This document shows positions 1-64,000 of a stretch of DNA of 64,000 nucleotides, in pieces. This stretch comes from Bdellovibrio sp. ZAP7. GTDB taxonomy: Bacteria > Bdellovibrionota_B > Oligoflexia > Oligoflexales > RGVZ01. Each line of letters opens with the position of its first letter. Position 1 is the first letter of the stretch. The notes beneath the pieces were generated by a model. The model was not told where the DNA came from. It saw only the letters and a list, made by a program, of their open reading frames with translations, and searched no databases. Where the stretch lies: positions 31,130 through 95,129 of the forward strand of contig CAMDKS010000008.1 of NCBI GenBank assembly GCA_945900755.1. The letters run 5' to 3'. The position numbers and the translations under genes were made by a program.

Positions 1-341
1 ACAGTCGTTGAAGTTCTTGAAGAGTTAAAGCTAATCCTACATGGTCGTGTTGCGAAGGCAAAGCTTCATGTAGGCGCCGCCATTGAATTGTTCTCGTTTT
101 TCTTTTGTGTATTTGTCCTCGACTTTGACGGAAACTAAACCTGCATCGAGGCCAATTTTGACATTCGGCGCTACGGAAAATAGTAGATTTAACCGTAACA
201 AGAGACTGCTTACTTTGGGGCGCCGCAGCACAAAAAAAATGGATCCCGTTTCGGGGATCCATTTTGCTTTGCGATCTACATTTAAAAATCACATCGCACG
301 CTTGCCCGAAGGCAGCATAATCAAAGGCTAGAAGCCAATGA
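1..341. other. left edge, no firm gene
   Basis: This stretch holds a terminator (listed separately) and one minus-strand frame at 37-231. That frame reads like the end of a beta-barrel protein, with alternating hydrophobic residues (for example SVAPNVKIGLDAGLVSVKV). It has no credible start or ribosome binding site and lies downstream of the terminator, so it is at best a gene remnant. I see nothing else. Confidence 0.3.
234..266 (-). terminator. intrinsic terminator of the small secreted protein gene
   Basis: A 12-bp perfect stem (AAAATGGATCCC with its complement) closes a six-base loop and is followed on the minus strand by a run of eight T. It lies about 75 bases after the stop of the minus-strand gene at 342-599, so it most likely ends that transcript. 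Confidence 0.85.
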
Positions 342-599
342 TTATTTCGCGTGTTGCTCAGTAGCAGGAGCAGGAGCAGCAGGAGCAGCAGCAGCAGCTG
401 GAGCGGCTTCAGCAGGAGCTGAAGTTGTTGCAGCTTCCATCCAAGTACCATGTTTTTTCTCGCATGCAGCAGCGTCTTTTACGCTAAGTTTTTTGCCTTT
501 AACTTCGCAGTTAGGTGTCTTAGGCGCTTTTTTCTCGTTAGCGAAAACTACAGAGGTTGTAAGTGCAGAAAGAGCGACGATTGCATAGGCTAATTTCAT
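342..599 (-). CDS. small alanine/proline-rich secreted protein, function unknown
   Basis: The 85-residue product starts at the internal ATG (MKLAYAIVALSALTTSVVFA), which gives a clean Sec signal peptide with cleavage near residue 20 (VFA-NE). The longer ORF-track start adds a stretch without signal features. The mature part has two cysteines (NCEV and AACEKKHG), possibly a disulfide pair, followed by a low-complexity Ala/Pro tail of about 35 residues. The first half is lysine rich. It is transcribed alone and ends in a strong terminator. I do not recognise a family; a small periplasmic or surface protein is an inference from the signal peptide. Confidence 0.7.
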   Translation of the reverse strand: MKLAYAIVALSALTTSVVFANEKKAPKTPNCEVKGKKLSVKDAAACEKKHGTWMEAATTSAPAEAAPAAAAAPAAPAPATEQHAK

Positions 600-820
600 A
601 ATGACTCCAAATAATCTAAAGTATTGATATACACACCATGTGTACCCATTCCTTGATGCATGAATCCGGCCAAGATTAGGGGCTTTCGAAATCATTTTAA
701 GTTTATGATATTGCAGGAAATTGCCGTTTAACCAAACATAAAATATTCCGACAATTAAGAAACAGCAGGCTTAGATTCTCAATATTAGGAATTTTCGGAA
801 CCTAAGTCAATATTGGGTGC

Positions 821-2623
821 TCAAATCATGGGTAGGCAAATTGAAAACGTTGCCCCTTTGATGCCCCCAGGTTCAAGGCCTTTTTTGGGGTCGCTGGCTA
901 CGAGAATGCGGCCACCATGGGCAGCAACTATCTTGTGTACCGACGACAGGCCAAGTCCGACTCCATTTTCCTTAGTTGTGAAAAATGGGTTAAATAATTT
1001 TGATTGTATTTCTAGAGGAATACCAATCCCGGTGTCGGAAATTTCGATGAGCACTTCTGACCCAATCATATATGCCGACATTAAAATTCGCCCACCAGCA
1101 GGCGATGAATCCAATGCATTCTTTACTAAATTGACTAGGCATTGTTTTAGTTGATCTGAGTCCGCGCGGATGGATAGTGGTTCGCCGGTCACAACCTCAA
1201 GAGTCACGCCAAGAGTGTTTGCGAGGGCATGGAACAGGTCGAGAACCGACAGCAGCAGAGCGCGGATATCCACGTCCCCACGATTGATTTGTACTGCGCG
1301 CGCATAGTCAAGAATGCTGGAAACAAGTCGGTCGAGACGTCCCACCTCACTAAATAAATCTTCTGTCAGATGCTTTCGGGTGCCTTCGTCTTGACTATAC
1401 GTCAACCGCGAAAGCAACAGTGACATGGCATTCAAGGGATTCCTAATTTCATGGGCTAGACTTGCTGCCAGGGTGCCGATTGTAGCCAATCGTTCACTTT
1501 CTATTCGCAGATGCTCACTTTCGGTCAATCGATCTTGGAGTCGCCCCTGAGTGCTGGCGATGCGACGGCGCATCCTCTCCAGTTCCGCGCCGATAAAGAC
1601 CACCTCCTCAATCTCCTGACTTACGACCACAGGCTCCGAGTATTGGCCTGCGGCAATTTTACGAGTCGACTGTACGAGCTGCAAGAGTGGACGTGTGATA
1701 GAGCGGCTCAAGGCGAAAGAGACCAGAATAAAAAGTGATAGAAGTCCAATGGTAGCCGCAACAACCATATTTCTAAGACTCGTCATTTGCTTAAGTACAT
1801 CGTCAAAATTACGTTCAACGACGACATACCAACGATAGCCTGAAATCTTCAAAGCCGTCCCAAGTACCTGATGACCGTCGGCTCGTTGATATTCCCCGAC
1901 CCAAAACTCATCCTTTAAATGACTGGCTAACGTTGTTGAGGCCAAGTGACTGTTGACGAGCCCACGGACCTGTGATCGGCCGGTGGTGATAAACCTGAGA
2001 TCGCCGTCGAGCAAGAAAGCATCTGTGGTCTCTGACAAGCCGATTTTTTGATCCATTAGGCTATAGATATCACTTAAATCGATAATTGCTACAATGACGC
2101 CAACGACAACTTGGTCCTTAAAAATTGGCGCCGAAACAAGTTGCACTCGTCCTTCACCTTCGGTGCCATAAATGGATGGAAAATTGAAACCTTCAACACC
2201 TTGTCGAAAAAAATTCCAGTTTTTACCTTGAATTCTGTACCAATCAGAATCGGTCGTGCCGACGCACTTCGCATCCAAATCGTAGATCATCAAGTCGGTC
2301 AAATGGGTGTTGTGCTCAAGCGCAATTTTTAGAAAAGACTCCAGCCAAGCTTTATTCACAACTTTGTCCGATAATTGTGAAACCAAGACATCGTCTTCGA
2401 CAATGTCTTCCAAATTGCTCTCAAGATTTTTGAATTGGTTTTGAATGAGATCACTTAATACAAGGCTCAAGACTCGCAACTCATTGCTAGAAGATTTAAC
2501 TAGAAGTTGGCCACCAAAGTGGGTCGTAAAGAAGCAAAAAATAAATGAAAGCAACGCCAACGCAAGCGTGAATGTTAAAAATATTTTTGAGCCGAGTCTG
2601 CTCGCGTATGGAATCTTGATCAT
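821..2623 (-). CDS. Cache-domain sensor histidine kinase (HAMP-HisKA-HATPase)
   Basis: This 600-residue membrane sensor kinase has a first transmembrane segment near residues 14-34 and an extracytoplasmic region of about 250 residues that reads like a double Cache ligand-binding domain. A second segment near 287-308 leads into HAMP (through ITRPLLQLV). The dimerisation/phosphoacceptor helix carries the H-box AHEIRNPLNAM, and the C-terminal ATPase has N, G1 and G2 boxes (NLVKNALDSS, DTGIGIP, GVGLGLSS). Its start overlaps the stop of the upstream sigma-54 activator (TAATG), so the two are translationally coupled and form a two-component pair. NtrB-like kinases of this architecture phosphorylate the partner regulator; the signal is unknown. 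Confidence 0.93.
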   Translation of the reverse strand: MIKIPYASRLGSKIFLTFTLALALLSFIFCFFTTHFGGQLLVKSSSNELRVLSLVLSDLIQNQFKNLESNLEDIVEDDVLVSQLSDKVVNKAWLESFLKIALEHNTHLTDLMIYDLDAKCVGTTDSDWYRIQGKNWNFFRQGVEGFNFPSIYGTEGEGRVQLVSAPIFKDQVVVGVIVAIIDLSDIYSLMDQKIGLSETTDAFLLDGDLRFITTGRSQVRGLVNSHLASTTLASHLKDEFWVGEYQRADGHQVLGTALKISGYRWYVVVERNFDDVLKQMTSLRNMVVAATIGLLSLFILVSFALSRSITRPLLQLVQSTRKIAAGQYSEPVVVSQEIEEVVFIGAELERMRRRIASTQGRLQDRLTESEHLRIESERLATIGTLAASLAHEIRNPLNAMSLLLSRLTYSQDEGTRKHLTEDLFSEVGRLDRLVSSILDYARAVQINRGDVDIRALLLSVLDLFHALANTLGVTLEVVTGEPLSIRADSDQLKQCLVNLVKNALDSSPAGGRILMSAYMIGSEVLIEISDTGIGIPLEIQSKLFNPFFTTKENGVGLGLSSVHKIVAAHGGRILVASDPKKGLEPGGIKGATFSICLPMI

Positions 2624-4008
2624 TATCGCCCCAGATCACCGCCACGACGGGCAATATTAAGCTCCTCCATTTTTCGGTAAAGGCTGCTAATCCCGAGGCC
2701 CAACAACTTTGCGGCCTCCTTTCGATCTTGGTTCACATGTCCCAAAACCTTTTCGATGTGTCCCTTAACGAATGCGCTACTAACGAAATCCAAGTTAAAA
2801 TCGGAAACGTATTGCCCCTGCGAGTCTAAAGCGGCTTCGCCTGCAGGCCAAAAAATCTGCGGTAGGTGTTCGACCTCAAGGAAGTCACTATTTACGCCGA
2901 GTATAATGGCGCGCTCAATGACATTTTCTAACTCTCGGATATTTCCTGGCCACCGGTATTTCATGAGACTGCGAGCGGCTTCATTCCCGACGCGGAAATA
3001 TTTTTTTGAGAATTCCTTCACGTATTTGTCGATAAAAGCCTGAGCCAATGCAGGCACATCTTCGGGGTGATCTCTAAGGGCAGGCATAGCTATTTGGACG
3101 ACATTTATGCGGTAGTAAAGATCTTGTCGAAACGACCCCTCAGCGATATCTGCGGCTAGATCTCGGTTTGTAGCCGCAATTAATCGGACATCAATTTTTA
3201 TGGCTTTAGTATCACCGACGGGCGTGATCTCGCGCTCTTGAAGCACTCGCAGAAGCTTTGCTTGCAAGCTTTTTGGCAAGTCTCCTATTTCATCTAGAAA
3301 AATGGTACTGCCGTTGGCGACCTTAAACAGTCCCTCTTTGTCCGATACTGCGCCCGTGTAGGCACCCTTTTTATGTCCGAAAAACTCGCTCTCCAAAAGA
3401 TTTTCGGGAATCGCAGCACAGTTCACGGCGACGAAACGTTTTGAGGATTCGGCACTAGCTGCGTGAATGGACCTTGCTGCGACTTCTTTCCCAGTGCCGC
3501 TCTCGCCAGTAATCAAAACCGTGCCCTTCGTCTGAGCCACCTGAGAAATGACTCTGCGAACCTCGTCCATGCTTTTTGACTTGCCCAATAAATGTGAGGT
3601 TTCAACTGAATTGACTCGAGTCCGGAGATCTCGCACTTCCAATTGAAGTGACCGGTACTCATCGAGAGCAAGAATCTTCCGTAACACCTGTTCGACACTT
3701 AATGGCTTTAACAAATAATCGACAACACCAAGGCGCATAGCGTCAATGGTGCTGGTGACATCTGCGTAGGCGGTCATAATCATAACGGCCGTGCTGGGGG
3801 AAAGGTATTTAGCCTTCTCAGCAACGTCAAGGCCGCTTCCGTCAGGCATTTTGAAATCAGTTAGAATCAGCTCAAAATTTTCTGCCGTAAGAGCCGCCAC
3901 AGCCTCGGCAACATTGCTACAACTAGTAGTTTCATGACCATGCTCTCGCAGGATATCGGAAAGGGTCTCCCTTTGAATTCGCTCATCATCAGCTACAAGA
4001 ATCTTCAA
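2623..4008 (-). CDS. sigma-54-dependent response regulator, NtrC family
   Basis: The receiver domain (about residues 1-115) has the acidic pair DDE and phospho-Asp in LILTDFKMPDG. It is followed by an AAA+ domain with Walker A GESGTGKE, the sigma-54 contact loop as GAYTGA (a tolerated variant of GAFTGA) and Walker B TIFLDEIGDL. A Fis-type helix-turn-helix ends the protein (EAAKLLGLGISSLYRKMEEL). I place the start at the TTG at 4008 (product LKILVADDE...) because GGGAG sits nine bases upstream and the start then falls just after the stop of the preceding gene; the ORF-track start at 4074 would add 22 non-domain residues. It activates sigma-54 promoters when phosphorylated by the adjacent kinase. 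Confidence 0.92.
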   Translation of the reverse strand: MKILVADDERIQRETLSDILREHGHETTSCSNVAEAVAALTAENFELILTDFKMPDGSGLDVAEKAKYLSPSTAVMIMTAYADVTSTIDAMRLGVVDYLLKPLSVEQVLRKILALDEYRSLQLEVRDLRTRVNSVETSHLLGKSKSMDEVRRVISQVAQTKGTVLITGESGTGKEVAARSIHAASAESSKRFVAVNCAAIPENLLESEFFGHKKGAYTGAVSDKEGLFKVANGSTIFLDEIGDLPKSLQAKLLRVLQEREITPVGDTKAIKIDVRLIAATNRDLAADIAEGSFRQDLYYRINVVQIAMPALRDHPEDVPALAQAFIDKYVKEFSKKYFRVGNEAARSLMKYRWPGNIRELENVIERAIILGVNSDFLEVEHLPQIFWPAGEAALDSQGQYVSDFNLDFVSSAFVKGHIEKVLGHVNQDRKEAAKLLGLGISSLYRKMEELNIARRGGDLGR

Positions 4009-4012
4009 GACC

Positions 4013-5329
4013 TTAAGTCTCCCATTTTTCGCTACTGGTTTCTGGCTCGCACTTTGTTGCCAGCACCTTATCAATTCGATTGCCGTCCATATCTAACACT
4101 TCAAATTTCCAATTTTGGCAGGCGACGATTTGCCCTTCGCGAGGAATTGAATTGGCAATATGCATCACCAAACCGCTTAGGGTTTGAGCGACGTCACCCA
4201 ATACGGGAAGATCTAGGTCCAACATTTCAGACAATTCAAATAGTGTGACCATCCCGTCAATTAAAATGGTTCCATCGGCCCTCGTTACAAATTTCGGTCG
4301 GCTCTCACCACTATTCTGTGGAACTTCACCCATTACCGACCCAACTATGTCGGTCGCAGTGACCACACCTGCCATTCCTCCAAATTCGTCGATTAGCACG
4401 GCCATGTGGGTGCCACGTTCTTTCATGGCTTCGAGCACACGACCCGCTCGCATGGTGTCAGGAAGAAATAAAGGCTCACTCATGTCTAGTGACAAATCCA
4501 AAGTACCAGTGCGGTAAAATTGCTCGAATATTTTTTTTATCGAAATAATTCCGATTAAATTATCTATTTCCACGTTAAAGACCGGAAAATATGCGTGGCT
4601 CGTAGCCAGCATTTTATCCATATTCATGCTAATCGAATCGTTCAAATTGATTCCAATGATTTTCGTGCGGGGAGTCATTAAATCCTGAGCTTTGATGTCG
4701 CCAAATTGAAGAACCCGTTTAATCATGGTTTCTTCATGGCGATCAAAAACGCCTTCGTCGACCCCTTGCTCGACAATTAATTTAAACTCATCTTCCGTCA
4801 CCGAGTGATGCTCCTCGGACTGAGATTTAATGGGGAGCCTTGACAGTACTGCATCCGTCATCCGACTCAAAACGTGCGCTATCGGGGTCAGGGTCAATCC
4901 GATGCGGCGCATGGCCGGTGCGACACGTATGGCGATGGATTCTGGGGCCAGAAGGGCTAGGCGCTTGGGCAACAGCTCCCCTATAAACACCATTAAAAAC
5001 GTTTCGACGACGATGACCAGTGTCATCCCGATACCGTGCGACCATTTAGCTAACGATGGAATTCCTGTAGATACCCAGGCTTCGACACCCGAGGCCATCG
5101 TGGCACCGCCATAGACGCCGGCCATAATTCCAAGGATCGTCAAACAAATCTGCATGGACGCCAAAAAACGAGTCGGTGATTCGGCAAGCGCCAAGGCAAC
5201 ATCAGCGCCCCGTTTTCCCTGTTCAGATAGGAACTGCAAGCGAATTTTACGCGAAGAAATAAGCGACATTTCCGACATCGCAATAAATCCGTTGACACAA
5301 ACAATTGAAAGGAGAATTAAGCCTTGCAT
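4013..5329 (-). CDS. CNNM/CorC-type transporter (DUF21-CBS-CorC_HlyC)
   Basis: The 438-residue protein has the order expected of the HlyC/CorC (CNNM) family. An N-terminal DUF21 membrane domain has several hydrophobic segments (about residues 1-170). A CBS pair follows (about 200-330; DLMTPRTKIIGI and GTHMAVLIDEFGGMAGVVT are typical). A C-terminal CorC_HlyC transporter-associated domain ends with the hallmark LAQTLSGLVMH-type stretch. The family is linked to Mg2+/Co2+ efflux or homeostasis rather than haemolysis. Its 5' end overlaps the DedA gene by 13 bases, suggesting one transcript, and the NtrC-type regulator follows at once. Confidence 0.9.
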   Translation of the reverse strand: MQGLILLSIVCVNGFIAMSEMSLISSRKIRLQFLSEQGKRGADVALALAESPTRFLASMQICLTILGIMAGVYGGATMASGVEAWVSTGIPSLAKWSHGIGMTLVIVVETFLMVFIGELLPKRLALLAPESIAIRVAPAMRRIGLTLTPIAHVLSRMTDAVLSRLPIKSQSEEHHSVTEDEFKLIVEQGVDEGVFDRHEETMIKRVLQFGDIKAQDLMTPRTKIIGINLNDSISMNMDKMLATSHAYFPVFNVEIDNLIGIISIKKIFEQFYRTGTLDLSLDMSEPLFLPDTMRAGRVLEAMKERGTHMAVLIDEFGGMAGVVTATDIVGSVMGEVPQNSGESRPKFVTRADGTILIDGMVTLFELSEMLDLDLPVLGDVAQTLSGLVMHIANSIPREGQIVACQNWKFEVLDMDGNRIDKVLATKCEPETSSEKWET

Positions 5330-5979
5330 GTTTTCCTTGATTTTAAATAGGACCTTAAGACTTCCACTACAGGCATGACCAGCGACAAAGCAATAATGCC
5401 CATGATCACGATTGAAAAATTATTTTGAACCCATACTAAATTTCCAAAAAAGTATCCGAGTAATGTTAGGGGGAGCACCCATAGGAAGGCTCCCGCGACG
5501 CTGTAGGTAGCAAATCGCGCAAATTTCATGTGACCAATTCCAGCAATGAACGGCACAAACGTCCGCACTATTGGCAGGAACCGCGCGATAATGATGGCCT
5601 TACCACCATGCTTGTCGTAAAATATCTTGGCATGGTGAAGATGTTTTTTGTTTAAAAACACCCCAGACTCTCCCTTAAAAACTTTCGGTCCTAAGTGTCG
5701 CCCTACCGTGTAATTAACGCAGTCACCGCACAGGGCAGCGGTAAACATCAAGCCCATTAAGGCCCAAATATTCAAGCCCATATCAGGAAGGGCAGCAATG
5801 GCGCCCACCGAAAATAAAAGGGAGTCTCCCGGCAAAAATGGCATCACCACTAGGCCAGTTTCCGCAAAAATAACGACAAACAAAAGAACATAGGTCCAAC
5901 CACCTAGGGCTAGGACTATTTCTCGCAGGTGCTTATCCAGGTGTAAAAATAAATCAATAATTTGCCGCAACCATTCCAT
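5317..5979 (-). CDS. DedA family membrane protein
   Basis: The 220-residue integral membrane protein carries the DedA/SNARE-associated signature. The glycine/proline motif in the first half (FAETGLVVMPFLPGDSLL) and the later arginine-proline motif (IIIARFLPIVRTFVPFIAGI) are both intact, and these are the two re-entrant segments of the family. Family members flip undecaprenyl-phosphate or other phospholipids and support membrane potential. It begins a minus-strand transcript with the CNNM gene, whose start overlaps its end. Confidence 0.92.
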   Translation of the reverse strand: MEWLRQIIDLFLHLDKHLREIVLALGGWTYVLLFVVIFAETGLVVMPFLPGDSLLFSVGAIAALPDMGLNIWALMGLMFTAALCGDCVNYTVGRHLGPKVFKGESGVFLNKKHLHHAKIFYDKHGGKAIIIARFLPIVRTFVPFIAGIGHMKFARFATYSVAGAFLWVLPLTLLGYFFGNLVWVQNNFSIVIMGIIALSLVMPVVEVLRSYLKSRKTCKA

Positions 5980-6049
5980 TGTAAAACTCCCGATTTAGAG
6001 CTGAAAAATCATTATTACTCTACCGCCAAGACTTTTCAATGGCAATTGA

Positions 6050-6670
6050 CTAGTTTTGAGTCCGTCTAGGCCCCATGAAGGTCCTTTTAGAGAGATAATT
6101 TCCTAGATATTGGTCAAATGCGGTCTTACTTAAGACCCTCTCGAGCTTTTCAAAGTCGACCGAGGCTTCTAAGTCTTCACGCGCAGAAAATTGGAGGCTG
6201 TTATCAACGACTACTAGCCAAGCCCGTGTTAAGTCTGTGCCGGCAGGAAGAATGGTGCCGTCTGCAGGCTTACCGGCGAATTTTCGCCAATCTCCAAATT
6301 CCGAGAGTGAGTCCGCCCCATCGCCGACAACGGCGAGAATTAACGTGTTATTATCTTCGCTCCACTTTGATTTTAGGGATTTATTAACCCATTCATGCAC
6401 CAAATTGGCTGTTTTGAGCGAGTTTTCGCACAAATTAGTCGGAGAGCAAGCGGCCGGCCAGTGCATGATAACAGTTACAGATCGCCGCATTTGGTCTCTT
6501 GTGAGCGGAATATCTAATTGATCTCGCAATACGAATTGACCAACAACACCAAGCTCTGGGCGCTCCAATGCTCCATGACGCTCCAGCCAAATACGACCGA
6601 ATAACGGCACCAAACATAAAATAAGAGCGCCGCTGGCCCACAACAATGCTCGTCTCATTCTTACTGTCAT
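6050..6670 (-). CDS. membrane-anchored SCO-like thioredoxin-fold protein (divergent)
   Basis: This 206-residue protein has a single N-terminal membrane anchor (ALLWASGALILCLVPLFG) and a soluble domain that begins like SCO1/SenC proteins: a GQFVLRDQLDIPLT strand-loop, then SVTVIMHWPAACSPTNLC. In SCO proteins the corresponding site is CxxxC with a distal His for copper; here the two cysteines are five residues apart (CSPTNLC) and I see no clear copper-binding His. I therefore call the fold, not the activity. The gene stands alone between dedA and the divergent RRM gene. Alternative: a TlpA/AhpC-like redox protein. Confidence 0.5.
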   Translation of the reverse strand: MTVRMRRALLWASGALILCLVPLFGRIWLERHGALERPELGVVGQFVLRDQLDIPLTRDQMRRSVTVIMHWPAACSPTNLCENSLKTANLVHEWVNKSLKSKWSEDNNTLILAVVGDGADSLSEFGDWRKFAGKPADGTILPAGTDLTRAWLVVVDNSLQFSAREDLEASVDFEKLERVLSKTAFDQYLGNYLSKRTFMGPRRTQN

Positions 6671-6909
6671 TGCGACCCCCCCCCTGTGCTAACTCTCGAT
6701 AATTACGCCTTTTTAAATCGCCCTGATCATACCTAGAGAAATTAAATTAACATCCAATAAAAATCTGTATCTTTTTGTGGCATTCCTCCTGAAAGACTGC
6801 TACACTCTGCCTAACGTTCTAGAAAATTTTAGAATGCGGTTAACAGCTTCACTAGGAAAATGGAAAGTCTATTTTTCGTGTGGGCAAAAATAAAGAGTAG
6901 GTTTTGGAT

Positions 6910-7197
6910 ATGGAAAAGAAGCTTTACATTGGTGGACTACCTTACAGCACAACGCAAGAAGCACTAGCTAGTCTTTTTAGCGAAGTAGGAACAGTCGAGT
7001 CAGCACGCATCATCACAGACCGCGAAACAGGTCGCAGCAAAGGCTTTGCCTTCGTTGAAATGAGTTCTGACACTGAAGCACAAGCTGCAGTCGATAAATT
7101 CAATGGCCAAGAATTCGAAGGCCGCCGTCTTACAGTTAACGAAGCTCGCCCTCAGCCGCCTCGTGACAACCGTGGACCACGTCAAAGCCGCTACTAA
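6910..7197 (+). CDS. RRM-type RNA-binding protein
   Basis: This 95-residue protein is a single RNA-recognition motif: RNP2 is KLYIGGLPY near the N-terminus and RNP1 is KGFAFVEM about 40 residues later, followed by an Arg/Pro-rich tail (RPQPPRDNRGPRQSRY). Proteins of this type in cyanobacteria and proteobacteria are often cold or stress induced and bind single-stranded RNA. I choose the ATG at 6910 rather than the upstream TTG, because GTAGG lies about eight bases before it and MEKKLYIGGL matches the usual N-terminus. It is monocistronic and ends in a strong terminator. Confidence 0.92.
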   Translation: MEKKLYIGGLPYSTTQEALASLFSEVGTVESARIITDRETGRSKGFAFVEMSSDTEAQAAVDKFNGQEFEGRRLTVNEARPQPPRDNRGPRQSRY

Positions 7198-7223
7198 GCG
7201 CTTTAGCGATTAAATTCGAAATT

Positions 7224-7260
7224 AAAAAATCCGCACCGGCAATGGTTGCGGATTTTTTTT
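7224..7260 (+). terminator. intrinsic terminator after the RRM gene
   Basis: TCCGCACC and GGTTGCGGA pair with one bulge around a short loop, flanked by A6 upstream and T8 downstream. The A and T tracts make it usable on both strands, fitting the convergent arrangement with the receiver/DHp gene. Confidence 0.85.
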
Positions 7261-7287
7261 GTGGCGATCACGATATGACTTGGAGCC

Positions 7288-7968
7288 TCAGATCTTGACC
7301 ATCATCGTACTGCGTGCGTACTCGGTGAGCTCAATCTCTTTACCCTTGGTAATTTGATTAATTTTTCGTACTAGCTCGGCAATTCTTAGCATGGCTGTTT
7401 CCGCCTTTTTGTAGGCGACCATATCGTTTTTGCTCATTCCAAGAGATAAATTGCCTAAGGCGATAGCCAGCGGATTATTTATTTCGTGATTAAACGCAAC
7501 AATTAGGGCGTTCATGGCATCGTGTTGCTGACGACGGCTATTTTCTCGGAAAAGATCGCAAACACTTAGCTGGGTATTAATGCGAGCAATAGCCACCTCA
7601 ATATGCACGGGCTTAGCGATATAGTCATTCGCCCCAAGCTGTAGTGCGGAAGCAATATCCTCTGGAGCGTCATTTGAGGTAACCATGATCACAGGAACGA
7701 TGGTTTTTTCAAATTTTTTGCGAATCAGCTTTAGGACTTCAACTCCGTTAATGTCTGGGAGCATGACATCCAGCAGCACAATTTCAGCCCCGCTCGACGC
7801 AATTAAATCCACGACGCCATCTCCGATCAAGTGGGAGACGACTTCAAAGCCACGCTTTACTAGTATCGAGGACAAGATCTTATTATTGACGGTGTCATCA
7901 TCAACCAATAATATTTTCCTAGGCTTAGTTTCGCCAGTAGATTCAATTTTGGTTTTATCTGCAGTCAT
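7288..7968 (-). CDS. response regulator with a DHp-like helix but no ATPase domain
   Basis: Residues 15-135 form a complete receiver: acidic triad VDDD, phospho-Asp in VLLDVMLPDING, and Lys in YIAKPV. After it comes a histidine-kinase H-box sequence, AFNHEINNPLAIALGN, and about 50 more helical residues. The protein then ends at 226 residues without any N, G1 or G2 box, so it cannot bind ATP like a kinase. Its start overlaps the stop of the Hpt gene by four bases (ATGA). Either it is a phosphotransfer protein resembling Spo0B-type DHp proteins, or a receiver with a dimerisation helix. It lies downstream of a predicted sigma-28 promoter and divergent to a kinase with a very similar H-box. Confidence 0.8.
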   Translation of the reverse strand: MTADKTKIESTGETKPRKILLVDDDTVNNKILSSILVKRGFEVVSHLIGDGVVDLIASSGAEIVLLDVMLPDINGVEVLKLIRKKFEKTIVPVIMVTSNDAPEDIASALQLGANDYIAKPVHIEVAIARINTQLSVCDLFRENSRRQQHDAMNALIVAFNHEINNPLAIALGNLSLGMSKNDMVAYKKAETAMLRIAELVRKINQITKGKEIELTEYARSTMMVKI

Positions 7969-8324
7969 TGCGCACCTTTTTTCAGTTGGGATGCCAAAGC
8001 ATTGATTTCAATGGTTAACCCTTCCATCATGGGTTTTAATGTTGCAAAGTTTGTTTCGCTAGCGGTCAAATCGTTGTTTCGACCTTGCTTCTCTAGTTCG
8101 TAGCAAACATCTTTAATCAGCGGTGCCTGAAAGTTGGCCGCCGCGCCCTTCAGCGTGTGTGCGGTAAATTCAAGTGCCTTCGCATCTTTAGAAGTGACCG
8201 CAGCTGCAATAGCAGCAACACTGCTGGGAATTTCAAGTAGGAATGCAGCGCATAGCTCGACGAGTATTTCTTCGTCACCCTTAAACTCTTTCAAGAGTCG
8301 GTCTGTGTCAATATAGTTCGTCAT
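7965..8324 (-). CDS. histidine phosphotransfer (Hpt) domain protein
   Basis: The 119-residue protein is a stand-alone Hpt domain: the phosphoacceptor motif FTAHTLKGAAANFQA sits near the middle and is flanked by the expected helices. It relays phosphoryl groups between a kinase/receiver and a second receiver. It overlaps the receiver/DHp gene by four bases and is the first gene after a predicted sigma-28 promoter (8369-8395), with a leader of about 40 bases. The likely partners are the downstream receiver/DHp protein and the divergent sensor kinase. Confidence 0.85.
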   Translation of the reverse strand: MTNYIDTDRLLKEFKGDEEILVELCAAFLLEIPSSVAAIAAAVTSKDAKALEFTAHTLKGAAANFQAPLIKDVCYELEKQGRNNDLTASETNFATLKPMMEGLTIEINALASQLKKGAQ

Positions 8325-8368
8325 GAGGTTTACCTTTAGTTAGCCGTTAGAATATCGATTCCCTATAC

Positions 8369-8395
8369 TGCTCGGTTGAAACCGATATAACTTGA
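8369..8395 (-). promoter_or_regulatory. predicted sigma-28 (FliA-type) promoter of the Hpt-receiver operon
   Basis: On the minus strand TCAAGTTA is followed by exactly 11 bases and ACCGAGCA. The enterobacterial FliA consensus is TAAAGTTT-N11-GCCGATAA. It points at the Hpt gene, with a predicted leader near 40 bases. Confidence 0.55.
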
Positions 8396-8546
8396 GGGCA
8401 ACTTGTTGGTGAGTTGATAATTGGGCCTGAAACGTAACCGAATCCTGAATAACTAAGCGTTCAAATGTCAAAAAACATATCCGTAATGGCTGCCAATAGG
8501 ATCGATTTTTGGTGGAATGCCAACACCGTGTACTCCACGTCATCCC

Positions 8547-8573
8547 TCAAGTTTTGGGGACGGTCACCGATAA
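8547..8573 (+). promoter_or_regulatory. predicted sigma-28 (FliA-type) promoter of the sensor kinase/TPR operon
   Basis: TCAAGTTT, 11 bases, ACCGATAA: the best match in the window, differing from TAAAGTTT-N11-GCCGATAA at one position in each half. Transcription would start near 8580, about 66 bases before the kinase ATG. Confidence 0.65.
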
Positions 8574-8645
8574 GTGGCGCTAGAGACAGCAGAGCTACAG
8601 GTTGTTTAGGATTTAAAATCTCAATTTGAGGAATCTTCATTTAGT

Positions 8646-10157
8646 ATGACATCGAGTTCATCCCAAAAAACGAAGTTCGTCTCCATCTCCCGAGGATTAA
8701 TTTTTTCGGTTCTGACGACTAGTACGCTTGTAACAAGCGTATTGACAGTCATGCAGGTCGGGTTGGAATATCAGACTAAAAGTAAGGAGATGGATGCACT
8801 CATTGTGACTATGGAGGCAAGCCTAATACCGACGATTAGTGACAGAATGTGGAATCTGGACGCCGACGGAATCAAGTCAACAATGACGCCAATATTGCCG
8901 TCGATGGATGCAAGTTCGATTATACTTAAAAACGACAAAGGTGAGGTTTTGTTCGAGGCGAATATTCCTAACTTTGTTCCTAGTTACCCGATGAAAAAAA
9001 CATTTCCTATTATCAAATCTGATGCGGGAGCAAAAGCAGAGTCCATCGGGCAATTGGAGGTGGTCCTATTTAAGGACAAAATAATTGATGAAGTGCGGAA
9101 TAGGTTTTTGTTTGTTTTGTTTTTGAATTCAATTAAAACAGCCGTCGTTGCCGCAGTGCTGCTGATTATTTTCCATCGTAAAATTGCTGGCCCCATTCTA
9201 GACATTACGAAATATTTTGATAGCCACCGCGACCTAACAAAGGTCGACGGCAAAGACTTTAAGGTCAGTGAACGTGGCGGCACGAACGACGAACTAAGTG
9301 TAATGACGGAACATATCAGGTTGCGGGAGTTGAAGTTGGCCGAATGGTCTGCCCTTCAGCAGGAAAAAATTGAGCGTGCAGAAAGTGCCCTTGCGGAGGC
9401 TGATGAAACCATTCGACAGGAAAAAATAAAAGCTGAAGCCTCTGCCCGTTTGGCTCAGCTCGGAGAGATGGCGACCTCGATTGCCCATGAAATAAATAAT
9501 CCACTAGCGATCATTTCCGGCTACAATTTTTTAATTCGCAAGGAGGCGTCTAAACCTGAAGCGGATATGGCGAAAATTATAAGCACGAATGATTCCGTCG
9601 AACAAACCATAAAAAGAATTACAAAAACAATTACCGGACTTCGATCTTATGCACGAGATGGAGCTTCCGATCCATTTGAAACTTCTGGGATCAATCAGAT
9701 GATCGACGACACCGTTTCTATGGTTGAGACGAGACTCAGGTCCAAGGGAGTCCCGTTGCGTCTCGTGGGTGACAAGACTCAAGATATTCTGATTAGTGGA
9801 CGAGCCGTACAAATTGTACAAGTGTTGGTGGCTATGATTAATAACTCGTGTGATGCGGTTTGTTCCCTTCCTTCCCTTCCTTCTCCCTGGTTAGAGCTCG
9901 AAGTGCAACAAGCAGGGCAAATCGTGAAGATTATTTTGACCGATGCCGGTCCTGGGATTTCTCCTGAAATTGAAGCCAAGATATTTAATCCGTTCTTTTC
10001 CACGAAGCCGGTGGGGCAAGGTACTGGCCTCGGTCTTTCTATTGCTCACGGCATCATCCAAGAGCACGGCGGCAGGATTTTTGTTGATCACTCGTGTAAG
10101 AACACAAGATTTGTGATCGAGCTTCCGCTGGTTGCTGGCGTGCAGAAAACGGCCTGA
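8646..10157 (+). CDS. membrane sensor histidine kinase
   Basis: The 503-residue kinase has transmembrane segments near residues 17-40 and 160-182, with an extracytoplasmic sensor of about 120 residues between them. A HAMP-like linker and a long charged coiled coil follow, then the H-box SIAHEINNPLAIISG (His near 283). The ATPase domain includes DAGPGISPEIEAKIFNPFF and GTGLGLSIAHGI. The sensor shows no motif I recognise. A pseudo-receiver/TPR gene follows after 38 bases, probably in the same transcript. The H-box is nearly the same as in the divergent receiver/DHp protein (HEINNPLAI), which suggests shared partners. Confidence 0.92.
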   Translation: MTSSSSQKTKFVSISRGLIFSVLTTSTLVTSVLTVMQVGLEYQTKSKEMDALIVTMEASLIPTISDRMWNLDADGIKSTMTPILPSMDASSIILKNDKGEVLFEANIPNFVPSYPMKKTFPIIKSDAGAKAESIGQLEVVLFKDKIIDEVRNRFLFVLFLNSIKTAVVAAVLLIIFHRKIAGPILDITKYFDSHRDLTKVDGKDFKVSERGGTNDELSVMTEHIRLRELKLAEWSALQQEKIERAESALAEADETIRQEKIKAEASARLAQLGEMATSIAHEINNPLAIISGYNFLIRKEASKPEADMAKIISTNDSVEQTIKRITKTITGLRSYARDGASDPFETSGINQMIDDTVSMVETRLRSKGVPLRLVGDKTQDILISGRAVQIVQVLVAMINNSCDAVCSLPSLPSPWLELEVQQAGQIVKIILTDAGPGISPEIEAKIFNPFFSTKPVGQGTGLGLSIAHGIIQEHGGRIFVDHSCKNTRFVIELPLVAGVQKTA

Positions 10158-10195
10158 TATGGATCCCACTTGTGGATTTCTAACAGAGGAGAATT

Positions 10196-11452
10196 GTGAA
10201 TATAACAACTCAATTATCAAATTTTCTTGAAGGTCAGTTTGTGCTGGTCGTTGAGCCGTCTACAAATTATCGGGCCTCGATTAAGGGTTTTTTTACTAAT
10301 TTAAAGCAAAAAAATGTTCGCTATGTTCGTTCTGTCGCCGAAGCTCGGCGTGAAATGCTGGTAATTAAAGTAGGTTTATTTATTGTCGAATGGCAAATGG
10401 CTGACAAAAATGGTCTAGAATTCTGCCGTGAAATTCGTAAGGGATCTCAATTTCAGACAACTCCTTTTTTATTGCTGAGCACCGAAAATATGCATGCTGA
10501 CGTCATCCTTGCGAGCGAGGGTGGGATCAACTCTTACCTGCTCAAGCCTTTTTCATACCCCGATTTTTGTGCTCAACTAACGATTTTAATGCAGAGAAAA
10601 AATTTTCCTTCATCAATCAACGCCTTACTAGAGCGGGCTGATCTTCATTTAAAGCAAAAGGACCTGTGGGTCGCTGAAACACTCTTCAACGAGGCACTGT
10701 CCATGAAGCCGACATCTGCGAAAGCTCTTTGTGGGCTTGGTTGCGTACAAATGGAACGCTCCAACATTCCGTCGGCTCTTAGTTACTTTCGAAAAGCGAT
10801 TGAGAATAATCCAGAGTATGTCGAAAGCTACAAACTCATTTTAGATATAGCCGAAAGTCGCGCTGACCATTTGGGAATTCTGCATTCGGCTTCGATACTG
10901 CATGACTTAAGTCCAGAAAATCCGCGCTATCCCTTGCTTATCGCTTACTCTCAGTTGGAGTTGAACAATCAAATCGAATCAGAAAAATTTTTTAAAATCT
11001 GCATCCGACTGTCACCTCTTGCGGCTTCAGGTCATAAGGGCATTGGAAATCTATATCTAATCCAAAAAGAATTTAAGAAATCCAAGAGGGCCTTGGAGCG
11101 TGCTCTAGATCTTGACTCGACAGATGTCTCCACGCTAAATTCGTTGGGTACTGCGTTAGTTCGGCTTGAAAAATTGGATGAAGGCATTCACAAATATCGC
11201 ATGGCTCTGACCCTGAATGCCTCTGATGCGCGCGTATTGTTTAATCTTGGCCTTGCGCTCGAACTCAAAGGAGACTTGTCCGAGGCCCTTAGCGCCTTTC
11301 GAAGCGCCATGTCTTCGGACCCGAAATATGCCAAGGCTCAAAAGAATATTGATCGGATCGAGGCGTTATTGGCGGTGTCTAAAACGGAGGTCTCACAGAT
11401 TCAAGGGACTTACGATCAAAGTTTTAGTAAAAAAACTAAAAATAGTGCGTAA
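10196..11452 (+). CDS. degenerate receiver domain fused to TPR repeats
   Basis: Residues 15-130 have the receiver fold pattern, but the phospho-Asp position is Glu (LFIVEWQMADKNGLEF) and the acidic pair is replaced by EP (LVVEPSTN). The conserved Lys remains (YLLKPFSYPDF). At least six TPR units follow (for example AKALCGLGCVQMERSNIPSALSYF and ARVLFNLGLALELKGDLSEAL), covering about 145-395. The start is GTG with the strong Shine-Dalgarno AGAGGAG. A receiver with Glu at this position should not be phosphorylated and may sit in a constitutively active state; the TPRs suggest protein binding. It probably forms an operon with the preceding kinase. Confidence 0.88.
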   Translation: MNITTQLSNFLEGQFVLVVEPSTNYRASIKGFFTNLKQKNVRYVRSVAEARREMLVIKVGLFIVEWQMADKNGLEFCREIRKGSQFQTTPFLLLSTENMHADVILASEGGINSYLLKPFSYPDFCAQLTILMQRKNFPSSINALLERADLHLKQKDLWVAETLFNEALSMKPTSAKALCGLGCVQMERSNIPSALSYFRKAIENNPEYVESYKLILDIAESRADHLGILHSASILHDLSPENPRYPLLIAYSQLELNNQIESEKFFKICIRLSPLAASGHKGIGNLYLIQKEFKKSKRALERALDLDSTDVSTLNSLGTALVRLEKLDEGIHKYRMALTLNASDARVLFNLGLALELKGDLSEALSAFRSAMSSDPKYAKAQKNIDRIEALLAVSKTEVSQIQGTYDQSFSKKTKNSA

Positions 11453-11529
11453 GACTTGCAGCACTCCCTCCGTTAGGCTAAAACTAAAGCAGGCGTCTAT
11501 CTGTTTATTTTTTAATCGCACGGAAATTT

Positions 11530-12204
11530 ATGTCAATCCATTCAGATCAAGCTTCGTTGTATGAGGATCCCTTAATTGGACGTGCCGCAATTGGCGACCA
11601 ATTATTCGTCGGACCGTCCATTGAGGACTTCGATATTGACGGTATGGAATTGTCAGCTGCGGCGCTCGCATTAGGCATTTCCTCGGACGAAGTTTGGCGT
11701 CGAATTCGCAACGGAGTTCTACTTGGACGGACAGTTCAAGGGAAAGTCCTAGTGTACACCGATCTCAAAGTCGTCAGCGACAATCATGCCGATGATTCGC
11801 AGGCGTCAGTGTTCCGAGTTGGGGCCGCAGCAGGGTCAGGACTACCTCCCATACCGACATCCATAAGCAGCCGGTTGGACCCGTCAAACAACACGGCGAG
11901 CACTTTTTTGCTGCCCATTGATGAAGCGTCTACAAGGGGACACCAAGAGATCATGTTACTTATTGATCACTTGAGTCTCGCTAAAGAGGAAAATCGCGAA
12001 ATTCTTCGCCTCACACAAGATGCTATGTCTCGGCTAACGCACATGACCGATGTCATGCTTGATATGAAAGATGCGTTAATTGCCTCAAAAGAAGAACAAA
12101 TGTCGATTCTAAAACTTCGATTGAGCGAACAGTCAGCAGATTTGACCCGGGCGCTCAAAGAAAATGAAGATCTTGAGACGCTCACGATGGCCCTTCAGCA
12201 GTAA
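11530..12204 (+). CDS. uncharacterised protein with helix-turn-helix-like and coiled-coil regions
   Basis: This 224-residue soluble protein has three parts. An acidic N-terminus is followed at about 40-75 by a segment like a MerR/excisionase-type DNA-binding fold (ELSAAALALGISSDEVWRRIRNG, then a GKVLVY beta hairpin). After a variable linker, residues 140-224 form a heptad-rich coiled coil (SLAKEENREILRLTQDAMSRL onward). It follows the TPR gene by 77 bases and may be cotranscribed with it. I do not recognise the family; a DNA-binding or scaffolding protein is possible. Confidence 0.7.
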   Translation: MSIHSDQASLYEDPLIGRAAIGDQLFVGPSIEDFDIDGMELSAAALALGISSDEVWRRIRNGVLLGRTVQGKVLVYTDLKVVSDNHADDSQASVFRVGAAAGSGLPPIPTSISSRLDPSNNTASTFLLPIDEASTRGHQEIMLLIDHLSLAKEENREILRLTQDAMSRLTHMTDVMLDMKDALIASKEEQMSILKLRLSEQSADLTRALKENEDLETLTMALQQ

Positions 12205-12310
12205 AATCATTCTAAAGCTTGCCAAAAACGGTCATTTCAATCATCATAATAAGTATTGATCTACTTATTTGAACCTGATTCGCATACTTATTTAAAAGGT
12301 ATTGTAGCCC

Positions 12311-13549
12311 GTGACTGCTCGTATACATCACATTCGATCAACCGTACTTGTGGCTGGGCTCATGCTGCAGTTATTTTTTGGCGTCCAAGGCCGAGCAGAG
12401 GTACCCGACGGCTATTTGTCGCCTCGCCCCATGGGCATGGGCGGAGCGTTTACCGCAGTTGCAAATGATGAATCTGCTTTTTGGACGAACCCTGCCGGAA
12501 TTGCAAGAGTTCGTAAAGCTCGTAGTCGCGAGGGCGTTCATATTGTTAAATTCCCAAATGCCACAGTTGCAGCGAACAAAGGCAGTCAAAGTATTCTCAA
12601 AGTGATTAATGGCTCATCAACGGACGGCGTCGCGGATGCCATTGCTGCCTCTGATTTAAATTCGTCAAAACCTTTTTATGCACGTGGAGCAGCATTTCCG
12701 GTCATCTTATTCGATGCCGGAAAAAATAATCCAATGGGTTTTGGAGTCTTTCAAAATACGACCATGCGGATTTTTATAGATAAAGATATTCCAACGGACG
12801 CCAGAGTTGTGGCCGTTTCAGACGTGGGAGCAAATTATGGAATAGCTTATTCAAACTTTGCGAATCGCCTGAATTTGGGATTAACCTTGCGACCGACTTA
12901 TCGATACGCCTACGAAGATACGGCTCCCACCAGTGAATTAAAAAGTAAATCAGCTCTTGTAAAACGGATTCAAAAAGGAAGTAACCGCGGAGTTGGCATT
13001 GGGGCCGACGTTGGTTTCCTTTTTACCCTTGCCGACTTTTGGTTTCCAACAATCGGCGTCGCCATTAGAAATCTGCCGACCGGATGTAAGACTGATTACT
13101 TAAATCCAAATACGGAACTGCGCCAGAATATTTGTGGAACCAAATTCTCGGGCTCAGATGGAAACCCTGAAGCACTCTCTGTGATTGATCCCATGGACAC
13201 AAGAATCGGCCTTTCTATTAGCCCACGAATTGCTAGAGAATTTGGAATGCGTTTCACCGGTGACATCCAAAATATCGCCCTCAATTCAGGAAAAGTATTC
13301 TACGGATTGCCCGGAATCGACGCCGCGAAAATGTTGCACGGCGGTATTGAATTCTATTCAGGGAATCCCCTTGAGCGTAGTGCCTTTGCTGTCCAGGTTG
13401 GGGCCAATCAAGGCTTCGTTACTTGGGGTGTTACGGTTAACGCACCATTTGCAAGTCTAGAAATTGCAAGTTATGGAGCAGACCTTAGCACAACCGTAAA
13501 ACGGATTGAGGACAGGCGCTACGTGGCATCGGTGAGCTTTGCGTTATAG
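12311..13549 (+). CDS. outer-membrane beta-barrel protein, PorV/TraF-like
   Basis: The 412-residue product starts at GTG and has a signal peptide (LVAGLMLQLFFGVQGRAEV). The mature N-terminus PRPMGMGGAFTAVANDESAFWTNPAGIA is the signature of the UPF0164/PorV/TraF-like and FadL-like barrel families. Alternating strands follow to the end, and the protein closes with an aromatic/hydrophobic terminal strand (YVASVSFAL) typical of BAM substrates. It lies directly before a lipoprotein gene in the same direction. The exact substrate or role cannot be read from the sequence. Confidence 0.75.
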   Translation: MTARIHHIRSTVLVAGLMLQLFFGVQGRAEVPDGYLSPRPMGMGGAFTAVANDESAFWTNPAGIARVRKARSREGVHIVKFPNATVAANKGSQSILKVINGSSTDGVADAIAASDLNSSKPFYARGAAFPVILFDAGKNNPMGFGVFQNTTMRIFIDKDIPTDARVVAVSDVGANYGIAYSNFANRLNLGLTLRPTYRYAYEDTAPTSELKSKSALVKRIQKGSNRGVGIGADVGFLFTLADFWFPTIGVAIRNLPTGCKTDYLNPNTELRQNICGTKFSGSDGNPEALSVIDPMDTRIGLSISPRIAREFGMRFTGDIQNIALNSGKVFYGLPGIDAAKMLHGGIEFYSGNPLERSAFAVQVGANQGFVTWGVTVNAPFASLEIASYGADLSTTVKRIEDRRYVASVSFAL

Positions 13550-13623
13550 GGACAGATAGTAAACCGCTGGTTTAGATTTCTACATCGATTGGGATTAGAC
13601 CATTATTTAGGAAATAAAATGAT

Positions 13624-14835
13624 ATGAAGAATGCACCTGTTCAATCAATCATTAAGTCACTCGTTAAGTCACTCGTTAAGTCACTCGTGATTTCAGTGAC
13701 TTTTTTGACGTGGTCTATGGCGTATACTTCTTGTGAAACGACCCCTCAAAAACAGGACCGTGAACCTGTTAAAGTTGCGGCCCCCGCGCCCAAACCAGTC
13801 GTGAAGCAAGCCTTGCGACCGATGCCTAAACCCAAGCTCCCAGAGTTCGATTACAATGGATTTTTTTCTAGAATGTCCATTCCAGAAAATGAGTATACCG
13901 AAACAGATCGTCATACTTTAACCAGTTTCCCTCCAAATCCGACAGCGGGCAGCATCCATGAAGCTGCCCTCGTGGTGGGACTTCTGCGCGATGTTTTAAC
14001 GCCATTTGGAATTGAAAGTGCTTCGTTCAAAACAGCAGATACGACACCGCCAACAGCCGTTAATTCTTCAAACCCTAATTCTGTGGTCGTTCCTAGTGGA
14101 GGGGCCCCAGGAAATCCTCCGTCAACACCGCAAGGAGACCTTGCGCGAGTCATTGAAATCCGAGCTCGCACAATGGGAGTGGATATCATTAGTGCTCTAG
14201 CCAGTAACCCCTACTTAAAAAGCCATGGAGTCTATAACATGGCCTCTGATGCGTCGCATATAGACGGCAACAGCCAGATTTTTGTACAAAATCTAGCTAC
14301 AGTGATTAAAAGCGAAGTTCAGATTTGGGCAGATATGTTCCGTAGACTTGGTCTCGATATGCGCCCAGTTGCAGTCGGAGCTGCTGCATCAGATCCAAGT
14401 CCTAGCACTGAGCAGAACCCTGCGCTAGCCACACCACCAGCACCCCTTCCTACTGGCGCTGTGCCATTGACACCGGCGCAAAATGCGCAGGCAGCCAAAC
14501 ATCTCGTCACTGCGCGCGAATTTGCGCAAAGAGAACAATACGAGAGCGCCATCGTGGAATCTCGGAAGGTTCCGCCAGGGGCAGATAATTATGCTGAGTC
14601 TCAAGAACTCACTAAGACCTGGGCGAACAAAGTCGTCCAAACCCTTAGGCAGCAGGCGGCAAGCCAATACTCGGCAGGGCGGAGTAATCCTGACAATGAG
14701 GGTAAGAAAATGAATCTAACGAAATCAAAAATGTTTCTTGAGCAAGCGATTACTAAATTTCCAGAAGCATCCACTCTGGACACAGTCCGAGAGAATTTGG
14801 CCATCATCGATGGCGAAATTGCCCGTTTAATGTGA
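13624..14835 (+). CDS. putative lipoprotein with tandem-repeat signal region
   Basis: The 403-residue product has a hydrophobic N-terminus ending in a plausible lipobox (SMAYTSC). The signal region contains three copies of the four-residue unit KSLV/KSLV/KSLV, encoded by a perfect 12-base tandem repeat (13654-13689). The mature part is Pro/Ala rich, then has a conserved-looking central helical region (about 90-240) and a C-terminal helical region resembling TPR-like helices (TAREFAQREQYESAIVESRKVP). I recognise no family. It follows the outer-membrane barrel gene by 74 bases and may work with it at the outer membrane. Confidence 0.7.
   Translation: MKNAPVQSIIKSLVKSLVKSLVISVTFLTWSMAYTSCETTPQKQDREPVKVAAPAPKPVVKQALRPMPKPKLPEFDYNGFFSRMSIPENEYTETDRHTLTSFPPNPTAGSIHEAALVVGLLRDVLTPFGIESASFKTADTTPPTAVNSSNPNSVVVPSGGAPGNPPSTPQGDLARVIEIRARTMGVDIISALASNPYLKSHGVYNMASDASHIDGNSQIFVQNLATVIKSEVQIWADMFRRLGLDMRPVAVGAAASDPSPSTEQNPALATPPAPLPTGAVPLTPAQNAQAAKHLVTAREFAQREQYESAIVESRKVPPGADNYAESQELTKTWANKVVQTLRQQAASQYSAGRSNPDNEGKKMNLTKSKMFLEQAITKFPEASTLDTVRENLAIIDGEIARLM
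13654..13689 (+). repeat. in-frame 12-base tandem repeat (3 copies)
   Basis: AAGTCACTCGTT occurs three times head to tail, the last copy ending in TG. It lies inside the signal sequence of the lipoprotein gene, so copy-number change would lengthen or shorten the signal by four residues without a frameshift. Confidence 0.9.
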
Positions 14836-14866
14836 TCAGTTTAATGTGATCATTGTTATGTGATCA
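14825..14866 (+). repeat. short direct repeats around the lipoprotein stop codon
   Basis: GTTTAATGTGATCA occurs twice back to back (14825 and 14839), and a third degenerate copy (GTTATGTGATCA) follows. The first copy contains the TGA stop of the lipoprotein gene. This looks like slippage duplication; no function is evident. Confidence 0.8.
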
Positions 14867-14885
14867 TATAGGAAGAGGCGTAAAT

Positions 14886-15386
14886 CTAGTCTTCTGCCTC
14901 AGGCGTTGGTTCATCTTCGCCTGCTTTTCCATTTAGACGGCTTCGAACCATTTCAATTGGTGCACCGAAGATAATTCCCTCATGCGATAACTCTAGAAAT
15001 TCAGGAAATTTTTTCTCCATATAAATAATCGAGTCATCGGTTGTCGGGAAAACCGGATACTTTGACATGTAATTATAGGAATGAAGTAGTGCAAGGGGAC
15101 GAGACGTCACTCCAGTAAAAAGAAACGGAATGCGTACACGCTTCATGAGCTGCATTAGTTCCTCAAGAAAGTCGGCAGGTACTTCCTTTTCATCCTGAAA
15201 ATCAAAAACTATATAGCGGAGTTGTGTGCCAATGAGCCAGTTGTGAACGGCGACAACAAAATCAGCACCAACAAAAGCGTCGGTAGGGGAAATTCCGGGG
15301 ACGATGCTCGTCGAAATTTGACGGGCCGACTGCAATACGTTCATGACAACGATGCGGTCTACTTTTTCAGGAATAAATTCCAACAT
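14886..15386 (-). CDS. uncharacterised STAS-like protein
   Basis: This 166-residue soluble protein has the alternating strand/helix order of STAS domains: a central strand YIVFDFQDEKEVPADFLEEL, a helix MQLMKRVRIPFLFTG and a late VFPTTDDSIIYMEKKFP. The last resembles the FPTxxEAI element seen before the final helix of SulP/anti-anti-sigma STAS domains. The usual phosphorylatable DxS site is not clear. The acidic C-terminal tail is about 15 residues. It stands alone on the minus strand, convergent with the lipoprotein gene. Fold call only; a signalling role is inference. Confidence 0.5.
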   Translation of the reverse strand: MLEFIPEKVDRIVVMNVLQSARQISTSIVPGISPTDAFVGADFVVAVHNWLIGTQLRYIVFDFQDEKEVPADFLEELMQLMKRVRIPFLFTGVTSRPLALLHSYNYMSKYPVFPTTDDSIIYMEKKFPEFLELSHEGIIFGAPIEMVRSRLNGKAGEDEPTPEAED

Positions 15387-15466
15387 TCTTCAAACTCCCA
15401 ATTTCTAGAAACTCTCTAAAAAGAATCTGTTTTATTGGAAATCTAGTCGATCGTCAAGCTAACGTG

Positions 15467-15994
15467 TCAAAATGTATCGCTATTTGGACCTAGTCCGCCC
15501 CTCGTAACGCCTTGTCTCTCCATCTCACCGAAGGATGATAAGCCATCGACCCAGCGGCCTACAAGGTCACGTTTGACCCGGTGAAGGGATAATTTGCTAA
15601 AATTATCGCGTAGTTCTGGCAAAATCTGGGACATTTTTTCGCGCATTCCTCTTTCGCCGAGCGCCTCATAATGCATTTTTTTCATTCGCAGGGGCACTGG
15701 GGTGGTTCCCGTCAAAAAAATGAGGCGAGCATCAGCTTCTGGATCAAAAGTGCCGGTTTCGACCAGTTTTGATACAGCTATGTCGATTCCCAATTGGAGG
15801 GTTGCGATCCATTTCCCCTGATGGGGGTCCAAATCACTGGGAAATTGCTCGAAAGACATGATTAATCGCCAGTCTATGCCGTCGCCATCTCGTAAAAAGG
15901 AAAAGTTATTCTGGCCTAGCCAACTGTCCCAATCAGCCTGAGCACTAGTTAAACTTTTTACGACTGGTTTTGACGGTAACCTATCATATTCCAT
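15467..15994 (-). CDS. uncharacterised protein, 175 residues
   Basis: A soluble, charged protein without signal peptide, membrane segment or motif I recognise. The reading frame is intact, begins with ATG and has coding-like composition. It is divergent from the lptE candidate, whose first possible start (15970) overlaps this gene by 25 bases; the shared control region therefore lies inside both 5' ends or the lptE start is further downstream. The C-terminal half is helical and basic (RMKKMHYEALGERGMREKMSQIL). Confidence 0.6.
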   Translation of the reverse strand: MEYDRLPSKPVVKSLTSAQADWDSWLGQNNFSFLRDGDGIDWRLIMSFEQFPSDLDPHQGKWIATLQLGIDIAVSKLVETGTFDPEADARLIFLTGTTPVPLRMKKMHYEALGERGMREKMSQILPELRDNFSKLSLHRVKRDLVGRWVDGLSSFGEMERQGVTRGGLGPNSDTF

Positions 15995-16017
15995 GGCAGC
16001 CTCGATATCTTCAGGTT

Positions 16018-16704
16018 ATGGTGTTCACTATGATTATTATGAATGCTTCTAGCTCAGAGTCTATAAAAAAATCGGGACAAGTGTGTTTTTTCACATTGTG
16101 CACACTAATTTTGACGTTTTTTCAGGTTGGGTGTGCCTATAGACTCACGAATTTGCACACGTCGAGTCCCAATAATATTCGAACCATTCACATTGAGGGC
16201 GTTTACGACACTAGCGCTGAGCCGGTGCCGCACGAGTTACTTTGGGACGCCATTCAACGCGCAGTGTCTGCAAACGGACAATTAAAGGTCGCACCCGCTG
16301 ATAAGGCAGACGCCATTCTGAGAGCGCAGATCATTAGCACGCAAATGTCTAAAGGCGGCGAACGAAAAATATTGAATAGTGATCGCCGAAGAAAAGAAGT
16401 CGAGGTATTTAGCGGGCAGAGCGCACCGCCGGCGGCAGGCCAACTCAGGGATATAACCGTAACCGATGATTTTTTTGTTAATACTCTATGGACGAGCGCA
16501 GTCAGGGTTGAACTCTGGGATTTGAATACCAAAGCACTTCTTCTTCAACGAGAATATCAGCTCTCCGGTGACGTGGTTGCGTATCGTGGAGATTTGCCGG
16601 TGCAAATCCATCAATTACGATTTGAAGAACAATTTCAATACTCTTTCGGGAATTCAGCCAATAGTTTAGCAGAAAGAATTGTCAGCGATCTACTCGTAAG
16701 ATAG
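16018..16704 (+). CDS. lptE: probable LPS-assembly lipoprotein LptE
   Basis: The product has a signal sequence ending in a lipobox (FFQVGCAYRL); the GC-YRL context right after the acylated Cys is typical of LptE. The mature domain (about 190 residues) has the LptE pattern: NIRTIHIEGVYDTSAEP, a long helix, a variable loop, and a final helix with FGNSANSLAERIVSDL. LptE plugs the LptD barrel and helps place LPS in the outer leaflet. The convergent neighbour is lptD, which supports the call. The start is uncertain: ATG at 16018, 16030 and 16039 all give a usable signal peptide and none has a strong Shine-Dalgarno; the 15970 start overlaps the divergent gene. Confidence 0.75.
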   Translation: MVFTMIIMNASSSESIKKSGQVCFFTLCTLILTFFQVGCAYRLTNLHTSSPNNIRTIHIEGVYDTSAEPVPHELLWDAIQRAVSANGQLKVAPADKADAILRAQIISTQMSKGGERKILNSDRRRKEVEVFSGQSAPPAAGQLRDITVTDDFFVNTLWTSAVRVELWDLNTKALLLQREYQLSGDVVAYRGDLPVQIHQLRFEEQFQYSFGNSANSLAERIVSDLLVR

Positions 16705-16759
16705 ATCACTTGGGCTCTCCTCGGTTGCACGCAGTGTCGAGCGGAATGTTTACGAAAAT

Positions 16760-19700
16760 TTATGATTTTTTAAGCTCTCTCTCCATGGCATTCGACATGT
16801 TCGGGAAAGTTCGACCTTGGCCCATAAAGGTAATATTTAATTGAAGCAAATAGCTCGCACCGCGCTCTTCGACGCCGTAACCTTTTTCGCGGGCGAAGCC
16901 TAGCCCCCAACAAAGACTAGACGAGCCATAAATAAAGCTTATTTTTTGGCGATAGTCTCTGGCAGGGCTCCCATTGTCAATTTCTTTTCGACTGTAATTC
17001 CAAGTGCTCGTAATTGGTTTTGTTAGTGACGTTGCGACACTCGTAGACTTTTCTCTGGTCGTGATGTATCCGAGCTCGCCTGCCGACGAAATCTGCGCAG
17101 CGCGATTAATCGTTAAGCCAAAAGAGACATTCGTTTGATAAAATCCTGGAGGAGTCAGGGCAGCCGAAAAATTGGTTTGAGCCTTGTCATAAATATTGTA
17201 GACCGAGGAACCCGTTAGACTCCAGGTCAAAACAGAAAGCCCCATCGACGAACTGAGTTCACTCCAGGGACGATTGTCGCGTGTTTTTCCATCTCTGCGG
17301 CGACGAACATCCTGCAATCGATCATAGGAAATTGAGGCTGAAAAGTTAACGGGCTCAATATAATCGGTGTCTAGAAGTTGATACCGATTTGAAAACCATT
17401 TTGTTTGATCGCTCGAAAAAAGATCTTCCGAACCAGTAATCGGCTGATCAATTGTGTACAGAAGCTCACGACGCGCTCTTTCATCAAAAGAAAGTTCAGA
17501 TTTTGACAAAATACTTTTTGGACGTTCTTCACCAACGAGAGTCTTCCAAATCTGGCTGTAAATCTTCCAACGGTGCGACGTGGCGAAGGTCACTAACTGG
17601 TACTCGTTCATAAATTCAGTGGCTGGAATATTTTGAGCCGACCCGGATCTATCCGTAGAGAACCAAGTCGCAGGAGTCTTAGCTATTGAGGTATTTGGGT
17701 CGCCATACTGCCCACGACGACGAACGCTGGGTCTAGTGGCTAACGTCATCGACCAGTTCATGACATGCTGGATGTTTCTGGTGCCGCTTGCATCAGAAAA
17801 ACCGCCGAGCCATTTGGGAAGTGGGCTTTTTCCATCAATTGGCAACTGAAAACGCAGACCGGTTTTCCATGACTGCAATGTGCTGTCACGGCCGAACCCT
17901 CCTTGCTTAGGTTGACCGTCGTAAGTCATCATTCGGGCCTCTAGGTCCGTAAAATGATCAACTTGGACAGCCGTTCTACCTGTCAAAGGAGCTATGAAGG
18001 AGGCCTCGGCTCGCTTCCACGAGCCTCCGGGAATCCATGCGCCCTTGCTTTCAGGATCTTGCGCCGTTCCGCTATTGCGAATAATTCTGTTATTGTCAGC
18101 CGACAGCCTTGCATATATTGGCACTCCATCTTTTTTAAGGGTATACCAGCGACTTTTCGCATTGATAACCAGGGGCAATTGATAGCCCTCAAATCGATCA
18201 TTCAATCTTGAGGGATCACCAAAATATGAGCCGCCACCTAAAAAATAATCATCACCACTATACGTCAATCGGTTACGAATGGGGTTGATCGCGCGTTCAC
18301 CGGTACCTGTATCAAAGCCTGCCTCAATTGATTCGGGAAGGTACACATCCGCATTGTACTGCCGATCGGAATAGACATCTCCAGAGCTGGCAAAGCCCGT
18401 GCGTTCACCTAGGCGATCATAAGCCTTCCACTTTAGCAGACCGCGATTTGCGTTGCTGGGAGGGCGCACAGCTCCCAAAACTCCAGCTTCGCAGGCGGCA
18501 CGAACCGCAGGGTCGTCGGACAAACAATCAGGAGCGTTACCTTGCCACCAATCGCGCTGAGCTAGTCTCATGCGCATATACTCGCGATTTGTGTACGACG
18601 AAATATCTGTTGGTGTTGCCGTTGGGTCCTGTGCACGCGCTGCAACTAGGCCGTCGGAATACATCCGCGACAAATCCCGACGAGTAGCTCGTTGTTTCAA
18701 CCAAATTTTATCGCGCATGCCCTCGACATTTAATTGCAGGCCGCTATACTTGCGGCGCTTCCACCTATATTCACCACCAGCCCGCATTCCTCTGCGCTCA
18801 AAAATATCAGCTTTGAGGGTTGCATCCTTGTCTGGACCTAAATCAAGAAATAGTGGCTGAGAATAGCCATTACCAGATTGTGAATCCTCAGTAAATGAGG
18901 GCATCAGTAGCCCAGACTGACGCCGATCTTTAATCGGCAGCTTCATCCACGGTAAATAGAGCACAGGCATGCCTTTAATCTCAATCATCGCATCGTCAAA
19001 GGTTGCATATCCACCCATTTGAGCCGTCGTTGAAGACGCTCGAACTCCCCAAGCTGGGGTCTCGTCTTCTTCGCAATAACATGGAGTCCAGAGCGAATGG
19101 AGTGCACGAAAATCATTGCCATTTGTTTTTGTGAGTTCATCACCGTCGAGCCGAAAATAGGTTCGCCCGGATAAGCCACTTTGAGCTAGTTTTGAATCTT
19201 TGGACAGGTCCCAATAATCACGACGTTTTCTCAAGGTCGCTCGCCGCGATTCAGTCATGTGAGCAAACGTAGGATTTTCTTGGCGCTTGATTAAATCTTC
19301 TTGCTCTAGAAATCGAGCGTACTCCGAAATTTCACTTTTGCCCGCATCCTTGCCCAGTTTTGCATGATTGCGAACGGTGGCGAATATTTCGGCTTTCTTT
19401 TCTGCGATTTCCTTGAGGCGAGCGTTACGCTGTGTTTCGAATTCTAGTTCTGGAATCGTAAAACCTAAGACATCTTTAGAGATTCGTTCGGCCTCGTTCC
19501 GATCATTTACGACCATTCGAGCTCCGGTAATCTTAAAATCTCCAGAATCCAAAAGAAAATCAATTTTGTCACCAGTCAAAATTTGATCGGCAGCCAATAC
19601 AACGACGTGCCCTTCGGCGATCAGTTGGCGTTTTTCTTGATTCACGACGACCTTATCCGCTGTAATGACACTTCGAGGACCAATGGCAATCACATCACCG

Positions 19701-19921
19701 TCAAATACTTGCTGCTTACCATCGGGCGTAAAGCCTGTAGAGCGAGCATCAAAAAATAACTGCGGCCTCCCGTCCTTTGCCTCTGGCACGATCTCGCCCG
19801 GCACCGGAAGGGTGACCGATTCTTCTGCAAAGGAACGACGGCCAAACCCGATGGACAATAGTGAAATTAAGGCCATCATTTTGACGTTCATTCTTGATGA
19901 TAATCTACCGATTAGAATCAT
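16760..19921 (-). CDS. lptD: LPS-assembly outer-membrane protein LptD
   Basis: The 1053-residue protein starts with a signal peptide (about residues 10-32). An OstA/LptA-like beta-jellyroll follows (DARSTGFTPDGKQQVFDGDV, ITADKVVVNQEKRQLIAEGHV, about 50-140). A C-terminal LptD barrel begins with the conserved PVLYLPWMKLPIKDRRQSGLL and GYSQPLF region. LptD inserts LPS into the outer leaflet together with LptE. It is longer than the roughly 780-residue enterobacterial protein because of an inserted, charged region at about 160-250 (coiled-coil-like) and long barrel loops. It is convergent with lptE (55 bases between stops) and separated by 40 bases from folC upstream. Confidence 0.92.
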   Translation of the reverse strand: MILIGRLSSRMNVKMMALISLLSIGFGRRSFAEESVTLPVPGEIVPEAKDGRPQLFFDARSTGFTPDGKQQVFDGDVIAIGPRSVITADKVVVNQEKRQLIAEGHVVVLAADQILTGDKIDFLLDSGDFKITGARMVVNDRNEAERISKDVLGFTIPELEFETQRNARLKEIAEKKAEIFATVRNHAKLGKDAGKSEISEYARFLEQEDLIKRQENPTFAHMTESRRATLRKRRDYWDLSKDSKLAQSGLSGRTYFRLDGDELTKTNGNDFRALHSLWTPCYCEEDETPAWGVRASSTTAQMGGYATFDDAMIEIKGMPVLYLPWMKLPIKDRRQSGLLMPSFTEDSQSGNGYSQPLFLDLGPDKDATLKADIFERRGMRAGGEYRWKRRKYSGLQLNVEGMRDKIWLKQRATRRDLSRMYSDGLVAARAQDPTATPTDISSYTNREYMRMRLAQRDWWQGNAPDCLSDDPAVRAACEAGVLGAVRPPSNANRGLLKWKAYDRLGERTGFASSGDVYSDRQYNADVYLPESIEAGFDTGTGERAINPIRNRLTYSGDDYFLGGGSYFGDPSRLNDRFEGYQLPLVINAKSRWYTLKKDGVPIYARLSADNNRIIRNSGTAQDPESKGAWIPGGSWKRAEASFIAPLTGRTAVQVDHFTDLEARMMTYDGQPKQGGFGRDSTLQSWKTGLRFQLPIDGKSPLPKWLGGFSDASGTRNIQHVMNWSMTLATRPSVRRRGQYGDPNTSIAKTPATWFSTDRSGSAQNIPATEFMNEYQLVTFATSHRWKIYSQIWKTLVGEERPKSILSKSELSFDERARRELLYTIDQPITGSEDLFSSDQTKWFSNRYQLLDTDYIEPVNFSASISYDRLQDVRRRRDGKTRDNRPWSELSSSMGLSVLTWSLTGSSVYNIYDKAQTNFSAALTPPGFYQTNVSFGLTINRAAQISSAGELGYITTREKSTSVATSLTKPITSTWNYSRKEIDNGSPARDYRQKISFIYGSSSLCWGLGFAREKGYGVEERGASYLLQLNITFMGQGRTFPNMSNAMERELKKS

Positions 19922-19960
19922 TTTAATTAATTGCGCCCCATCGCCAATTTGAATGACAAG

Positions 19961-21286
19961 CTAATGTGTAAATGGTTCCACAAGCCAACCATCTTTCTTC
20001 CAAAATAAAAAAACCTCTCCCACTGCCGCAACAGATCCAAAGATTAGCCACGGTCTTGAATCCGCCCAATTTTTGCGACCTACTGCTTCCGCCCAAGCGC
20101 TAGCGAAGGATTCCATCATAATTCCTGGCACTCTAGAATCCTCGGCAGACCATGTCCTTGGCGAGGGAATTTGAAACCGGATTATTTCCTTAATCTTACT
20201 CTTGATTTCTGCCCAAATGCCAGCGGCGTCTTTGTCCTCTAGCACACTAATGAGGCAACAGGTTGGTTGACCTTCCGTCGACACTCCCATTTCGTCAAGG
20301 GCACGGGCTAAAGCTCTTGCCCCGTGAGGGTTATGACAGACATCGATCAATACCGTTCTTGAAATATTATTTCGTGAGATAATCAACCGCTCAAATCGTC
20401 CCTTTAACGTGACAGGACTCGGCAGTGCAGGGTCGTCGTAGTGTTTGATCACGTCTTGAAGCCGAATCTTGGCAAAGCTGGCGCCTTTTTCTAAAAATAA
20501 AAATTCCCTCATGGCCAATTGCGCCAATCTAAAATTTTTCCTCAAAAATTCTGGCCGACCATGAATGGATGCTGGTAATGGAAGGTCATCTCCGCCAACA
20601 GCAGAATTATATTCAATGATTGGAGCACCGATTTCTTGAGCTGCTTTAACAATCGTATCGTGTGCCAACGCCTCGCTTGACTCACGCCCACCCCAAATAA
20701 TAGGAACACCAGACCGCATGATGCCGGCCTTTTCACGAGCGATGCCGGATATTTCTGAGCCAAGAAATTCTTCGTGATCCATGCCAATGCTAGTGATTAC
20801 GGTGACATCACCGTCATAGACATTAACACAATCGAGTCGCCCGCCAAGGCCTACTTCGAGTACATTTAGCTCGGTCCCTTGTTCGTCAAAAATAAGGAAT
20901 GCAAGAATCGTATTGATTTCAAAAAATGTTAGATCTCTCCATAGGACTTCTGGAAGGCATTTTTTTAGTGTTTTTAGGTGAGCAATAATGATGTCATTTG
21001 AAATATCTCGATCACTGACCGTGATGCGTTCGCGAAATTCGAGCAAATGGGGCGAAGAAAATAATCCCACCCGAACTCCGCCCGCAGCAAAAAGTCGCCA
21101 CAGCATCCCGCTCGTGCTGCCCTTGCCGTTTGTTCCGGCGATCACGATGCGAGGAGTTTTCAGTCCAGGGTTGCCAAGGAAAGCCAAGGCACTACGAATG
21201 CGCTCTAGTCCAGGTTTGATGACCGTTGCGCGCTTTTCAAATAACTCAAGGATCTCACTCGGCTCAGGGCTAATGTTTTTGGACAT
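19961..21286 (-). CDS. folC: folylpolyglutamate synthase / dihydrofolate synthase
   Basis: The 441-residue enzyme adds glutamate to dihydropteroate or folates. It has the Mur-ligase ATP loop VIAGTNGKGSTSGML, the SSPHLLEFRERI substrate region, EVGLGGRLDCVNVYD and ITSIGMDHEEFLGS with the metal-binding His-Asp/Glu, and a C-terminal domain with DVCHNPHGA. I choose the internal ATG at 21286 (MSKNISPEP) because the ORF-track start lies deep inside accD. It follows accD with a 17-base overlap, the common accD-folC pair of many proteobacteria, and is probably cotranscribed. Confidence 0.93.
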   Translation of the reverse strand: MSKNISPEPSEILELFEKRATVIKPGLERIRSALAFLGNPGLKTPRIVIAGTNGKGSTSGMLWRLFAAGGVRVGLFSSPHLLEFRERITVSDRDISNDIIIAHLKTLKKCLPEVLWRDLTFFEINTILAFLIFDEQGTELNVLEVGLGGRLDCVNVYDGDVTVITSIGMDHEEFLGSEISGIAREKAGIMRSGVPIIWGGRESSEALAHDTIVKAAQEIGAPIIEYNSAVGGDDLPLPASIHGRPEFLRKNFRLAQLAMREFLFLEKGASFAKIRLQDVIKHYDDPALPSPVTLKGRFERLIISRNNISRTVLIDVCHNPHGARALARALDEMGVSTEGQPTCCLISVLEDKDAAGIWAEIKSKIKEIIRFQIPSPRTWSAEDSRVPGIMMESFASAWAEAVGRKNWADSRPWLIFGSVAAVGEVFLFWKKDGWLVEPFTH

Positions 21287-22124
21287 TGGCCGCCAAAATT
21301 TCAAATATTCGAGAAATGGTGACACGCATGGAATCGCGGTGGCAAATTAGGTCCAGCATTCCATGATCCAATAAGTATTCAGCTCGCTGAAACCCCTCAG
21401 GCAGTTGGGTGCGAATGGTTTGCTCGATGACTCGAGGACCAGCAAAACCGATTAGTGCATTTGGTTCACCGATATTAATATCGCCTAGCATTGCAAAACT
21501 AGCCGCAACGCCGCCTGTTGTGGGGTGGCATAAAATTGAAATATAGGGTGCTCCGGCCTCCCGCATTTTGGAAACGGCCGCACACGTTTTTGCCATTTGC
21601 ATGAGACTAATGAGTCCCTCTTGCATGCGCGCCCCGCCCGAAGAGCTTACAATAACCGCTGGCTCAAGGCTTTCGGCCGCACGTATTAATAGTCTTGCAA
21701 TTTTCTCCCCAACTACAGATCCCATGCTTCCACCCATAAACTGAAAGTCAAAGACTCCCAAATGATAAGGTCGACCATTCACGGTGGCACGTCCAGAAAC
21801 AAAGGCGTCGAATCGGCCTGTTTTTTTCTTTAGCTCGCTTAGCCGGGTGGCATAAGGCTTGCTGTCCGCAAACTTAAGCGGATCAGCACTATGGAGGTTC
21901 GTATCCATCTCAACAAACGATCCCTCGTCCACCAAACTATGAATACGATCCCATACTGCAAGCGGGTAATGATGATCACACTTAGGACATACATTTAGAT
22001 TTTCATGAAGTTCTTTGCGAAGAATGATCTCTGCACATTTAACGCATTTTTCCCACAGTCCATCGGGGGTGTCAATTCGTTCACTGATTGCAATCGGTGC
22101 TTTTTCTCTATCTAACCATGCCAT
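21270..22124 (-). CDS. accD: acetyl-CoA carboxylase carboxyltransferase subunit beta
   Basis: The protein matches AccD over its whole length. An N-terminal C4 zinc ribbon (CVKCAEIIL ... VCPKCDHHY) precedes the carboxyltransferase core with GGSMGSVVGEKI, SSSGGARMQEGLISLMQMAKT, HPTTGGVAASFAMLGD and ALIGFAGPRVIEQT. It transfers carboxyl from biotin to acetyl-CoA in fatty-acid synthesis. I start it at the ATG at 22124 (MAWLDREK, matching the family's MSW-E- start): AAGGA lies eight bases upstream, while the GTG at 22139 has no site. It overlaps folC, which follows. Confidence 0.96.
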   Translation of the reverse strand: MAWLDREKAPIAISERIDTPDGLWEKCVKCAEIILRKELHENLNVCPKCDHHYPLAVWDRIHSLVDEGSFVEMDTNLHSADPLKFADSKPYATRLSELKKKTGRFDAFVSGRATVNGRPYHLGVFDFQFMGGSMGSVVGEKIARLLIRAAESLEPAVIVSSSGGARMQEGLISLMQMAKTCAAVSKMREAGAPYISILCHPTTGGVAASFAMLGDINIGEPNALIGFAGPRVIEQTIRTQLPEGFQRAEYLLDHGMLDLICHRDSMRVTISRIFEILAANVQKH

Positions 22125-22463
22125 GGATGGATCCTTCACAAGTCGGGCTCATTTATAGGAGCAATTAGGTGGCGAGGGTAACTCGTTCCTTATTATGCGT
22201 CAACCGCAGGCCCAATAACGCAGTCGTAGTTTTTTTAAAGGGCCCTAAAAAAATTATTGCAATCATCAGAATTGCTGATATGCTCCTAATTAAATAACAT
22301 TAGAAGTGCAGTTTCCGTAATTTATTCTGAGTCTTATCCTAACGATTCATCCTGTCAAAATATCCAATCGAGTATTCGATGGAAGTGGCTTGCTAGGGTC
22401 AGGTAAGGAGCGAATTGCGGCCAGTGTCTCCAGAAGTCTTTAATCCAAGGAAGGGATATAAGA
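22125..22463. other. intergenic region between accD and the Cys-rich protein gene
   Basis: About 340 bases between divergent genes, AT rich. It includes AGGGCCCT flanked by T7 and A7 near 22230-22253, a short perfect palindrome that could act as a hairpin. I see no coding frame and no recognisable riboswitch or promoter beyond generic AT-rich boxes. Confidence 0.4.
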
Positions 22464-22745
22464 ATGCTCTGCTCACGTTGCCCCCATCATGTTCGCCATG
22501 GCCATCTGGCCGAAGATCGAAAAACCATTGAATTTAAAGACCGCTGCGGCCTAAAAATGCGCCAAGGCAAAGAGGAAGCCTGTGATAAGGTTCCTTTTCA
22601 AAAAGGCTTTAACTACATGGAATGCGATGTGTATCACGTTACTTTCAAAAGTACTGGTCAACGCAACGATTGTATTCCAACCAGTGACTTCCAATTTTCT
22701 GACTCTTTAAGCAGCACTCCGCTCGCCGAGATGGAATTGCTTTGA
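22464..22745 (+). CDS. small cysteine-rich protein, possible metal binding
   Basis: A 93-residue protein with a clear Shine-Dalgarno (GGAAGGG) about nine bases before the ATG. It carries CSRCPHHVRHGH near the N-terminus and further single cysteines in DRCGL, EACDK, MECDV and NDCIP, seven in all. A CxxC followed by His residues suggests zinc or an iron-sulfur cluster, but I do not recognise the family. It precedes the exonuclease III gene by 34 bases in the same direction and may be cotranscribed with it. Confidence 0.65.
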   Translation: MLCSRCPHHVRHGHLAEDRKTIEFKDRCGLKMRQGKEEACDKVPFQKGFNYMECDVYHVTFKSTGQRNDCIPTSDFQFSDSLSSTPLAEMELL

Positions 22746-22779
22746 CGAGCTAAGCGCAGACCACTAAAGTCTGGCGCTT

Positions 22780-23568
22780 ATGGTTAAAGTCACTACATGG
22801 AATGTAAATTCAGTAAATTCACGTCTAGAACGTATTCAAGCGTTTTTAGCACGCGAGGCTCCTGATTATTTGTGCTTACAAGAACTCAAATGCGTCGATG
22901 AAAAATTTCCTACCGAAGCTTTTCATAGCTGCGGCTATGAGTCTGCAATATTTGGACAAAAAGCATATAATGGCGTCGCAGTTCTTTCAAAAAAGCCTGT
23001 GGAGATCTTGTTTAAGAATTTTGACGACGACCCTTCCGATCTACAGTCTCGTACAATTACCGTACGCACCAATCACGGCTTCGACTTAATAAGTGCTTAT
23101 GTACCGAATGGACAGGCGTTCGGCAGCGAAAAATATGCCTATAAAATGCTATGGCTCAAACGTGCAAAGTTGTTTTTGGCTCGACACTGGAAACCAAGCT
23201 CACCACTTGTTCTCGTAGGGGATTTCAATATTGCTCCCGAGGATCGCGACGTTTATGATCCTGTTGCCTGGAAGGATCACATCCATTGCTCTACTGACGA
23301 GCGAAATGCGCTGGCTGAATTAACCGCCTTTGGTTTGATCGATACTTTTCGGATGCATGAACAGGGGGCGAATCTCTTTTCATGGTGGGATTATCGTGAA
23401 ATGTCGTTTATGCGAAATAAGGGTCTTCGCATTGATTTAATTTACTGCACCCCACCCACTGCTGCAAAATGTCGAAGCGTGATGATCGATCGCGATGAGC
23501 GGCGAGGAGAAAAACCTTCGGACCACGCTCCCGTATCAGCTGTTTTTGACGTCCCTTTAGAAAACTAA
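22780..23568 (+). CDS. xth: exodeoxyribonuclease III (AP endonuclease)
   Basis: The 262-residue enzyme has all ExoIII/EEP signatures: TWNVNSVNSRLERI at the N-terminus, the metal-binding Glu in YLCLQELKC, SAYVPNGQ, the catalytic VLVGDFNIAPEDRDVYDP, and the C-terminal RIDLIYCTP ... SDHAPVSAVF with the catalytic Asp-His. It cleaves DNA at abasic sites and has 3'-5' exonuclease activity in base-excision repair. It lies 34 bases after the Cys-rich gene and 44 before the dehydrogenase gene. Confidence 0.95.
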   Translation: MVKVTTWNVNSVNSRLERIQAFLAREAPDYLCLQELKCVDEKFPTEAFHSCGYESAIFGQKAYNGVAVLSKKPVEILFKNFDDDPSDLQSRTITVRTNHGFDLISAYVPNGQAFGSEKYAYKMLWLKRAKLFLARHWKPSSPLVLVGDFNIAPEDRDVYDPVAWKDHIHCSTDERNALAELTAFGLIDTFRMHEQGANLFSWWDYREMSFMRNKGLRIDLIYCTPPTAAKCRSVMIDRDERRGEKPSDHAPVSAVFDVPLEN

Positions 23569-23612
23569 ATATTGAACGCATTGTTTTGCGACTACATCGG
23601 AGAAAGCACCAA

Positions 23613-26045
23613 GTGACCACAAAAAATTCTAATTCTACACCCGCGAGTAACTTGGGTGGACCAGCCCCCAGCCTGACAAAAAGCCAGGTGCTAAAAGACT
23701 ACGGGGTGATTACCCTTAGCCGACAAGCAAGCTTAGTTGGGCGCAAGGAAGTATTAAACGGAAAAGCAAAATTCGGAATCTTTGGCGACGGCAAAGAGCT
23801 GGCTCAAGTGGCCATGGCTCATGCCTTTAAAAATGGTGACTGGCGTTCTGGGTACTACCGCGATCAAACCGTCATGATGGCCGTCGGAGGGTTAACGGTT
23901 AAGCAATTTTTTGCCCAATTATTTGCCGACACTGATGTAACGCATGAGCCCGCAAGTGCTGGTCGGCAGATGAACAATCATTTTGCGACACGGTTGATTG
24001 ATGATCAGGGGCAGTGGCTCGATCAGTTGGCACAACCCAACACGTCGTCTGACATCTCGCCAACAGGAGGCCAAATGGCTCGACTCGTTGGCCTAGCGTA
24101 TGCTTCGAAGCTCTATCGTGGCAATAAGCGTCTAAGTGGACAAACCAAGTTCACTCACGCAGGCAATGAGATTGCCTTTGGAACGATTGGCAATGCGTCG
24201 ACTTCTGAGGGTCTTTTTTGGGAGGCCATGAACGCTGCCGGTGTTCTCCAAATCCCAATGCTTATGAGTGTATGGGATGATGCCTATGGCATTTCTGTTC
24301 ACGCAAAATATCAAACCACCAAACAATCGATCTCAAAGATTATGGCTGGTTTTAACTACGAAACGGATCTCAAAGGCATTGCCCTGCATGTGGTGAAGGG
24401 GTGGGATTACGAAGCCTTAGTGGCCACCTATCTAAAAGCCGCAGAGGCTTGTAGGCGAGATCACATTCCTCAGCTTGTCCATGTCATCGAAATGACCCAG
24501 CCTCAGGGTCACTCCACGTCGGGCAGTCACGAACGCTACAAAAGTAAAGAGCGCCTGCAGTGGGAAGAAGAATTTGACTGTGTCGCACGAATGAGGGCCT
24601 GGATTATTTCGACCGGTATTGCAACGGCCGCCGAGGTGCAAAAAATTGACGACGAATCCCTAAAATCTGTAGAAACAGCCAAAAATGAGGCTTGGACCGA
24701 CTACCTTCGGCCCCTTGAAAAAGAACGGGACGATGCCGTCAACATCTTAGAAGCGGTCGGAGCTAGCACCGGAAAGGAAGACATTTGTCAGAGGGCTGTT
24801 CAAGAACTTCGTCGGCAGCCGGCCTTATTTAGACGCAACGTCCAAAGTTTACTCAAGCGCGTTTTGTTTCAAATGAATGATATTTCCCAAGATGACAAAC
24901 GGACTTTGCTTCGATTTATTGAGCGCCACGAGGCTGTAAACCAACGCCGTTATTCCAGTCATTTATTTAGCGAAACAAACCGCTCTGCACTGTTAGTCAA
25001 GGACGTTAGCCCCAAATACTCGGCTACTAGTGAAAAAGTGGACGGGCGGCAAGTGATTCAAAAATTTTTTGATACTGCCATCAGTCGAGATCCGCGAATT
25101 TTTATTTGTGGAGAAGACGTGGGTCAACTTGGTGGCGTGAATTTGGAATTTGAAGGCCTGCAAGAAAAATTTGGAGAATTGACGGTCACCGATACCGGCA
25201 TTCGTGAGGCCACTATATTTGGACAAGGTATTGGCGCTGCTATGCGTGGACTAAGGCCTATCGCTGACATTCAATATCTAGATTATCTACTTTATTGTTT
25301 TCAGGGTATGAGCGACGACCTCGCAACGTTGCACTACCGAACGGCTGGCGGTCAAATAGCTCCCATAATCGTTAGGACTAAAGGTCACCGGCTTGAGGGG
25401 GTTTGGCATAGTGGCTCTCCCATGGGAACAATCATAAATGGTGTTCGTGGAGTTCACGTTTGTGTGCCTCGCAATATGGTTCAGGCGGCAGGCATGTACA
25501 ATACACTTCTTCAAGGCGACGATCCCGCTCTCGTGATCGAAGTTTTGAACGGCTACCGGCTAAAAGAAACAATTCCAGACAACCTTGGTGACTATACGGT
25601 GCCACTTGGAGTGCCAGAGATTCTCCACGAAGGTACAGACGTGACGTTGGTTACTTATGGTGCATGTATTCGCATTGCACAGGAGGCGATGAAGCTTCTC
25701 GAGGATATTGGGATTAGTGTGGAATTAATGGACGTGCAAACTTTATTGCCGTTTGACCGGTTTGGAAAAATTGGTGAATCCTTGGCCAAAACGAATGCTC
25801 TCGTTTGCATGGACGAGGATGTTCCTGGGGGGGCATCTGCTTTCATGTTGCAACAAATTTTGGAAGATCAGAAATCTTATGACCGCTTAGATGCGGCTCC
25901 ACGTACATTAACGTCAAAGGCCCACCGTGCGGCCTATGCCTCAGATGGCGACTACTACTCGAAGCCAAATGCAGAAGATGTTTTCGAATTAATTTACTCC
26001 ATGATGCATGAACGCTCTCCGTCGCGTTATCCAAGTCTTCGATAA
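23613..26045 (+). CDS. 2-oxoacid dehydrogenase E1, fused alpha and beta subunits
   Basis: The 810-residue protein joins E1-alpha (about 20-440) and E1-beta (about 470-805) in one chain. The alpha part has RSGYYRDQT, DISPTGGQMARLVG and the thiamine-diphosphate region as GNASTSEGLFWEAMNAAG ... WDDAYGIS. The beta part has ICGEDVGQLGGVNLEFEGLQ, TGIREATIFGQGIGAAM and ADIQYLDYL. Such proteins decarboxylate pyruvate or branched-chain 2-oxoacids for an E2 partner; no E2 or E3 gene is in this window, so the substrate is open. I choose the GTG at 23613 because GGAG lies ten bases upstream; the ORF-track start is a TTG without a site. Confidence 0.9.
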   Translation: MTTKNSNSTPASNLGGPAPSLTKSQVLKDYGVITLSRQASLVGRKEVLNGKAKFGIFGDGKELAQVAMAHAFKNGDWRSGYYRDQTVMMAVGGLTVKQFFAQLFADTDVTHEPASAGRQMNNHFATRLIDDQGQWLDQLAQPNTSSDISPTGGQMARLVGLAYASKLYRGNKRLSGQTKFTHAGNEIAFGTIGNASTSEGLFWEAMNAAGVLQIPMLMSVWDDAYGISVHAKYQTTKQSISKIMAGFNYETDLKGIALHVVKGWDYEALVATYLKAAEACRRDHIPQLVHVIEMTQPQGHSTSGSHERYKSKERLQWEEEFDCVARMRAWIISTGIATAAEVQKIDDESLKSVETAKNEAWTDYLRPLEKERDDAVNILEAVGASTGKEDICQRAVQELRRQPALFRRNVQSLLKRVLFQMNDISQDDKRTLLRFIERHEAVNQRRYSSHLFSETNRSALLVKDVSPKYSATSEKVDGRQVIQKFFDTAISRDPRIFICGEDVGQLGGVNLEFEGLQEKFGELTVTDTGIREATIFGQGIGAAMRGLRPIADIQYLDYLLYCFQGMSDDLATLHYRTAGGQIAPIIVRTKGHRLEGVWHSGSPMGTIINGVRGVHVCVPRNMVQAAGMYNTLLQGDDPALVIEVLNGYRLKETIPDNLGDYTVPLGVPEILHEGTDVTLVTYGACIRIAQEAMKLLEDIGISVELMDVQTLLPFDRFGKIGESLAKTNALVCMDEDVPGGASAFMLQQILEDQKSYDRLDAAPRTLTSKAHRAAYASDGDYYSKPNAEDVFELIYSMMHERSPSRYPSLR

Positions 26046-26106
26046 ATAATTGTAACTAAATGTTCAAATCAGTGTTTCAATAAGTGAGAACTAGTCAGGA
26101 AGAATT

Positions 26107-26691
26107 ATGGCAAAACTATATTTTAGGTATGGTGCGGTTGGCTCCGCAAAAACACTAAACCTTTTGGCTGTGACACATAATTATCAGCAACAAAAAAAAT
26201 CGGTTTTTCTAATGAAGCCTAAACTTGACGATCGTTTTGGTAGTCAGGATGTTTCGTCAAGAGCTGGTCTTAGCAAAAGGGCCGACATGCTTCTTTCTGA
26301 CGATACGGTGCTCGACCCAGAGCTATTAAAGGGTAAGGATTGTATTTTAGTAGATGAAGCGCAGTTTCTTAGCAAATCGGTCATTGATCAGTTTCGGACG
26401 ATTGCGACGGTGCAAAACATACCGATTATCTGTTATGGGCTGCGTACAGATTTCCGCGGCACCCTGTTTGAGGGCAGTAAGCGTCTTTTTGAAGTGTCCG
26501 ATTCCCTAGAGGAGATTAAGACCACCTGTGCGTTCTGTAATCGTAAGGCCATTTTCAATCTCAAACTCATAGATGGCAAAGCTAGTTTAACTGGACCGAC
26601 CATTGAACTTGGGGCTGAGGAAAAGTATCTGCCGGCCTGTTCCAAATGCTACAGATTACAAATTGAGCAGCAGTATGTTGCAACAGTGTAA
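26107..26691 (+). CDS. tdk: thymidine kinase (type II)
   Basis: The 194-residue enzyme phosphorylates thymidine in salvage. Visible motifs are the P-loop as YGAVGSAKT, the DEAQFL catalytic/Walker B region (LVDEAQFLSKSVIDQF), the lasso region CYGLRTDFRG, and the zinc ribbon CAFCNRKA ... CSKCYR. The P-loop is slightly unusual: AVGSAKT replaces the more common MxSGKT. It follows the dehydrogenase by about 60 bases on the same strand, with GGAAG before the ATG. Confidence 0.93.
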   Translation: MAKLYFRYGAVGSAKTLNLLAVTHNYQQQKKSVFLMKPKLDDRFGSQDVSSRAGLSKRADMLLSDDTVLDPELLKGKDCILVDEAQFLSKSVIDQFRTIATVQNIPIICYGLRTDFRGTLFEGSKRLFEVSDSLEEIKTTCAFCNRKAIFNLKLIDGKASLTGPTIELGAEEKYLPACSKCYRLQIEQQYVATV

Positions 26692-26843
26692 AAAGTATTC
26701 GGCTCGTTTGAGACGTTCTTAATCATGGTTAGCAGACTGTGATTAGTGGTCGCTTTTTTAATTGCATTAATTTTAAGAATTAGTTAACTCTGTCCCAGAA
26801 TTCTCTGACGTGAACAGGTAAAACTAGTAAATGAGAAATATTA

Positions 26844-27335
26844 ATGCGCTTTAACTTATTGATGATTATAGCAGTACTTTCCGTCCAGACCGTCTCCACT
26901 CCCCGGGTGGTTGCAAGCAATTTTCAAGAAGTCTATACAGCGGCCAAAAATATTTTGTCTGGAAAAAAATTCAAGAATGAAGAAGGCACGATACTATCCT
27001 TTGGCGAAGTTCAGTTGATCGCTGGATCTGCCGCAGCTTTTCTTCCTGTCACCATCGAATCGGTAGATGGCAATAAACTAAGCCATTTGGAATTTATCGA
27101 CAGAGACGGCGTTCAAATTCGCATGAGCAAAATTGTTCAAGCTCAGGTTGAAAACACATTTGCTATAACTGTTTCCGCGCCATACAATGTTTTGAGCATT
27201 CGTCCGCTTGACACAGATAACGTGGAATTCCTAAGCCGTGACTGCGTCTACAAAAAGAATGAGGACATTCATGTCTGCTATATCAAAACAAAAGTTGGCG
27301 GCGAAGTGTACTCTAGCGTTTACACAGAATTCTAA
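26844..27335 (+). CDS. uncharacterised secreted protein
   Basis: The 163-residue product has a signal peptide (LLMIIAVLSVQTVSTPRVVASN) and a mature domain of about 140 residues, probably beta rich, with two cysteines (SRDCVYKK, HVCYIKT) near the C-terminus that could form a disulfide. No family is recognised. Its 3' end overlaps the preferred start of the HAD hydrolase gene by 65 bases, suggesting a shared transcript. Confidence 0.65.
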   Translation: MRFNLLMIIAVLSVQTVSTPRVVASNFQEVYTAAKNILSGKKFKNEEGTILSFGEVQLIAGSAAAFLPVTIESVDGNKLSHLEFIDRDGVQIRMSKIVQAQVENTFAITVSAPYNVLSIRPLDTDNVEFLSRDCVYKKNEDIHVCYIKTKVGGEVYSSVYTEF

Positions 27336-27966
27336 TATCGTGATTTGTCCAACACCTTGCGTGCTCGTTTTTGATCTCGGCAAAGTGCTCATTGATTTTG
27401 ATCTTAATCGTGCGGTCGAGCAAGTGTCCAAAGCAGCTGACCTACCAGCTCATTTAGTCAAAAAATTTCTGTTCGATGATGGCCTTGAATATCAATTTGA
27501 GGCGGGAGCCTTTGATTTTTTGACGTTGCACAAACGGTTTGAAGCCCACTTCAATCTGAGCATTAGTCGCGAAGTACTGGCCTTTGCTGCGTCCGATGTG
27601 TTTACACCAATGCCTGCAAGCATTCAATTTTTGCAAGTACTTCGCCAAAAATACAAAGCTAAAATCCCCTTCGTTTTGCTTTCGAATACCAATGAAATTC
27701 ATTGGGACTACATTGAAAAAAACTGGCAGGTCTCCCAGTGGTTTGATCATGTGATCTTGTCGTTTAAAGTAAAATCAATGAAACCAAGTCCGGAAATATA
27801 CCAAGAAGTGGCTCGAATGACGGGGCAAGCGCCTGAGACGTGTTTTTTTGTCGACGATATTCTCGCAAATGTTGAGGGGGCTCGCCGCGAACGCCTTGAT
27901 GCTGTGCTGTTTTCTGGTGTTGATTCATTATCCCAAGATCTTTTGCGGCGGGGAATTTTTATTTAG
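27271..27966 (+). CDS. HAD-superfamily hydrolase (YihX-like)
   Basis: The protein has the four HAD motifs: VFDLGKVLIDFD (nucleophile Asp; Gly at the +2 position as in YihX and epoxide-hydrolase N-domains), VLLSNTNEIH, the Lys in SMKPSPEIYQ, and FFVDDILANVEGA. Members dephosphorylate sugar phosphates or other small phosphomonoesters; the substrate is unknown. The start is ambiguous: ATG at 27271 has a good GAGGA but overlaps the previous gene by 65 bases; GTG at 27340 lies just after that gene's stop and gives a length closer to YihX, but lacks a site. I list the former. Confidence 0.88.
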   Translation: MSAISKQKLAAKCTLAFTQNSNIVICPTPCVLVFDLGKVLIDFDLNRAVEQVSKAADLPAHLVKKFLFDDGLEYQFEAGAFDFLTLHKRFEAHFNLSISREVLAFAASDVFTPMPASIQFLQVLRQKYKAKIPFVLLSNTNEIHWDYIEKNWQVSQWFDHVILSFKVKSMKPSPEIYQEVARMTGQAPETCFFVDDILANVEGARRERLDAVLFSGVDSLSQDLLRRGIFI

Positions 27967-28208
27967 CAGCGAATTAAAACTCTTCAACGAATTGGCGCTT
28001 GGATTCGTCCATTCAGCTCAGCCCTTTTTTTGACTACTCCGCCAATAGTTTTAAGGCATTAATATTATTGCTACTATTTGATTTGTTGGTTTATTGTACA
28101 ACCGACGAAGGCTACCGCCTGACTGCAACCGACTAAAATAACTACTGATTAAAATTAACCCTCAAAGTATTCGAAGTGTCACAGAGACCTTGCTACCTTA
28201 CTTATAAG

Positions 28209-28500
28209 CAATCAAGACCTCGTTATTTTTCTCCTAGAGAGTAAACCCATGAACTTGATTGTGCCTGTTGTACCCACAATAGGAAGCGGATCTTTGTCAT
28301 TTTAGATTTCGATTAAACCAAAGTGAGGCGAGGCTTCTTTGCTCAATTGCCGCTTCCTGTGCTCCATTAGGAGGACCCCTCCAATTTGCCTCTGGCTTTC
28401 CAGAGGCGTCACAGCCGATGACTTCTCACTTTGCGAAATTTAGGATGATGCCCCAGTAGCCGGGGCCGGTGACCTCCAGATTAGTGGATGCACCGGCTCT
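28209..28500. ncRNA. candidate structured RNA of unknown class
   Basis: Several perfect stems fall within 300 bases. AATCAAG (28209) pairs with CTTGATT (28254). AGGAAGCGG (28281) pairs with CCGCTTCCT (28350). CAAAGTGAG (near 28319) pairs with CTCACTTTG (near 28425). GGAGG-ACC-CCTCC lies at 28370, CCTCTGG-CTTT-CCAGAGG near 28389, GCCCC-AGTAGCC-GGGGC near 28450, and GCCGGTG ... CACCGGC closes an inner hairpin at 28466-28497. I tested it by eye against RNase P RNA, tmRNA, 6S, SRP RNA and the c-di-GMP and cobalamin riboswitches without a convincing match. The strand is undetermined; it lies upstream of the plus-strand globin gene. Confidence 0.4.
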
Positions 28501-28653
28501 TCCTCCCTCTGAAATCAGGCTCCTTTAACCAAAAGCTGCCAAAAAATGCTTTGAAATATAACAGGAATTGCCCAAGCGGCGGCCGCAAGGTTGCGGTAAC
28601 GCATTGAAATTAATCATTAAAAATAATTATTTTGATTATTTAACAACCTCGCC

Positions 28654-28680
28654 TCAAGTCTTTTTGTAGCCCTCCGAAGC
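28654..28680 (+). promoter_or_regulatory. possible sigma-28 (FliA-type) promoter of the globin gene
   Basis: TCAAGTCT, 11 bases, TCCGAAGC. The spacing is exact and the CCGA core and AAGT core are kept, but the rest of the downstream element differs from GCCGATAA. It would give a leader of about 24 bases. This is the weakest of the six sites. Confidence 0.35.
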
Positions 28681-28709
28681 CATCTAGGATGTTTTGATAG
28701 GAGGCCATC

Positions 28710-29207
28710 ATGACAAATTCATTCTTAGAAGATACCGTACTCACAGATAGCCTGACAGCCGAGTCTAATCGCGGGAAATCGCTGTTTGAACGCTTTGGCG
28801 GCAGGGCAACTCTTGAACGCGTTCACATTATCTTCTACGACAAGCTTTATGCGCACCCGTGGCTGAGCTCATTTTTTATCGGCATCAATCAAAAGCTTAT
28901 TGAAAACCAACAATCAGATTTCTTTTCACAGCTAACGGGTGGACCGAAAAACTATAGCGGCCGAATGCCGCAGCATGCTCATGCCCATATTTTTATTTCC
29001 GAAGAGCTTTTTCTCGTACGACACGAACTATTAAAGGAATCTCTCATCGAAGGCCGAGTGACGTCACCCGAGCTAGAAGAATGGTTAAAAATAGACATGG
29101 CATTCAAAAGAGTACTATCCAAACAATCACCTCGTGACTGCCAAAAGCGTTATGTCGACGAAGATATCGCGGTGATCCCTGATCCACATTCCCGCAAGGC
29201 CTCATAG
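28710..29207 (+). CDS. truncated haemoglobin-like globin
   Basis: The 165-residue protein has the 2-on-2 globin pattern: SLFERFGGRATLERVHIIFYDKLYAHPWLSSFF at the N-terminus, LIENQQSDFFSQLTGGPKNYSG in the middle, and the proximal-His region QHAHAHIFISEELFLVRHELL. Truncated globins bind O2 or NO and serve in NO detoxification or gas sensing. The last 35 residues (after FKRVLSK) extend beyond the usual fold. The gene is monocistronic, with AGGAGG ahead of the ATG, downstream of the structured region and a weak sigma-28-like promoter. Confidence 0.88.
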   Translation: MTNSFLEDTVLTDSLTAESNRGKSLFERFGGRATLERVHIIFYDKLYAHPWLSSFFIGINQKLIENQQSDFFSQLTGGPKNYSGRMPQHAHAHIFISEELFLVRHELLKESLIEGRVTSPELEEWLKIDMAFKRVLSKQSPRDCQKRYVDEDIAVIPDPHSRKAS

Positions 29208-29380
29208 GGCGTTGGGGATGTTAACAGCCAGTGCTGGAAAAAGATTGGAGTTTCGACTACATGCAACTGAATTCTAACCTTAACCTCAGAATTTCAGCAA
29301 CAAACGAAGTTTTTTGACATGCTCATCCATAAAGCGACTCGTACGAGAGAGAAATAAAATCGTTGTTACAGGTCCTGAAT

Positions 29381-29980
29381 TTACGCAGCTCGTCCCGCCG
29401 TGGCAAAACGAATTAGGCGCTCAAACTCGCCTGTATCTGCTTGACGCAGCGCGGCCAGGTACTCCTTCCTATCAATAGAATCACCGACCAAGGTGTCTCG
29501 GGCGCCCCAAGAAAGAGGTGGTTGTTTTAGGTATTCGAGATACATGTCGGCCGTTAGACGACTTACCCGACCATTGCCGTTTGGGAATGGATGAATAGAG
29601 ACAAGACGGTGATGAAACCTGATAGCTGTCTCAATCGGTTGAAACGTTTTGTGCTGTTCCCAGTAGATTACGTCATCACATAATTTCTTAAGTTCTTCGG
29701 GAATCTCGTGCCAAGACACGCCAAAGTTTGTTTCGTGTTGTCGAAATTTCCCTGCCCACCTCCACGTTAGATCAAACATCTTCTTATGAAGAAACTTGAT
29801 ACCTTCTATACTAACAAGTTCACGCTTCAGCTTTCGACTCTTGCTCGCCCAAACTACTGCAATTTGAATATTGGTTTGTTCGAACTCGTTAAGTTCGCTT
29901 TGAAGTGTGAGACGTGGGATCAAACCTTTGGCAGCATCTGGATTTAAAGGAGTTACTCCTTCAGGATACTTAATCTCCAT
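29381..29980 (-). CDS. Fic-domain protein, mobile mystery protein B
   Basis: The 199-residue protein matches the 'mobile mystery protein B' group, a small Fic family. The Fic core is HPFPNGNGRVSRLTADMYL, with the catalytic His and the phosphate-binding GNGR, but Asn replaces the Asp/Glu that normally coordinates Mg2+ (HPFx[D/E]GNGRxxR). The WRWAGKFRQHETNFGV segment before it is also typical. Fic enzymes transfer AMP from ATP to target proteins. It starts directly at the end of the HTH partner gene, and the two form a toxin-antitoxin-like pair known from mobile and plasmid contexts. Confidence 0.88.
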   Translation of the reverse strand: MEIKYPEGVTPLNPDAAKGLIPRLTLQSELNEFEQTNIQIAVVWASKSRKLKRELVSIEGIKFLHKKMFDLTWRWAGKFRQHETNFGVSWHEIPEELKKLCDDVIYWEQHKTFQPIETAIRFHHRLVSIHPFPNGNGRVSRLTADMYLEYLKQPPLSWGARDTLVGDSIDRKEYLAALRQADTGEFERLIRFATAGRAA

Positions 29981-30463
29981 CTAGTCGGCTTCCCAAAGGC
30001 GCTTATCGAGATTGCCAAGTAGATCATTAGCGAGTTCACGAATTTGTTGTTCACGTTCTTTTTTTGCAATGGATTGATCTTCCAGCGCCATGGTCCGCGA
30101 GACTTTATTAACAAATTTCGTTGCAGCTTTGAGAGCCCTTTCTAGCAAAACACCCTCAAGCCCATCGGGGTGATTTGGTATGACAGCATAGACAACACGG
30201 CAATTCACTGCTTCGGCCAAACGCCGTAACGTAGCTAACTCGATCGTTTGCTTTTCTTCGCTGGCTTCTAGCTTTTGAAACGCCTGTCTGCTGATGCCCA
30301 GCAACTTCGCAAACTGCGTCGAAGACAACCCGAGCGCTTCACGGATGTCCCGTATCCAGCCACTGCTAGGAAAGGACTTACTAGTCAGAGGCTTGAGCTG
30401 AGAATACAGGGATTCAAGCTGTCGCCTCCTGAGTTTCTTTCCCTTGTTTTTTCGTATATCCAT
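29981..30463 (-). CDS. HTH protein, mobile mystery protein A
   Basis: The product (160 residues from the ATG at 30463) contains an XRE-type helix-turn-helix: IREALGLSSTQFAKLLGISRQAFQKLEAS. The following TIELATLRRLAEAVNCRVVYAVIP is the characteristic tail of mobile mystery protein A. It is the partner of the Fic protein immediately downstream (stop and start adjoin) and presumably represses the pair. I prefer the inner ATG (MDIRKNKGKKLRRRQLESL); the ORF-track start adds nine residues overlapping a likely operator. Confidence 0.88.
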   Translation of the reverse strand: MDIRKNKGKKLRRRQLESLYSQLKPLTSKSFPSSGWIRDIREALGLSSTQFAKLLGISRQAFQKLEASEEKQTIELATLRRLAEAVNCRVVYAVIPNHPDGLEGVLLERALKAATKFVNKVSRTMALEDQSIAKKEREQQIRELANDLLGNLDKRLWEAD

Positions 30464-30484
30464 AACACAATCGTAACCTTTATG

Positions 30485-30498
30485 TTGCATAAATGCAA
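30485..30498. promoter_or_regulatory. candidate operator of the mobile mystery A/B pair
   Basis: TTGCA-TAAA-TGCAA is a perfect inverted repeat about 20 bases upstream of the HTH gene start. HTH partners of such pairs usually autoregulate, so this is a reasonable but untested operator. Confidence 0.35.
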
Positions 30499-30731
30499 TA
30501 CTTTAGCATCCTATAGAATGCTATTTTACTTAAATACGCAACATATAGGTTGCCATTGTGGCACGGCTAGGACACAAAAACCATGAGTACTAGCCATTTT
30601 TACAAACTGGGCATCCCAAAATCTACGCTAAAACAGTGGAAAATTTGCGGACCGTTAGACTATTTTTCAATTTCAGAATTGGATTTAACCGTAACACCAA
30701 GGTTCAATCAAGTCGATTTGTATCTAAAATC

Positions 30732-31301
30732 CTATATCTTTAGCATTTGAAAGGCCATTACACCCAAGACTAGGGCCCCAAACAACGTAACCACCGGGCC
30801 AAATTTCTTGGACAGTTTTCTCGCCAAATAAAGCCCTGCGATCGTGGAAATAAAAGCCCATACTCCAATCGAAATGATAAAGGGGAGTATGGGCTTACTG
30901 GTAATCCCCAACCCAATTCCAACTCCAAAAGCGTCTAAGCTTGTGGCAAATGAGACGAGTAGAATTTTCGAAAAACTATGAAACTCCAATTTCGGTTCAT
31001 TTGAAGCGTCTGTTTTATTTTTCCCAAAAAGATCTTGATAGCCTTCGTAGGCCATGTGCAACGACACGCCCGCCAGTAGAGTAAATGCAATCCAATGATC
31101 TATGGCAGCAAACTTACTGACGACATGGGTTCCGAGCAAAGTGCCAAGCAACGCCACCACGGCCTCCGCTCCGCCAGAGGAGGCTGCAAATTTAAGTGCA
31201 TCTTTTTGAGAAAAGGGCTTCATTCCCATGGCTACTGCCGCAGAGAATGAATCCGCACTTAACAGCAGACCAATGCTACAAACTTCCAAAAAAAACATCA
31301 T
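30732..31301 (-). CDS. mntP: manganese efflux pump MntP
   Basis: The 189-residue integral membrane protein has six hydrophobic segments and two internally similar halves with the MntP signatures: LLSADSFSAAVAMGM in the first half and FATSLDAFGVGIGLG in the second, both with the conserved membrane-embedded Asp. It exports Mn2+. I start it at the ATG at 31301, six bases after a perfect AGGAGG; the ORF-track start lies upstream of and includes this site. The tRNA-Ala gene lies just upstream on the same strand. I see no yybP-ykoY riboswitch in the short gap. Confidence 0.9.
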   Translation of the reverse strand: MMFFLEVCSIGLLLSADSFSAAVAMGMKPFSQKDALKFAASSGGAEAVVALLGTLLGTHVVSKFAAIDHWIAFTLLAGVSLHMAYEGYQDLFGKNKTDASNEPKLEFHSFSKILLVSFATSLDAFGVGIGLGITSKPILPFIISIGVWAFISTIAGLYLARKLSKKFGPVVTLFGALVLGVMAFQMLKI

Positions 31302-31387
31302 TTGCCGCCTCCTGAGCAATTACAAAAGTATCGTAAAACAAAAAACCTTCCAGATATCCATTACAGAAATCGGAAGGAATTATGTGT

Positions 31388-31463
31388 TGGTGGACGCTAG
31401 GAGAGTCGAACTCCTGACCCCCAGAATGCAAATCTGGTGCTCTACCAGCTGAGCTAAGCGCCC
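31388..31463 (-). tRNA. tRNA-Ala (anticodon UGC), CCA encoded
   Basis: The minus-strand sequence folds into a full cloverleaf. Acceptor GGGCGCT pairs with AGCGTCC, including the G3-U70 pair that marks alanine tRNAs. The D arm is GCTC-AGCTGGTA-GAGC, the anticodon arm CCAGA-TTTGCAT-TCTGG, and the T arm AGGAG-TTCGACT-CTCCT. The discriminator A and CCA are encoded. The anticodon UGC reads GCN codons. Confidence 0.97.
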
Positions 31464-31662
31464 TCTTTCGAGAGGTCGCTACTGTGCCCAAAACAATTGT
31501 GCTTGGCAAGGATAAATTGTCCATATTTTGCAAAATTGTAGAAAAATTTTTTGGAACAATCCCAAAAAACTCCCTAAAAGGAAAAATATGAATAGTATTG
31601 CTGGCTTTCGCAGAACAATGACATATTATAAAACCGTCAAAGTTCTAAATAAGGAGCAGTCA

Positions 31663-32133
31663 ATGCCTGGTTTTATCCCATTCAGCCGCGGAAGCTTTAT
31701 GCTTGATCTGGTCGCTGTCGCCATGTTCGCAATTTTACCTGCGGTTACAATTGGTTTAAATCTAGTAAAGCGCCAAAGGAACTATGGCGCCCATAAAAAA
31801 ATGATGCTCGGTATATCCATCGTTCTTGGGATCGCCGTAATTCTATTTGAAATTGAAATGCGGATGATTGGTTGGAGAGATTTGGCTGAGGCAAGCCCCT
31901 ACTACTTGACAATTCTACCGGCAATCCTTGGGGTGCATTTATTGTGCTCGATATCGACCACAATCTTGCTGAGCTCCACAGTTTGGTTTGCATGGCGAAA
32001 ATTTCCATCGCCTCCCAAGCCTAACCCACATTCAATTTTGCATAAAAGATTAGGTAAGCTTTCGGCAATAGGGCTGTTGTTGACCTCGGTGACGGGTTGG
32101 ACTTTTTATTATATGGCATTTATAGCGGTATAA
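31663..32133 (+). CDS. DUF420 family membrane protein
   Basis: The 156-residue protein has four hydrophobic segments and the DUF420 (YozB-like) pattern: the HKKMMLGISIVLGIAVILFEIEMR segment, YLTILPAILGVHLLCSISTTILL, and HKRLGKLSAIGLLLTSVTGWTFYYM. Family members often neighbour cytochrome oxidase or SCO genes, but none is adjacent here and the function is unknown. I choose the ATG at 31663 because AAGGAG lies six bases upstream; the ORF-track extension overlaps nothing recognisable. Confidence 0.8.
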   Translation: MPGFIPFSRGSFMLDLVAVAMFAILPAVTIGLNLVKRQRNYGAHKKMMLGISIVLGIAVILFEIEMRMIGWRDLAEASPYYLTILPAILGVHLLCSISTTILLSSTVWFAWRKFPSPPKPNPHSILHKRLGKLSAIGLLLTSVTGWTFYYMAFIAV

Positions 32134-32140
32134 TGGCCCG

Positions 32141-33139
32141 TTACAAGCCTAAAATATAGTTTGATAGAACCGCAATCTCATCAAGCAAATGTTTCACTTT
32201 TTGAGACGCTTCATCAAATTCAGTTTTCTTCTCTGTGCCAATCTGACTTAGTTTAAGGGTCGACATATAGGCCTTAAAATTGAGAGTACTCAGTCGGACA
32301 ATGCCCTCACGGGTTTGGGATTGCTTGATTCCATTTGAAACGGATAGGCTTAAACGGCCTTGATCAATTGGCTTGTCGAGAAAATCCATCACCCCTAATT
32401 TAACGAATTCAATGATGTTCCCTCGGTCTGCAAACCCAGAAACGAATATAACCGGAACTTTTTCGTCGTGTTTCCTGACTTCCGTTACGAACTCAAGCCC
32501 ATTTAAATTAGGCATCCGCAAATCTGTGACAATCAAATGGGGCTTGTGTTTTTTTACTTGCTCGACAGCCTGAAGGCCATCGGCCGCTGTCACAATCGTA
32601 AACTTTGAGTTTATAGATTGGATCAAATCCACGACGATTTCCAGAATGTCTTCATCGTCATCACAAGCCAAGACCGTGGGTTGAGTGGCAGAGCTCAGTT
32701 GGACATGGCTGGATCGCGCTGGAGTCGAATTCGGTTTTTGGGGCGAAGGAGTGGCTGCGGCTTTGTTTGCTGCCGGCGATGCTGCTGCTGAGGCGGCTGG
32801 CGGCACTGGTGCAGCAGGCTCGTCGTCATCGAAAAATCCAAAAGCGGGGCCGTCCCATTTTTCTTTGACATTGGCTCCAATGCATTCTGTTAGTAGGCCG
32901 GAAATATGAGTGACATCCAAATCGGCGTCAAAATCATCGTTAAGTGCAGCAATGAATTTCTGAAGTGTGTCGTTACTTTGCAGCAGAATGTCCACCACAT
33001 GGGGTGTGGCCTCTACTTTGTCCTCCCGAAGCAAGTTTAACAGCGTTTCAAACGTGTGGGCAAAGGCTCCTAAGGGCATAAATCCCGCGGCAAACGACGA
33101 CCCCTTCACCGTATGGGCGAGCCTGAAAATATGATCCAT
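32141..33139 (-). CDS. 3' part of an interrupted Hpt-receiver protein of the che operon
   Basis: The 332-residue frame begins inside an Hpt domain. MDHIFRLAHTVKGSSFAAGF holds the phosphoacceptor His, but the first helix is missing and is encoded upstream, in the same frame, before a TAA (see next entry). An Ala/Pro-rich linker follows, then a receiver (VLACDDDEDI, HLIVTDLRMPNLNGLEF, VMDFLDKPID) and a helical tail. A ribosome site (AAGGA, four bases before the ATG at 33139) could allow re-initiation just after the stop. It is the last gene of the che operon. It may act as a phosphate sink if a split Hpt can assemble. Confidence 0.8.
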   Translation of the reverse strand: MDHIFRLAHTVKGSSFAAGFMPLGAFAHTFETLLNLLREDKVEATPHVVDILLQSNDTLQKFIAALNDDFDADLDVTHISGLLTECIGANVKEKWDGPAFGFFDDDEPAAPVPPAASAAASPAANKAAATPSPQKPNSTPARSSHVQLSSATQPTVLACDDDEDILEIVVDLIQSINSKFTIVTAADGLQAVEQVKKHKPHLIVTDLRMPNLNGLEFVTEVRKHDEKVPVIFVSGFADRGNIIEFVKLGVMDFLDKPIDQGRLSLSVSNGIKQSQTREGIVRLSTLNFKAYMSTLKLSQIGTEKKTEFDEASQKVKHLLDEIAVLSNYILGL

Positions 33140-33151
33140 GGTTCCTTTATC

Positions 33152-33256
33152 TTAGGGATCTCTCTCTAGATCGAGAAATTTGCTTTCAACCTCTTCTAAC
33201 ATTTCAGCGGCTTCAATCAAGAATTCACGCTTTATGCCGTCATCAAAATTTTCCAC
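33152..33256 (-). pseudogene. 5' fragment of the Hpt-receiver gene, ended by an in-frame TAA
   Basis: A GTG at 33256 with GGAGG six bases upstream starts a frame coding 34 residues (VENFDDGIKREFLIEAAEML ... LERDP). This is the expected first helix of the Hpt domain. A TAA at 33154-33152 then stops it; five codons later the same frame continues with MDHIFRLAHTVKG. Restoring one sense codon would give a normal Hpt domain, so this reads as a recent nonsense mutation, a sequencing error, or a split gene. Confidence 0.75.
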
Positions 33257-33301
33257 GAGTGCCCTCCAGTTAAGTTTCGAACTTAATGCAAAATTCCAAA
33301 G

Positions 33302-34156
33302 TCACTTTCCAGGCTTCTTTTGGTACATTGCTCCGCGCTCAAATTGCCTCAATTCAAAGGCGTCACTCAGTCCTGTCAAGCTTTCGGCCGCACCCATCAC
33401 CAGAAAGCCGTTGGGTACGATTTTGTCCGCAATTTTTTGAATGATTTTGATTTTGTTTTCGACGTTTTGATAAATCAACACGTTTCGGCACAGAACTAAG
33501 TCAAAGGGCTTTAAGGCGCTAAAGTCTTCAACCAGATTCTGCTGTTTAAATGTTATGTTTTTCTTCAATTCTTCATTCACCATCCAACCAGGGCTGTGAC
33601 TTCCTGAGGCTTCACCCTTCGACTCGTTGTGAAAATGCCGGACTAACATGGTTGCCGGTAGTCCTCTTTGAACCTCTAGCTGGCTATACCGTCCAGCCTT
33701 AGCCTGGTCGAGGACTCGCTCTGAAAAATCTGTGGCCAAATAGGTAAAAGATCTTTTTGGATTAAGGCGCTGCCAGACGTTTAGCAGCATGGCTAGACTA
33801 TACACCTCTTGACCTGTGCTGGTGGCGCAAGTCCAAATTCGAAGCGGTGGCGGATTATCACCAGAAAATTCAGCACTGCCAAGAATCTTTTCATCGATGA
33901 ACTTAAAGATGCTGGGATCACGAAAAAACGAAGTCTCATTATTGGTGGCTAAATCTAGCAACAGCATTCGCATCTGGCCGAAGATCCCCGGCTGTGCCTT
34001 TTGCCATAATTCTTCCACATTTGAAAAATTCATCTGTGTAGCGATATCTTCGAGACGTTTGATTAATTGATAGTAGTTGTCCTTCACGTAAATAATACCG
34101 AGTTTTGCCTCGATAAAATCGGCGAAAAATTTCAATTGAGAATCTGATAGGGCCAT
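33302..34156 (-). CDS. cheR: chemotaxis protein methyltransferase CheR
   Basis: The 284-residue enzyme methylates glutamates of chemoreceptors using SAM. It has an N-terminal helical CheR domain (about 1-80) and a SAM-binding domain with ETSFFRD, RIWTCATSTGQEVYSLAM, YLATDFSERVLDQA and FDLVLCRNVLIYQN. The last is the diagnostic CRNVLIYF-type motif. The SAM loop STGQE is a slight variant of STGEE. It follows cheY by one base. Confidence 0.94.
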   Translation of the reverse strand: MALSDSQLKFFADFIEAKLGIIYVKDNYYQLIKRLEDIATQMNFSNVEELWQKAQPGIFGQMRMLLLDLATNNETSFFRDPSIFKFIDEKILGSAEFSGDNPPPLRIWTCATSTGQEVYSLAMLLNVWQRLNPKRSFTYLATDFSERVLDQAKAGRYSQLEVQRGLPATMLVRHFHNESKGEASGSHSPGWMVNEELKKNITFKQQNLVEDFSALKPFDLVLCRNVLIYQNVENKIKIIQKIADKIVPNGFLVMGAAESLTGLSDAFELRQFERGAMYQKKPGK

Positions 34157-34157
34157 A

Positions 34158-34535
34158 CTATTTCACCTCATGGCCGAGAACTTGAGACATCTTGTCGAAT
34201 AAGATGTCCTTAGTAAATGGCTTCATGATGTACTCACTTGCTCCCGCCTGGAGCATTTTTGTGATGTCATTCATGTCATTTTTGGACGTCACCATGATCA
34301 CCGCAATGTCCGCGCTATTCTGCCGAATCTCAGCCATAGTTTGGAGCCCATTTTTCACGGGCATTTCCCAGTCAAGAAGCACCATGTCGAAGCCCTTAAA
34401 GCCGACCGCTGTCAGTGCGTCTATGGCCTGTTGACCGTCAAAAACATGTACCAGCTCATGAGCCGACCCCCCAAAGAGTGAGCGCAGGTAAGCGTGAACG
34501 GATTTTGTATCATCGACACATAGAATTTTCATCAT
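34158..34535 (-). CDS. cheY: single-domain response regulator (CheY-like)
   Basis: A 125-residue receiver: acidic pair in CVDDTKSVH, phospho-Asp in MVLLDWEMPVKNGL, Thr/Ser in IMVTSKNDMN and Lys in YIMKPFTKD. Its place between cheB/X and cheR makes it the likely motor-binding or adaptation output of CheA1. Two ATG codons stand in tandem (34535 and 34532); GGAGG fits the second better by spacing. Confidence 0.92.
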   Translation of the reverse strand: MMKILCVDDTKSVHAYLRSLFGGSAHELVHVFDGQQAIDALTAVGFKGFDMVLLDWEMPVKNGLQTMAEIRQNSADIAVIMVTSKNDMNDITKMLQAGASEYIMKPFTKDILFDKMSQVLGHEVK

Positions 34536-34548
34536 GGACCTCCATAAA

Positions 34549-35505
34549 TCAGACGGTACTTAACTCGAATAGTTTCACCAAAATGTTATTGATCTCAAAA
34601 AATGCATTTTTAAACTCAGGGGAATTCCATATAGATTTTTCGGAACGCTCCTCACGCAAAATTCCCCGTATAGTGGTTATCATGTCGTAGGTCCGATTTA
34701 TTATCCCAGTGACATTTTCAATATTAGCGACTAGCCATTCTTCATTCGCTAGGATGGCCCGTAGGGAGGTCATGGCTTGAAGGGAAAGGCGTTCGAGCAG
34801 TTCAGCACGAACAAATCGAGCTGCGGCTTGCATGGAGTCCAGATCGCTCGTGTATTTGAGGAGATCATCTACGACGAGGTCGGTTTCGCCGTCATGCATT
34901 TTTTGGGCCCATGACGAGCTGACAATGGCAACGTCGGACGGGAGTTTTTCAGGAATAGTCTCAAAGAACTCTTCCAAAAGGGTTCGGTCAATGGATTGCA
35001 ATTTCGGTTCAAATCCGTCTGCGAATGCATTCGAAGACGCCAAAATGTCGACTTTTGATGGGGAGGCTTTGGGGGCATCCAAATGGATGGCGGTAACAGT
35101 TGGCGGTGTCTTTGGTTTTGCAACTGCGGTATCGCCATCTGAATCACATTGGCCAACAAACTCGTCCAGCACCCTGGTCAGATCTCCGAAACTCATGAGT
35201 CCTTTGGATACAATTAGCTGACCAAGCGGTGGTCGGCTCTGAATGCTTTTTTGGACGATGGTCGAGGCCATTTCCTCATTCCAAAACTTTAGGTCGACAC
35301 ACGCCTGCTGATAATCCCAACCGGTACGACTCTGCACTCTGAGGGCCTCTAGCTGCTGAGGTTCAGTTAAGAGACTGTTGTCAAAGATGACCTGAGCTAC
35401 CGAGGGCTGGCTTTTGATTTGGTCAATGAGAAGGCCGAGTACAGTCGGGGCATTTAAAAGGCCCTTCTGTACAAGGTATTCTCCAAAGAGGATTCTTCCC
35501 ACCAT
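34549..35505 (-). CDS. uncharacterised chemotaxis-operon protein with MshEN-like N-terminus
   Basis: The 318-residue protein begins with two repeats resembling the GspE/MshE N-terminal (MshEN) domain, which in other proteins binds c-di-GMP: RILFGEYLVQKGLLNAPTV and PLGQLIVSKGLMSFGDLTRV. The linker (about 120-155) is Ala/Pro/Thr rich. The C-terminal part (about 170-318) is helical with no motif I know. It lies between cheB and cheY with a three-base gap to cheB and AAGGAG before its ATG, so it is part of the che operon. A c-di-GMP or adaptor role is inference. Confidence 0.7.
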   Translation of the reverse strand: MVGRILFGEYLVQKGLLNAPTVLGLLIDQIKSQPSVAQVIFDNSLLTEPQQLEALRVQSRTGWDYQQACVDLKFWNEEMASTIVQKSIQSRPPLGQLIVSKGLMSFGDLTRVLDEFVGQCDSDGDTAVAKPKTPPTVTAIHLDAPKASPSKVDILASSNAFADGFEPKLQSIDRTLLEEFFETIPEKLPSDVAIVSSSWAQKMHDGETDLVVDDLLKYTSDLDSMQAAARFVRAELLERLSLQAMTSLRAILANEEWLVANIENVTGIINRTYDMITTIRGILREERSEKSIWNSPEFKNAFFEINNILVKLFELSTV

Positions 35506-35508
35506 GAT

Positions 35509-36606
35509 TTACTCCTTTGTCCATTCTTGTAGAATTCGCCCGCACTCTAAGAGCGGCCCCATTTTGTCAAATGCACCAGATGCGTGAACAGCTCCAGGCA
35601 TGCCCCAAACAATACTAGTTTCCTTGTCTTGGATCATCACCCCGCCACCTTTTTCCTTAATGGCTCGACATCCCAACATTCCGTCTTCGCCCATTCCGGT
35701 TAGAATCATGGCGCCCACCGTTTTCTCATAAATAGAGGACACGTCTTCAAATAGCACGTCAACTGCAGGCCTAACATGGCAACGTTTCGGGGCTTGGCTC
35801 AATTTAATACTTATACCCAACTTGGAAAGAAATAATCCCATGTGATAATCCCCAGGGGCCACGTAAATATGGCCGGGCTGAATGACCTCACCATTTTTTC
35901 CTTCTGCCGCAGGTAGGCCAGTAATGCTGGCGATTCTTGCTGCAAGACTTGCCGTGAATATGGGAGGCATGTGCTGAACCAAAAGAATTGGGACGTGTAC
36001 CGGTGGGCGAATATTTGCGAATAGAATTTCAAGGGCATTTGGCCCTCCAGTGGAGGAGCCAATGACAATGACTCTAGGCCTAAACGTTTCGACCTTGGTC
36101 TTGGAGTATGCTCCAGGCGCGATTCCTGGAAACATCATCTTCGCACTTTCTTCCATTTTCGTGCGGACGGTTGTAACGGCGGCCGAAGCCTCAGACGTGA
36201 CTCGCCCACCTTCGATCATTTTAAGAATTGGCATAAGCTGGGCTTTAACTTGAATTAATGCCTCGTCGAGAGATCCCGCCCCGCCGTCAGGCTTTGCGAC
36301 AACTTCAAGGGCGCCGAGAGAAAGGGCCTCGAGGGCGGTTCCTGCAGCTCGCGCATTTTGCGCGGCAAAAACGATCGTTTTTACGGGTATTTTTTTCGCC
36401 TTTATTTCACGAAGGGTCTCGAGGCCATTCATCTCGGGCATTTCCATGTCGAGGGTCATGACGTCAAAGCCTTCGGCCTCGAGTTTTTGCAATGCGATCT
36501 TGCCGTTAGCAGCCGTGGCAAGATAAGTCACCTTCATGGAGGACTCTACCGCAGCTTTAATTTGCGATCTAAACACTACAGAATCATCGACGATCAGTAT
36601 TCGCAT
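35509..36606 (-). CDS. cheB: protein-glutamate methylesterase/deamidase CheB
   Basis: The 365-residue protein has an N-terminal receiver (ILIVDDSVVFRSQI, VMTLDMEMPEMNGLETL) and a C-terminal methylesterase. The catalytic Ser is in VIGSSTGGPNALE, the His in LLVQHMPPIFTASLA and the Asp in GMGEDGMLG. It demethylates or deamidates receptor glutamates when phosphorylated by CheA. It belongs to the cheA1-cheW-cheB-X-cheY-cheR operon. Confidence 0.96.
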   Translation of the reverse strand: MRILIVDDSVVFRSQIKAAVESSMKVTYLATAANGKIALQKLEAEGFDVMTLDMEMPEMNGLETLREIKAKKIPVKTIVFAAQNARAAGTALEALSLGALEVVAKPDGGAGSLDEALIQVKAQLMPILKMIEGGRVTSEASAAVTTVRTKMEESAKMMFPGIAPGAYSKTKVETFRPRVIVIGSSTGGPNALEILFANIRPPVHVPILLVQHMPPIFTASLAARIASITGLPAAEGKNGEVIQPGHIYVAPGDYHMGLFLSKLGISIKLSQAPKRCHVRPAVDVLFEDVSSIYEKTVGAMILTGMGEDGMLGCRAIKEKGGGVMIQDKETSIVWGMPGAVHASGAFDKMGPLLECGRILQEWTKE

Positions 36607-36649
36607 CTACTAACACTCCACAATGACAAAAATACAGAAATAAAGAGGA

Positions 36650-37129
36650 CTAGCCGTTTAGTGCATGAAATATTTTGTCGACATCCAAAATACTTAGGAG
36701 GTTGTCGCCAACTTTATAGACCTTGGTCATGAAACGACGAACTCCCTCAGGGATAGTATTCGGGGTTTGTTCGAATTCATTTGAGTCAAGTTCAACCACA
36801 TCCCCGATTTCGTCCACCAGTAGCGAAATTAGCGATCCGTCAGCCTTGCAAATGACATTCATTAGCTCGGCAGGAGCCTTTTCCTTCAATTTAAAGAGAT
36901 CATGTAAGCTCAATGCGGTTACCACTTGGCCTCGTAGATTTATGAGGCCGTGAACAAAATCATCGGCCAACGGAATTTTAGTGGTCGTCATCGGCCGCAC
37001 CACTTCTTGAACGCGAGTGACGTCAATGCCGTACATTCGTTTGGCGACCAAAAAAGTTGAGTACTGAATACGCAGTTGTCCTTTGATGTCCTTTCCGGTG
37101 CTGGGTTTGGTGGCTGTATGTGGTTCCAT
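36650..37129 (-). CDS. cheW: chemotaxis coupling protein CheW
   Basis: A 159-residue single CheW domain: the first strand QYSTFLVAKRMYGIDVTRVQEV, the conserved VHGLINLRGQVVTALSLHDLF, and the late VGDNLLSILDVDKIF. It links receptors to CheA. A strong AGGAGG precedes the ATG. It lies 71 bases after cheA1; that gap contains two copies of ACTGTTTAGTCTC. Confidence 0.95.
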   Translation of the reverse strand: MEPHTATKPSTGKDIKGQLRIQYSTFLVAKRMYGIDVTRVQEVVRPMTTTKIPLADDFVHGLINLRGQVVTALSLHDLFKLKEKAPAELMNVICKADGSLISLLVDEIGDVVELDSNEFEQTPNTIPEGVRRFMTKVYKVGDNLLSILDVDKIFHALNG

Positions 37130-37200
37130 AAAACATTCCTCCTAGTTATAGTTTGCTTGGTTCAACTGTTTAGTCTCACTGTTTAGTCTCACTGTTTATG

Positions 37201-40200
37201 TCACGCAACAATTCCAAAAATTAGGTCCATATTTTGAACTAAAATTTCACCGTTAAATTTCTCAAGGTAGGCATTGAATCCAACCTCCTTACCGCGGTCA
37301 ATATCGACTTTTCTGACCCGAGTGGTTAGGGCGATTACCGGCAAATTCGCGGTTCTTTCAAGGGCTCTGATTTTTTTAACCAGTTCAAATCCATCCAATA
37401 TTGGCATCTCAATATCTGTGACCACCATGGCATACTCATTCGGTCGAGACTCTTCGAGTGTTTTGAAGCCTTCTTCGCCATTGACCACAGTCACAACCGT
37501 GAACCCCGCCACCTCTAGAAACGTTTTGACGTGCCTCCTAAAAAACGCGGTGTCCTCGGCTAGCAATATTTTAAGCGTGCTGCGCATGGTCCGCGCATCT
37601 GCATCCGACTTCGCCGCAGTCGTGATTACGGCCTTGGTCTCTCGAAGTTTAAAGGCTGTTTGTGGCAAGGCTGAGCCGCCTGAGATCTTTTTTACAGAGT
37701 CATCAATAATTTTGTGAGCGTCTATGACTACGATGACCTCGCTTCCATGGATCAGCGAGCCATGAATCCCAGGCCTGTCACTTAAGTCGCTGTCGATGGT
37801 CGAATTAATTTGGACGATATCGACTATGTTTTTAACCTCTAGTCCAAACAGTCGATTGAGTTTACTGACAACGACAATGCTTACTCGGTCATCTACATGC
37901 CTAGTATCGGTGCCGATGCCGGGTAAATCGAGGTGTTTACCGATTTGAATGAGTGGCAGTAGGGAGTCGCGGTACCTGACCACTCTTTGCGCCCCAGAGA
38001 CTTCAACCAGTTTGGGCTCAAACTCCTCCAACCGATTAACGAGGCACAAGGGAATCGCATAGTGGCCAGGCACTCCCAAGTCGACAAATAAATATTCGGC
38101 GGCATCAGATAAACTTTTGTCGGTTCCTAGGTCTCGCGTGGCTCCGCGAGTTTCTTCGGATCCGGAGCTCAAGTGGGCGGCCGAGGCTAGCCCAGGTACA
38201 TCCAAAATCAAAACCACTGCGCCGTCACCCATGATTGTCGCACCAGAGTAGGTCGAAAGATTTTTGAGCATTTTACTCAATGGCTTCACAACTATATCTG
38301 CATTGTCTACGACCTCATCGACGATTAAGCCAAACATTCCGCTTTCACTATTCAAAACAACAATATTGTTGATCGGTTTAAGCACCAAATCATCAGGAGA
38401 ATCGGCCTTAATGTTCAGCGTGGTACAAAGATCAATGAGCGGTAGCAATTGGCCACGCAGCCGATATACGGGTCGGCCTTGAAGCAATTCTATGCGCCCA
38501 CTACCCTTTTTCTCTCGTTCAACGCGGACAAGTTCCACAACTTTGACCTGTGCGATAGCAAACCTAGTGCCCTCAACTTTAATGACCAATGCAGGAATGA
38601 TGGCGAGTGTCAGAGGTATTTTAAGTCTGATGGTTGTTCCTTGATTGACCGTGCTACTCAAATCTATAGCGCCACCAATGCGCTCAATGTTGGTTTTTAC
38701 GACATCCATGCCAACGCCGCGTCCTGAAATATTGGTGACCTTATCGGCGGTCGAAAATCCGGGGGAAAAAATTAGTGCTTGAACGTCACGCTCTGGCATG
38801 CGAGCTAATTGTTCTTCGGTCAGAAGGCCTTTTTCTACGGCCTTTTTGCCTATTTTATCACGGGAGAGTCCTCGCCCATCATCTTTGATTTCGATGATGA
38901 CTTGGCCGCCTTCATGGTAGGATCGAATCACCACGGTTCCGGTTTCGCTTTTCCCACTCAACCGGCGTTCTTCTGGTTTTTCGAGTCCATGGTCCACGCT
39001 GTTTCGCACTAAGTGCGTTAACGGGTCTTTTACGGCCTCGACGAGAGTTTTATCGAGTTCGGTTTCGACGCCCTCGAGTTTCAATTCGATTTTTTTACCT
39101 AAATCTCTCGACATGTCGCGAACGACGCGGTGAAATTTAGTCAAGATGGTGCCAACGGGCTGCATTCTCGTTTTCATGACGTCATTTTGTAGTTCTGATG
39201 TCACTATGTTTAGTCGCTGAGACAACTTTTGAAAATCTTGGTCGGCATTTCGATCTGTGAATTGTATCACCTGATTGCGAACCAAAACGAGCTCACCCAC
39301 GAGATTCATGAGGTTGTCTAGAAGTGAAACTTGAATGCGAATCGTGCTCGTGTCTCCGCCATGGTCGTCCTTCGCCAAGCCGTCATCTGCCGGCTTTCGC
39401 CCGCCGCTGTCATGCCCGCCTCCTCCCGCACTGCCGCCTCCCGCACTGCCGCCTCCCGCACTGCCGCCGCCGCCAACGGATGCACTCGCACCCGCGGAAG
39501 ACGTTGCGGTTTCGCTAGGTGCAGCCGCGCTAGGCGTTGCAGTCATTGCCGGGCCCGCCGTGGCTCCGGTCAAAGTCTTGGCGGCCTGCACCGATGCCGG
39601 TGAGAATTCCCGTGTTTTGCTGGGTTGGGGCACAGGTGCGGATTCGGTAAACGTTGGGGACGCAAGTTTGGTCGCAGATGGTGCGGCCGGATTTGCTGCG
39701 GGTGCCGTACCCATGGTCCCAGAATGTATGTGAGACGTCGGAGTTTGGTTTGAAGCGGGAGTCGGAGTAAGCATGCTAGGTATTCCTTTTGCGGTTGTCG
39801 ATGGGCTTGTTGATTGGATTGATGATGGGCTTGTTGATTGGATTGATGATTGGATTGATGATGGGCTTGTTGATGGTGAGTCGTGATTAAAGATGTATTC
39901 CTGTGCCCCTGTTCGATCATTGGACGCTCGCAGGTCTCCGCCTATAGAAGAGACGGTCAAATCTGCAAGCAATGGAATAAGCTTTGCTAGGCCAGACGTA
40001 TTATGATCGCCTTCGGCGCCATTTTCGGAAATGCCCTCGGTCATTTTTCCGATTAGATCTAGTCCGCCATACAAGGCGTCCATCATTGATGAACTGACTG
40101 TAACCAATTTGTGGCGAATCGGATCGAGCGCAGTTTCCATGGCATGAGCCAATTCACCTATATGCCTGAAGCCAAAAAGGTAGGAGCTTCCTTTAATAGA

Positions 40201-40344
40201 GTGCATGTCACGGTAAATTGAATTGAGAGTTTCGTCGTTATGAATTTTCTTTTCAACCATTCCCAAATTCATGGACAGGCGCTCCAACATTTCGCGCGTC
40301 TCTCCAAGATACTCATCTAGGACTTCTTTTGGCAATTCAGACAT
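37201..40344 (-). CDS. cheA: hybrid chemotaxis kinase CheA (copy 1)
   Basis: The 1047-residue protein (from the ATG at 40344, GGGA upstream) has an N-terminal Hpt (MHSIKGSSYLFGF, about 1-110) and a long low-complexity linker. The dimerisation and ATPase region follows (DPLTHLVRNSVDHGLE, DDGRGLSRDKIG, GRGVGMDVVKTN), then a CheW-like domain, a second CheW-like domain (about 735-880) and a C-terminal receiver (ILLAEDTAFFRRH, MVVTDIEMPILDGFEL). No P2 is evident. The linker contains SSIQST-type and GGGSA repeats encoded by tandem DNA repeats. It heads the che operon; no sigma-28 promoter was seen upstream. Confidence 0.94.
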   Translation of the reverse strand: MSELPKEVLDEYLGETREMLERLSMNLGMVEKKIHNDETLNSIYRDMHSIKGSSYLFGFRHIGELAHAMETALDPIRHKLVTVSSSMMDALYGGLDLIGKMTEGISENGAEGDHNTSGLAKLIPLLADLTVSSIGGDLRASNDRTGAQEYIFNHDSPSTSPSSIQSSIQSTSPSSIQSTSPSTTAKGIPSMLTPTPASNQTPTSHIHSGTMGTAPAANPAAPSATKLASPTFTESAPVPQPSKTREFSPASVQAAKTLTGATAGPAMTATPSAAAPSETATSSAGASASVGGGGSAGGGSAGGGSAGGGGHDSGGRKPADDGLAKDDHGGDTSTIRIQVSLLDNLMNLVGELVLVRNQVIQFTDRNADQDFQKLSQRLNIVTSELQNDVMKTRMQPVGTILTKFHRVVRDMSRDLGKKIELKLEGVETELDKTLVEAVKDPLTHLVRNSVDHGLEKPEERRLSGKSETGTVVIRSYHEGGQVIIEIKDDGRGLSRDKIGKKAVEKGLLTEEQLARMPERDVQALIFSPGFSTADKVTNISGRGVGMDVVKTNIERIGGAIDLSSTVNQGTTIRLKIPLTLAIIPALVIKVEGTRFAIAQVKVVELVRVEREKKGSGRIELLQGRPVYRLRGQLLPLIDLCTTLNIKADSPDDLVLKPINNIVVLNSESGMFGLIVDEVVDNADIVVKPLSKMLKNLSTYSGATIMGDGAVVLILDVPGLASAAHLSSGSEETRGATRDLGTDKSLSDAAEYLFVDLGVPGHYAIPLCLVNRLEEFEPKLVEVSGAQRVVRYRDSLLPLIQIGKHLDLPGIGTDTRHVDDRVSIVVVSKLNRLFGLEVKNIVDIVQINSTIDSDLSDRPGIHGSLIHGSEVIVVIDAHKIIDDSVKKISGGSALPQTAFKLRETKAVITTAAKSDADARTMRSTLKILLAEDTAFFRRHVKTFLEVAGFTVVTVVNGEEGFKTLEESRPNEYAMVVTDIEMPILDGFELVKKIRALERTANLPVIALTTRVRKVDIDRGKEVGFNAYLEKFNGEILVQNMDLIFGIVA
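39421..39466. repeat. 15-base tandem repeat in the cheA1 linker
   Basis: The unit CCTCCCGCACTGCCG is repeated three times head to tail and encodes the Gly-rich GGGSA repeats of the CheA1 linker. Copy change keeps the frame. Confidence 0.85.
39800..39876. repeat. second tandem-repeat tract in the cheA1 linker
   Basis: Units of about 21-24 bases containing GGGCTTGTTGATTGGATT recur, partly degenerate, and encode Ser/Thr/Pro repeats (SPSSIQST). Frame is preserved. Confidence 0.8.
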
Positions 40345-40365
40345 GTAACATTCCCATCTGAGCAC

Positions 40366-40593
40366 TTAAAAATATAATTAAATTTGCAAACTCGGACGAG
40401 GGCTCCCAAGAAAGCAATTTTGCGCAACACCATCTTACTCATTATTATCTGCCATTTTGAGCAGGTAAGTCAAACGACTCACAATTATTTTGATAGGTTT
40501 TAGGAACCGATTTTTTTAGTCAAGTATCTAGACGCCAAGTGTCATCTGACTGCGTGGAGTAACTCAATAAAATGTATGGCTGTCGAAGGCGCT
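40366..40593. other. upstream region of cheA1
   Basis: About 230 bases between the cheA1 start and the duplicated cheA2 tail. No reading frame and no sigma-28-type site with correct spacing was found on the minus strand; the cheA1 promoter is not recognisable by eye. Confidence 0.4.
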
Positions 40594-40709
40594 TTAGAAA
40601 ATTCCCCAACCGTCGCCAGCGAATCCTGCCGCGACCTCAGCCGGAGCGTCAACGTTTTCCAAAGGTGCATTTGGCAAATCCCCCAAATTTTCATTTGGTC
40701 GTTCGTTTG
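40594..40709 (-). repeat. duplicated 3' end of cheA2 (copy B)
   Basis: About 120 bases match the last codons of cheA2 (44787-44907) in the same orientation, with six mismatches I can count. In frame, copy B encodes NERPNENLGDLPNAPLENVD then APAEVAAGFAGDGWGIF and a stop; cheA2 differs only by E for D. The similarity ends abruptly at about 40710. The accessory insert lies between the two copies. Confidence 0.9.
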
Positions 40710-40710
40710 A

Positions 40711-41121
40711 ATGAATACGGGCAGGCTCGACAAACTCTGGGGCGCTGAGCGTTAAAATTGATTAACAAACATCGTCAACCATGAATAATCGCGAAAAGCG
40801 TATAATGTGTGTTGCTACTACACGATCCCAGGAATAGTTTTCCAGGAGTTTTTGACTGGTTTCGAGAGTGACAAAAAGCTGAAAGTTGCTAGGCATTCCA
40901 TTGAAGGCTTTCCCATCATTTTTGCGGATGAAGAGGATCACTTGCTTGCGTCTCGTATCCGCTCACAGTGTCTGGCCAATTTCACTTGATCGTAGAGGGG
41001 CTTTTTGGGTATTGGTGGTGGCATCAATTATCTAAGATCTTCAAGCTCCAACGAGGTTTTTATGAGGAATGTGCTTTTGTCATTCTCGTGAAATCCTCCA
41101 TATTGCGGCTCTACAGCGATA
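40711..41121. other. left part of the accessory insert, degenerate sequence
   Basis: No intact gene is present. It contains a VapC fragment (separate entry). The overlapping frame at 40968-41207 has no start site and no recognisable motif. Confidence 0.5.
40807..40989 (+). pseudogene. remnant of a PIN-domain toxin (VapC-like)
   Basis: The frame reads TIPGIVFQEFLTGFESDKKL then HSIEGFPIIFADEEDHLLAS and RIRSQC. This resembles the middle of VapC-type PIN ribonucleases (Pro-Gly-hydrophobic-Gln-Glu helix, GFP turn, then the A-x-RxxC helix). The N-terminal catalytic Asp region and the C-terminal third are absent, and stops lie on both sides. It is a decayed toxin gene without a recognisable antitoxin. 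Confidence 0.55.
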
Positions 41122-41373
41122 TTACCCGGTTTTCTTACTCAACTCATCCCGCACAATCTTGCGTATATGCTCATCCGACTCCCGTGGAGCTTGCATGGCT
41201 TCTTTAAGGATTGAGTTCATCAAAGTTTGATAGGGAATGCCCTTTTTCTCGCCCTGTTCGCGAAGCCAGGAAAGAACATCAGGATCTAGCCTACTTGTGA
41301 CCGCAATCTTGGTCGATTGAGGATCTAAGCGCGCGCCACGTTTTGCACCTTTGAATTTAAATTCCTTGTTCAT
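41122..41373 (-). CDS. brnA: BrnA-like antitoxin
   Basis: From the ATG at 41373 the product is 83 residues: a basic N-terminus (NKEFKFKGAKRGARLD), then the ribbon-helix-helix core KIAVTSRLDPDVLSWLREQGEKKGIPYQTLMNSILKEAM. This is the BrnA/CopG arrangement. BrnA neutralises BrnT and represses the operon. The gene overlaps the end of the broken toxin gene by 17 bases. With the toxin interrupted, it may persist only as a regulator. The ORF-track start (41454) lies inside the toxin gene. Confidence 0.82.
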   Translation of the reverse strand: MNKEFKFKGAKRGARLDPQSTKIAVTSRLDPDVLSWLREQGEKKGIPYQTLMNSILKEAMQAPRESDEHIRKIVRDELSKKTG

Positions 41374-41629
41374 ACTGTTCCCTTTCGTTACGAGTTGCCT
41401 TACGGGCTGAAATAATCCTGATCTCATCATCATCCTTTTCAACCGTAACAACATATAGAAGTCTGGAACGATCAGAATGTCCTAGATACTCAAAACGCTC
41501 GCCGCTTGCGTGCTTATTGGTATTACTTAACGAGGTCGCATTAAACAACACGGTGGCCGCTTCTTCAAATCAGATGCCATGCTTTTTAAAGTTTGATTCG
41601 TTCTTTTTGGGATCCCAAGTTACTAGCAT
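41357..41629 (-). pseudogene. brnT: BrnT-like toxin gene with an in-frame stop
   Basis: Starting at the ATG at 41629 the frame reads MLVTWDPKKNESNFKKHGI, then TGA (41572-41570), then FEEAATVLFN ... RFEYLGHSDRSRLLYVVTVE ... EIRIISARKATRNEREQYE. The pattern W-D--K---N--KHGI-FEEA and RIISARKA---E---YE is that of the ribonuclease BrnT. A Ser codon normally stands at the TGA position (KHGISFEEA). Everything else is intact, so inactivation looks recent. Confidence 0.82.
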
Positions 41630-41646
41630 TTGCCGATTATATGACA

Positions 41647-41658
41647 TTGTACGTACAA
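41647..41658. promoter_or_regulatory. palindromic operator candidate of brnTA
   Basis: TTGTACGTACAA is a perfect 12-base palindrome 18 bases upstream of the brnT start. BrnA represses its own promoter in known systems, so this is a likely binding site. Confidence 0.5.
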
Positions 41659-41916
41659 AAGCAAGGTGTCCCTCCTAAATATTCTGTACAACCGCATTAA
41701 TGAAAACACCTGATTTCATTGACTATTTCCTTCTGCCATGGCATAGCCCTTAGTATGGTTGAGCCTCTCAGAAGTAAAATAGGAGCGAAATGTGACCCCG
41801 ATATCATTGCCGCCACTGAATAAAAAAACATTTTACCAACTCAAAAGCATATCGACCAAAGTGTTTCGCGAATGTGATTCAGAAAAGCAAAGCGAACCGA
41901 TCGTGACTGCTTTTCC

Positions 41917-43311
41917 ATGCGCGAATGCTCACTTGCAGAAGGGGCCTCGGCGATATCCTATATGTGCAGACTTTTTTCGCCGGTTGATTTTGAGCGTCTA
42001 AGGCTGCGCGTTGAATCAGCGGCACGAAACATTGAAAAACTGCGTGAACGGGGACTTTGTCAATCGAGCGAACAGTTTTCATGCGCAGGCGGTATCGAAT
42101 GCCCGTTTTTGCGAGACGCGAAATGCTGTATTTACCCAGCCCGTCCACTTGCATGCCGTAGGAGCATTTCCGTCGAAAGAAGAAGAGAACTGCAAGAAAG
42201 AATATCCGGAGAAGAAGCTGCATTATTGTCACTTAGCCCTACAGCTCCACGCCTACTTCCGGAAGTGATAAGTGATCTCTGGCAAGCAGGAATGCCGTCG
42301 AAATATCATAATATGACCCTCGGCAACTGGGCGTATCTGCGCAATGGTAATCGGCCATCCGTCGACCTTACATGGCAAGACGAGAGCGAAGATTACTCCA
42401 TTTTAGACCGTGCGTTATCCATCCCGACCGAGGCTGATTATTCACCCGATTTTACCGTCTTGAAGCAACATTTGGACGCGGACGAACTATATGATCGGCA
42501 AGTTCCGGGCGGGATCATGCCGACCTTCAATTCTCTGTACAAGCGACGGCTAGGATCGAAGTTCGATTGGGCAAACCGAAAATTCGAGTGGGGCGATCAG
42601 AGCGACGACGGAATGCCCTACACAATTTGGATGTCGGACGACCCTCAAGAACGCCTTATGATGTGGGATGCGGCCAAACGTTGCCGTGGAAAAGTGCTTT
42701 GCGGCGGACTCGGTCTCGGCGTGTTCCCGCAGTTAGCTCTTTCGCTACCGCAAGTAGAGTCCGTTCATATTATCGAAATGGACCCCGATATCATTAAACT
42801 TACCACAGGCTTCTGGAATGACAATCCGTGGCCGGGAATGTCTCAATGTAAAGTAAGCAACGACACAATCGAAAATTATTTGTGTAGGACGGACGAAAAA
42901 TACGACACGGTCTACATTGACACCTGGGACGCGCTCTATCATGAATATCTCCCGCACATTAATGTCCTTGCGACAATGAGTCAGCGGGTTTTAAGGGATA
43001 GCGGAGAAATTTTGCTTTGGGGATATTCGATGATGATTCAGATGTTTCTGAGTACAACGAGAGATCTCTATGATAAAAAACATGAATATTGCACCGCTAC
43101 CGACACCCAGATAGCAAAGATTGAACTTCAGTACCCATTGCTTTTGAAGCTTGTTCTATGGATGCGGAGTCATCCGCGGTGTAACACTTACGAACTATTG
43201 GAACAGGCTTTGATCGTCGCGACGACGTCTGAGTGGGAGCGAGGCATTCTCAAAATTGCCGACGATACAGCAGCGCAAGACTTAGTAAACATGAAGTATT
43301 TCTCAAAATAA
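41917..43311 (+). CDS. fusion of a YkgJ-like Cys cluster region and a SAM-dependent methyltransferase/spermidine-synthase-like domain
   Basis: The 464-residue product has an N-terminal cysteine region whose second half is typical of the YkgJ (UPF0153) putative metal-cluster family: GGIECPFLRDAKCCIYPARPLACRR. After a spacer, a Rossmann SAM-binding domain follows: KVLCGGLGLGVFPQLALSLP, VHIIEMDPDIIKL, KYDTVYIDTWDALYHEYLP. The topology resembles spermidine synthase. The start is doubtful: a GTG at 41792 with AGGAG six bases upstream opens another frame (MTPISLPPLNKKTFYQL) that runs into this one without a stop until 42001, so a frameshift may have split the true N-terminus. Substrate unknown; it lies in the accessory insert. 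Confidence 0.7.
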   Translation: MRECSLAEGASAISYMCRLFSPVDFERLRLRVESAARNIEKLRERGLCQSSEQFSCAGGIECPFLRDAKCCIYPARPLACRRSISVERRRELQERISGEEAALLSLSPTAPRLLPEVISDLWQAGMPSKYHNMTLGNWAYLRNGNRPSVDLTWQDESEDYSILDRALSIPTEADYSPDFTVLKQHLDADELYDRQVPGGIMPTFNSLYKRRLGSKFDWANRKFEWGDQSDDGMPYTIWMSDDPQERLMMWDAAKRCRGKVLCGGLGLGVFPQLALSLPQVESVHIIEMDPDIIKLTTGFWNDNPWPGMSQCKVSNDTIENYLCRTDEKYDTVYIDTWDALYHEYLPHINVLATMSQRVLRDSGEILLWGYSMMIQMFLSTTRDLYDKKHEYCTATDTQIAKIELQYPLLLKLVLWMRSHPRCNTYELLEQALIVATTSEWERGILKIADDTAAQDLVNMKYFSK

Positions 43312-43365
43312 TTTTCAATTTTTATTGATGGAGCGAAATCTTTCCTGCTCACTAAACCATGAAAA

Positions 43366-43398
43366 ATGCAATGCAAATGCATTGCAAATGCATTGCAA
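43366..43398 (+). repeat. three 11-base direct repeats (iteron-like) before the AlbA_2 gene
   Basis: ATGCAATGCAA, ATGCATTGCAA, ATGCATTGCAA stand head to tail. Together they also form inverted repeats (GCAATGCA-AA-TGCATTGC). An 11-base period places each copy on the same face of the helix. They lie about 28 bases before the likely start codon, so they are a good operator candidate; the ORF-track start falls inside them. Confidence 0.8.
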
Positions 43399-43425
43399 AT
43401 AGTCGTTGCCATTGAGAGAAAGGTG

Positions 43426-44784
43426 ATGTACGATATACCAATTATGGACAAAATTACATGTAATATTAGAGATATATTAGAACTCGGCGAAGGTCAGTCG
43501 ATAGAGTTCAAGGAATCCCCCTCTAAGTTAGACAAGGAAATTGTTGCTTTTGCAAACGCAATCGGCGGAACCATATATTGCGGCGTTACAGACAGCGGTG
43601 AGGTCGTTGGAACGACGGTAACTAACGCGGTACGCAGTCAGATTCAAGACATCGCTCGAAATTGCGACCCAGCCATAGCAATCTCGGTACACGTGCTACC
43701 TAACAAAATTTTGGCTGTTGAGGTTCCTGAAAGCGATCGAAAGCCACACCAGTGCTCTACTGGGTTTTATCTTCGCATGGGCGCCAATAGCCAAAAGCTT
43801 AAGACATCGGAAGTTTTGGGCTTAATCGGTAAAGGCCAAACTTTTTTTGATTCAAAACTAAATAGTGCAGCCCGTTACCCCGAAGATCTTAGCATCCAGG
43901 CTCTTGAGCAGTATGGGCGAGCATGTGACATTGTGGTCCCGAAGAGGCCGCGGGACCTGCTGCTCAATCTGCACGCAATTTGTTTAGACCCTGCGACAAA
44001 GAAACTTGGGTTTACCAATGCAGGAGTCATTTTACTAGCCGAGGATCCGAGCAAATTCATTCCAGAATGCTATATTACGGTAGTCAAATATACCGGAGTC
44101 GATAAATTTAGGATCAGTGATCGCAAAGATTTTAAAGGGCCGATTCTTGCGCAAATTGAGGCTGCGCTATCATTCGCTAGGCAGCACATCGAGGTTGGGT
44201 ACGAGATTTCGGAGCAAGCTCAGCGGGTGGAAGTACGAAAGTACCCATTAGTAGCCATTCGCGAAGCTTTAATTAATTCACTGGTACACCGCGACTATTC
44301 GTTCAGGGGCACCTGCACTTATTTCTCAATTTATGCAGATCGAATTGAAATCGAAAATCCAGGTGGACTATTGGGAAACTTTACACCAGAGAACATCGAA
44401 GGCAAAAGTATTCGTCGTAACCCCCTACTCGCCGATCTTCTCTTTCGTGCTGGATTTGGGGAAAAGCTTGGCTCTGGTCTTGTCCGGATTCGCGAAGCAC
44501 TACTGGCAAATAGGAACCCTCCCTATCAGTTGGCAGCAACAATGTTTTTTGCGTTAAAGCTGCTCCCGCGAATAGAAAGGTTGAAGGATTTAACCTTTCG
44601 AGCAAGACAAATGGAAATTTTAAGTTTATTACAAACGAATGGACGCGAGTGGAGTTCCAGCGAAATTGCCGCGCAGGTAGGGGCAAGCCCCACCACCATT
44701 ATCCGTGACGTCAAAGACCTAGTGCTGGCCAAACTCTTGGTTAAAACTGGGATCGGCAAATCATCACGATACCGAAGTGGCTAA
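43426..44784 (+). CDS. AlbA_2 domain transcriptional regulator-like protein with ATPase-like and winged-helix domains
   Basis: The protein (452 residues from the ATG at 43426; GAGAG seven bases upstream) begins with a Schlafen AlbA_2 domain: LELGEGQSIEFKESPSKLDKEI and VAFANAIGGTIYCGVTDSGE. A GHKL/HATPase_c_4-type domain follows (REALINSLVHRDYSFRG, IEIENPGGLLG, GSGLVRIREAL). A C-terminal winged helix ends it (NGREWSSSEIAAQVGASPTTIIRDVKDL). Such proteins are common in genomic islands as putative DNA-binding regulators. It is the right-hand gene of the accessory insert; its stop lies only eight bases from the cheA2 stop. Confidence 0.85.
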   Translation: MYDIPIMDKITCNIRDILELGEGQSIEFKESPSKLDKEIVAFANAIGGTIYCGVTDSGEVVGTTVTNAVRSQIQDIARNCDPAIAISVHVLPNKILAVEVPESDRKPHQCSTGFYLRMGANSQKLKTSEVLGLIGKGQTFFDSKLNSAARYPEDLSIQALEQYGRACDIVVPKRPRDLLLNLHAICLDPATKKLGFTNAGVILLAEDPSKFIPECYITVVKYTGVDKFRISDRKDFKGPILAQIEAALSFARQHIEVGYEISEQAQRVEVRKYPLVAIREALINSLVHRDYSFRGTCTYFSIYADRIEIENPGGLLGNFTPENIEGKSIRRNPLLADLLFRAGFGEKLGSGLVRIREALLANRNPPYQLAATMFFALKLLPRIERLKDLTFRARQMEILSLLQTNGREWSSSEIAAQVGASPTTIIRDVKDLVLAKLLVKTGIGKSSRYRSG

Positions 44785-44786
44785 CT

Positions 44787-44907
44787 GCGTTTTAGAATAT
44801 TCCCCAACCGTCGCCAGCGAATCCTGCGGCGACCTCAGCGGGAGCTTCGACGTTTTCCAAAGGTGCATTTGGCAAATCCCCCAAATTTTCATTTGGTCGT
44901 TCGTTTG
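44787..44907 (-). repeat. 3' end of cheA2 duplicated at 40594-40709 (copy A)
   Basis: This is the functional copy, forming the last 38 codons of cheA2. It and copy B are direct repeats bracketing the insert of about 4.1 kb. Confidence 0.9.
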
Positions 44908-47512
44908 CTTGTTCGACTGGTCCATGAGCCAGATTTTTAAGTAGACCTTTGGGGTCAAATGTCTTGAGGATTCCATGCTTATCTAAAACTGAGAACAGAT
45001 CTAAAATCGATACAACTTTACCATTTACGTCGATGGTGCCAGCAATTTCATCGCGGTCTCGGACGCTAACATCAATGGTTAGTGGTGCGAGGCAGACATC
45101 CTTTATTTCATGAATCATGAATGCAACATAGCGATCATGAATCATAATCACGAACACGGGTACAGGATCTTGCCCGGCTTGAGCGACCCTATCGGTGACG
45201 GTGAGATGCACGGCATCGGTTAGATCAATGAGTGGTACGGTTTGCTCGCGGTAAATGAGCACTTGTCGGCCACCAATAGACTGGAACGACTTGCGTGGGA
45301 ATTCCTCGAGACGGTGGATCATGGACAGGGGGACTCCGAATAGGCCTCCACACCAGAGATCGAACAATAGAATTTCTTGAGTTTTGATTTCGGAATCTTG
45401 GACCGCTTCGTCGTCTGCGCTTGCACCCGCCAAATGGGCGTCATTGACGCCCGCACATTCTGCCAATCCTTCTGCGCTCAAAATAAGGCCAACCCGGCCG
45501 TCACCCATAAACGTCGCTCCGGCGTATACTTTTGCAGCCTCCAAAAATTTGCCAACCGCTTTAACGACAATTTCTTCACTATCAAGAATCTGATCCACCG
45601 CTAACGCAAAGAGAGAGTTCTCACTCTTGACGATGAGGATGTTCTGCAGGTCGCATTTCAGAAAGTTGATGCTTCCCTTAGGGCGCAGTCCTAAGGTTTC
45701 TCCTAGATCCGTGACGGGGATCAGTTCGTCTTCGTAATCAAGGACAAAAGCACCCTCCAGTTGTTTGATTAATGTTGCGATTCTAGCGCCTTCAAGACGG
45801 TACAAGCGGGCAATTTTGTCTTGTGGAATAGCAAAATTACTGCCTGCAGCCTCCACCACCAACGAACTAATAATCATCACTGATTTTGGAATGGGCATCT
45901 GGAGGGCAAAGGTCGTGCCTTTACCTAAGTCCGACTCGATATTGATTCGACCTTTAACCTTTTGGATCGAGGCCCGCACCATATCCATTCCTACGCCGCG
46001 GCCCGACACGTCAGTCACTTTGGCTGCGGTAGAAAATCCGGATTCAAATATTAGTGAGAAAACTTTTTGCGGTGATAACTTTTCAACGTCGGCAGCAGAG
46101 TATAGCCCTCGCTCTACGGCCTTATTTTTTATCATGGTTTGGTTTAGCCCGCCGCCATCGTCTTGGATGCTGATAACCACCTGATCATTGGCCTCAACAG
46201 CGCGAATAAAAATTGTACCCTCGGCCTTCTTCTTGCGCTCAAGCCTTTTTTCTTTGGCTTCAATGCCGTGATCGAGGGAATTTCTGACAATATGAACCAG
46301 TGAATCTGAGAGTGCTTGGGCTAATGAGGTATCGACTCTGAGGTCTTCCCCGTCAATTTTGAGATTGATGGTCTTGCCCAAAGAACGGGCCGTATCTCGT
46401 ACGGTTCTTGGCAGTGATCGGAAGACTTTGGTCAACGGAACCTTTCTGGTTTCCGTTAATTGCACCTGCATGCCACTGTTTATTTTGTGCATCTCATCAA
46501 GGAGCACTCCAAGTTGCTGTACATTGCGATTGCCCGGCATTTCCTTTTCAATCACGCGCACCAATTTATTGACCATGTTGCGAATGACCGTAATCTCCCC
46601 AGAAAGCTCCATAAATTGATCCAGCATTGCCGCAGGCACACTAACCGTTTCCTTTCCGCCAGCTTTGGATGTATCCCCAGCCGTCGCCGTATCTGCTGTG
46701 GCTCCGGCATTCGCCGACTTTTCGTTGGCAACACCAGTCACATCAAAAATTTTGGCCAGCTCTTCTACATTGCCTGTCCACGCCTCACCTCGGCGAAGGC
46801 CGCCGATCATTTGCCCAACTACATCAAAGCCTTTGAGCAAGATGGAAACAATTTCTGGCGTAGCCGTCATCGCTCCATTTTTTAGTTTCGAGAGTAAATC
46901 TTCATATTTATGCACATAGGAGCGAATGTGTGTTGAATCGAGTACGCCGCTCGATCCTTTTATAGTATGAACGAGGCGGAAAATCGTGTTGAGAGTTTCC
47001 ATGTCGCGAGGCTTTTTTTCCATGTCCATTATGAGGGGCTCCAGTTCCTCAACAATGGCGGAAGATTCCTCAATAAATGTTTGCTCCAGCATGATGCGTT
47101 CACGAATCAAGGACTCGCGTTCTGCTGCGTGTTTTTTAATTTCAGCATGTATGGTCGCCGTGGTGGAGGGTTTGCTGAGGAATGCCAAGACCTTTAGGTC
47201 AATGCCTGCAAGAACCTGTTCCTTAGTAATAAATCCGGAAATGATGATGAAAGGAATATCCTTGAATGTTGGCATCATTGCGGCGCGAAGCTCCAAGCCG
47301 TTCATCCCAGGCATCTTGAAGTCAGAGACGACGCAAACGATTTCCGGGCCAAACTCTTTGAGTTTTAGTAGGGCCTCGGCCCCCGTCGAAGCGTATATGC
47401 CATCGTACATGTCAGAGCAGGAATCAAGGACCAGGTCTCCGATATCCTTTTCATCGTCGACCACCAGTAGCTTTAATTTTGAAGTAAGATCTAATTTTTT
47501 TGCTGCACCCAT
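44792..47512 (-). CDS. cheA: hybrid chemotaxis kinase CheA (copy 2) with N-terminal receiver
   Basis: The 906-residue protein starts with a receiver (LLVVDDEKDIGDLV, VVSDFKMPGMNGLEL, FLSKPSTT, about 10-130). An Hpt follows (VHTIKGSSGVLDSTHI, about 140-235), then dimerisation and ATPase domains (SLVHIVRNSLDHGIE, QDDGGGLNQTMI, GRGVGMDMVRAS) and two CheW-like domains (about 590-720 and 740-870). The tail ends LENVEAPAEVAAGFAGDGWG. The receiver is N-terminal here and C-terminal in CheA1. A strong AGGAGG precedes the ATG, and a predicted sigma-28 promoter lies 28 bases upstream. The accessory insert begins right at its stop codon. Confidence 0.94.
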   Translation of the reverse strand: MGAAKKLDLTSKLKLLVVDDEKDIGDLVLDSCSDMYDGIYASTGAEALLKLKEFGPEIVCVVSDFKMPGMNGLELRAAMMPTFKDIPFIIISGFITKEQVLAGIDLKVLAFLSKPSTTATIHAEIKKHAAERESLIRERIMLEQTFIEESSAIVEELEPLIMDMEKKPRDMETLNTIFRLVHTIKGSSGVLDSTHIRSYVHKYEDLLSKLKNGAMTATPEIVSILLKGFDVVGQMIGGLRRGEAWTGNVEELAKIFDVTGVANEKSANAGATADTATAGDTSKAGGKETVSVPAAMLDQFMELSGEITVIRNMVNKLVRVIEKEMPGNRNVQQLGVLLDEMHKINSGMQVQLTETRKVPLTKVFRSLPRTVRDTARSLGKTINLKIDGEDLRVDTSLAQALSDSLVHIVRNSLDHGIEAKEKRLERKKKAEGTIFIRAVEANDQVVISIQDDGGGLNQTMIKNKAVERGLYSAADVEKLSPQKVFSLIFESGFSTAAKVTDVSGRGVGMDMVRASIQKVKGRINIESDLGKGTTFALQMPIPKSVMIISSLVVEAAGSNFAIPQDKIARLYRLEGARIATLIKQLEGAFVLDYEDELIPVTDLGETLGLRPKGSINFLKCDLQNILIVKSENSLFALAVDQILDSEEIVVKAVGKFLEAAKVYAGATFMGDGRVGLILSAEGLAECAGVNDAHLAGASADDEAVQDSEIKTQEILLFDLWCGGLFGVPLSMIHRLEEFPRKSFQSIGGRQVLIYREQTVPLIDLTDAVHLTVTDRVAQAGQDPVPVFVIMIHDRYVAFMIHEIKDVCLAPLTIDVSVRDRDEIAGTIDVNGKVVSILDLFSVLDKHGILKTFDPKGLLKNLAHGPVEQANERPNENLGDLPNAPLENVEAPAEVAAGFAGDGWGIF

Positions 47513-47539
47513 ATAACACCTCCTAGTTTTGCTTTAGGG

Positions 47540-47566
47540 TGTTCGGCCTAGCGAAGGATTACTTTA
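47540..47566 (-). promoter_or_regulatory. predicted sigma-28 (FliA-type) promoter of cheA2
   Basis: On the minus strand TAAAGTAA, exactly 11 bases, GCCGAACA. It gives a leader of about 22 bases to the cheA2 ATG. Confidence 0.6.
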
Positions 47567-47684
47567 AGTCGGGGTCTAAAAAAGCGCTCGGGGGTTCCTT
47601 GGGCAAATTGGCAAATTGGTCACATTTGCGCAGCTGTGGCAGCGGATTGGAAAATGTTTACAAAAAATATCAGTTTTTTAAAAA

Positions 47685-48371
47685 TTATGGAATGACGAGA
47701 GTGAATTTTAGTTCTGTCCAGCCTTCTTCTGATAGTCCCAACCGATTTTTGCGGGGTTCGAACTTAGATGCGCGAACAGATTTTAGGACGCGCTCATCCA
47801 TGCCGTAGCCGATTTTCTTACGTAATTCGGCTTCACGAACCTGACCATCAAGATTTACAAATACATCCACGATAAACGATCCTTCAACGCCAGCGTCGAG
47901 CGCATCATCGGAATAGGGTGGAGGCGCAAGTGTGCCTGCTAATAGTTTTGCAGGTTTCGATTGGTCACCCTTTAAGGCTTCGACCTCTTTGAGTCGTTGT
48001 CCTGTATCTTCTGTCATCAGCGTATTTCCGATTGGTGCGGACATGGTTCCTGACGTGGAAAGAGAATCTTTCGTTAGGCCTTGAACGGGAGCCACGTTTG
48101 GTGCAGAAATGGGCGCAGGCATTGAATTCGGGGCCGGAGTTGGTTTGGGACGGGGCTCTTTTTTCGGCGGCTTGGGCGGCAAAGGTTCAGCCTCTTTGGG
48201 TTGAATCTCAGCCTCCCGAATTTTCACGGGCGCTAGTGTGATCGGCCCACGGACGTTTGAGAAATAAGTCAGCCCTTTGCCTGACAGCAAATGCACAGCA
48301 AGTGAGGCTATAACGGCCAAACCCCAAAGCAAACCGGGCTTTTCGAATATTTTTAAAGAGGAAATATGCAT
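47685..48371 (-). CDS. TonB-family energy transducer
   Basis: The 228-residue protein has one N-terminal membrane segment (LLWGLAVIASLAVHLLSG), a Pro/Lys-rich periplasmic spacer (EPLPPKPPKKEPRPKPTPAP) and a C-terminal TonB domain (PPYSDDALDAGVEGSFIVDVFVNLDGQV ... RVLKSVRASKFEPR). TonB passes proton-motive energy to outer-membrane receptors. No exbB/exbD or receptor gene is adjacent. It is divergent from the liv operon and lies upstream of the cheA2 promoter. Confidence 0.9.
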   Translation of the reverse strand: MHISSLKIFEKPGLLWGLAVIASLAVHLLSGKGLTYFSNVRGPITLAPVKIREAEIQPKEAEPLPPKPPKKEPRPKPTPAPNSMPAPISAPNVAPVQGLTKDSLSTSGTMSAPIGNTLMTEDTGQRLKEVEALKGDQSKPAKLLAGTLAPPPYSDDALDAGVEGSFIVDVFVNLDGQVREAELRKKIGYGMDERVLKSVRASKFEPRKNRLGLSEEGWTELKFTLVIP

Positions 48372-48610
48372 TTATATTAAGCACCATTCGTCGTCCATGC
48401 AATTTTTTTTCATGGGGGCAACATGAGTCTGACCACCTACACATTAATTGTATCGCTGATAAGTCCGATTTGAAAGTTAACAGCTCTAGTATGTATTTTT
48501 AGAATGCCAACAACCTATTTCCTTGGTATCTTTGGTGCAGAAAAGCGCCCTAAATGTTTAGATTATGTCGATTTTTTTCGGAAATAAACAAATTGTAAAG
48601 GAGACGTCCC

Positions 48611-49771
48611 ATGAATTTAGGAACTAGCGTGCTGAAAGTAACAAGAGTTGGAATTCTAAAAGGACGGCTTCTCGCAGCTGTGAGTACACTATTGATTGGT
48701 TCGTCGGTTTTCGCCGCAACGATTAAGATTGGCGAAGTTGGTTCGATGACAGGTTCCGAAGCAACGTTCGGAATTTCAACTCACGAGGGCATTGAACTCG
48801 CCATTAAAGAGCAAAATGCAAAAGGTGGCATCAAAGGCCAAAAAATCGAATTAATTAGTCTCGACGATCAAGGTAAGCCCGAAGAAGCGGCTATTGCGAC
48901 GACGAAATTAATCACTCAAGATAAAGTCGTGGCAATTTTGGGAGAGGTCGCATCCTCTCGCTCTTTAGCCATGGCGCCAATCGCTCAAAAATATAAGGTG
49001 CCAATGATTTCTCCATCTTCAACCAACCCTAAAGTGACCGCCGTTGGCGATCATATTTTTAGAGTTTGTTTTATTGACCCGTTTCAGGGTGCGGTTATGG
49101 CGAAATTTGCTTCGGAAAATCTCAAGGCAAAAAAAGTCGCAATTTTTCGTGATGTGAAAAGTGATTACTCGGTGGGCCTCTCAGATTTTTTCAAGGAAGC
49201 TTTTTTAAAAGCTGGCGGAGAAGTCGTAGTCGATCAATCTTATAGTAGTGGAGAAGTGGATTTTAATAGTCAATTGACGTCCATTCGGGCCAAAAAACCG
49301 GACGTCATTTTTCTCCCTGGCTACTATACCGAGGTGGGCCTAATCGCAAAACAAGCACGAAAGCTTGGTATTAAGGCTGCGATTCTTGGCGGTGACGGAT
49401 GGGATTCCGAAAAACTTTATGAAATTGGCGGCAAGTCTTTGAACAATAGTTACTTCTCAAATCACTACAGCCAAGACGACCAAACTCCAGCGGTTCAGAG
49501 CTTTATTGCTACCTACAAAAAAGCCTATAATAAAATTCCTGATGGTCTTGGAGCTTTAGGTTACGATGCTGCCCGAGTGCTGTTTGCCGCCATGGAAACG
49601 ACGAAAACAGGAAGCACTGCAGAAGTCCAAGGAGCTCTAGCAAAAACGAAAGACTTTCAAGGAGTGACTGGAAAAATTACAATGGACGAAATGCGCAATG
49701 CGACAAAGTCTGCGGTTGTGCTTGAAGTTAAAGATGGCAAGTTTCTTTACAAAACGACGATCAATCCCTAA
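48611..49771 (+). CDS. livK: branched-chain amino-acid ABC transporter substrate-binding protein
   Basis: The 386-residue protein has a signal peptide (RLLAAVSTLLIGSSVFAA) and a type I periplasmic binding fold typical of LivJ/LivK: IKIGEVGSMTGSEATFGI, the repeated lobes with VAILGEVASSRSLAMAPIAQ, PMISPSSTNP, and the C-terminal ALGYDAARVLFAAM. It captures Leu/Ile/Val or related compounds in the periplasm. It is first of five collinear liv genes, with AAGGAG before the ATG. Confidence 0.93.
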   Translation: MNLGTSVLKVTRVGILKGRLLAAVSTLLIGSSVFAATIKIGEVGSMTGSEATFGISTHEGIELAIKEQNAKGGIKGQKIELISLDDQGKPEEAAIATTKLITQDKVVAILGEVASSRSLAMAPIAQKYKVPMISPSSTNPKVTAVGDHIFRVCFIDPFQGAVMAKFASENLKAKKVAIFRDVKSDYSVGLSDFFKEAFLKAGGEVVVDQSYSSGEVDFNSQLTSIRAKKPDVIFLPGYYTEVGLIAKQARKLGIKAAILGGDGWDSEKLYEIGGKSLNNSYFSNHYSQDDQTPAVQSFIATYKKAYNKIPDGLGALGYDAARVLFAAMETTKTGSTAEVQGALAKTKDFQGVTGKITMDEMRNATKSAVVLEVKDGKFLYKTTINP

Positions 49772-49807
49772 ATTGTTTGGTAACGCATCAGTCGAGTCTG
49801 AGTATAT

Positions 49808-50773
49808 ATGTCTGAATTCTTTCAATATGTAATTAATGGCCTATCACAAGGTGGAACGTACGCACTTGTTGCGTTGGGTTACACCATGGTGTTTGGGATT
49901 TTACAGCTAATTAATTTTGCCCATGGCGAGGTATATATGCTGGGCGCATTTACCGGCCTGTATACCTTGCGTTTTTTTGGTGCCAGAATTGTTGAATTTT
50001 ATAATCTTGCACTGAGCGTGGGAGCTGATCAAGCGTCGACGACTGTTGCGATATTGACGGCGATTACAGTCATCGTAATCTCGATGATTACCTGTGCCAC
50101 CGTTGGTTATTTCGTGGAGCGTTTGGCGTATCGCCCACTGCGGAATTCGCCAAGAATTAACTTGCTGATCACTGCCGTCGGCGTGTCCCTGTTCTTTCAA
50201 TATTCTGGGCAATTGATTTTTGGCTCTTCTCCGCAGCCATACCCAGATCTTTTTGAAAATTTGGAGTCGTGGACTTTTGGCTCGGATGAAAATTTACTAG
50301 TCATTAATCCTCTTCAAGTGTTCGTTTTTGTGACGGCCATTACTCTCATGTTAATTCTTAGACACGTTATTTTTAATACTCGGCTCGGACGTGCCATGAG
50401 AGCCGTCAGTTTTAGTCACGAGTTATCGAGCCTCATGGGAATTCCTACGAACCGCATCATCACGGCAACCTTTATGATTGGGTCATCGTTAGCCGGTGCT
50501 GCGGGAGTCATGGTCGGGATGACTTACCCCAAAGTAGAGCCGCTCATGGGATCCTTGCCTGGACTTAAAGCATTCTGCGCCGCCGTTCTTGGGGGCATCG
50601 GAAATGTAACCGGTGCGGTTCTTGGCTCCTTTATTCTGGGACTTGCGGAGGCTTTCTTGTCAGGATACGGGGCCCCGACCTACAAAGATGCGCTCGCCTT
50701 CACCATTCTCATTTTGATACTACTAGTGAAGCCATCCGGGTTGCTCGGTGTTCATCGCACCGAAAAGGTGTAG
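49808..50773 (+). CDS. livH: branched-chain amino-acid ABC transporter permease LivH
   Basis: The 321-residue membrane permease has the LivH pattern: YVINGLSQGGTYALVALGYTMVFGILQLINFAHGE at the N-terminus and GSLPGLKAFCAAVLGGIGNVTGAVLGSFILGL near the end, with about eight hydrophobic segments. It forms the channel with LivM and is energised by LivG/LivF. It follows livK by 36 bases. Confidence 0.95.
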   Translation: MSEFFQYVINGLSQGGTYALVALGYTMVFGILQLINFAHGEVYMLGAFTGLYTLRFFGARIVEFYNLALSVGADQASTTVAILTAITVIVISMITCATVGYFVERLAYRPLRNSPRINLLITAVGVSLFFQYSGQLIFGSSPQPYPDLFENLESWTFGSDENLLVINPLQVFVFVTAITLMLILRHVIFNTRLGRAMRAVSFSHELSSLMGIPTNRIITATFMIGSSLAGAAGVMVGMTYPKVEPLMGSLPGLKAFCAAVLGGIGNVTGAVLGSFILGLAEAFLSGYGAPTYKDALAFTILILILLVKPSGLLGVHRTEKV

Positions 50774-50787
50774 GGTAGGGATCAATC

Positions 50788-51876
50788 ATGAAAAACAAGA
50801 AGCAAAATAAAAATGCATTGAATCCAACAGATCCATTTTGCGGCTTCGCAAGCTTACGCTGGTGGTTGCTGGCTGTGGCTGTTGTTTGGGTTCTAAATAG
50901 TATTCTGCCCGATTTAATGGGCCCTTATTATTTTCAGATTTTAATATTGGCAGGTATCAACGTCATCTTGGCCGTGAGTTTAAATCTTGTGAACGGCTTT
51001 ACCGGTCAATTCTCAATGGGGCATGCAGGCTTCATGAGTGTTGGCGGATACATCTCGGCTTATATAACGACTCAGTTGATCGTGTCACATCCCGAGATTA
51101 TGAATGATGCTATTTTGGGATCGGCTGTTTTCGTAGGGTCGTTGCTACTTGGGGGGCTTGGAGCCACGTGTACTGGGTACTTAGTGGGGCTACCTTCTTT
51201 GCGTTTGCGGGGCGACTACCTAGCGATTGTAACCCTCGGGTTTGGCGAGATCATCCGTGTGGTATTTCTTAACATGGATGCTGTTGGCGGCGCTCGGGGG
51301 CTGTCAGGAATTATGCAATTTAGCTCCTTTGGCTGGGTTTTTACCCTCGCTATTTTTACTGTTTTCACCGTTTGGCGGGTGGTTCACTCCGCCCAAGGAC
51401 GAGTTCTTTTATCCATTCGCGAGGATGAAATCGCTGCAACAGCCATGGGTGTCAATACCACCCAAGGGAAAGTGCGGGCATTTGCTATGGGTGCTTTTTT
51501 TGCTGGTGTCGCCGGTGGATTATTTGCGCACTACCTGACGATCATGAGCCCAGGAACCTTTGATTTTAATCGAAGTTTTGAAATCATCATCATGGTCGTC
51601 TTGGGCGGCATGGGATCCATCTCGGGAAGTGTTGTGGCAGCCGTTCTACTTACGAGTTTGAAAGAGGCCCTTAGGCCGCTACAGCAACTTACCGGCGTAG
51701 ATTTGCGGATGGTTATTTATTCTCTGGTGCTGATTACGATGATGCTTGCACGGCCCTCCGGCATTTTTGGGACCAGAGAAATCGGAGATATATATCGAGA
51801 CTGGAGGGCGGGAAAAGCCCCTAAGGACGCAAAAAAATTAAAGGCGTCCACCCCATCTAAAGGCGGTGCCGCATGA
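50788..51876 (+). CDS. livM: branched-chain amino-acid ABC transporter permease LivM
   Basis: The 362-residue permease partners LivH. Typical segments are NLVNGFTGQFSMGHAGFMSVGGY, LPSLRLRGDYLAIVTLGFGEIIRVV, RAFAMGAFFAGVAGGLFAHY and IIIMVVLGGMGSISGSVVAAVLL. The C-terminal tail of about 25 residues is Lys/Ala rich. Its stop overlaps the livG start by four bases (ATGA). Confidence 0.95.
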   Translation: MKNKKQNKNALNPTDPFCGFASLRWWLLAVAVVWVLNSILPDLMGPYYFQILILAGINVILAVSLNLVNGFTGQFSMGHAGFMSVGGYISAYITTQLIVSHPEIMNDAILGSAVFVGSLLLGGLGATCTGYLVGLPSLRLRGDYLAIVTLGFGEIIRVVFLNMDAVGGARGLSGIMQFSSFGWVFTLAIFTVFTVWRVVHSAQGRVLLSIREDEIAATAMGVNTTQGKVRAFAMGAFFAGVAGGLFAHYLTIMSPGTFDFNRSFEIIIMVVLGGMGSISGSVVAAVLLTSLKEALRPLQQLTGVDLRMVIYSLVLITMMLARPSGIFGTREIGDIYRDWRAGKAPKDAKKLKASTPSKGGAA

Positions 51877-52688
51877 ATTCAAGTTCCACTTTTGCGCTAA
51901 AGGTCGATAAGCTGACCATTCAATTCGGAGGCCTAAAAGCAGTCAGTGAATTGGATTTGGAAATTCCTCAAGGCACCATTTTTGGTTTAATTGGCCCAAA
52001 TGGCGCCGGAAAAACAACCGTTTTCAATATGCTGACAGGCATCTATAAACCGACCTCTGGCACTATTACGCAAGGCGGCACAAACCGTCAAATTGGTGGC
52101 CTGAAGCCCTATGAAATTACAAGAGCGGGAATCGCTCGCACATTTCAGAATATTCGCCTTTTTAAGAATCTGACAGTCGCAGAAAATCTATTGGTGGCGA
52201 TGGATCAAAATCCCGCGCATCCCAAGTTTTCAATTGCGGCAACGCTGTTCCATTCTAAAAAAGTACTCACAAGCGAGCGGGTCAAATTACTTGAGGCGAT
52301 GGAAATTCTCAAAATATTCAAAATTGACCATCGTGCTGGTGAACCAGCAAACTCCCTTCCTTACGGCGACCAGCGACGTCTGGAGATTGCACGGGCGATT
52401 GCGACAGGAGCCAGAACGCTTCTGCTTGACGAGCCTGCCGCCGGCATGAATGCCCACGAAACGACAAGTCTCATGGATACAATTCGCGACGTTCGCAAGA
52501 AATTCAATGCCACTATTCTACTTATCGAGCACGACATGAAGCTTGTCATGGGAATCTGTGAGCGAATTGCTGTTTTGGACTACGGAATAAAAATTGCCGA
52601 AGGAATTCCTGCGGAGATCCAAAAAAATAGCCGAGTAATCGAAGCCTATTTAGGGAAGGCGGCAACGAATGACTCCAGTAAAAAATGA
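51873..52688 (+). CDS. livG: branched-chain amino-acid ABC transporter ATPase LivG
   Basis: The 271-residue ATPase has Walker A GPNGAGKTT, the Q-loop segment ARTFQNIRLF, signature LPYGDQRRLEIARAIA, Walker B LLLDEPAAGMN and the switch His in LLIEHDMKLVM. The LivG-specific AGMNAHE stretch is present. It energises LivHM together with LivF, whose start overlaps its 3' end by 20 bases. Confidence 0.95.
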   Translation: MNSSSTFALKVDKLTIQFGGLKAVSELDLEIPQGTIFGLIGPNGAGKTTVFNMLTGIYKPTSGTITQGGTNRQIGGLKPYEITRAGIARTFQNIRLFKNLTVAENLLVAMDQNPAHPKFSIAATLFHSKKVLTSERVKLLEAMEILKIFKIDHRAGEPANSLPYGDQRRLEIARAIATGARTLLLDEPAAGMNAHETTSLMDTIRDVRKKFNATILLIEHDMKLVMGICERIAVLDYGIKIAEGIPAEIQKNSRVIEAYLGKAATNDSSKK

Positions 52689-53397
52689 ACCAGTTCTTAG
52701 TATTAAAGACGTGAGTGTGTTTTACGGAATTATCCAGGGCCTTCACAACGTGAGCTTTGATGTTCAAAAAGGCGAAATCGTGACCCTTGTTGGTGCGAAT
52801 GGCGCCGGCAAGTCAACAACCCTTCGTGCCATTTCTGGTCTGGTAAAGCCGAAAACGGGTCAAATAAATTTTAAAGGAGAAAATATCGTCGGCGTTCCTG
52901 CCCACGATATTGTGCGTAAAGGACTGTGCCAAGCCCCTGAAGGGCGAGGTATTTTTCTCAATTTATCCGTGGCCGAAAATATGGACCTCGGTGCCTGGGC
53001 GGCTCCCGATAAAGGTGCGTACCAAGCCAACATGGACAAAGGATTTCAGTTATTCCCGCGCCTAAAGGAAAGGCGCAAGCAGTTAGCTGGGACTCTTTCA
53101 GGGGGCGAGCAACAAATGCTGGCCATTGCCAGGGCCCTCATGAGCCAGCCAGAAGTGCTACTTTTAGATGAGCCAAGCCTCGGACTTGCTCCCCAAATTA
53201 TTGAGAAAATATTTGAAATCATTACGGATATTAATAAATCAGGAGTCACGATTTTACTCGTCGAGCAAAACGCTCTGCAGGCCCTACAGATTGCCCACTA
53301 CGGGATTGTATTCGAAACGGGGATGATTAAAACCCATGGTAAGGCCAGTGAATTGTTGCGTTCTGATGAGATTCGGAAGGCTTATTTAGGCGACTGA
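52669..53397 (+). CDS. livF: branched-chain amino-acid ABC transporter ATPase LivF
   Basis: The 242-residue ATPase has Walker A GANGAGKST, the LivF hallmark QAPEGRGIFLNLSVAENMDLGA, signature LSGGEQQMLAIARALM, Walker B LLLDEPSLGLAP and LLVEQNALQAL. It is the last gene of the liv operon. The slyD gene follows after 50 bases with its own ribosome site. Confidence 0.95.
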   Translation: MTPVKNEPVLSIKDVSVFYGIIQGLHNVSFDVQKGEIVTLVGANGAGKSTTLRAISGLVKPKTGQINFKGENIVGVPAHDIVRKGLCQAPEGRGIFLNLSVAENMDLGAWAAPDKGAYQANMDKGFQLFPRLKERRKQLAGTLSGGEQQMLAIARALMSQPEVLLLDEPSLGLAPQIIEKIFEIITDINKSGVTILLVEQNALQALQIAHYGIVFETGMIKTHGKASELLRSDEIRKAYLGD

Positions 53398-53447
53398 AAC
53401 GATTTTTTTTGGTATTTAATGGCTCCTATAATTTAAAGGAGCCTCCT

Positions 53448-53912
53448 ATGTCACCGCAAGTCATCGCCTTTCACTACAAACTAACTGATGTCTCAGGCCA
53501 AACTCTTGATCAATCCGAAGCCAACGACCCCCTAGCTTTTATGACGGGGTCTGGTCAAATTATTCCTGGCCTTGAAAAAGTTCTTGTCACCCTAAAAATA
53601 GGCGACAAAAAACGAGTCGAAGTCGAAGCCGCAGACGCCTACGGAGAACACTCCCTAGAAAATATCATGACCATTGCTCGCAGCCAGCTTCCAGAAGGTG
53701 ACGTTAAAGTCGGAGACATGTTTCACGGACCAAACGGTGAACCTGTAACCGTTACTGCCATTGCAGCTGAAACAGTTACGCTCGATGGAAACCACCCACT
53801 TGCAGGTCAAAAATTAATTTTTGATGTGGAAATTGCTAATGTTCGCGAAGCCACAAAAGATGAACAAGCCCATGGGCATGCGCATGGTCCGGATGGTCAC
53901 CACCACCATTGA
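53448..53912 (+). CDS. slyD: FKBP-type peptidyl-prolyl isomerase SlyD
   Basis: The 154-residue protein has the SlyD FKBP core (IAFHYKLTDVSGQTLDQSEANDPLAFMTG, IIPGLEKVLVTLKIGDKKRVEV), an inserted IF chaperone flap, and a His-rich metal-binding tail (HGHAHGPDGHHHH). It folds proline-containing proteins and binds Ni2+/Zn2+. I start it at the ATG at 53448, after AAGGAGCCTCCT; the ORF-track start has no site. It is convergent with the DUF342 gene across an inverted repeat pair. Confidence 0.94.
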   Translation: MSPQVIAFHYKLTDVSGQTLDQSEANDPLAFMTGSGQIIPGLEKVLVTLKIGDKKRVEVEAADAYGEHSLENIMTIARSQLPEGDVKVGDMFHGPNGEPVTVTAIAAETVTLDGNHPLAGQKLIFDVEIANVREATKDEQAHGHAHGPDGHHHH

Positions 53913-53914
53913 GG

Positions 53915-54034
53915 GATTGTGCTGAAAATAGACGATCTCTGCGTTGCTTTGTCGCCAAAAAATGCTCAGCTACCGAAGTAGCCTCCGCTTTTTTGGCTCC
54001 TCGCGCCTTGAGCTAGTCTATTTTGAGCACAATC
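53915..54034 (+). repeat. palindromic repeat element, copy 1
   Basis: A 120-base element with inverted ends (GATTGTGCTGAAAATAG ... CTATTTTGAGCACAATC) and a central hairpin GCTACC-GAA-GTAGC. A second, inverted copy lies at 54097-54217. It is non-coding and begins two bases after the slyD stop. Confidence 0.85.
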
Positions 54035-54096
54035 CAGCTATGAGTCAGTAGTCTACCCTGCTCGAACCGTGAAAATAACCTAATTACACATACCTA

Positions 54097-54216
54097 GATT
54101 GTGCTCAAAATTGGTGAGATCAAGGCGCAACGAGCCAAAAAAAGCGGAGGCTACTTCGGTAGCTGAGCATTTTTTTGTGAGGCTGCAACGCAGAGATCGC
54201 CAATTTGGTGCACAAT

Positions 54217-54217
<1 letters not shown>
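54097..54217 (-). repeat. palindromic repeat element, copy 2 (inverted)
   Basis: The reverse complement closely matches copy 1, with an identical core of about 35 bases (around GCTCAGCTACCGAAGTAGCC) and diverged arms. The ends again pair with each other (GATTGTGC ... GCACAATC). It runs one base into the stop codon of the DUF342 gene. Confidence 0.85.
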
Positions 54218-56589
<2,372 letters not shown>

Positions 56590-56621
56590 CCTCTTAGGTT
56601 ATCTTTCTAGATTCGCCTAAT

Positions 56622-56648
56622 ACATCGTCACGACTAGCTAAAACTTTA
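56622..56648 (-). promoter_or_regulatory. predicted sigma-28 (FliA-type) promoter of the DUF342 gene
   Basis: On the minus strand TAAAGTTT (perfect), exactly 11 bases, GACGATGT. It predicts a leader of about 27 bases to the DUF342 start. Confidence 0.55.
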
Positions 56649-56723
56649 GAATTTCAATGGATGAATATGATGTAGGGACGATCAGGCTGCGACTAGCCGC
56701 CTGTATTGATGGCTTATTTTAGG

Positions 56724-57791
56724 CTAATTTGATTGAATGACCAACTGCCCACATGCCGCCGCAATGTCCTGGCCTTTGCTGTATCTAACCATGACTCGGA
56801 TGCCAGATTTGTAGATTTGGTCACGAAAATTCTCAAGTTGCTGTGTTTCTGGAGCTTTCATTCTGGAGGGTCCAACAGGATTTAGGGGGATAATATTTAT
56901 TTTTACGTTGAGACCATCAAGAATTTCCACAAGCTTGTCGGCGTGAAGCAAAGAATCATTCACGCCAGATATAAGTGTGTACTGAATCAGCAAGCCATTT
57001 TCTTGTTGGGTTGGCAGTGAACGAAGTTTTTGAATGAGCTGTGCTAATGGCCAACGTCGATTAATTGGCATGATTTTTGAACGTTCGGCATCGATAGCAG
57101 AATGCACCGAAATCGCAAGGCGAACTGCGGGATGAATTTTTACAAGTTCCTCCAGTCCGTCCAAATGACCGGCGGTCGAAACGCTAATGCGGCGAATGGC
57201 CAAATTCAAACCGTAGGGATCAGTCATTATGGAAATCGATTTGGCTACTGCAGGGACATTGTCTAGAGGCTCCCCCATGCCCATAAATACAATATTAGTG
57301 ATGCGTTGTTGGGGTGGGAGCCGCGTCTCGACAAGCCACTGCGGATGCTCGGAAATCCATTTGTTAGCCAGCCATACTTGGCCTATTATTTCAGAGGCGT
57401 CAAGATTTCTACCGAGCCCCATGCGACCAGTATGACAAAAAACACAGGCCTGTGCACATCCGACTTGAGAACTTACACACAGCGTGACCCGCTTTGACTC
57501 CGGCATTAATACCATTTCAATTTGACGAAGATCCGATAGTTCGATCACAAATTTTACGCTGTGGTCGTACTGACTAAGATGTTCCGAGACGACTCGCAGG
57601 TTTGGTCCAACGAATTTTTCCGCGCAATATTTCGCATATTTCTTTGGTAGTCCCTCTCGACTCCACGGCGCAGGATTACTGTCTTTGTAGGCCGCCCTAA
57701 ATAGGTTTTGTGCATGCATCTTGGGAATTCCAGAATCCTTGCAGGTTTCCTCGAGCTCTAGGCGGCTAAAATCAAAAAAACTTTGAGTCAT
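56724..57791 (-). CDS. rlmN: 23S rRNA (adenine-2503-C2)-methyltransferase RlmN
   Basis: The 355-residue radical-SAM enzyme methylates A2503 of 23S rRNA (and A37 of some tRNAs). The cluster motif is CAQACVFCHTG (CxxxCxxC). It has the family stretches NIVFMGMGEPLDN, ISVSTAGHLDGLE, LAISVHSAIDAERSKIMPINRRWP and IIPLNPVG, and the C-terminal catalytic Cys in AAACGQL. It is monocistronic, divergent from the phosphofructokinase gene. Confidence 0.96.
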   Translation of the reverse strand: MTQSFFDFSRLELEETCKDSGIPKMHAQNLFRAAYKDSNPAPWSREGLPKKYAKYCAEKFVGPNLRVVSEHLSQYDHSVKFVIELSDLRQIEMVLMPESKRVTLCVSSQVGCAQACVFCHTGRMGLGRNLDASEIIGQVWLANKWISEHPQWLVETRLPPQQRITNIVFMGMGEPLDNVPAVAKSISIMTDPYGLNLAIRRISVSTAGHLDGLEELVKIHPAVRLAISVHSAIDAERSKIMPINRRWPLAQLIQKLRSLPTQQENGLLIQYTLISGVNDSLLHADKLVEILDGLNVKINIIPLNPVGPSRMKAPETQQLENFRDQIYKSGIRVMVRYSKGQDIAAACGQLVIQSN

Positions 57792-57985
57792 CGCGATGCC
57801 CCTCCTTCCTGCTTTTCTAGAGAGTCCTTTTTAACGACTGCCTTAAATTTATACTATCATCCTGCGCCAGCTTGTAGCACGCCCCATCCCTCCTTGTCCA
57901 GAGTCCCTTCAAGAGTTATCTGAAACGTGTTAAGCTACCAAAGCCGATAGAAAGTGCCCAATATGATTGAGGGAGTAAGACCTGT

Positions 57986-59302
57986 ATGCCTGCGACCAAA
58001 GGATTTGTCATTGAGACGCTCGGCCCCTGCTTATTAGACTCGCCGATTAAACTTAGTGATTCGGGTGCGTTTACTAGTGACGACGAGGTTATGGCCGTAA
58101 AGCCCAACCTCAAAACACTTCTCGAGCAAATCCAGCGGGGAGAACAGCCTGATGCCTTTGAAGTCGCCGGCCCAAGAGAAAAAATTTACATAGATCCTGC
58201 CCAAGTTCGTGCAGGTATCGTCACCTGCGGAGGTCTTTGCCCTGGCCTTAATAGTGTGATTCGTGCGCTCGTCTTGCAGTTATGGCATCGTTATAATTGC
58301 ACCTATATCGAGGGTTTACGAGGTGGATTTCAAGGCCTATCAGCTACTAATAGGCACCACTTCAATGGTCTAACGCCAGATGACGTTGAAGATATTCACA
58401 CCCGTGGCGGCACCATCCTTGGAACCTCCCGAGGAACCCCACCAACAGCCGAGATGGCTGATTCGATCATGGCTAAAGGGATCAATGTTTTATTTACCAT
58501 CGGCGGCGACGGCACCATGCGAGGTGCGGCTGCGCTCGACCTTGAGCTTAGACGTAGAGGGGCAAATGTTTCTGTCATTGGCATCCCGAAGACGATCGAC
58601 AATGATATTCCTTGGGTGCGGCGTACGTTCGGCTTCGAAACCGCGGTTAGTGTTGCGGTCGAGGCCGTCAAGGCCGCACATGTTGAAGCTGAAAGTGTTT
58701 TCAACGGCGTAGGACTTGTGAAGTTTATGGGGCGTGATTCTGGCTACATTGCGGCCAACGCCACCTTGGCGTCAGGGGATGTTAATTTTTGTCTGGTCCC
58801 TGAGGTGGATTTTAATCTGGACGGCCCTTCGGGGCTTTTTGCGGCTATTGAAAGCCGATTGAAATCCCGTGAGCATGCGGTCATAGTCGTGGCCGAGGGA
58901 GCTGGGCAAAAGTTTTTTCAAACTAGTTCAAGCAACCCTGCTATAGAAAAAGATGCCAGCGGTAATGTAAAATTGGGAGATATCGGGACATTTCTTAGGG
59001 ACCAAATCAAAGACTATTTCAAAAATAAAAATATTCAAATGTCCCTGAAATACATTGATCCAAGCTACCTCATTCGCGCCAATTGCGGAAATGCTGGAGA
59101 TCAACTTTTTTGTACTCGCCTCGCACAAAATTCTGTTCATGCAGCGATGACAGGACGAACAGGCATGCTGATCGGATACTGGCATGGGCGCATGACCCAC
59201 GTGCCTTTTGCCTCGATTTCTGGTCGGCAAAAAATAAATCCAGCGGGCGAGCTTTGGTTTAATGTTCTCGAGTCGACAGGACAGCCCGCCCACTTCGGAT
59301 AA
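57986..59302 (+). CDS. pfkA: 6-phosphofructokinase (long, group III-like)
   Basis: The 438-residue enzyme has TCGGLCPGLNSVIRAL, the long-type GGTILGTSRG, the phosphate-donor site IGGDGTMRGA and catalytic PKTIDNDI, then MGRDSGYIA and the fructose-6-phosphate residues in PEVDF. GGDGT (not GGDD) fits ATP as donor, as in the plant/trypanosome-like long PFKs; donor use cannot be proved from sequence. It commits glucose carbon to glycolysis. An N-terminal extension of about 70 residues is not part of the catalytic core. A strong shared terminator follows. Confidence 0.93.
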   Translation: MPATKGFVIETLGPCLLDSPIKLSDSGAFTSDDEVMAVKPNLKTLLEQIQRGEQPDAFEVAGPREKIYIDPAQVRAGIVTCGGLCPGLNSVIRALVLQLWHRYNCTYIEGLRGGFQGLSATNRHHFNGLTPDDVEDIHTRGGTILGTSRGTPPTAEMADSIMAKGINVLFTIGGDGTMRGAAALDLELRRRGANVSVIGIPKTIDNDIPWVRRTFGFETAVSVAVEAVKAAHVEAESVFNGVGLVKFMGRDSGYIAANATLASGDVNFCLVPEVDFNLDGPSGLFAAIESRLKSREHAVIVVAEGAGQKFFQTSSSNPAIEKDASGNVKLGDIGTFLRDQIKDYFKNKNIQMSLKYIDPSYLIRANCGNAGDQLFCTRLAQNSVHAAMTGRTGMLIGYWHGRMTHVPFASISGRQKINPAGELWFNVLESTGQPAHFG

Positions 59303-59319
59303 ATTGGGAAATCAATCAA

Positions 59320-59368
59320 CCGAAGTAAAGAGCCCCTTGCGGATGTCGCAAGGGGCTCTTTACTTTGG
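59320..59368. terminator. long bidirectional hairpin between pfk and mcp
   Basis: A 22-bp stem with one mismatch (core AAAGAGCCCCTTGCG) closes the loop GATGT. It lies between two convergent stops, as expected for a bidirectional terminator; the flanking T tract is short. Confidence 0.88.
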
Positions 59369-59422
59369 TTGGTCTAGATCAATCATCAACCGATGAGCCG
59401 TCTAGACTCTCAAATTCCCAGC

Positions 59423-61321
59423 TTAAACTTCGATTTTCTTGACTAACGCCTCAAGACGCTCGGCCAGTTGACCGAGGGACTTGGCAGCATCCAGCACTTG
59501 ATTGGCGCCACTTGCGGTCTCACTTGAGGCCGTGGACACGGTCTTGACGCTTTCAGAAATCGATTGAATGCCTTTTGAGGACTCTTGAATGACGCGAGCC
59601 ACTTCGTTGGTGGTGGCTTGTTGTTCCTCTACCGAAGCGGCGATTGCAGATGCAATACCATTTAGCTTACGAATACTCTCGGTGATACCGCCGATGGCTT
59701 CAACAGCGGTACTTGCATCTCCTTGAATAACTCCAATTCGGTTGGTGATGTCCTCTGTTGCTTGGGCCGTTTGTTTCGCCAGTTCTTTTACTTCGTTCGC
59801 AACCACTGCGAAGCCTCGGCCCGCATCTCCAGCTCGTGCGGCCTCGATAGTTGCATTCAGAGCAAGAAGGTTCGTTTGCTGTGCGATGGATGAAATTACT
59901 TTAATGACGTTTCCAATTTCTTGACTTGATACGCCAAGTTTCGTAATCGTCGTGTTGGTGCTTTCCGCCTGACGCACTGTCGTGTTAGCGGCTGAGGCAG
60001 CTTCATTGGCGTTACGAGCAATTTCATTAATTGAAGCCGTCATCTCCTCAGTATTGGTGGCCACAGTCTGAACTCCGCGAGCAACTTCCTCCGAAGAGCC
60101 CGCTACCTGATTCGCTTCTTTGGTGGTTTTACCCGCGTTCGCGGTCATTTGAGTGGCCGTCGCATTAAGTTCAGCGGCAGCAGCTGACAAATGACGACTC
60201 GCTTCTGAGATGTCGGTTTGCAGTAGCACTTGGTTGGTAACAACTTCCCAAGTAACCATCGGGCCAATGTACTCCTTATTACTATTATACATAGGAGCAA
60301 CGAGGAGGCTTAAGGTCTCGGGCCCAAGTCTAATCTTAGAACGCATCGGTAGCTGACGGTCGTCCTTGGTGATTCGGCGTTGGTGATCTGGGTTCTTGTG
60401 GAAAATATCAATTTTTTGGCCGAGCAGCTGGTCAACTGGTTTAGGCAAGAGCTTTTCTAGTGTCCGAAGTGTTTTGATCGTGGCAGGATTCATGTACTTA
60501 ATATCGAATTCCAAGTCAGCACACATGATGTTTATTGGAGCATTTTCGATCATTGAGTTGATCCGAGCCAAGTCATTTTCGAGAGCGAGTTTTTTGGTGA
60601 CGACGTCCCAGGTGACCATCGCGCCAATATATTTTTTTGATTGGTCATAAATAGCGGTCACGAGAAGATCCAATTTCTCTGGGCCGAGCTGAATGATGGA
60701 GCGAATGGGCAGATTACGGTCATCGCCAACAAGTCTTCTTTGATGATCAGGTTTTTTGTGAAAAACATCGATGCTTATACCCATTAGCTTGTCCACAGTT
60801 ATGGGCATGTATTTTTCGAGAGTTTTGAGGGTTTCTTTGGACTTTGGATTCACGAATTGAATATTGAAATCGCGATCGCAATAAAGAATGTTGATCGGTG
60901 AATTTTCTGTCATCGATTGAATTCGAGCCAAATTTAACTCATTTTGTAGTTTTTGAGTAACGATATCCCAAGTGACCATCGTTCCTATAAATTTTTTGTC
61001 AAGGTCGTAGATCGCAGAGACAAGCAAGTCCAATTTTTCAGGTCCAACTTGTATAATAGCGCGGTGGGGAAGGTTTTTGTCTGAAGATAACAGCTTGCGT
61101 TGGTGCGCTGGATTTTTGTGAAAAACATCGATAATTGCACCTTGTACTTTGTTGGCTGGCACGGGCAACAGTTTTTCAATAGTCGTCAAAGTCTCAAGGC
61201 TTTTTGGGTTGACGTACGTCACGACGAAATTTAAATCTGCGTAAAGTACATTGACTGGAGCATTCTCCAACATACTCATGGACTCTGCGCCGGTGAGAGA
61301 ACTTTTTAACAGGTCATTCAT
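59423..61321 (-). CDS. soluble methyl-accepting chemotaxis protein with three PAS repeats
   Basis: From the ATG at 61321 (AAGGA upstream) the product is 632 residues without a membrane segment. Three tandem PAS-like repeats of about 118 residues fill the first 370. Each starts with [14 protein letters not shown] or a variant, contains [14 protein letters not shown] and ends MVTWDIVT. A helical region and the signalling domain follow, with the MCP hairpin tip ([41 protein letters not shown]). It senses an internal signal, perhaps redox or a small ligand, and controls CheA. A predicted sigma-28 promoter lies upstream; pfk converges on it. Confidence 0.92.
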
Positions 61322-61622
61322 TTTTGTTTCCTTTTGTGCTGCGTGCACCATATCCAAAATTGTTTCAAATTTTCACGACGAAGAGAGTTAACTGTTTTAC
61401 GAACCTGTGATCGGTAATTCTTTGTATTACTTTAGCAGGTGCAAATATGTAAACGCAAGTGTGCCGTATATAATTGCGCAAATAGTTAATCTTGGGAACC
61501 TCTGTAAACTATATTTACTTTGCCCGTTCAATTTTTAAAATCGTTTTGAGTCAGTTTCGGAGCGGGCCGCCCCCCTAGAAAGTGTTCGTAGGCCAGAACG
61601 ATTTGTACTATTATGATACGAC
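61322..61622. other. divergent region between the mcp and the ATP-grasp fusion gene
   Basis: About 300 bases, AT rich apart from a GC-rich patch (GGGCCGCCCCCC) near 61564. It carries the sigma-28 site for mcp on the minus strand and a weak sigma-28-like site (61578-61604) pointing to the plus-strand gene. No gene is seen. Confidence 0.5.
61408..61434 (-). promoter_or_regulatory. predicted sigma-28 (FliA-type) promoter of the mcp gene
   Basis: On the minus strand TAAAGTAA, exactly 11 bases, ACCGATCA. The upstream element is identical to that of cheA2. The leader to the chosen ATG is about 81 bases. Confidence 0.62.
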
Positions 61623-63857
61623 ATGCTTAACTCGCCAAAAAAAATTTGCGATTTTGCCAAGAATGTTCTCTACGGGAATAATCTGGAGTTAAAATTAATT
61701 GCGCCAGACAATTTTCTCCTGGAATCAGGCACAGTCCATCGAGACAGCAAGATCAAAGTGTATGACAACGGACAAGGAGTATCCGAAGCCTCCCCAAACA
61801 TGGCTGATGAATATGAGCGTTTTGGGAAAAGTTCAAAATTTGAGGCCCCTTTGTTGCCTGGTCGACCTGAGTTCCTTTCTTTTGCTCGTCCGCAAAAATC
61901 TGGCCGTAGTACGTTTCCTGCCCGTGCACATCTTGCCGATGACAGGGCTAGAGGGCTTGTCCTTCATTTTTTCGCCAATCACGAATTGCTGGCCTTAGAG
62001 CTTATGGCCTTGGCTCTATTAAAATGGCCCGAGGCACCTGATGGATTTCGCCGTGGGCTCGTGCAAACAATGATCGAAGAACAAAATCACATGCGTCTCT
62101 ATCTAGGACGGATGCAAGACCTCAAGGTCGAATTCGGAGAGGCTCCTCTCAATGCTTTTTTTTGGAATAGCATGAAAGATCTCTCGTCCCCGATGGAATT
62201 TACAGCGGCCATGTCCATGACCTTTGAACAGGCCAATCTAGATTTTGCGCTGCACTACGAACAGCTGTTTCGGATCGAGGGTGATGTGGTGACGGCTGAT
62301 ATTATGCGGCGAGTCCGGTTAGAGGAAATCGGTCACATCAAGCACGGCGTGGTCTGGTTTGAACGCTGGCGGCCAAAGTGTGAGCGATTATTTAAGGAGT
62401 GGCAGGAAACGTTACAGTGGCCGATGACTCCCGCACGGGCCAAAGGCATGATTTTTGATCGTGAGGGTCGAGTATCGGCAGGTTTACCGTTAGAGTATAT
62501 CGATGAGTTGGAGGTTCACAATCAGTCGAAGGGACGGCCACCACGCGTGTTTTGGTTCAATCCTGGATGTGAGCAAGAAATAGAGACAGGCAACCTTAGC
62601 TGGACAGCTCCGAAGGCGATTCAAGCCTTGACCTCCGACTACGCATCCCTGATGGGTTTTCTTGGCCATAAAAGCGATATTGTGGTGTTAAACCAGATTC
62701 CCAGTGTTTCTTTTCTAAAGTCACTAGACCGGCTTGGTTTTGAAATTCCGGAGTTTGTCCATCAAAGTGATTTAAAAAAACTGATGACCAGAAAATTTAC
62801 GGGCCTTGAGCCGTGGGGGTGGTCCCCAGTTTCAAGAAAATTCTTTGAGCCAATTTCGTCCCACGTGATCGGAGAGCTCGTGGAAGCTGATCGCACGCCC
62901 CCCACGGCGGCCTCAAGTATCTTTAGTAAGAGTGTTGCCGCAGATATGCGAGTGAAAATGTCGTTAGATGATATCGTGACGCTTCGTCCCAAGACCCGAG
63001 AGGGCGTCGACTCTGCATTGTCCTCATTGCGCCCTGCATCGCCCACGGATATGGTTGTCTTTAAGGCGCCCTTTAGTGCGTCGGGTCGAGGAATGATTCG
63101 CCTTAAGAATGGGGTCATGTCAGAAAAAGATTGGACGTGGATTAAATCTAACATAGATCAGCATGGATTTATTCTGGCGGAGCCGTGGCTTGATAAATGG
63201 GTTGATCTCAGTGCTCATATTGATATTTCCCGTGATGGAGCCGTAAAATTTGTTGGCTTTACAAGATTTTTGACCGATCAAAGAGGTCAATATCGAGGGC
63301 ATATATTAGGACGACCTTTTGATGATCTCGGTGCGGAATTTCTTAAACGTTGGCACGCAAAAAACGGGTGGCAACAAACTCTTCAAGAAACCGTCACCAA
63401 CGTTGGTCACGAGGCTTTTCGCTTGGGATATACGGGCCCACTTGGCATTGATGCATTTGTTTACCGAAGTGACGATGATCTAAGGTTGCGACCTTTGTTG
63501 GAAATAAATCCGAGGTGGTCCATGGGACGCATTGCCTTGGCCATCACACCGCGCCTTGCCCCAAAGCGGTGCGGACTCTGGATACATGTATCTTTGAATG
63601 AAGCTAAAAAAATCGGCCACAGTAATTTTTCAGACCTCGTTGCCGCGTTGGATCAAAGTCATCCCAGCAAAATTGAGACGCATGGGCTGGTGAAAACAAT
63701 CAATCAAGGGGTCTTTTCATTAAACGACCCAGAAACCGCAAAACAATCCGTTGCATTACTAATCGTAGGTCACGATCTAGCAGAATGTTCTGCCGTAGTG
63801 TCCCTATTTGGAGATGGGGCCACGGTCCACTCTAGAAAAGCAAGTACAAAGCAATAG
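61623..63857 (+). CDS. fusion of a ferritin-like DUF455 domain and an ATP-grasp domain
   Basis: The 744-residue protein has a ferritin-like DUF455-type domain (about 100-300): HFFANHELLALELMALAL, MIEEQNHMRLYL, MTFEQANLDFALHY and RLEEIGHIKHGV. These give the E, ExxH, E, ExxH ligand pattern of a diiron site. After about 120 residues without a known motif comes an ATP-grasp domain (about 430-680): VVFKAPFSASGRGMIRL (nucleotide Lys and Gly loop), ILAEPWLDKWVDLSAHIDI, GPLGIDAFVY and LLEINPRWSMG (metal-binding E-N). A ligase joined to an oxygenase-like domain would be unusual. There is no strong ribosome site before the ATG. It stands alone. Confidence 0.78.
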   Translation: MLNSPKKICDFAKNVLYGNNLELKLIAPDNFLLESGTVHRDSKIKVYDNGQGVSEASPNMADEYERFGKSSKFEAPLLPGRPEFLSFARPQKSGRSTFPARAHLADDRARGLVLHFFANHELLALELMALALLKWPEAPDGFRRGLVQTMIEEQNHMRLYLGRMQDLKVEFGEAPLNAFFWNSMKDLSSPMEFTAAMSMTFEQANLDFALHYEQLFRIEGDVVTADIMRRVRLEEIGHIKHGVVWFERWRPKCERLFKEWQETLQWPMTPARAKGMIFDREGRVSAGLPLEYIDELEVHNQSKGRPPRVFWFNPGCEQEIETGNLSWTAPKAIQALTSDYASLMGFLGHKSDIVVLNQIPSVSFLKSLDRLGFEIPEFVHQSDLKKLMTRKFTGLEPWGWSPVSRKFFEPISSHVIGELVEADRTPPTAASSIFSKSVAADMRVKMSLDDIVTLRPKTREGVDSALSSLRPASPTDMVVFKAPFSASGRGMIRLKNGVMSEKDWTWIKSNIDQHGFILAEPWLDKWVDLSAHIDISRDGAVKFVGFTRFLTDQRGQYRGHILGRPFDDLGAEFLKRWHAKNGWQQTLQETVTNVGHEAFRLGYTGPLGIDAFVYRSDDDLRLRPLLEINPRWSMGRIALAITPRLAPKRCGLWIHVSLNEAKKIGHSNFSDLVAALDQSHPSKIETHGLVKTINQGVFSLNDPETAKQSVALLIVGHDLAECSAVVSLFGDGATVHSRKASTKQ

Positions 63858-64000
63858 TTTTCCATAATCGAACGTTTTTATTTTGCGTCCAACTGGTGGA
63901 ACCCCCCGTTGAGGTTCTTGATAACGATAGTCCTCTTTGAATTTCTGCCTTCCTAGTTTTGGGCGAAAAAAATACTTCCAAGCGAGTTCTTAAACTGCGG
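63858..64000. other. right edge, no firm gene
   Basis: A minus-strand frame of about 57 codons (FKEDYRYQEPQRGVPPVG) ends inside the previous gene; it has no start signal and is too short to call. Nothing else is seen. Confidence 0.3.

Follow-up and report, generated by a model that had tools for sequence, protein, structure and literature searches.

Divergent FliA-type sites predicted to serve a sensor kinase/TPR operon and an Hpt/REC-DHp gene pair in an uncultured Oligoflexales bacterium

In the genome of an uncultured Oligoflexales bacterium (2.9 Mb in 65 contigs), the 321-bp gap between an Hpt phosphotransfer gene and a sensor histidine kinase gene (8325-8645) contains two 27-bp sites of the FliA (sigma-28) type that point in opposite directions. 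We consider it probable that the two act as divergent FliA promoters, one serving the kinase gene and a pseudo-receiver/TPR gene behind it and the other serving the Hpt and REC-DHp genes, and that the TPR protein is a scaffold outside the phosphorelay. The features are given below by their positions in the window, which is the whole 64,000-nucleotide stretch that was analyzed.

7288-7968, minus strand: REC-DHp protein, 226 aa (PF00072, 1e-23; HisKA 20.3 bits, below its cut-off)
7965-8324, minus strand: Hpt phosphotransfer protein, 119 aa (Pfam PF01627, E 3.3e-15)
8369-8395, minus strand: predicted weaker FliA-like promoter on the Hpt side, TCAAGTTA-TATCGGTTTCA-ACCGAGCA, 11-base spacer
8547-8573, plus strand: predicted FliA (sigma-28) promoter on the kinase side, TCAAGTTT-TGGGGACGGTC-ACCGATAA, 11-base spacer
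8646-10157, plus strand: membrane sensor histidine kinase, 503 aa, with HisKA and HATPase_c and no receiver domain
10196-11452, plus strand: pseudo-receiver-TPR protein, 418 aa, with Glu (VEW) in place of the phospho-Asp
11530-12204, plus strand: 224-aa protein with no Pfam match, kept downstream of the TPR gene in the genus
12311-13549, plus strand: outer-membrane barrel-like protein with weak FadL/TraF_2/PorV matches, a conserved neighbour
13624-14835, plus strand: 403-aa protein with no family match, a conserved neighbour

Both sites are present, with the exact 11-base spacing between the boxes that a sequence-only reading of this DNA had described, and the orientation it gave also holds: the minus site faces the Hpt and receiver genes (45 bp before the Hpt ATG) and the plus site faces the kinase and TPR genes (73 bp before the kinase ATG). 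Of the 16 consensus letters, a count by eye finds 14 in the plus site and 11 in the minus site. A joint pattern, which was derived from the two sites themselves, occurs twice in the window and in none of 100 dinucleotide shuffles, so that a similar site density in shuffled sequence, which would have spoken against the sites, was not found. The assignment to sigma-28 agrees with the genome, which encodes one clear copy of FliA (TIGR02479, 269.7 bits against a curated cut-off of 189.6) together with seven flagellin matches, three MCPs and one MotA, and with the window's other top sites, which front motility and chemotaxis genes. In an Rfam scan no RNA element was seen in the gap, the single match in the window being a tRNA, and the terminator-like scan gave counts at the level of shuffled sequence. 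It was also observed that a perfect inverted repeat, TCGGTT-TC-AACCGA, overlaps the -10 box of the minus site (8369-8395); it is a possible operator.

The two sites were scored with a larger FliA matrix trained on 22 further FliA-like sites from this genome, with the window's two sites left out. The plus site reaches 20.3 bits, a score expected 0.02 times per 64 kb when both strands are counted; the minus site reaches 13.8 bits (0.89 expected on the same basis), compared with 14.2 bits for the site of an MCP gene in the window and 12.8 bits for a flagellin site. Because most of the 22 training sites had been picked by their similarity to the consensus, a small motility-only matrix was built from six sites, three at flagellin and three at MCP genes, one of the latter lying just inside the ORF as called. 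With this matrix the plus site scores 15.8 bits, within the range of the training sites (15.0-19.4), and the minus site 11.8 bits, below every one of them; the chance expectation at these scores in a 321-bp gap and one orientation is 0.0003 and 0.008, respectively. A matrix from the genome's own flagellin and mot promoters had been proposed as a check; the one built here from flagellin and MCP sites is in favor of the plus site and leaves the minus site below the training range.

The placement of such sites was found to be far from random. All five of the window's best larger-matrix matches lie 28-73 bp 5' of a same-strand gene (P about 9e-8), namely a FapA-like gene, this kinase, an MCP, this Hpt and a CheA-like gene. 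The three outside the gap are:

56622-56648, minus strand: FliA-matrix match of 21.2 bits, the best of the window, 33 bp upstream of gene 54217-56589, which has a Flagellar Assembly Protein A domain (FapA)
61408-61434, minus strand: FliA-like site, 51 bp upstream of the MCP gene 59423-61357
47540-47566, minus strand: FliA-like site, 28 bp upstream of the CheA-like gene 44792-47512, which has a receiver at its N-terminus

In the whole genome, 30 sites with no more than two mismatches were fetched, a set that includes the plus site and whose placement comes from pattern searches and fetched loci; 20 of them sit 29-109 bp before a same-strand ORF, compared with 3.9% expected by chance (P 1e-21). 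The genes behind these sites include an MCP, two histidine kinases, a receiver protein, a Lon-like protein and an M23 peptidase. Looser matches with up to three mismatches were left unused, since a reversed-pattern control is only modestly lower (77 matches, against 127 with the true pattern). Based on the matrix scores and the non-random placement, the promoter reading is well supported by sequence for the plus side and plausible for the minus side.

Some observations count against the divergent promoters. Many of the sites that FliA binds in E. coli, chiefly those within genes, are without a detectable transcript (PMC4183435), and under the larger matrix four of the seven flagellins and motA have no site near their starts. 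One alternative is that FliA works from the plus site alone, the minus site being a chance match or a decayed one, and that Hpt and REC-DHp are expressed from another sigma factor. The number of matches expected by chance at the minus site's larger-matrix score, its place below all motility-only training sites and the lack of a correctly spaced counterpart upstream of the Hpt gene in the relative G005 all fit this alternative. Against it, the site is correctly oriented, close to the Hpt start codon, and scores near the MCP site and above a flagellin site; we regard the alternative as rather unlikely, though to be taken seriously.

Divergent promoters can also be judged from the relatives, where the comparison within the genus covers five other genomes. 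Orthologues of the TPR gene were found across the order at 33-56% identity, the closest in MAGs labelled Oligoflexales or Pseudobacteriovorax; the same-class genomes include a MAG labelled Silvanigrella. The gene is preceded by a FliA-like site of 11-17 bits in four genomes (G001, G002, G004, and G013) and a weaker one of 7.6-9.8 bits in four more (G005, G026, G035, and G037); no FliA-like site was found upstream of it in G010, G036, G039, and G054. A site of 7.5 bits or more is carried by 8 of 14 TPR-orthologue upstream regions; of 99 further upstream regions in these loci, 4 carry one (Fisher 2e-6; rank test 4e-5; with the genus left out, 0.003). Next to the TPR gene of G001 and G005 is a divergent gene pair (L119 3755-7325; L121 6966-10557) encoding proteins of ~600 aa each, which are ABC exporter subunits in G005, and no kinase lies between the promoter and the TPR gene. 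This exporter-type pair occupies the place of the window's kinase and Hpt/REC-DHp genes. Since the FliA-like sites in relatives are directly upstream of the TPR gene, the conserved unit would be a FliA-driven pseudo-receiver/TPR operon, with the kinase behind its promoter peculiar to the genome studied here. Most likely the ancestral promoter belonged to this operon, the kinase gene having come in behind the promoter in this lineage. Downstream, the order of the 224-aa, barrel-like and 403-aa genes is conserved in the genus; the extent of the operon and the kinase insertion are both inferred.

In Oligoflexus-labelled MAGs the TPR-gene site is absent, yet FliA was matched. Loss of the site through loss of FliA was considered and dropped, because the FliA matches are present there. 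Oligoflexus tunisiensis is described as non-motile (PMC5154148).

The other genes of the locus have a different distribution. No kinase orthologue was found at the corresponding locus in the five other genomes of the genus, where the only full-length match, 32% identical, lies elsewhere in G004. The distant kinase homologues (G004 and G025) adjoin unrelated genes and show no FliA-like site above 4 bits upstream. The Hpt/REC-DHp pair occurs in one of the five other genus genomes; it is syntenic in G005 and adjacent in G017. In G044 the gene order is a HisKA-HATPase-receiver protein, Hpt and REC-DHp, and in G051 kinase, receiver and Hpt are fused as one protein, followed by REC-DHp. By these comparisons, Hpt and REC-DHp are a recurring relay pair, with a hybrid kinase preceding it in same-class genomes. 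The divergent arrangement that was to be looked for in related genomes is not kept, as the four genes do not stay together and only Hpt and REC-DHp remain paired. In three same-class loci (L105 1471-3631; L106 1-2142; L113 1-2148) a HisKA-HATPase-receiver protein was seen to precede the REC-DHp gene; Hpt has a gene of its own in L105 and is fused in L106.

Analysis of the protein sequences indicates intact phosphorylation sites and catalytic residues in three of the proteins. The kinase has all of its H, N, G1, and G2 boxes, and the Hpt protein has its HxxKG histidine at residue 56 (HTLKG). In REC-DHp, whose gene overlaps that of Hpt by 4 bp, the receiver residues, D and K among them, are nearly invariant across 11 homologues, and His-161 in the NHxIN motif (here NHEIN) is invariant in them. 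In REC-DHp a HisKA-like helix pair comes after a canonical receiver, and as the protein has no ATPase domain it may hand the phosphate on, work as a phosphatase, or form dimers; in the 60 solved structures listed for its profile the best stretch always stops near the receiver. In the TPR protein, Glu-65 takes the place of the phospho-Asp and Pro-21 replaces one of the acidic pair, both invariant in all 14 orthologues. Because of this Glu the protein cannot be phosphorylated at that position, and it is most readily understood as a non-phosphorylatable scaffold that stands outside the relay. The kinase, lacking a receiver, could not feed Hpt directly under the usual His-to-Asp rule, and the order of phosphotransfer is not fixed by sequence; it could phosphorylate the receiver of REC-DHp.

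These results bear on the proposal of the sequence-only reading that the Hpt, REC-DHp, kinase and TPR proteins form one dedicated phosphorelay expressed with the late flagellar genes. Adjacent genes behind divergent promoters of one type, the intact residues of kinase, Hpt and REC-DHp and the synteny of Hpt/REC-DHp in G005 would fit it. Yet the altered receiver of the TPR protein and the relatives' locus, with an ABC exporter pair instead of the kinase, make it improbable. What survives of the proposed phosphorelay is the relay pair; neither a TPR protein within the relay nor a conserved module of four genes does. The weakest alternative, that FliA uses neither site, the resemblance being incidental, and that a sigma-70 type promoter serves the genes, can point to a weak sigma-70-like pair in the gap (plus strand, 8392-8421), but such pairs are about as frequent in shuffled sequence (12.3, against 13 observed) and the placement of the FliA-type sites is far from random, which makes it very unlikely.

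With two divergent FliA promoters, the plus promoter would drive the kinase, the pseudo-receiver/TPR gene and probably the downstream envelope genes, and the weaker minus promoter would drive the overlapping Hpt and REC-DHp genes. When FliA is active, the products of both sides would be made alongside the late flagellar and chemotaxis genes. Phosphate could then flow from the kinase to the REC domain of REC-DHp; by another route, a hybrid kinase encoded elsewhere could phosphorylate Hpt, which would exchange phosphate with REC-DHp.

The class 3 flagellar promoters of E. coli and Salmonella have the consensus TAAAGTTT-N11-GCCGATAA, as quoted in the sequence-only reading. The sites described here resemble them in box sequences, 11-base spacing and distance to the start codon, and differ in a -10 box that begins with A where the consensus has G, and in TCAAG at -35; also, the genes behind them are sensory and not structural flagellar genes. 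The HxxKG motif, the canonical receiver, the overlapping adjacent genes and the upstream hybrid kinase in G044 are all as in His-Asp phosphorelays with a separate Hpt. Unlike in such phosphorelays, the receiver bears a C-terminal DHp-like helix pair with no ATPase domain and the kinase has no receiver. Replacement of Asp by Glu, as in the TPR protein, was described as common in bacterial pseudo-receivers (PMC12632262); unlike the reviewed ones, this pseudo-receiver is fused to TPR repeats and is conserved across Oligoflexales families.

The closest parallel is found in Bdellovibrio, where FliA-type sites are in 92 of 140 attack-phase promoters, many of them non-flagellar (PMC3627812), and a reporter in E. 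coli demonstrated that FliA controls a pilus operon (PMC5430801). In Bdellovibrio bacteriovorus the site is TTAAG-N16-CCGATA and precedes non-flagellar genes that include chemotaxis proteins (PMC3627812; PMC5430801). Like this broad regulon, the genome studied here has many FliA sites before non-flagellar genes, and our results fit an extension of the Bdellovibrio regulon to Oligoflexales. Unlike B. bacteriovorus, the organism is an Oligoflexales MAG, known here from motifs alone, and its divergent pair lies at kinase and Hpt genes. That FliA also controls genes other than flagellar ones had already been established in Bdellovibrio (PMC3627812). Our literature search found no paper on Silvanigrella with FliA and none on flagellar sigma factors in Oligoflexia.

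A wider reading, which we offer tentatively and hold as possible but doubtful, is that the FliA of Oligoflexales, like that of Bdellovibrio, controls a broad programme of sensory and envelope functions. The order-wide, Glu-invariant pseudo-receiver/TPR protein would be a core member of this programme, gaining here its own kinase under the same promoter, with an unusual Hpt/REC-DHp relay under the divergent one. If this is true, wide non-flagellar use of FliA would be shared with, or have re-arisen in, a neighbouring and largely uncultured class, a conserved pseudo-receiver/TPR protein would be tied to the motile phase, and a concrete set of promoters would be supplied for testing.
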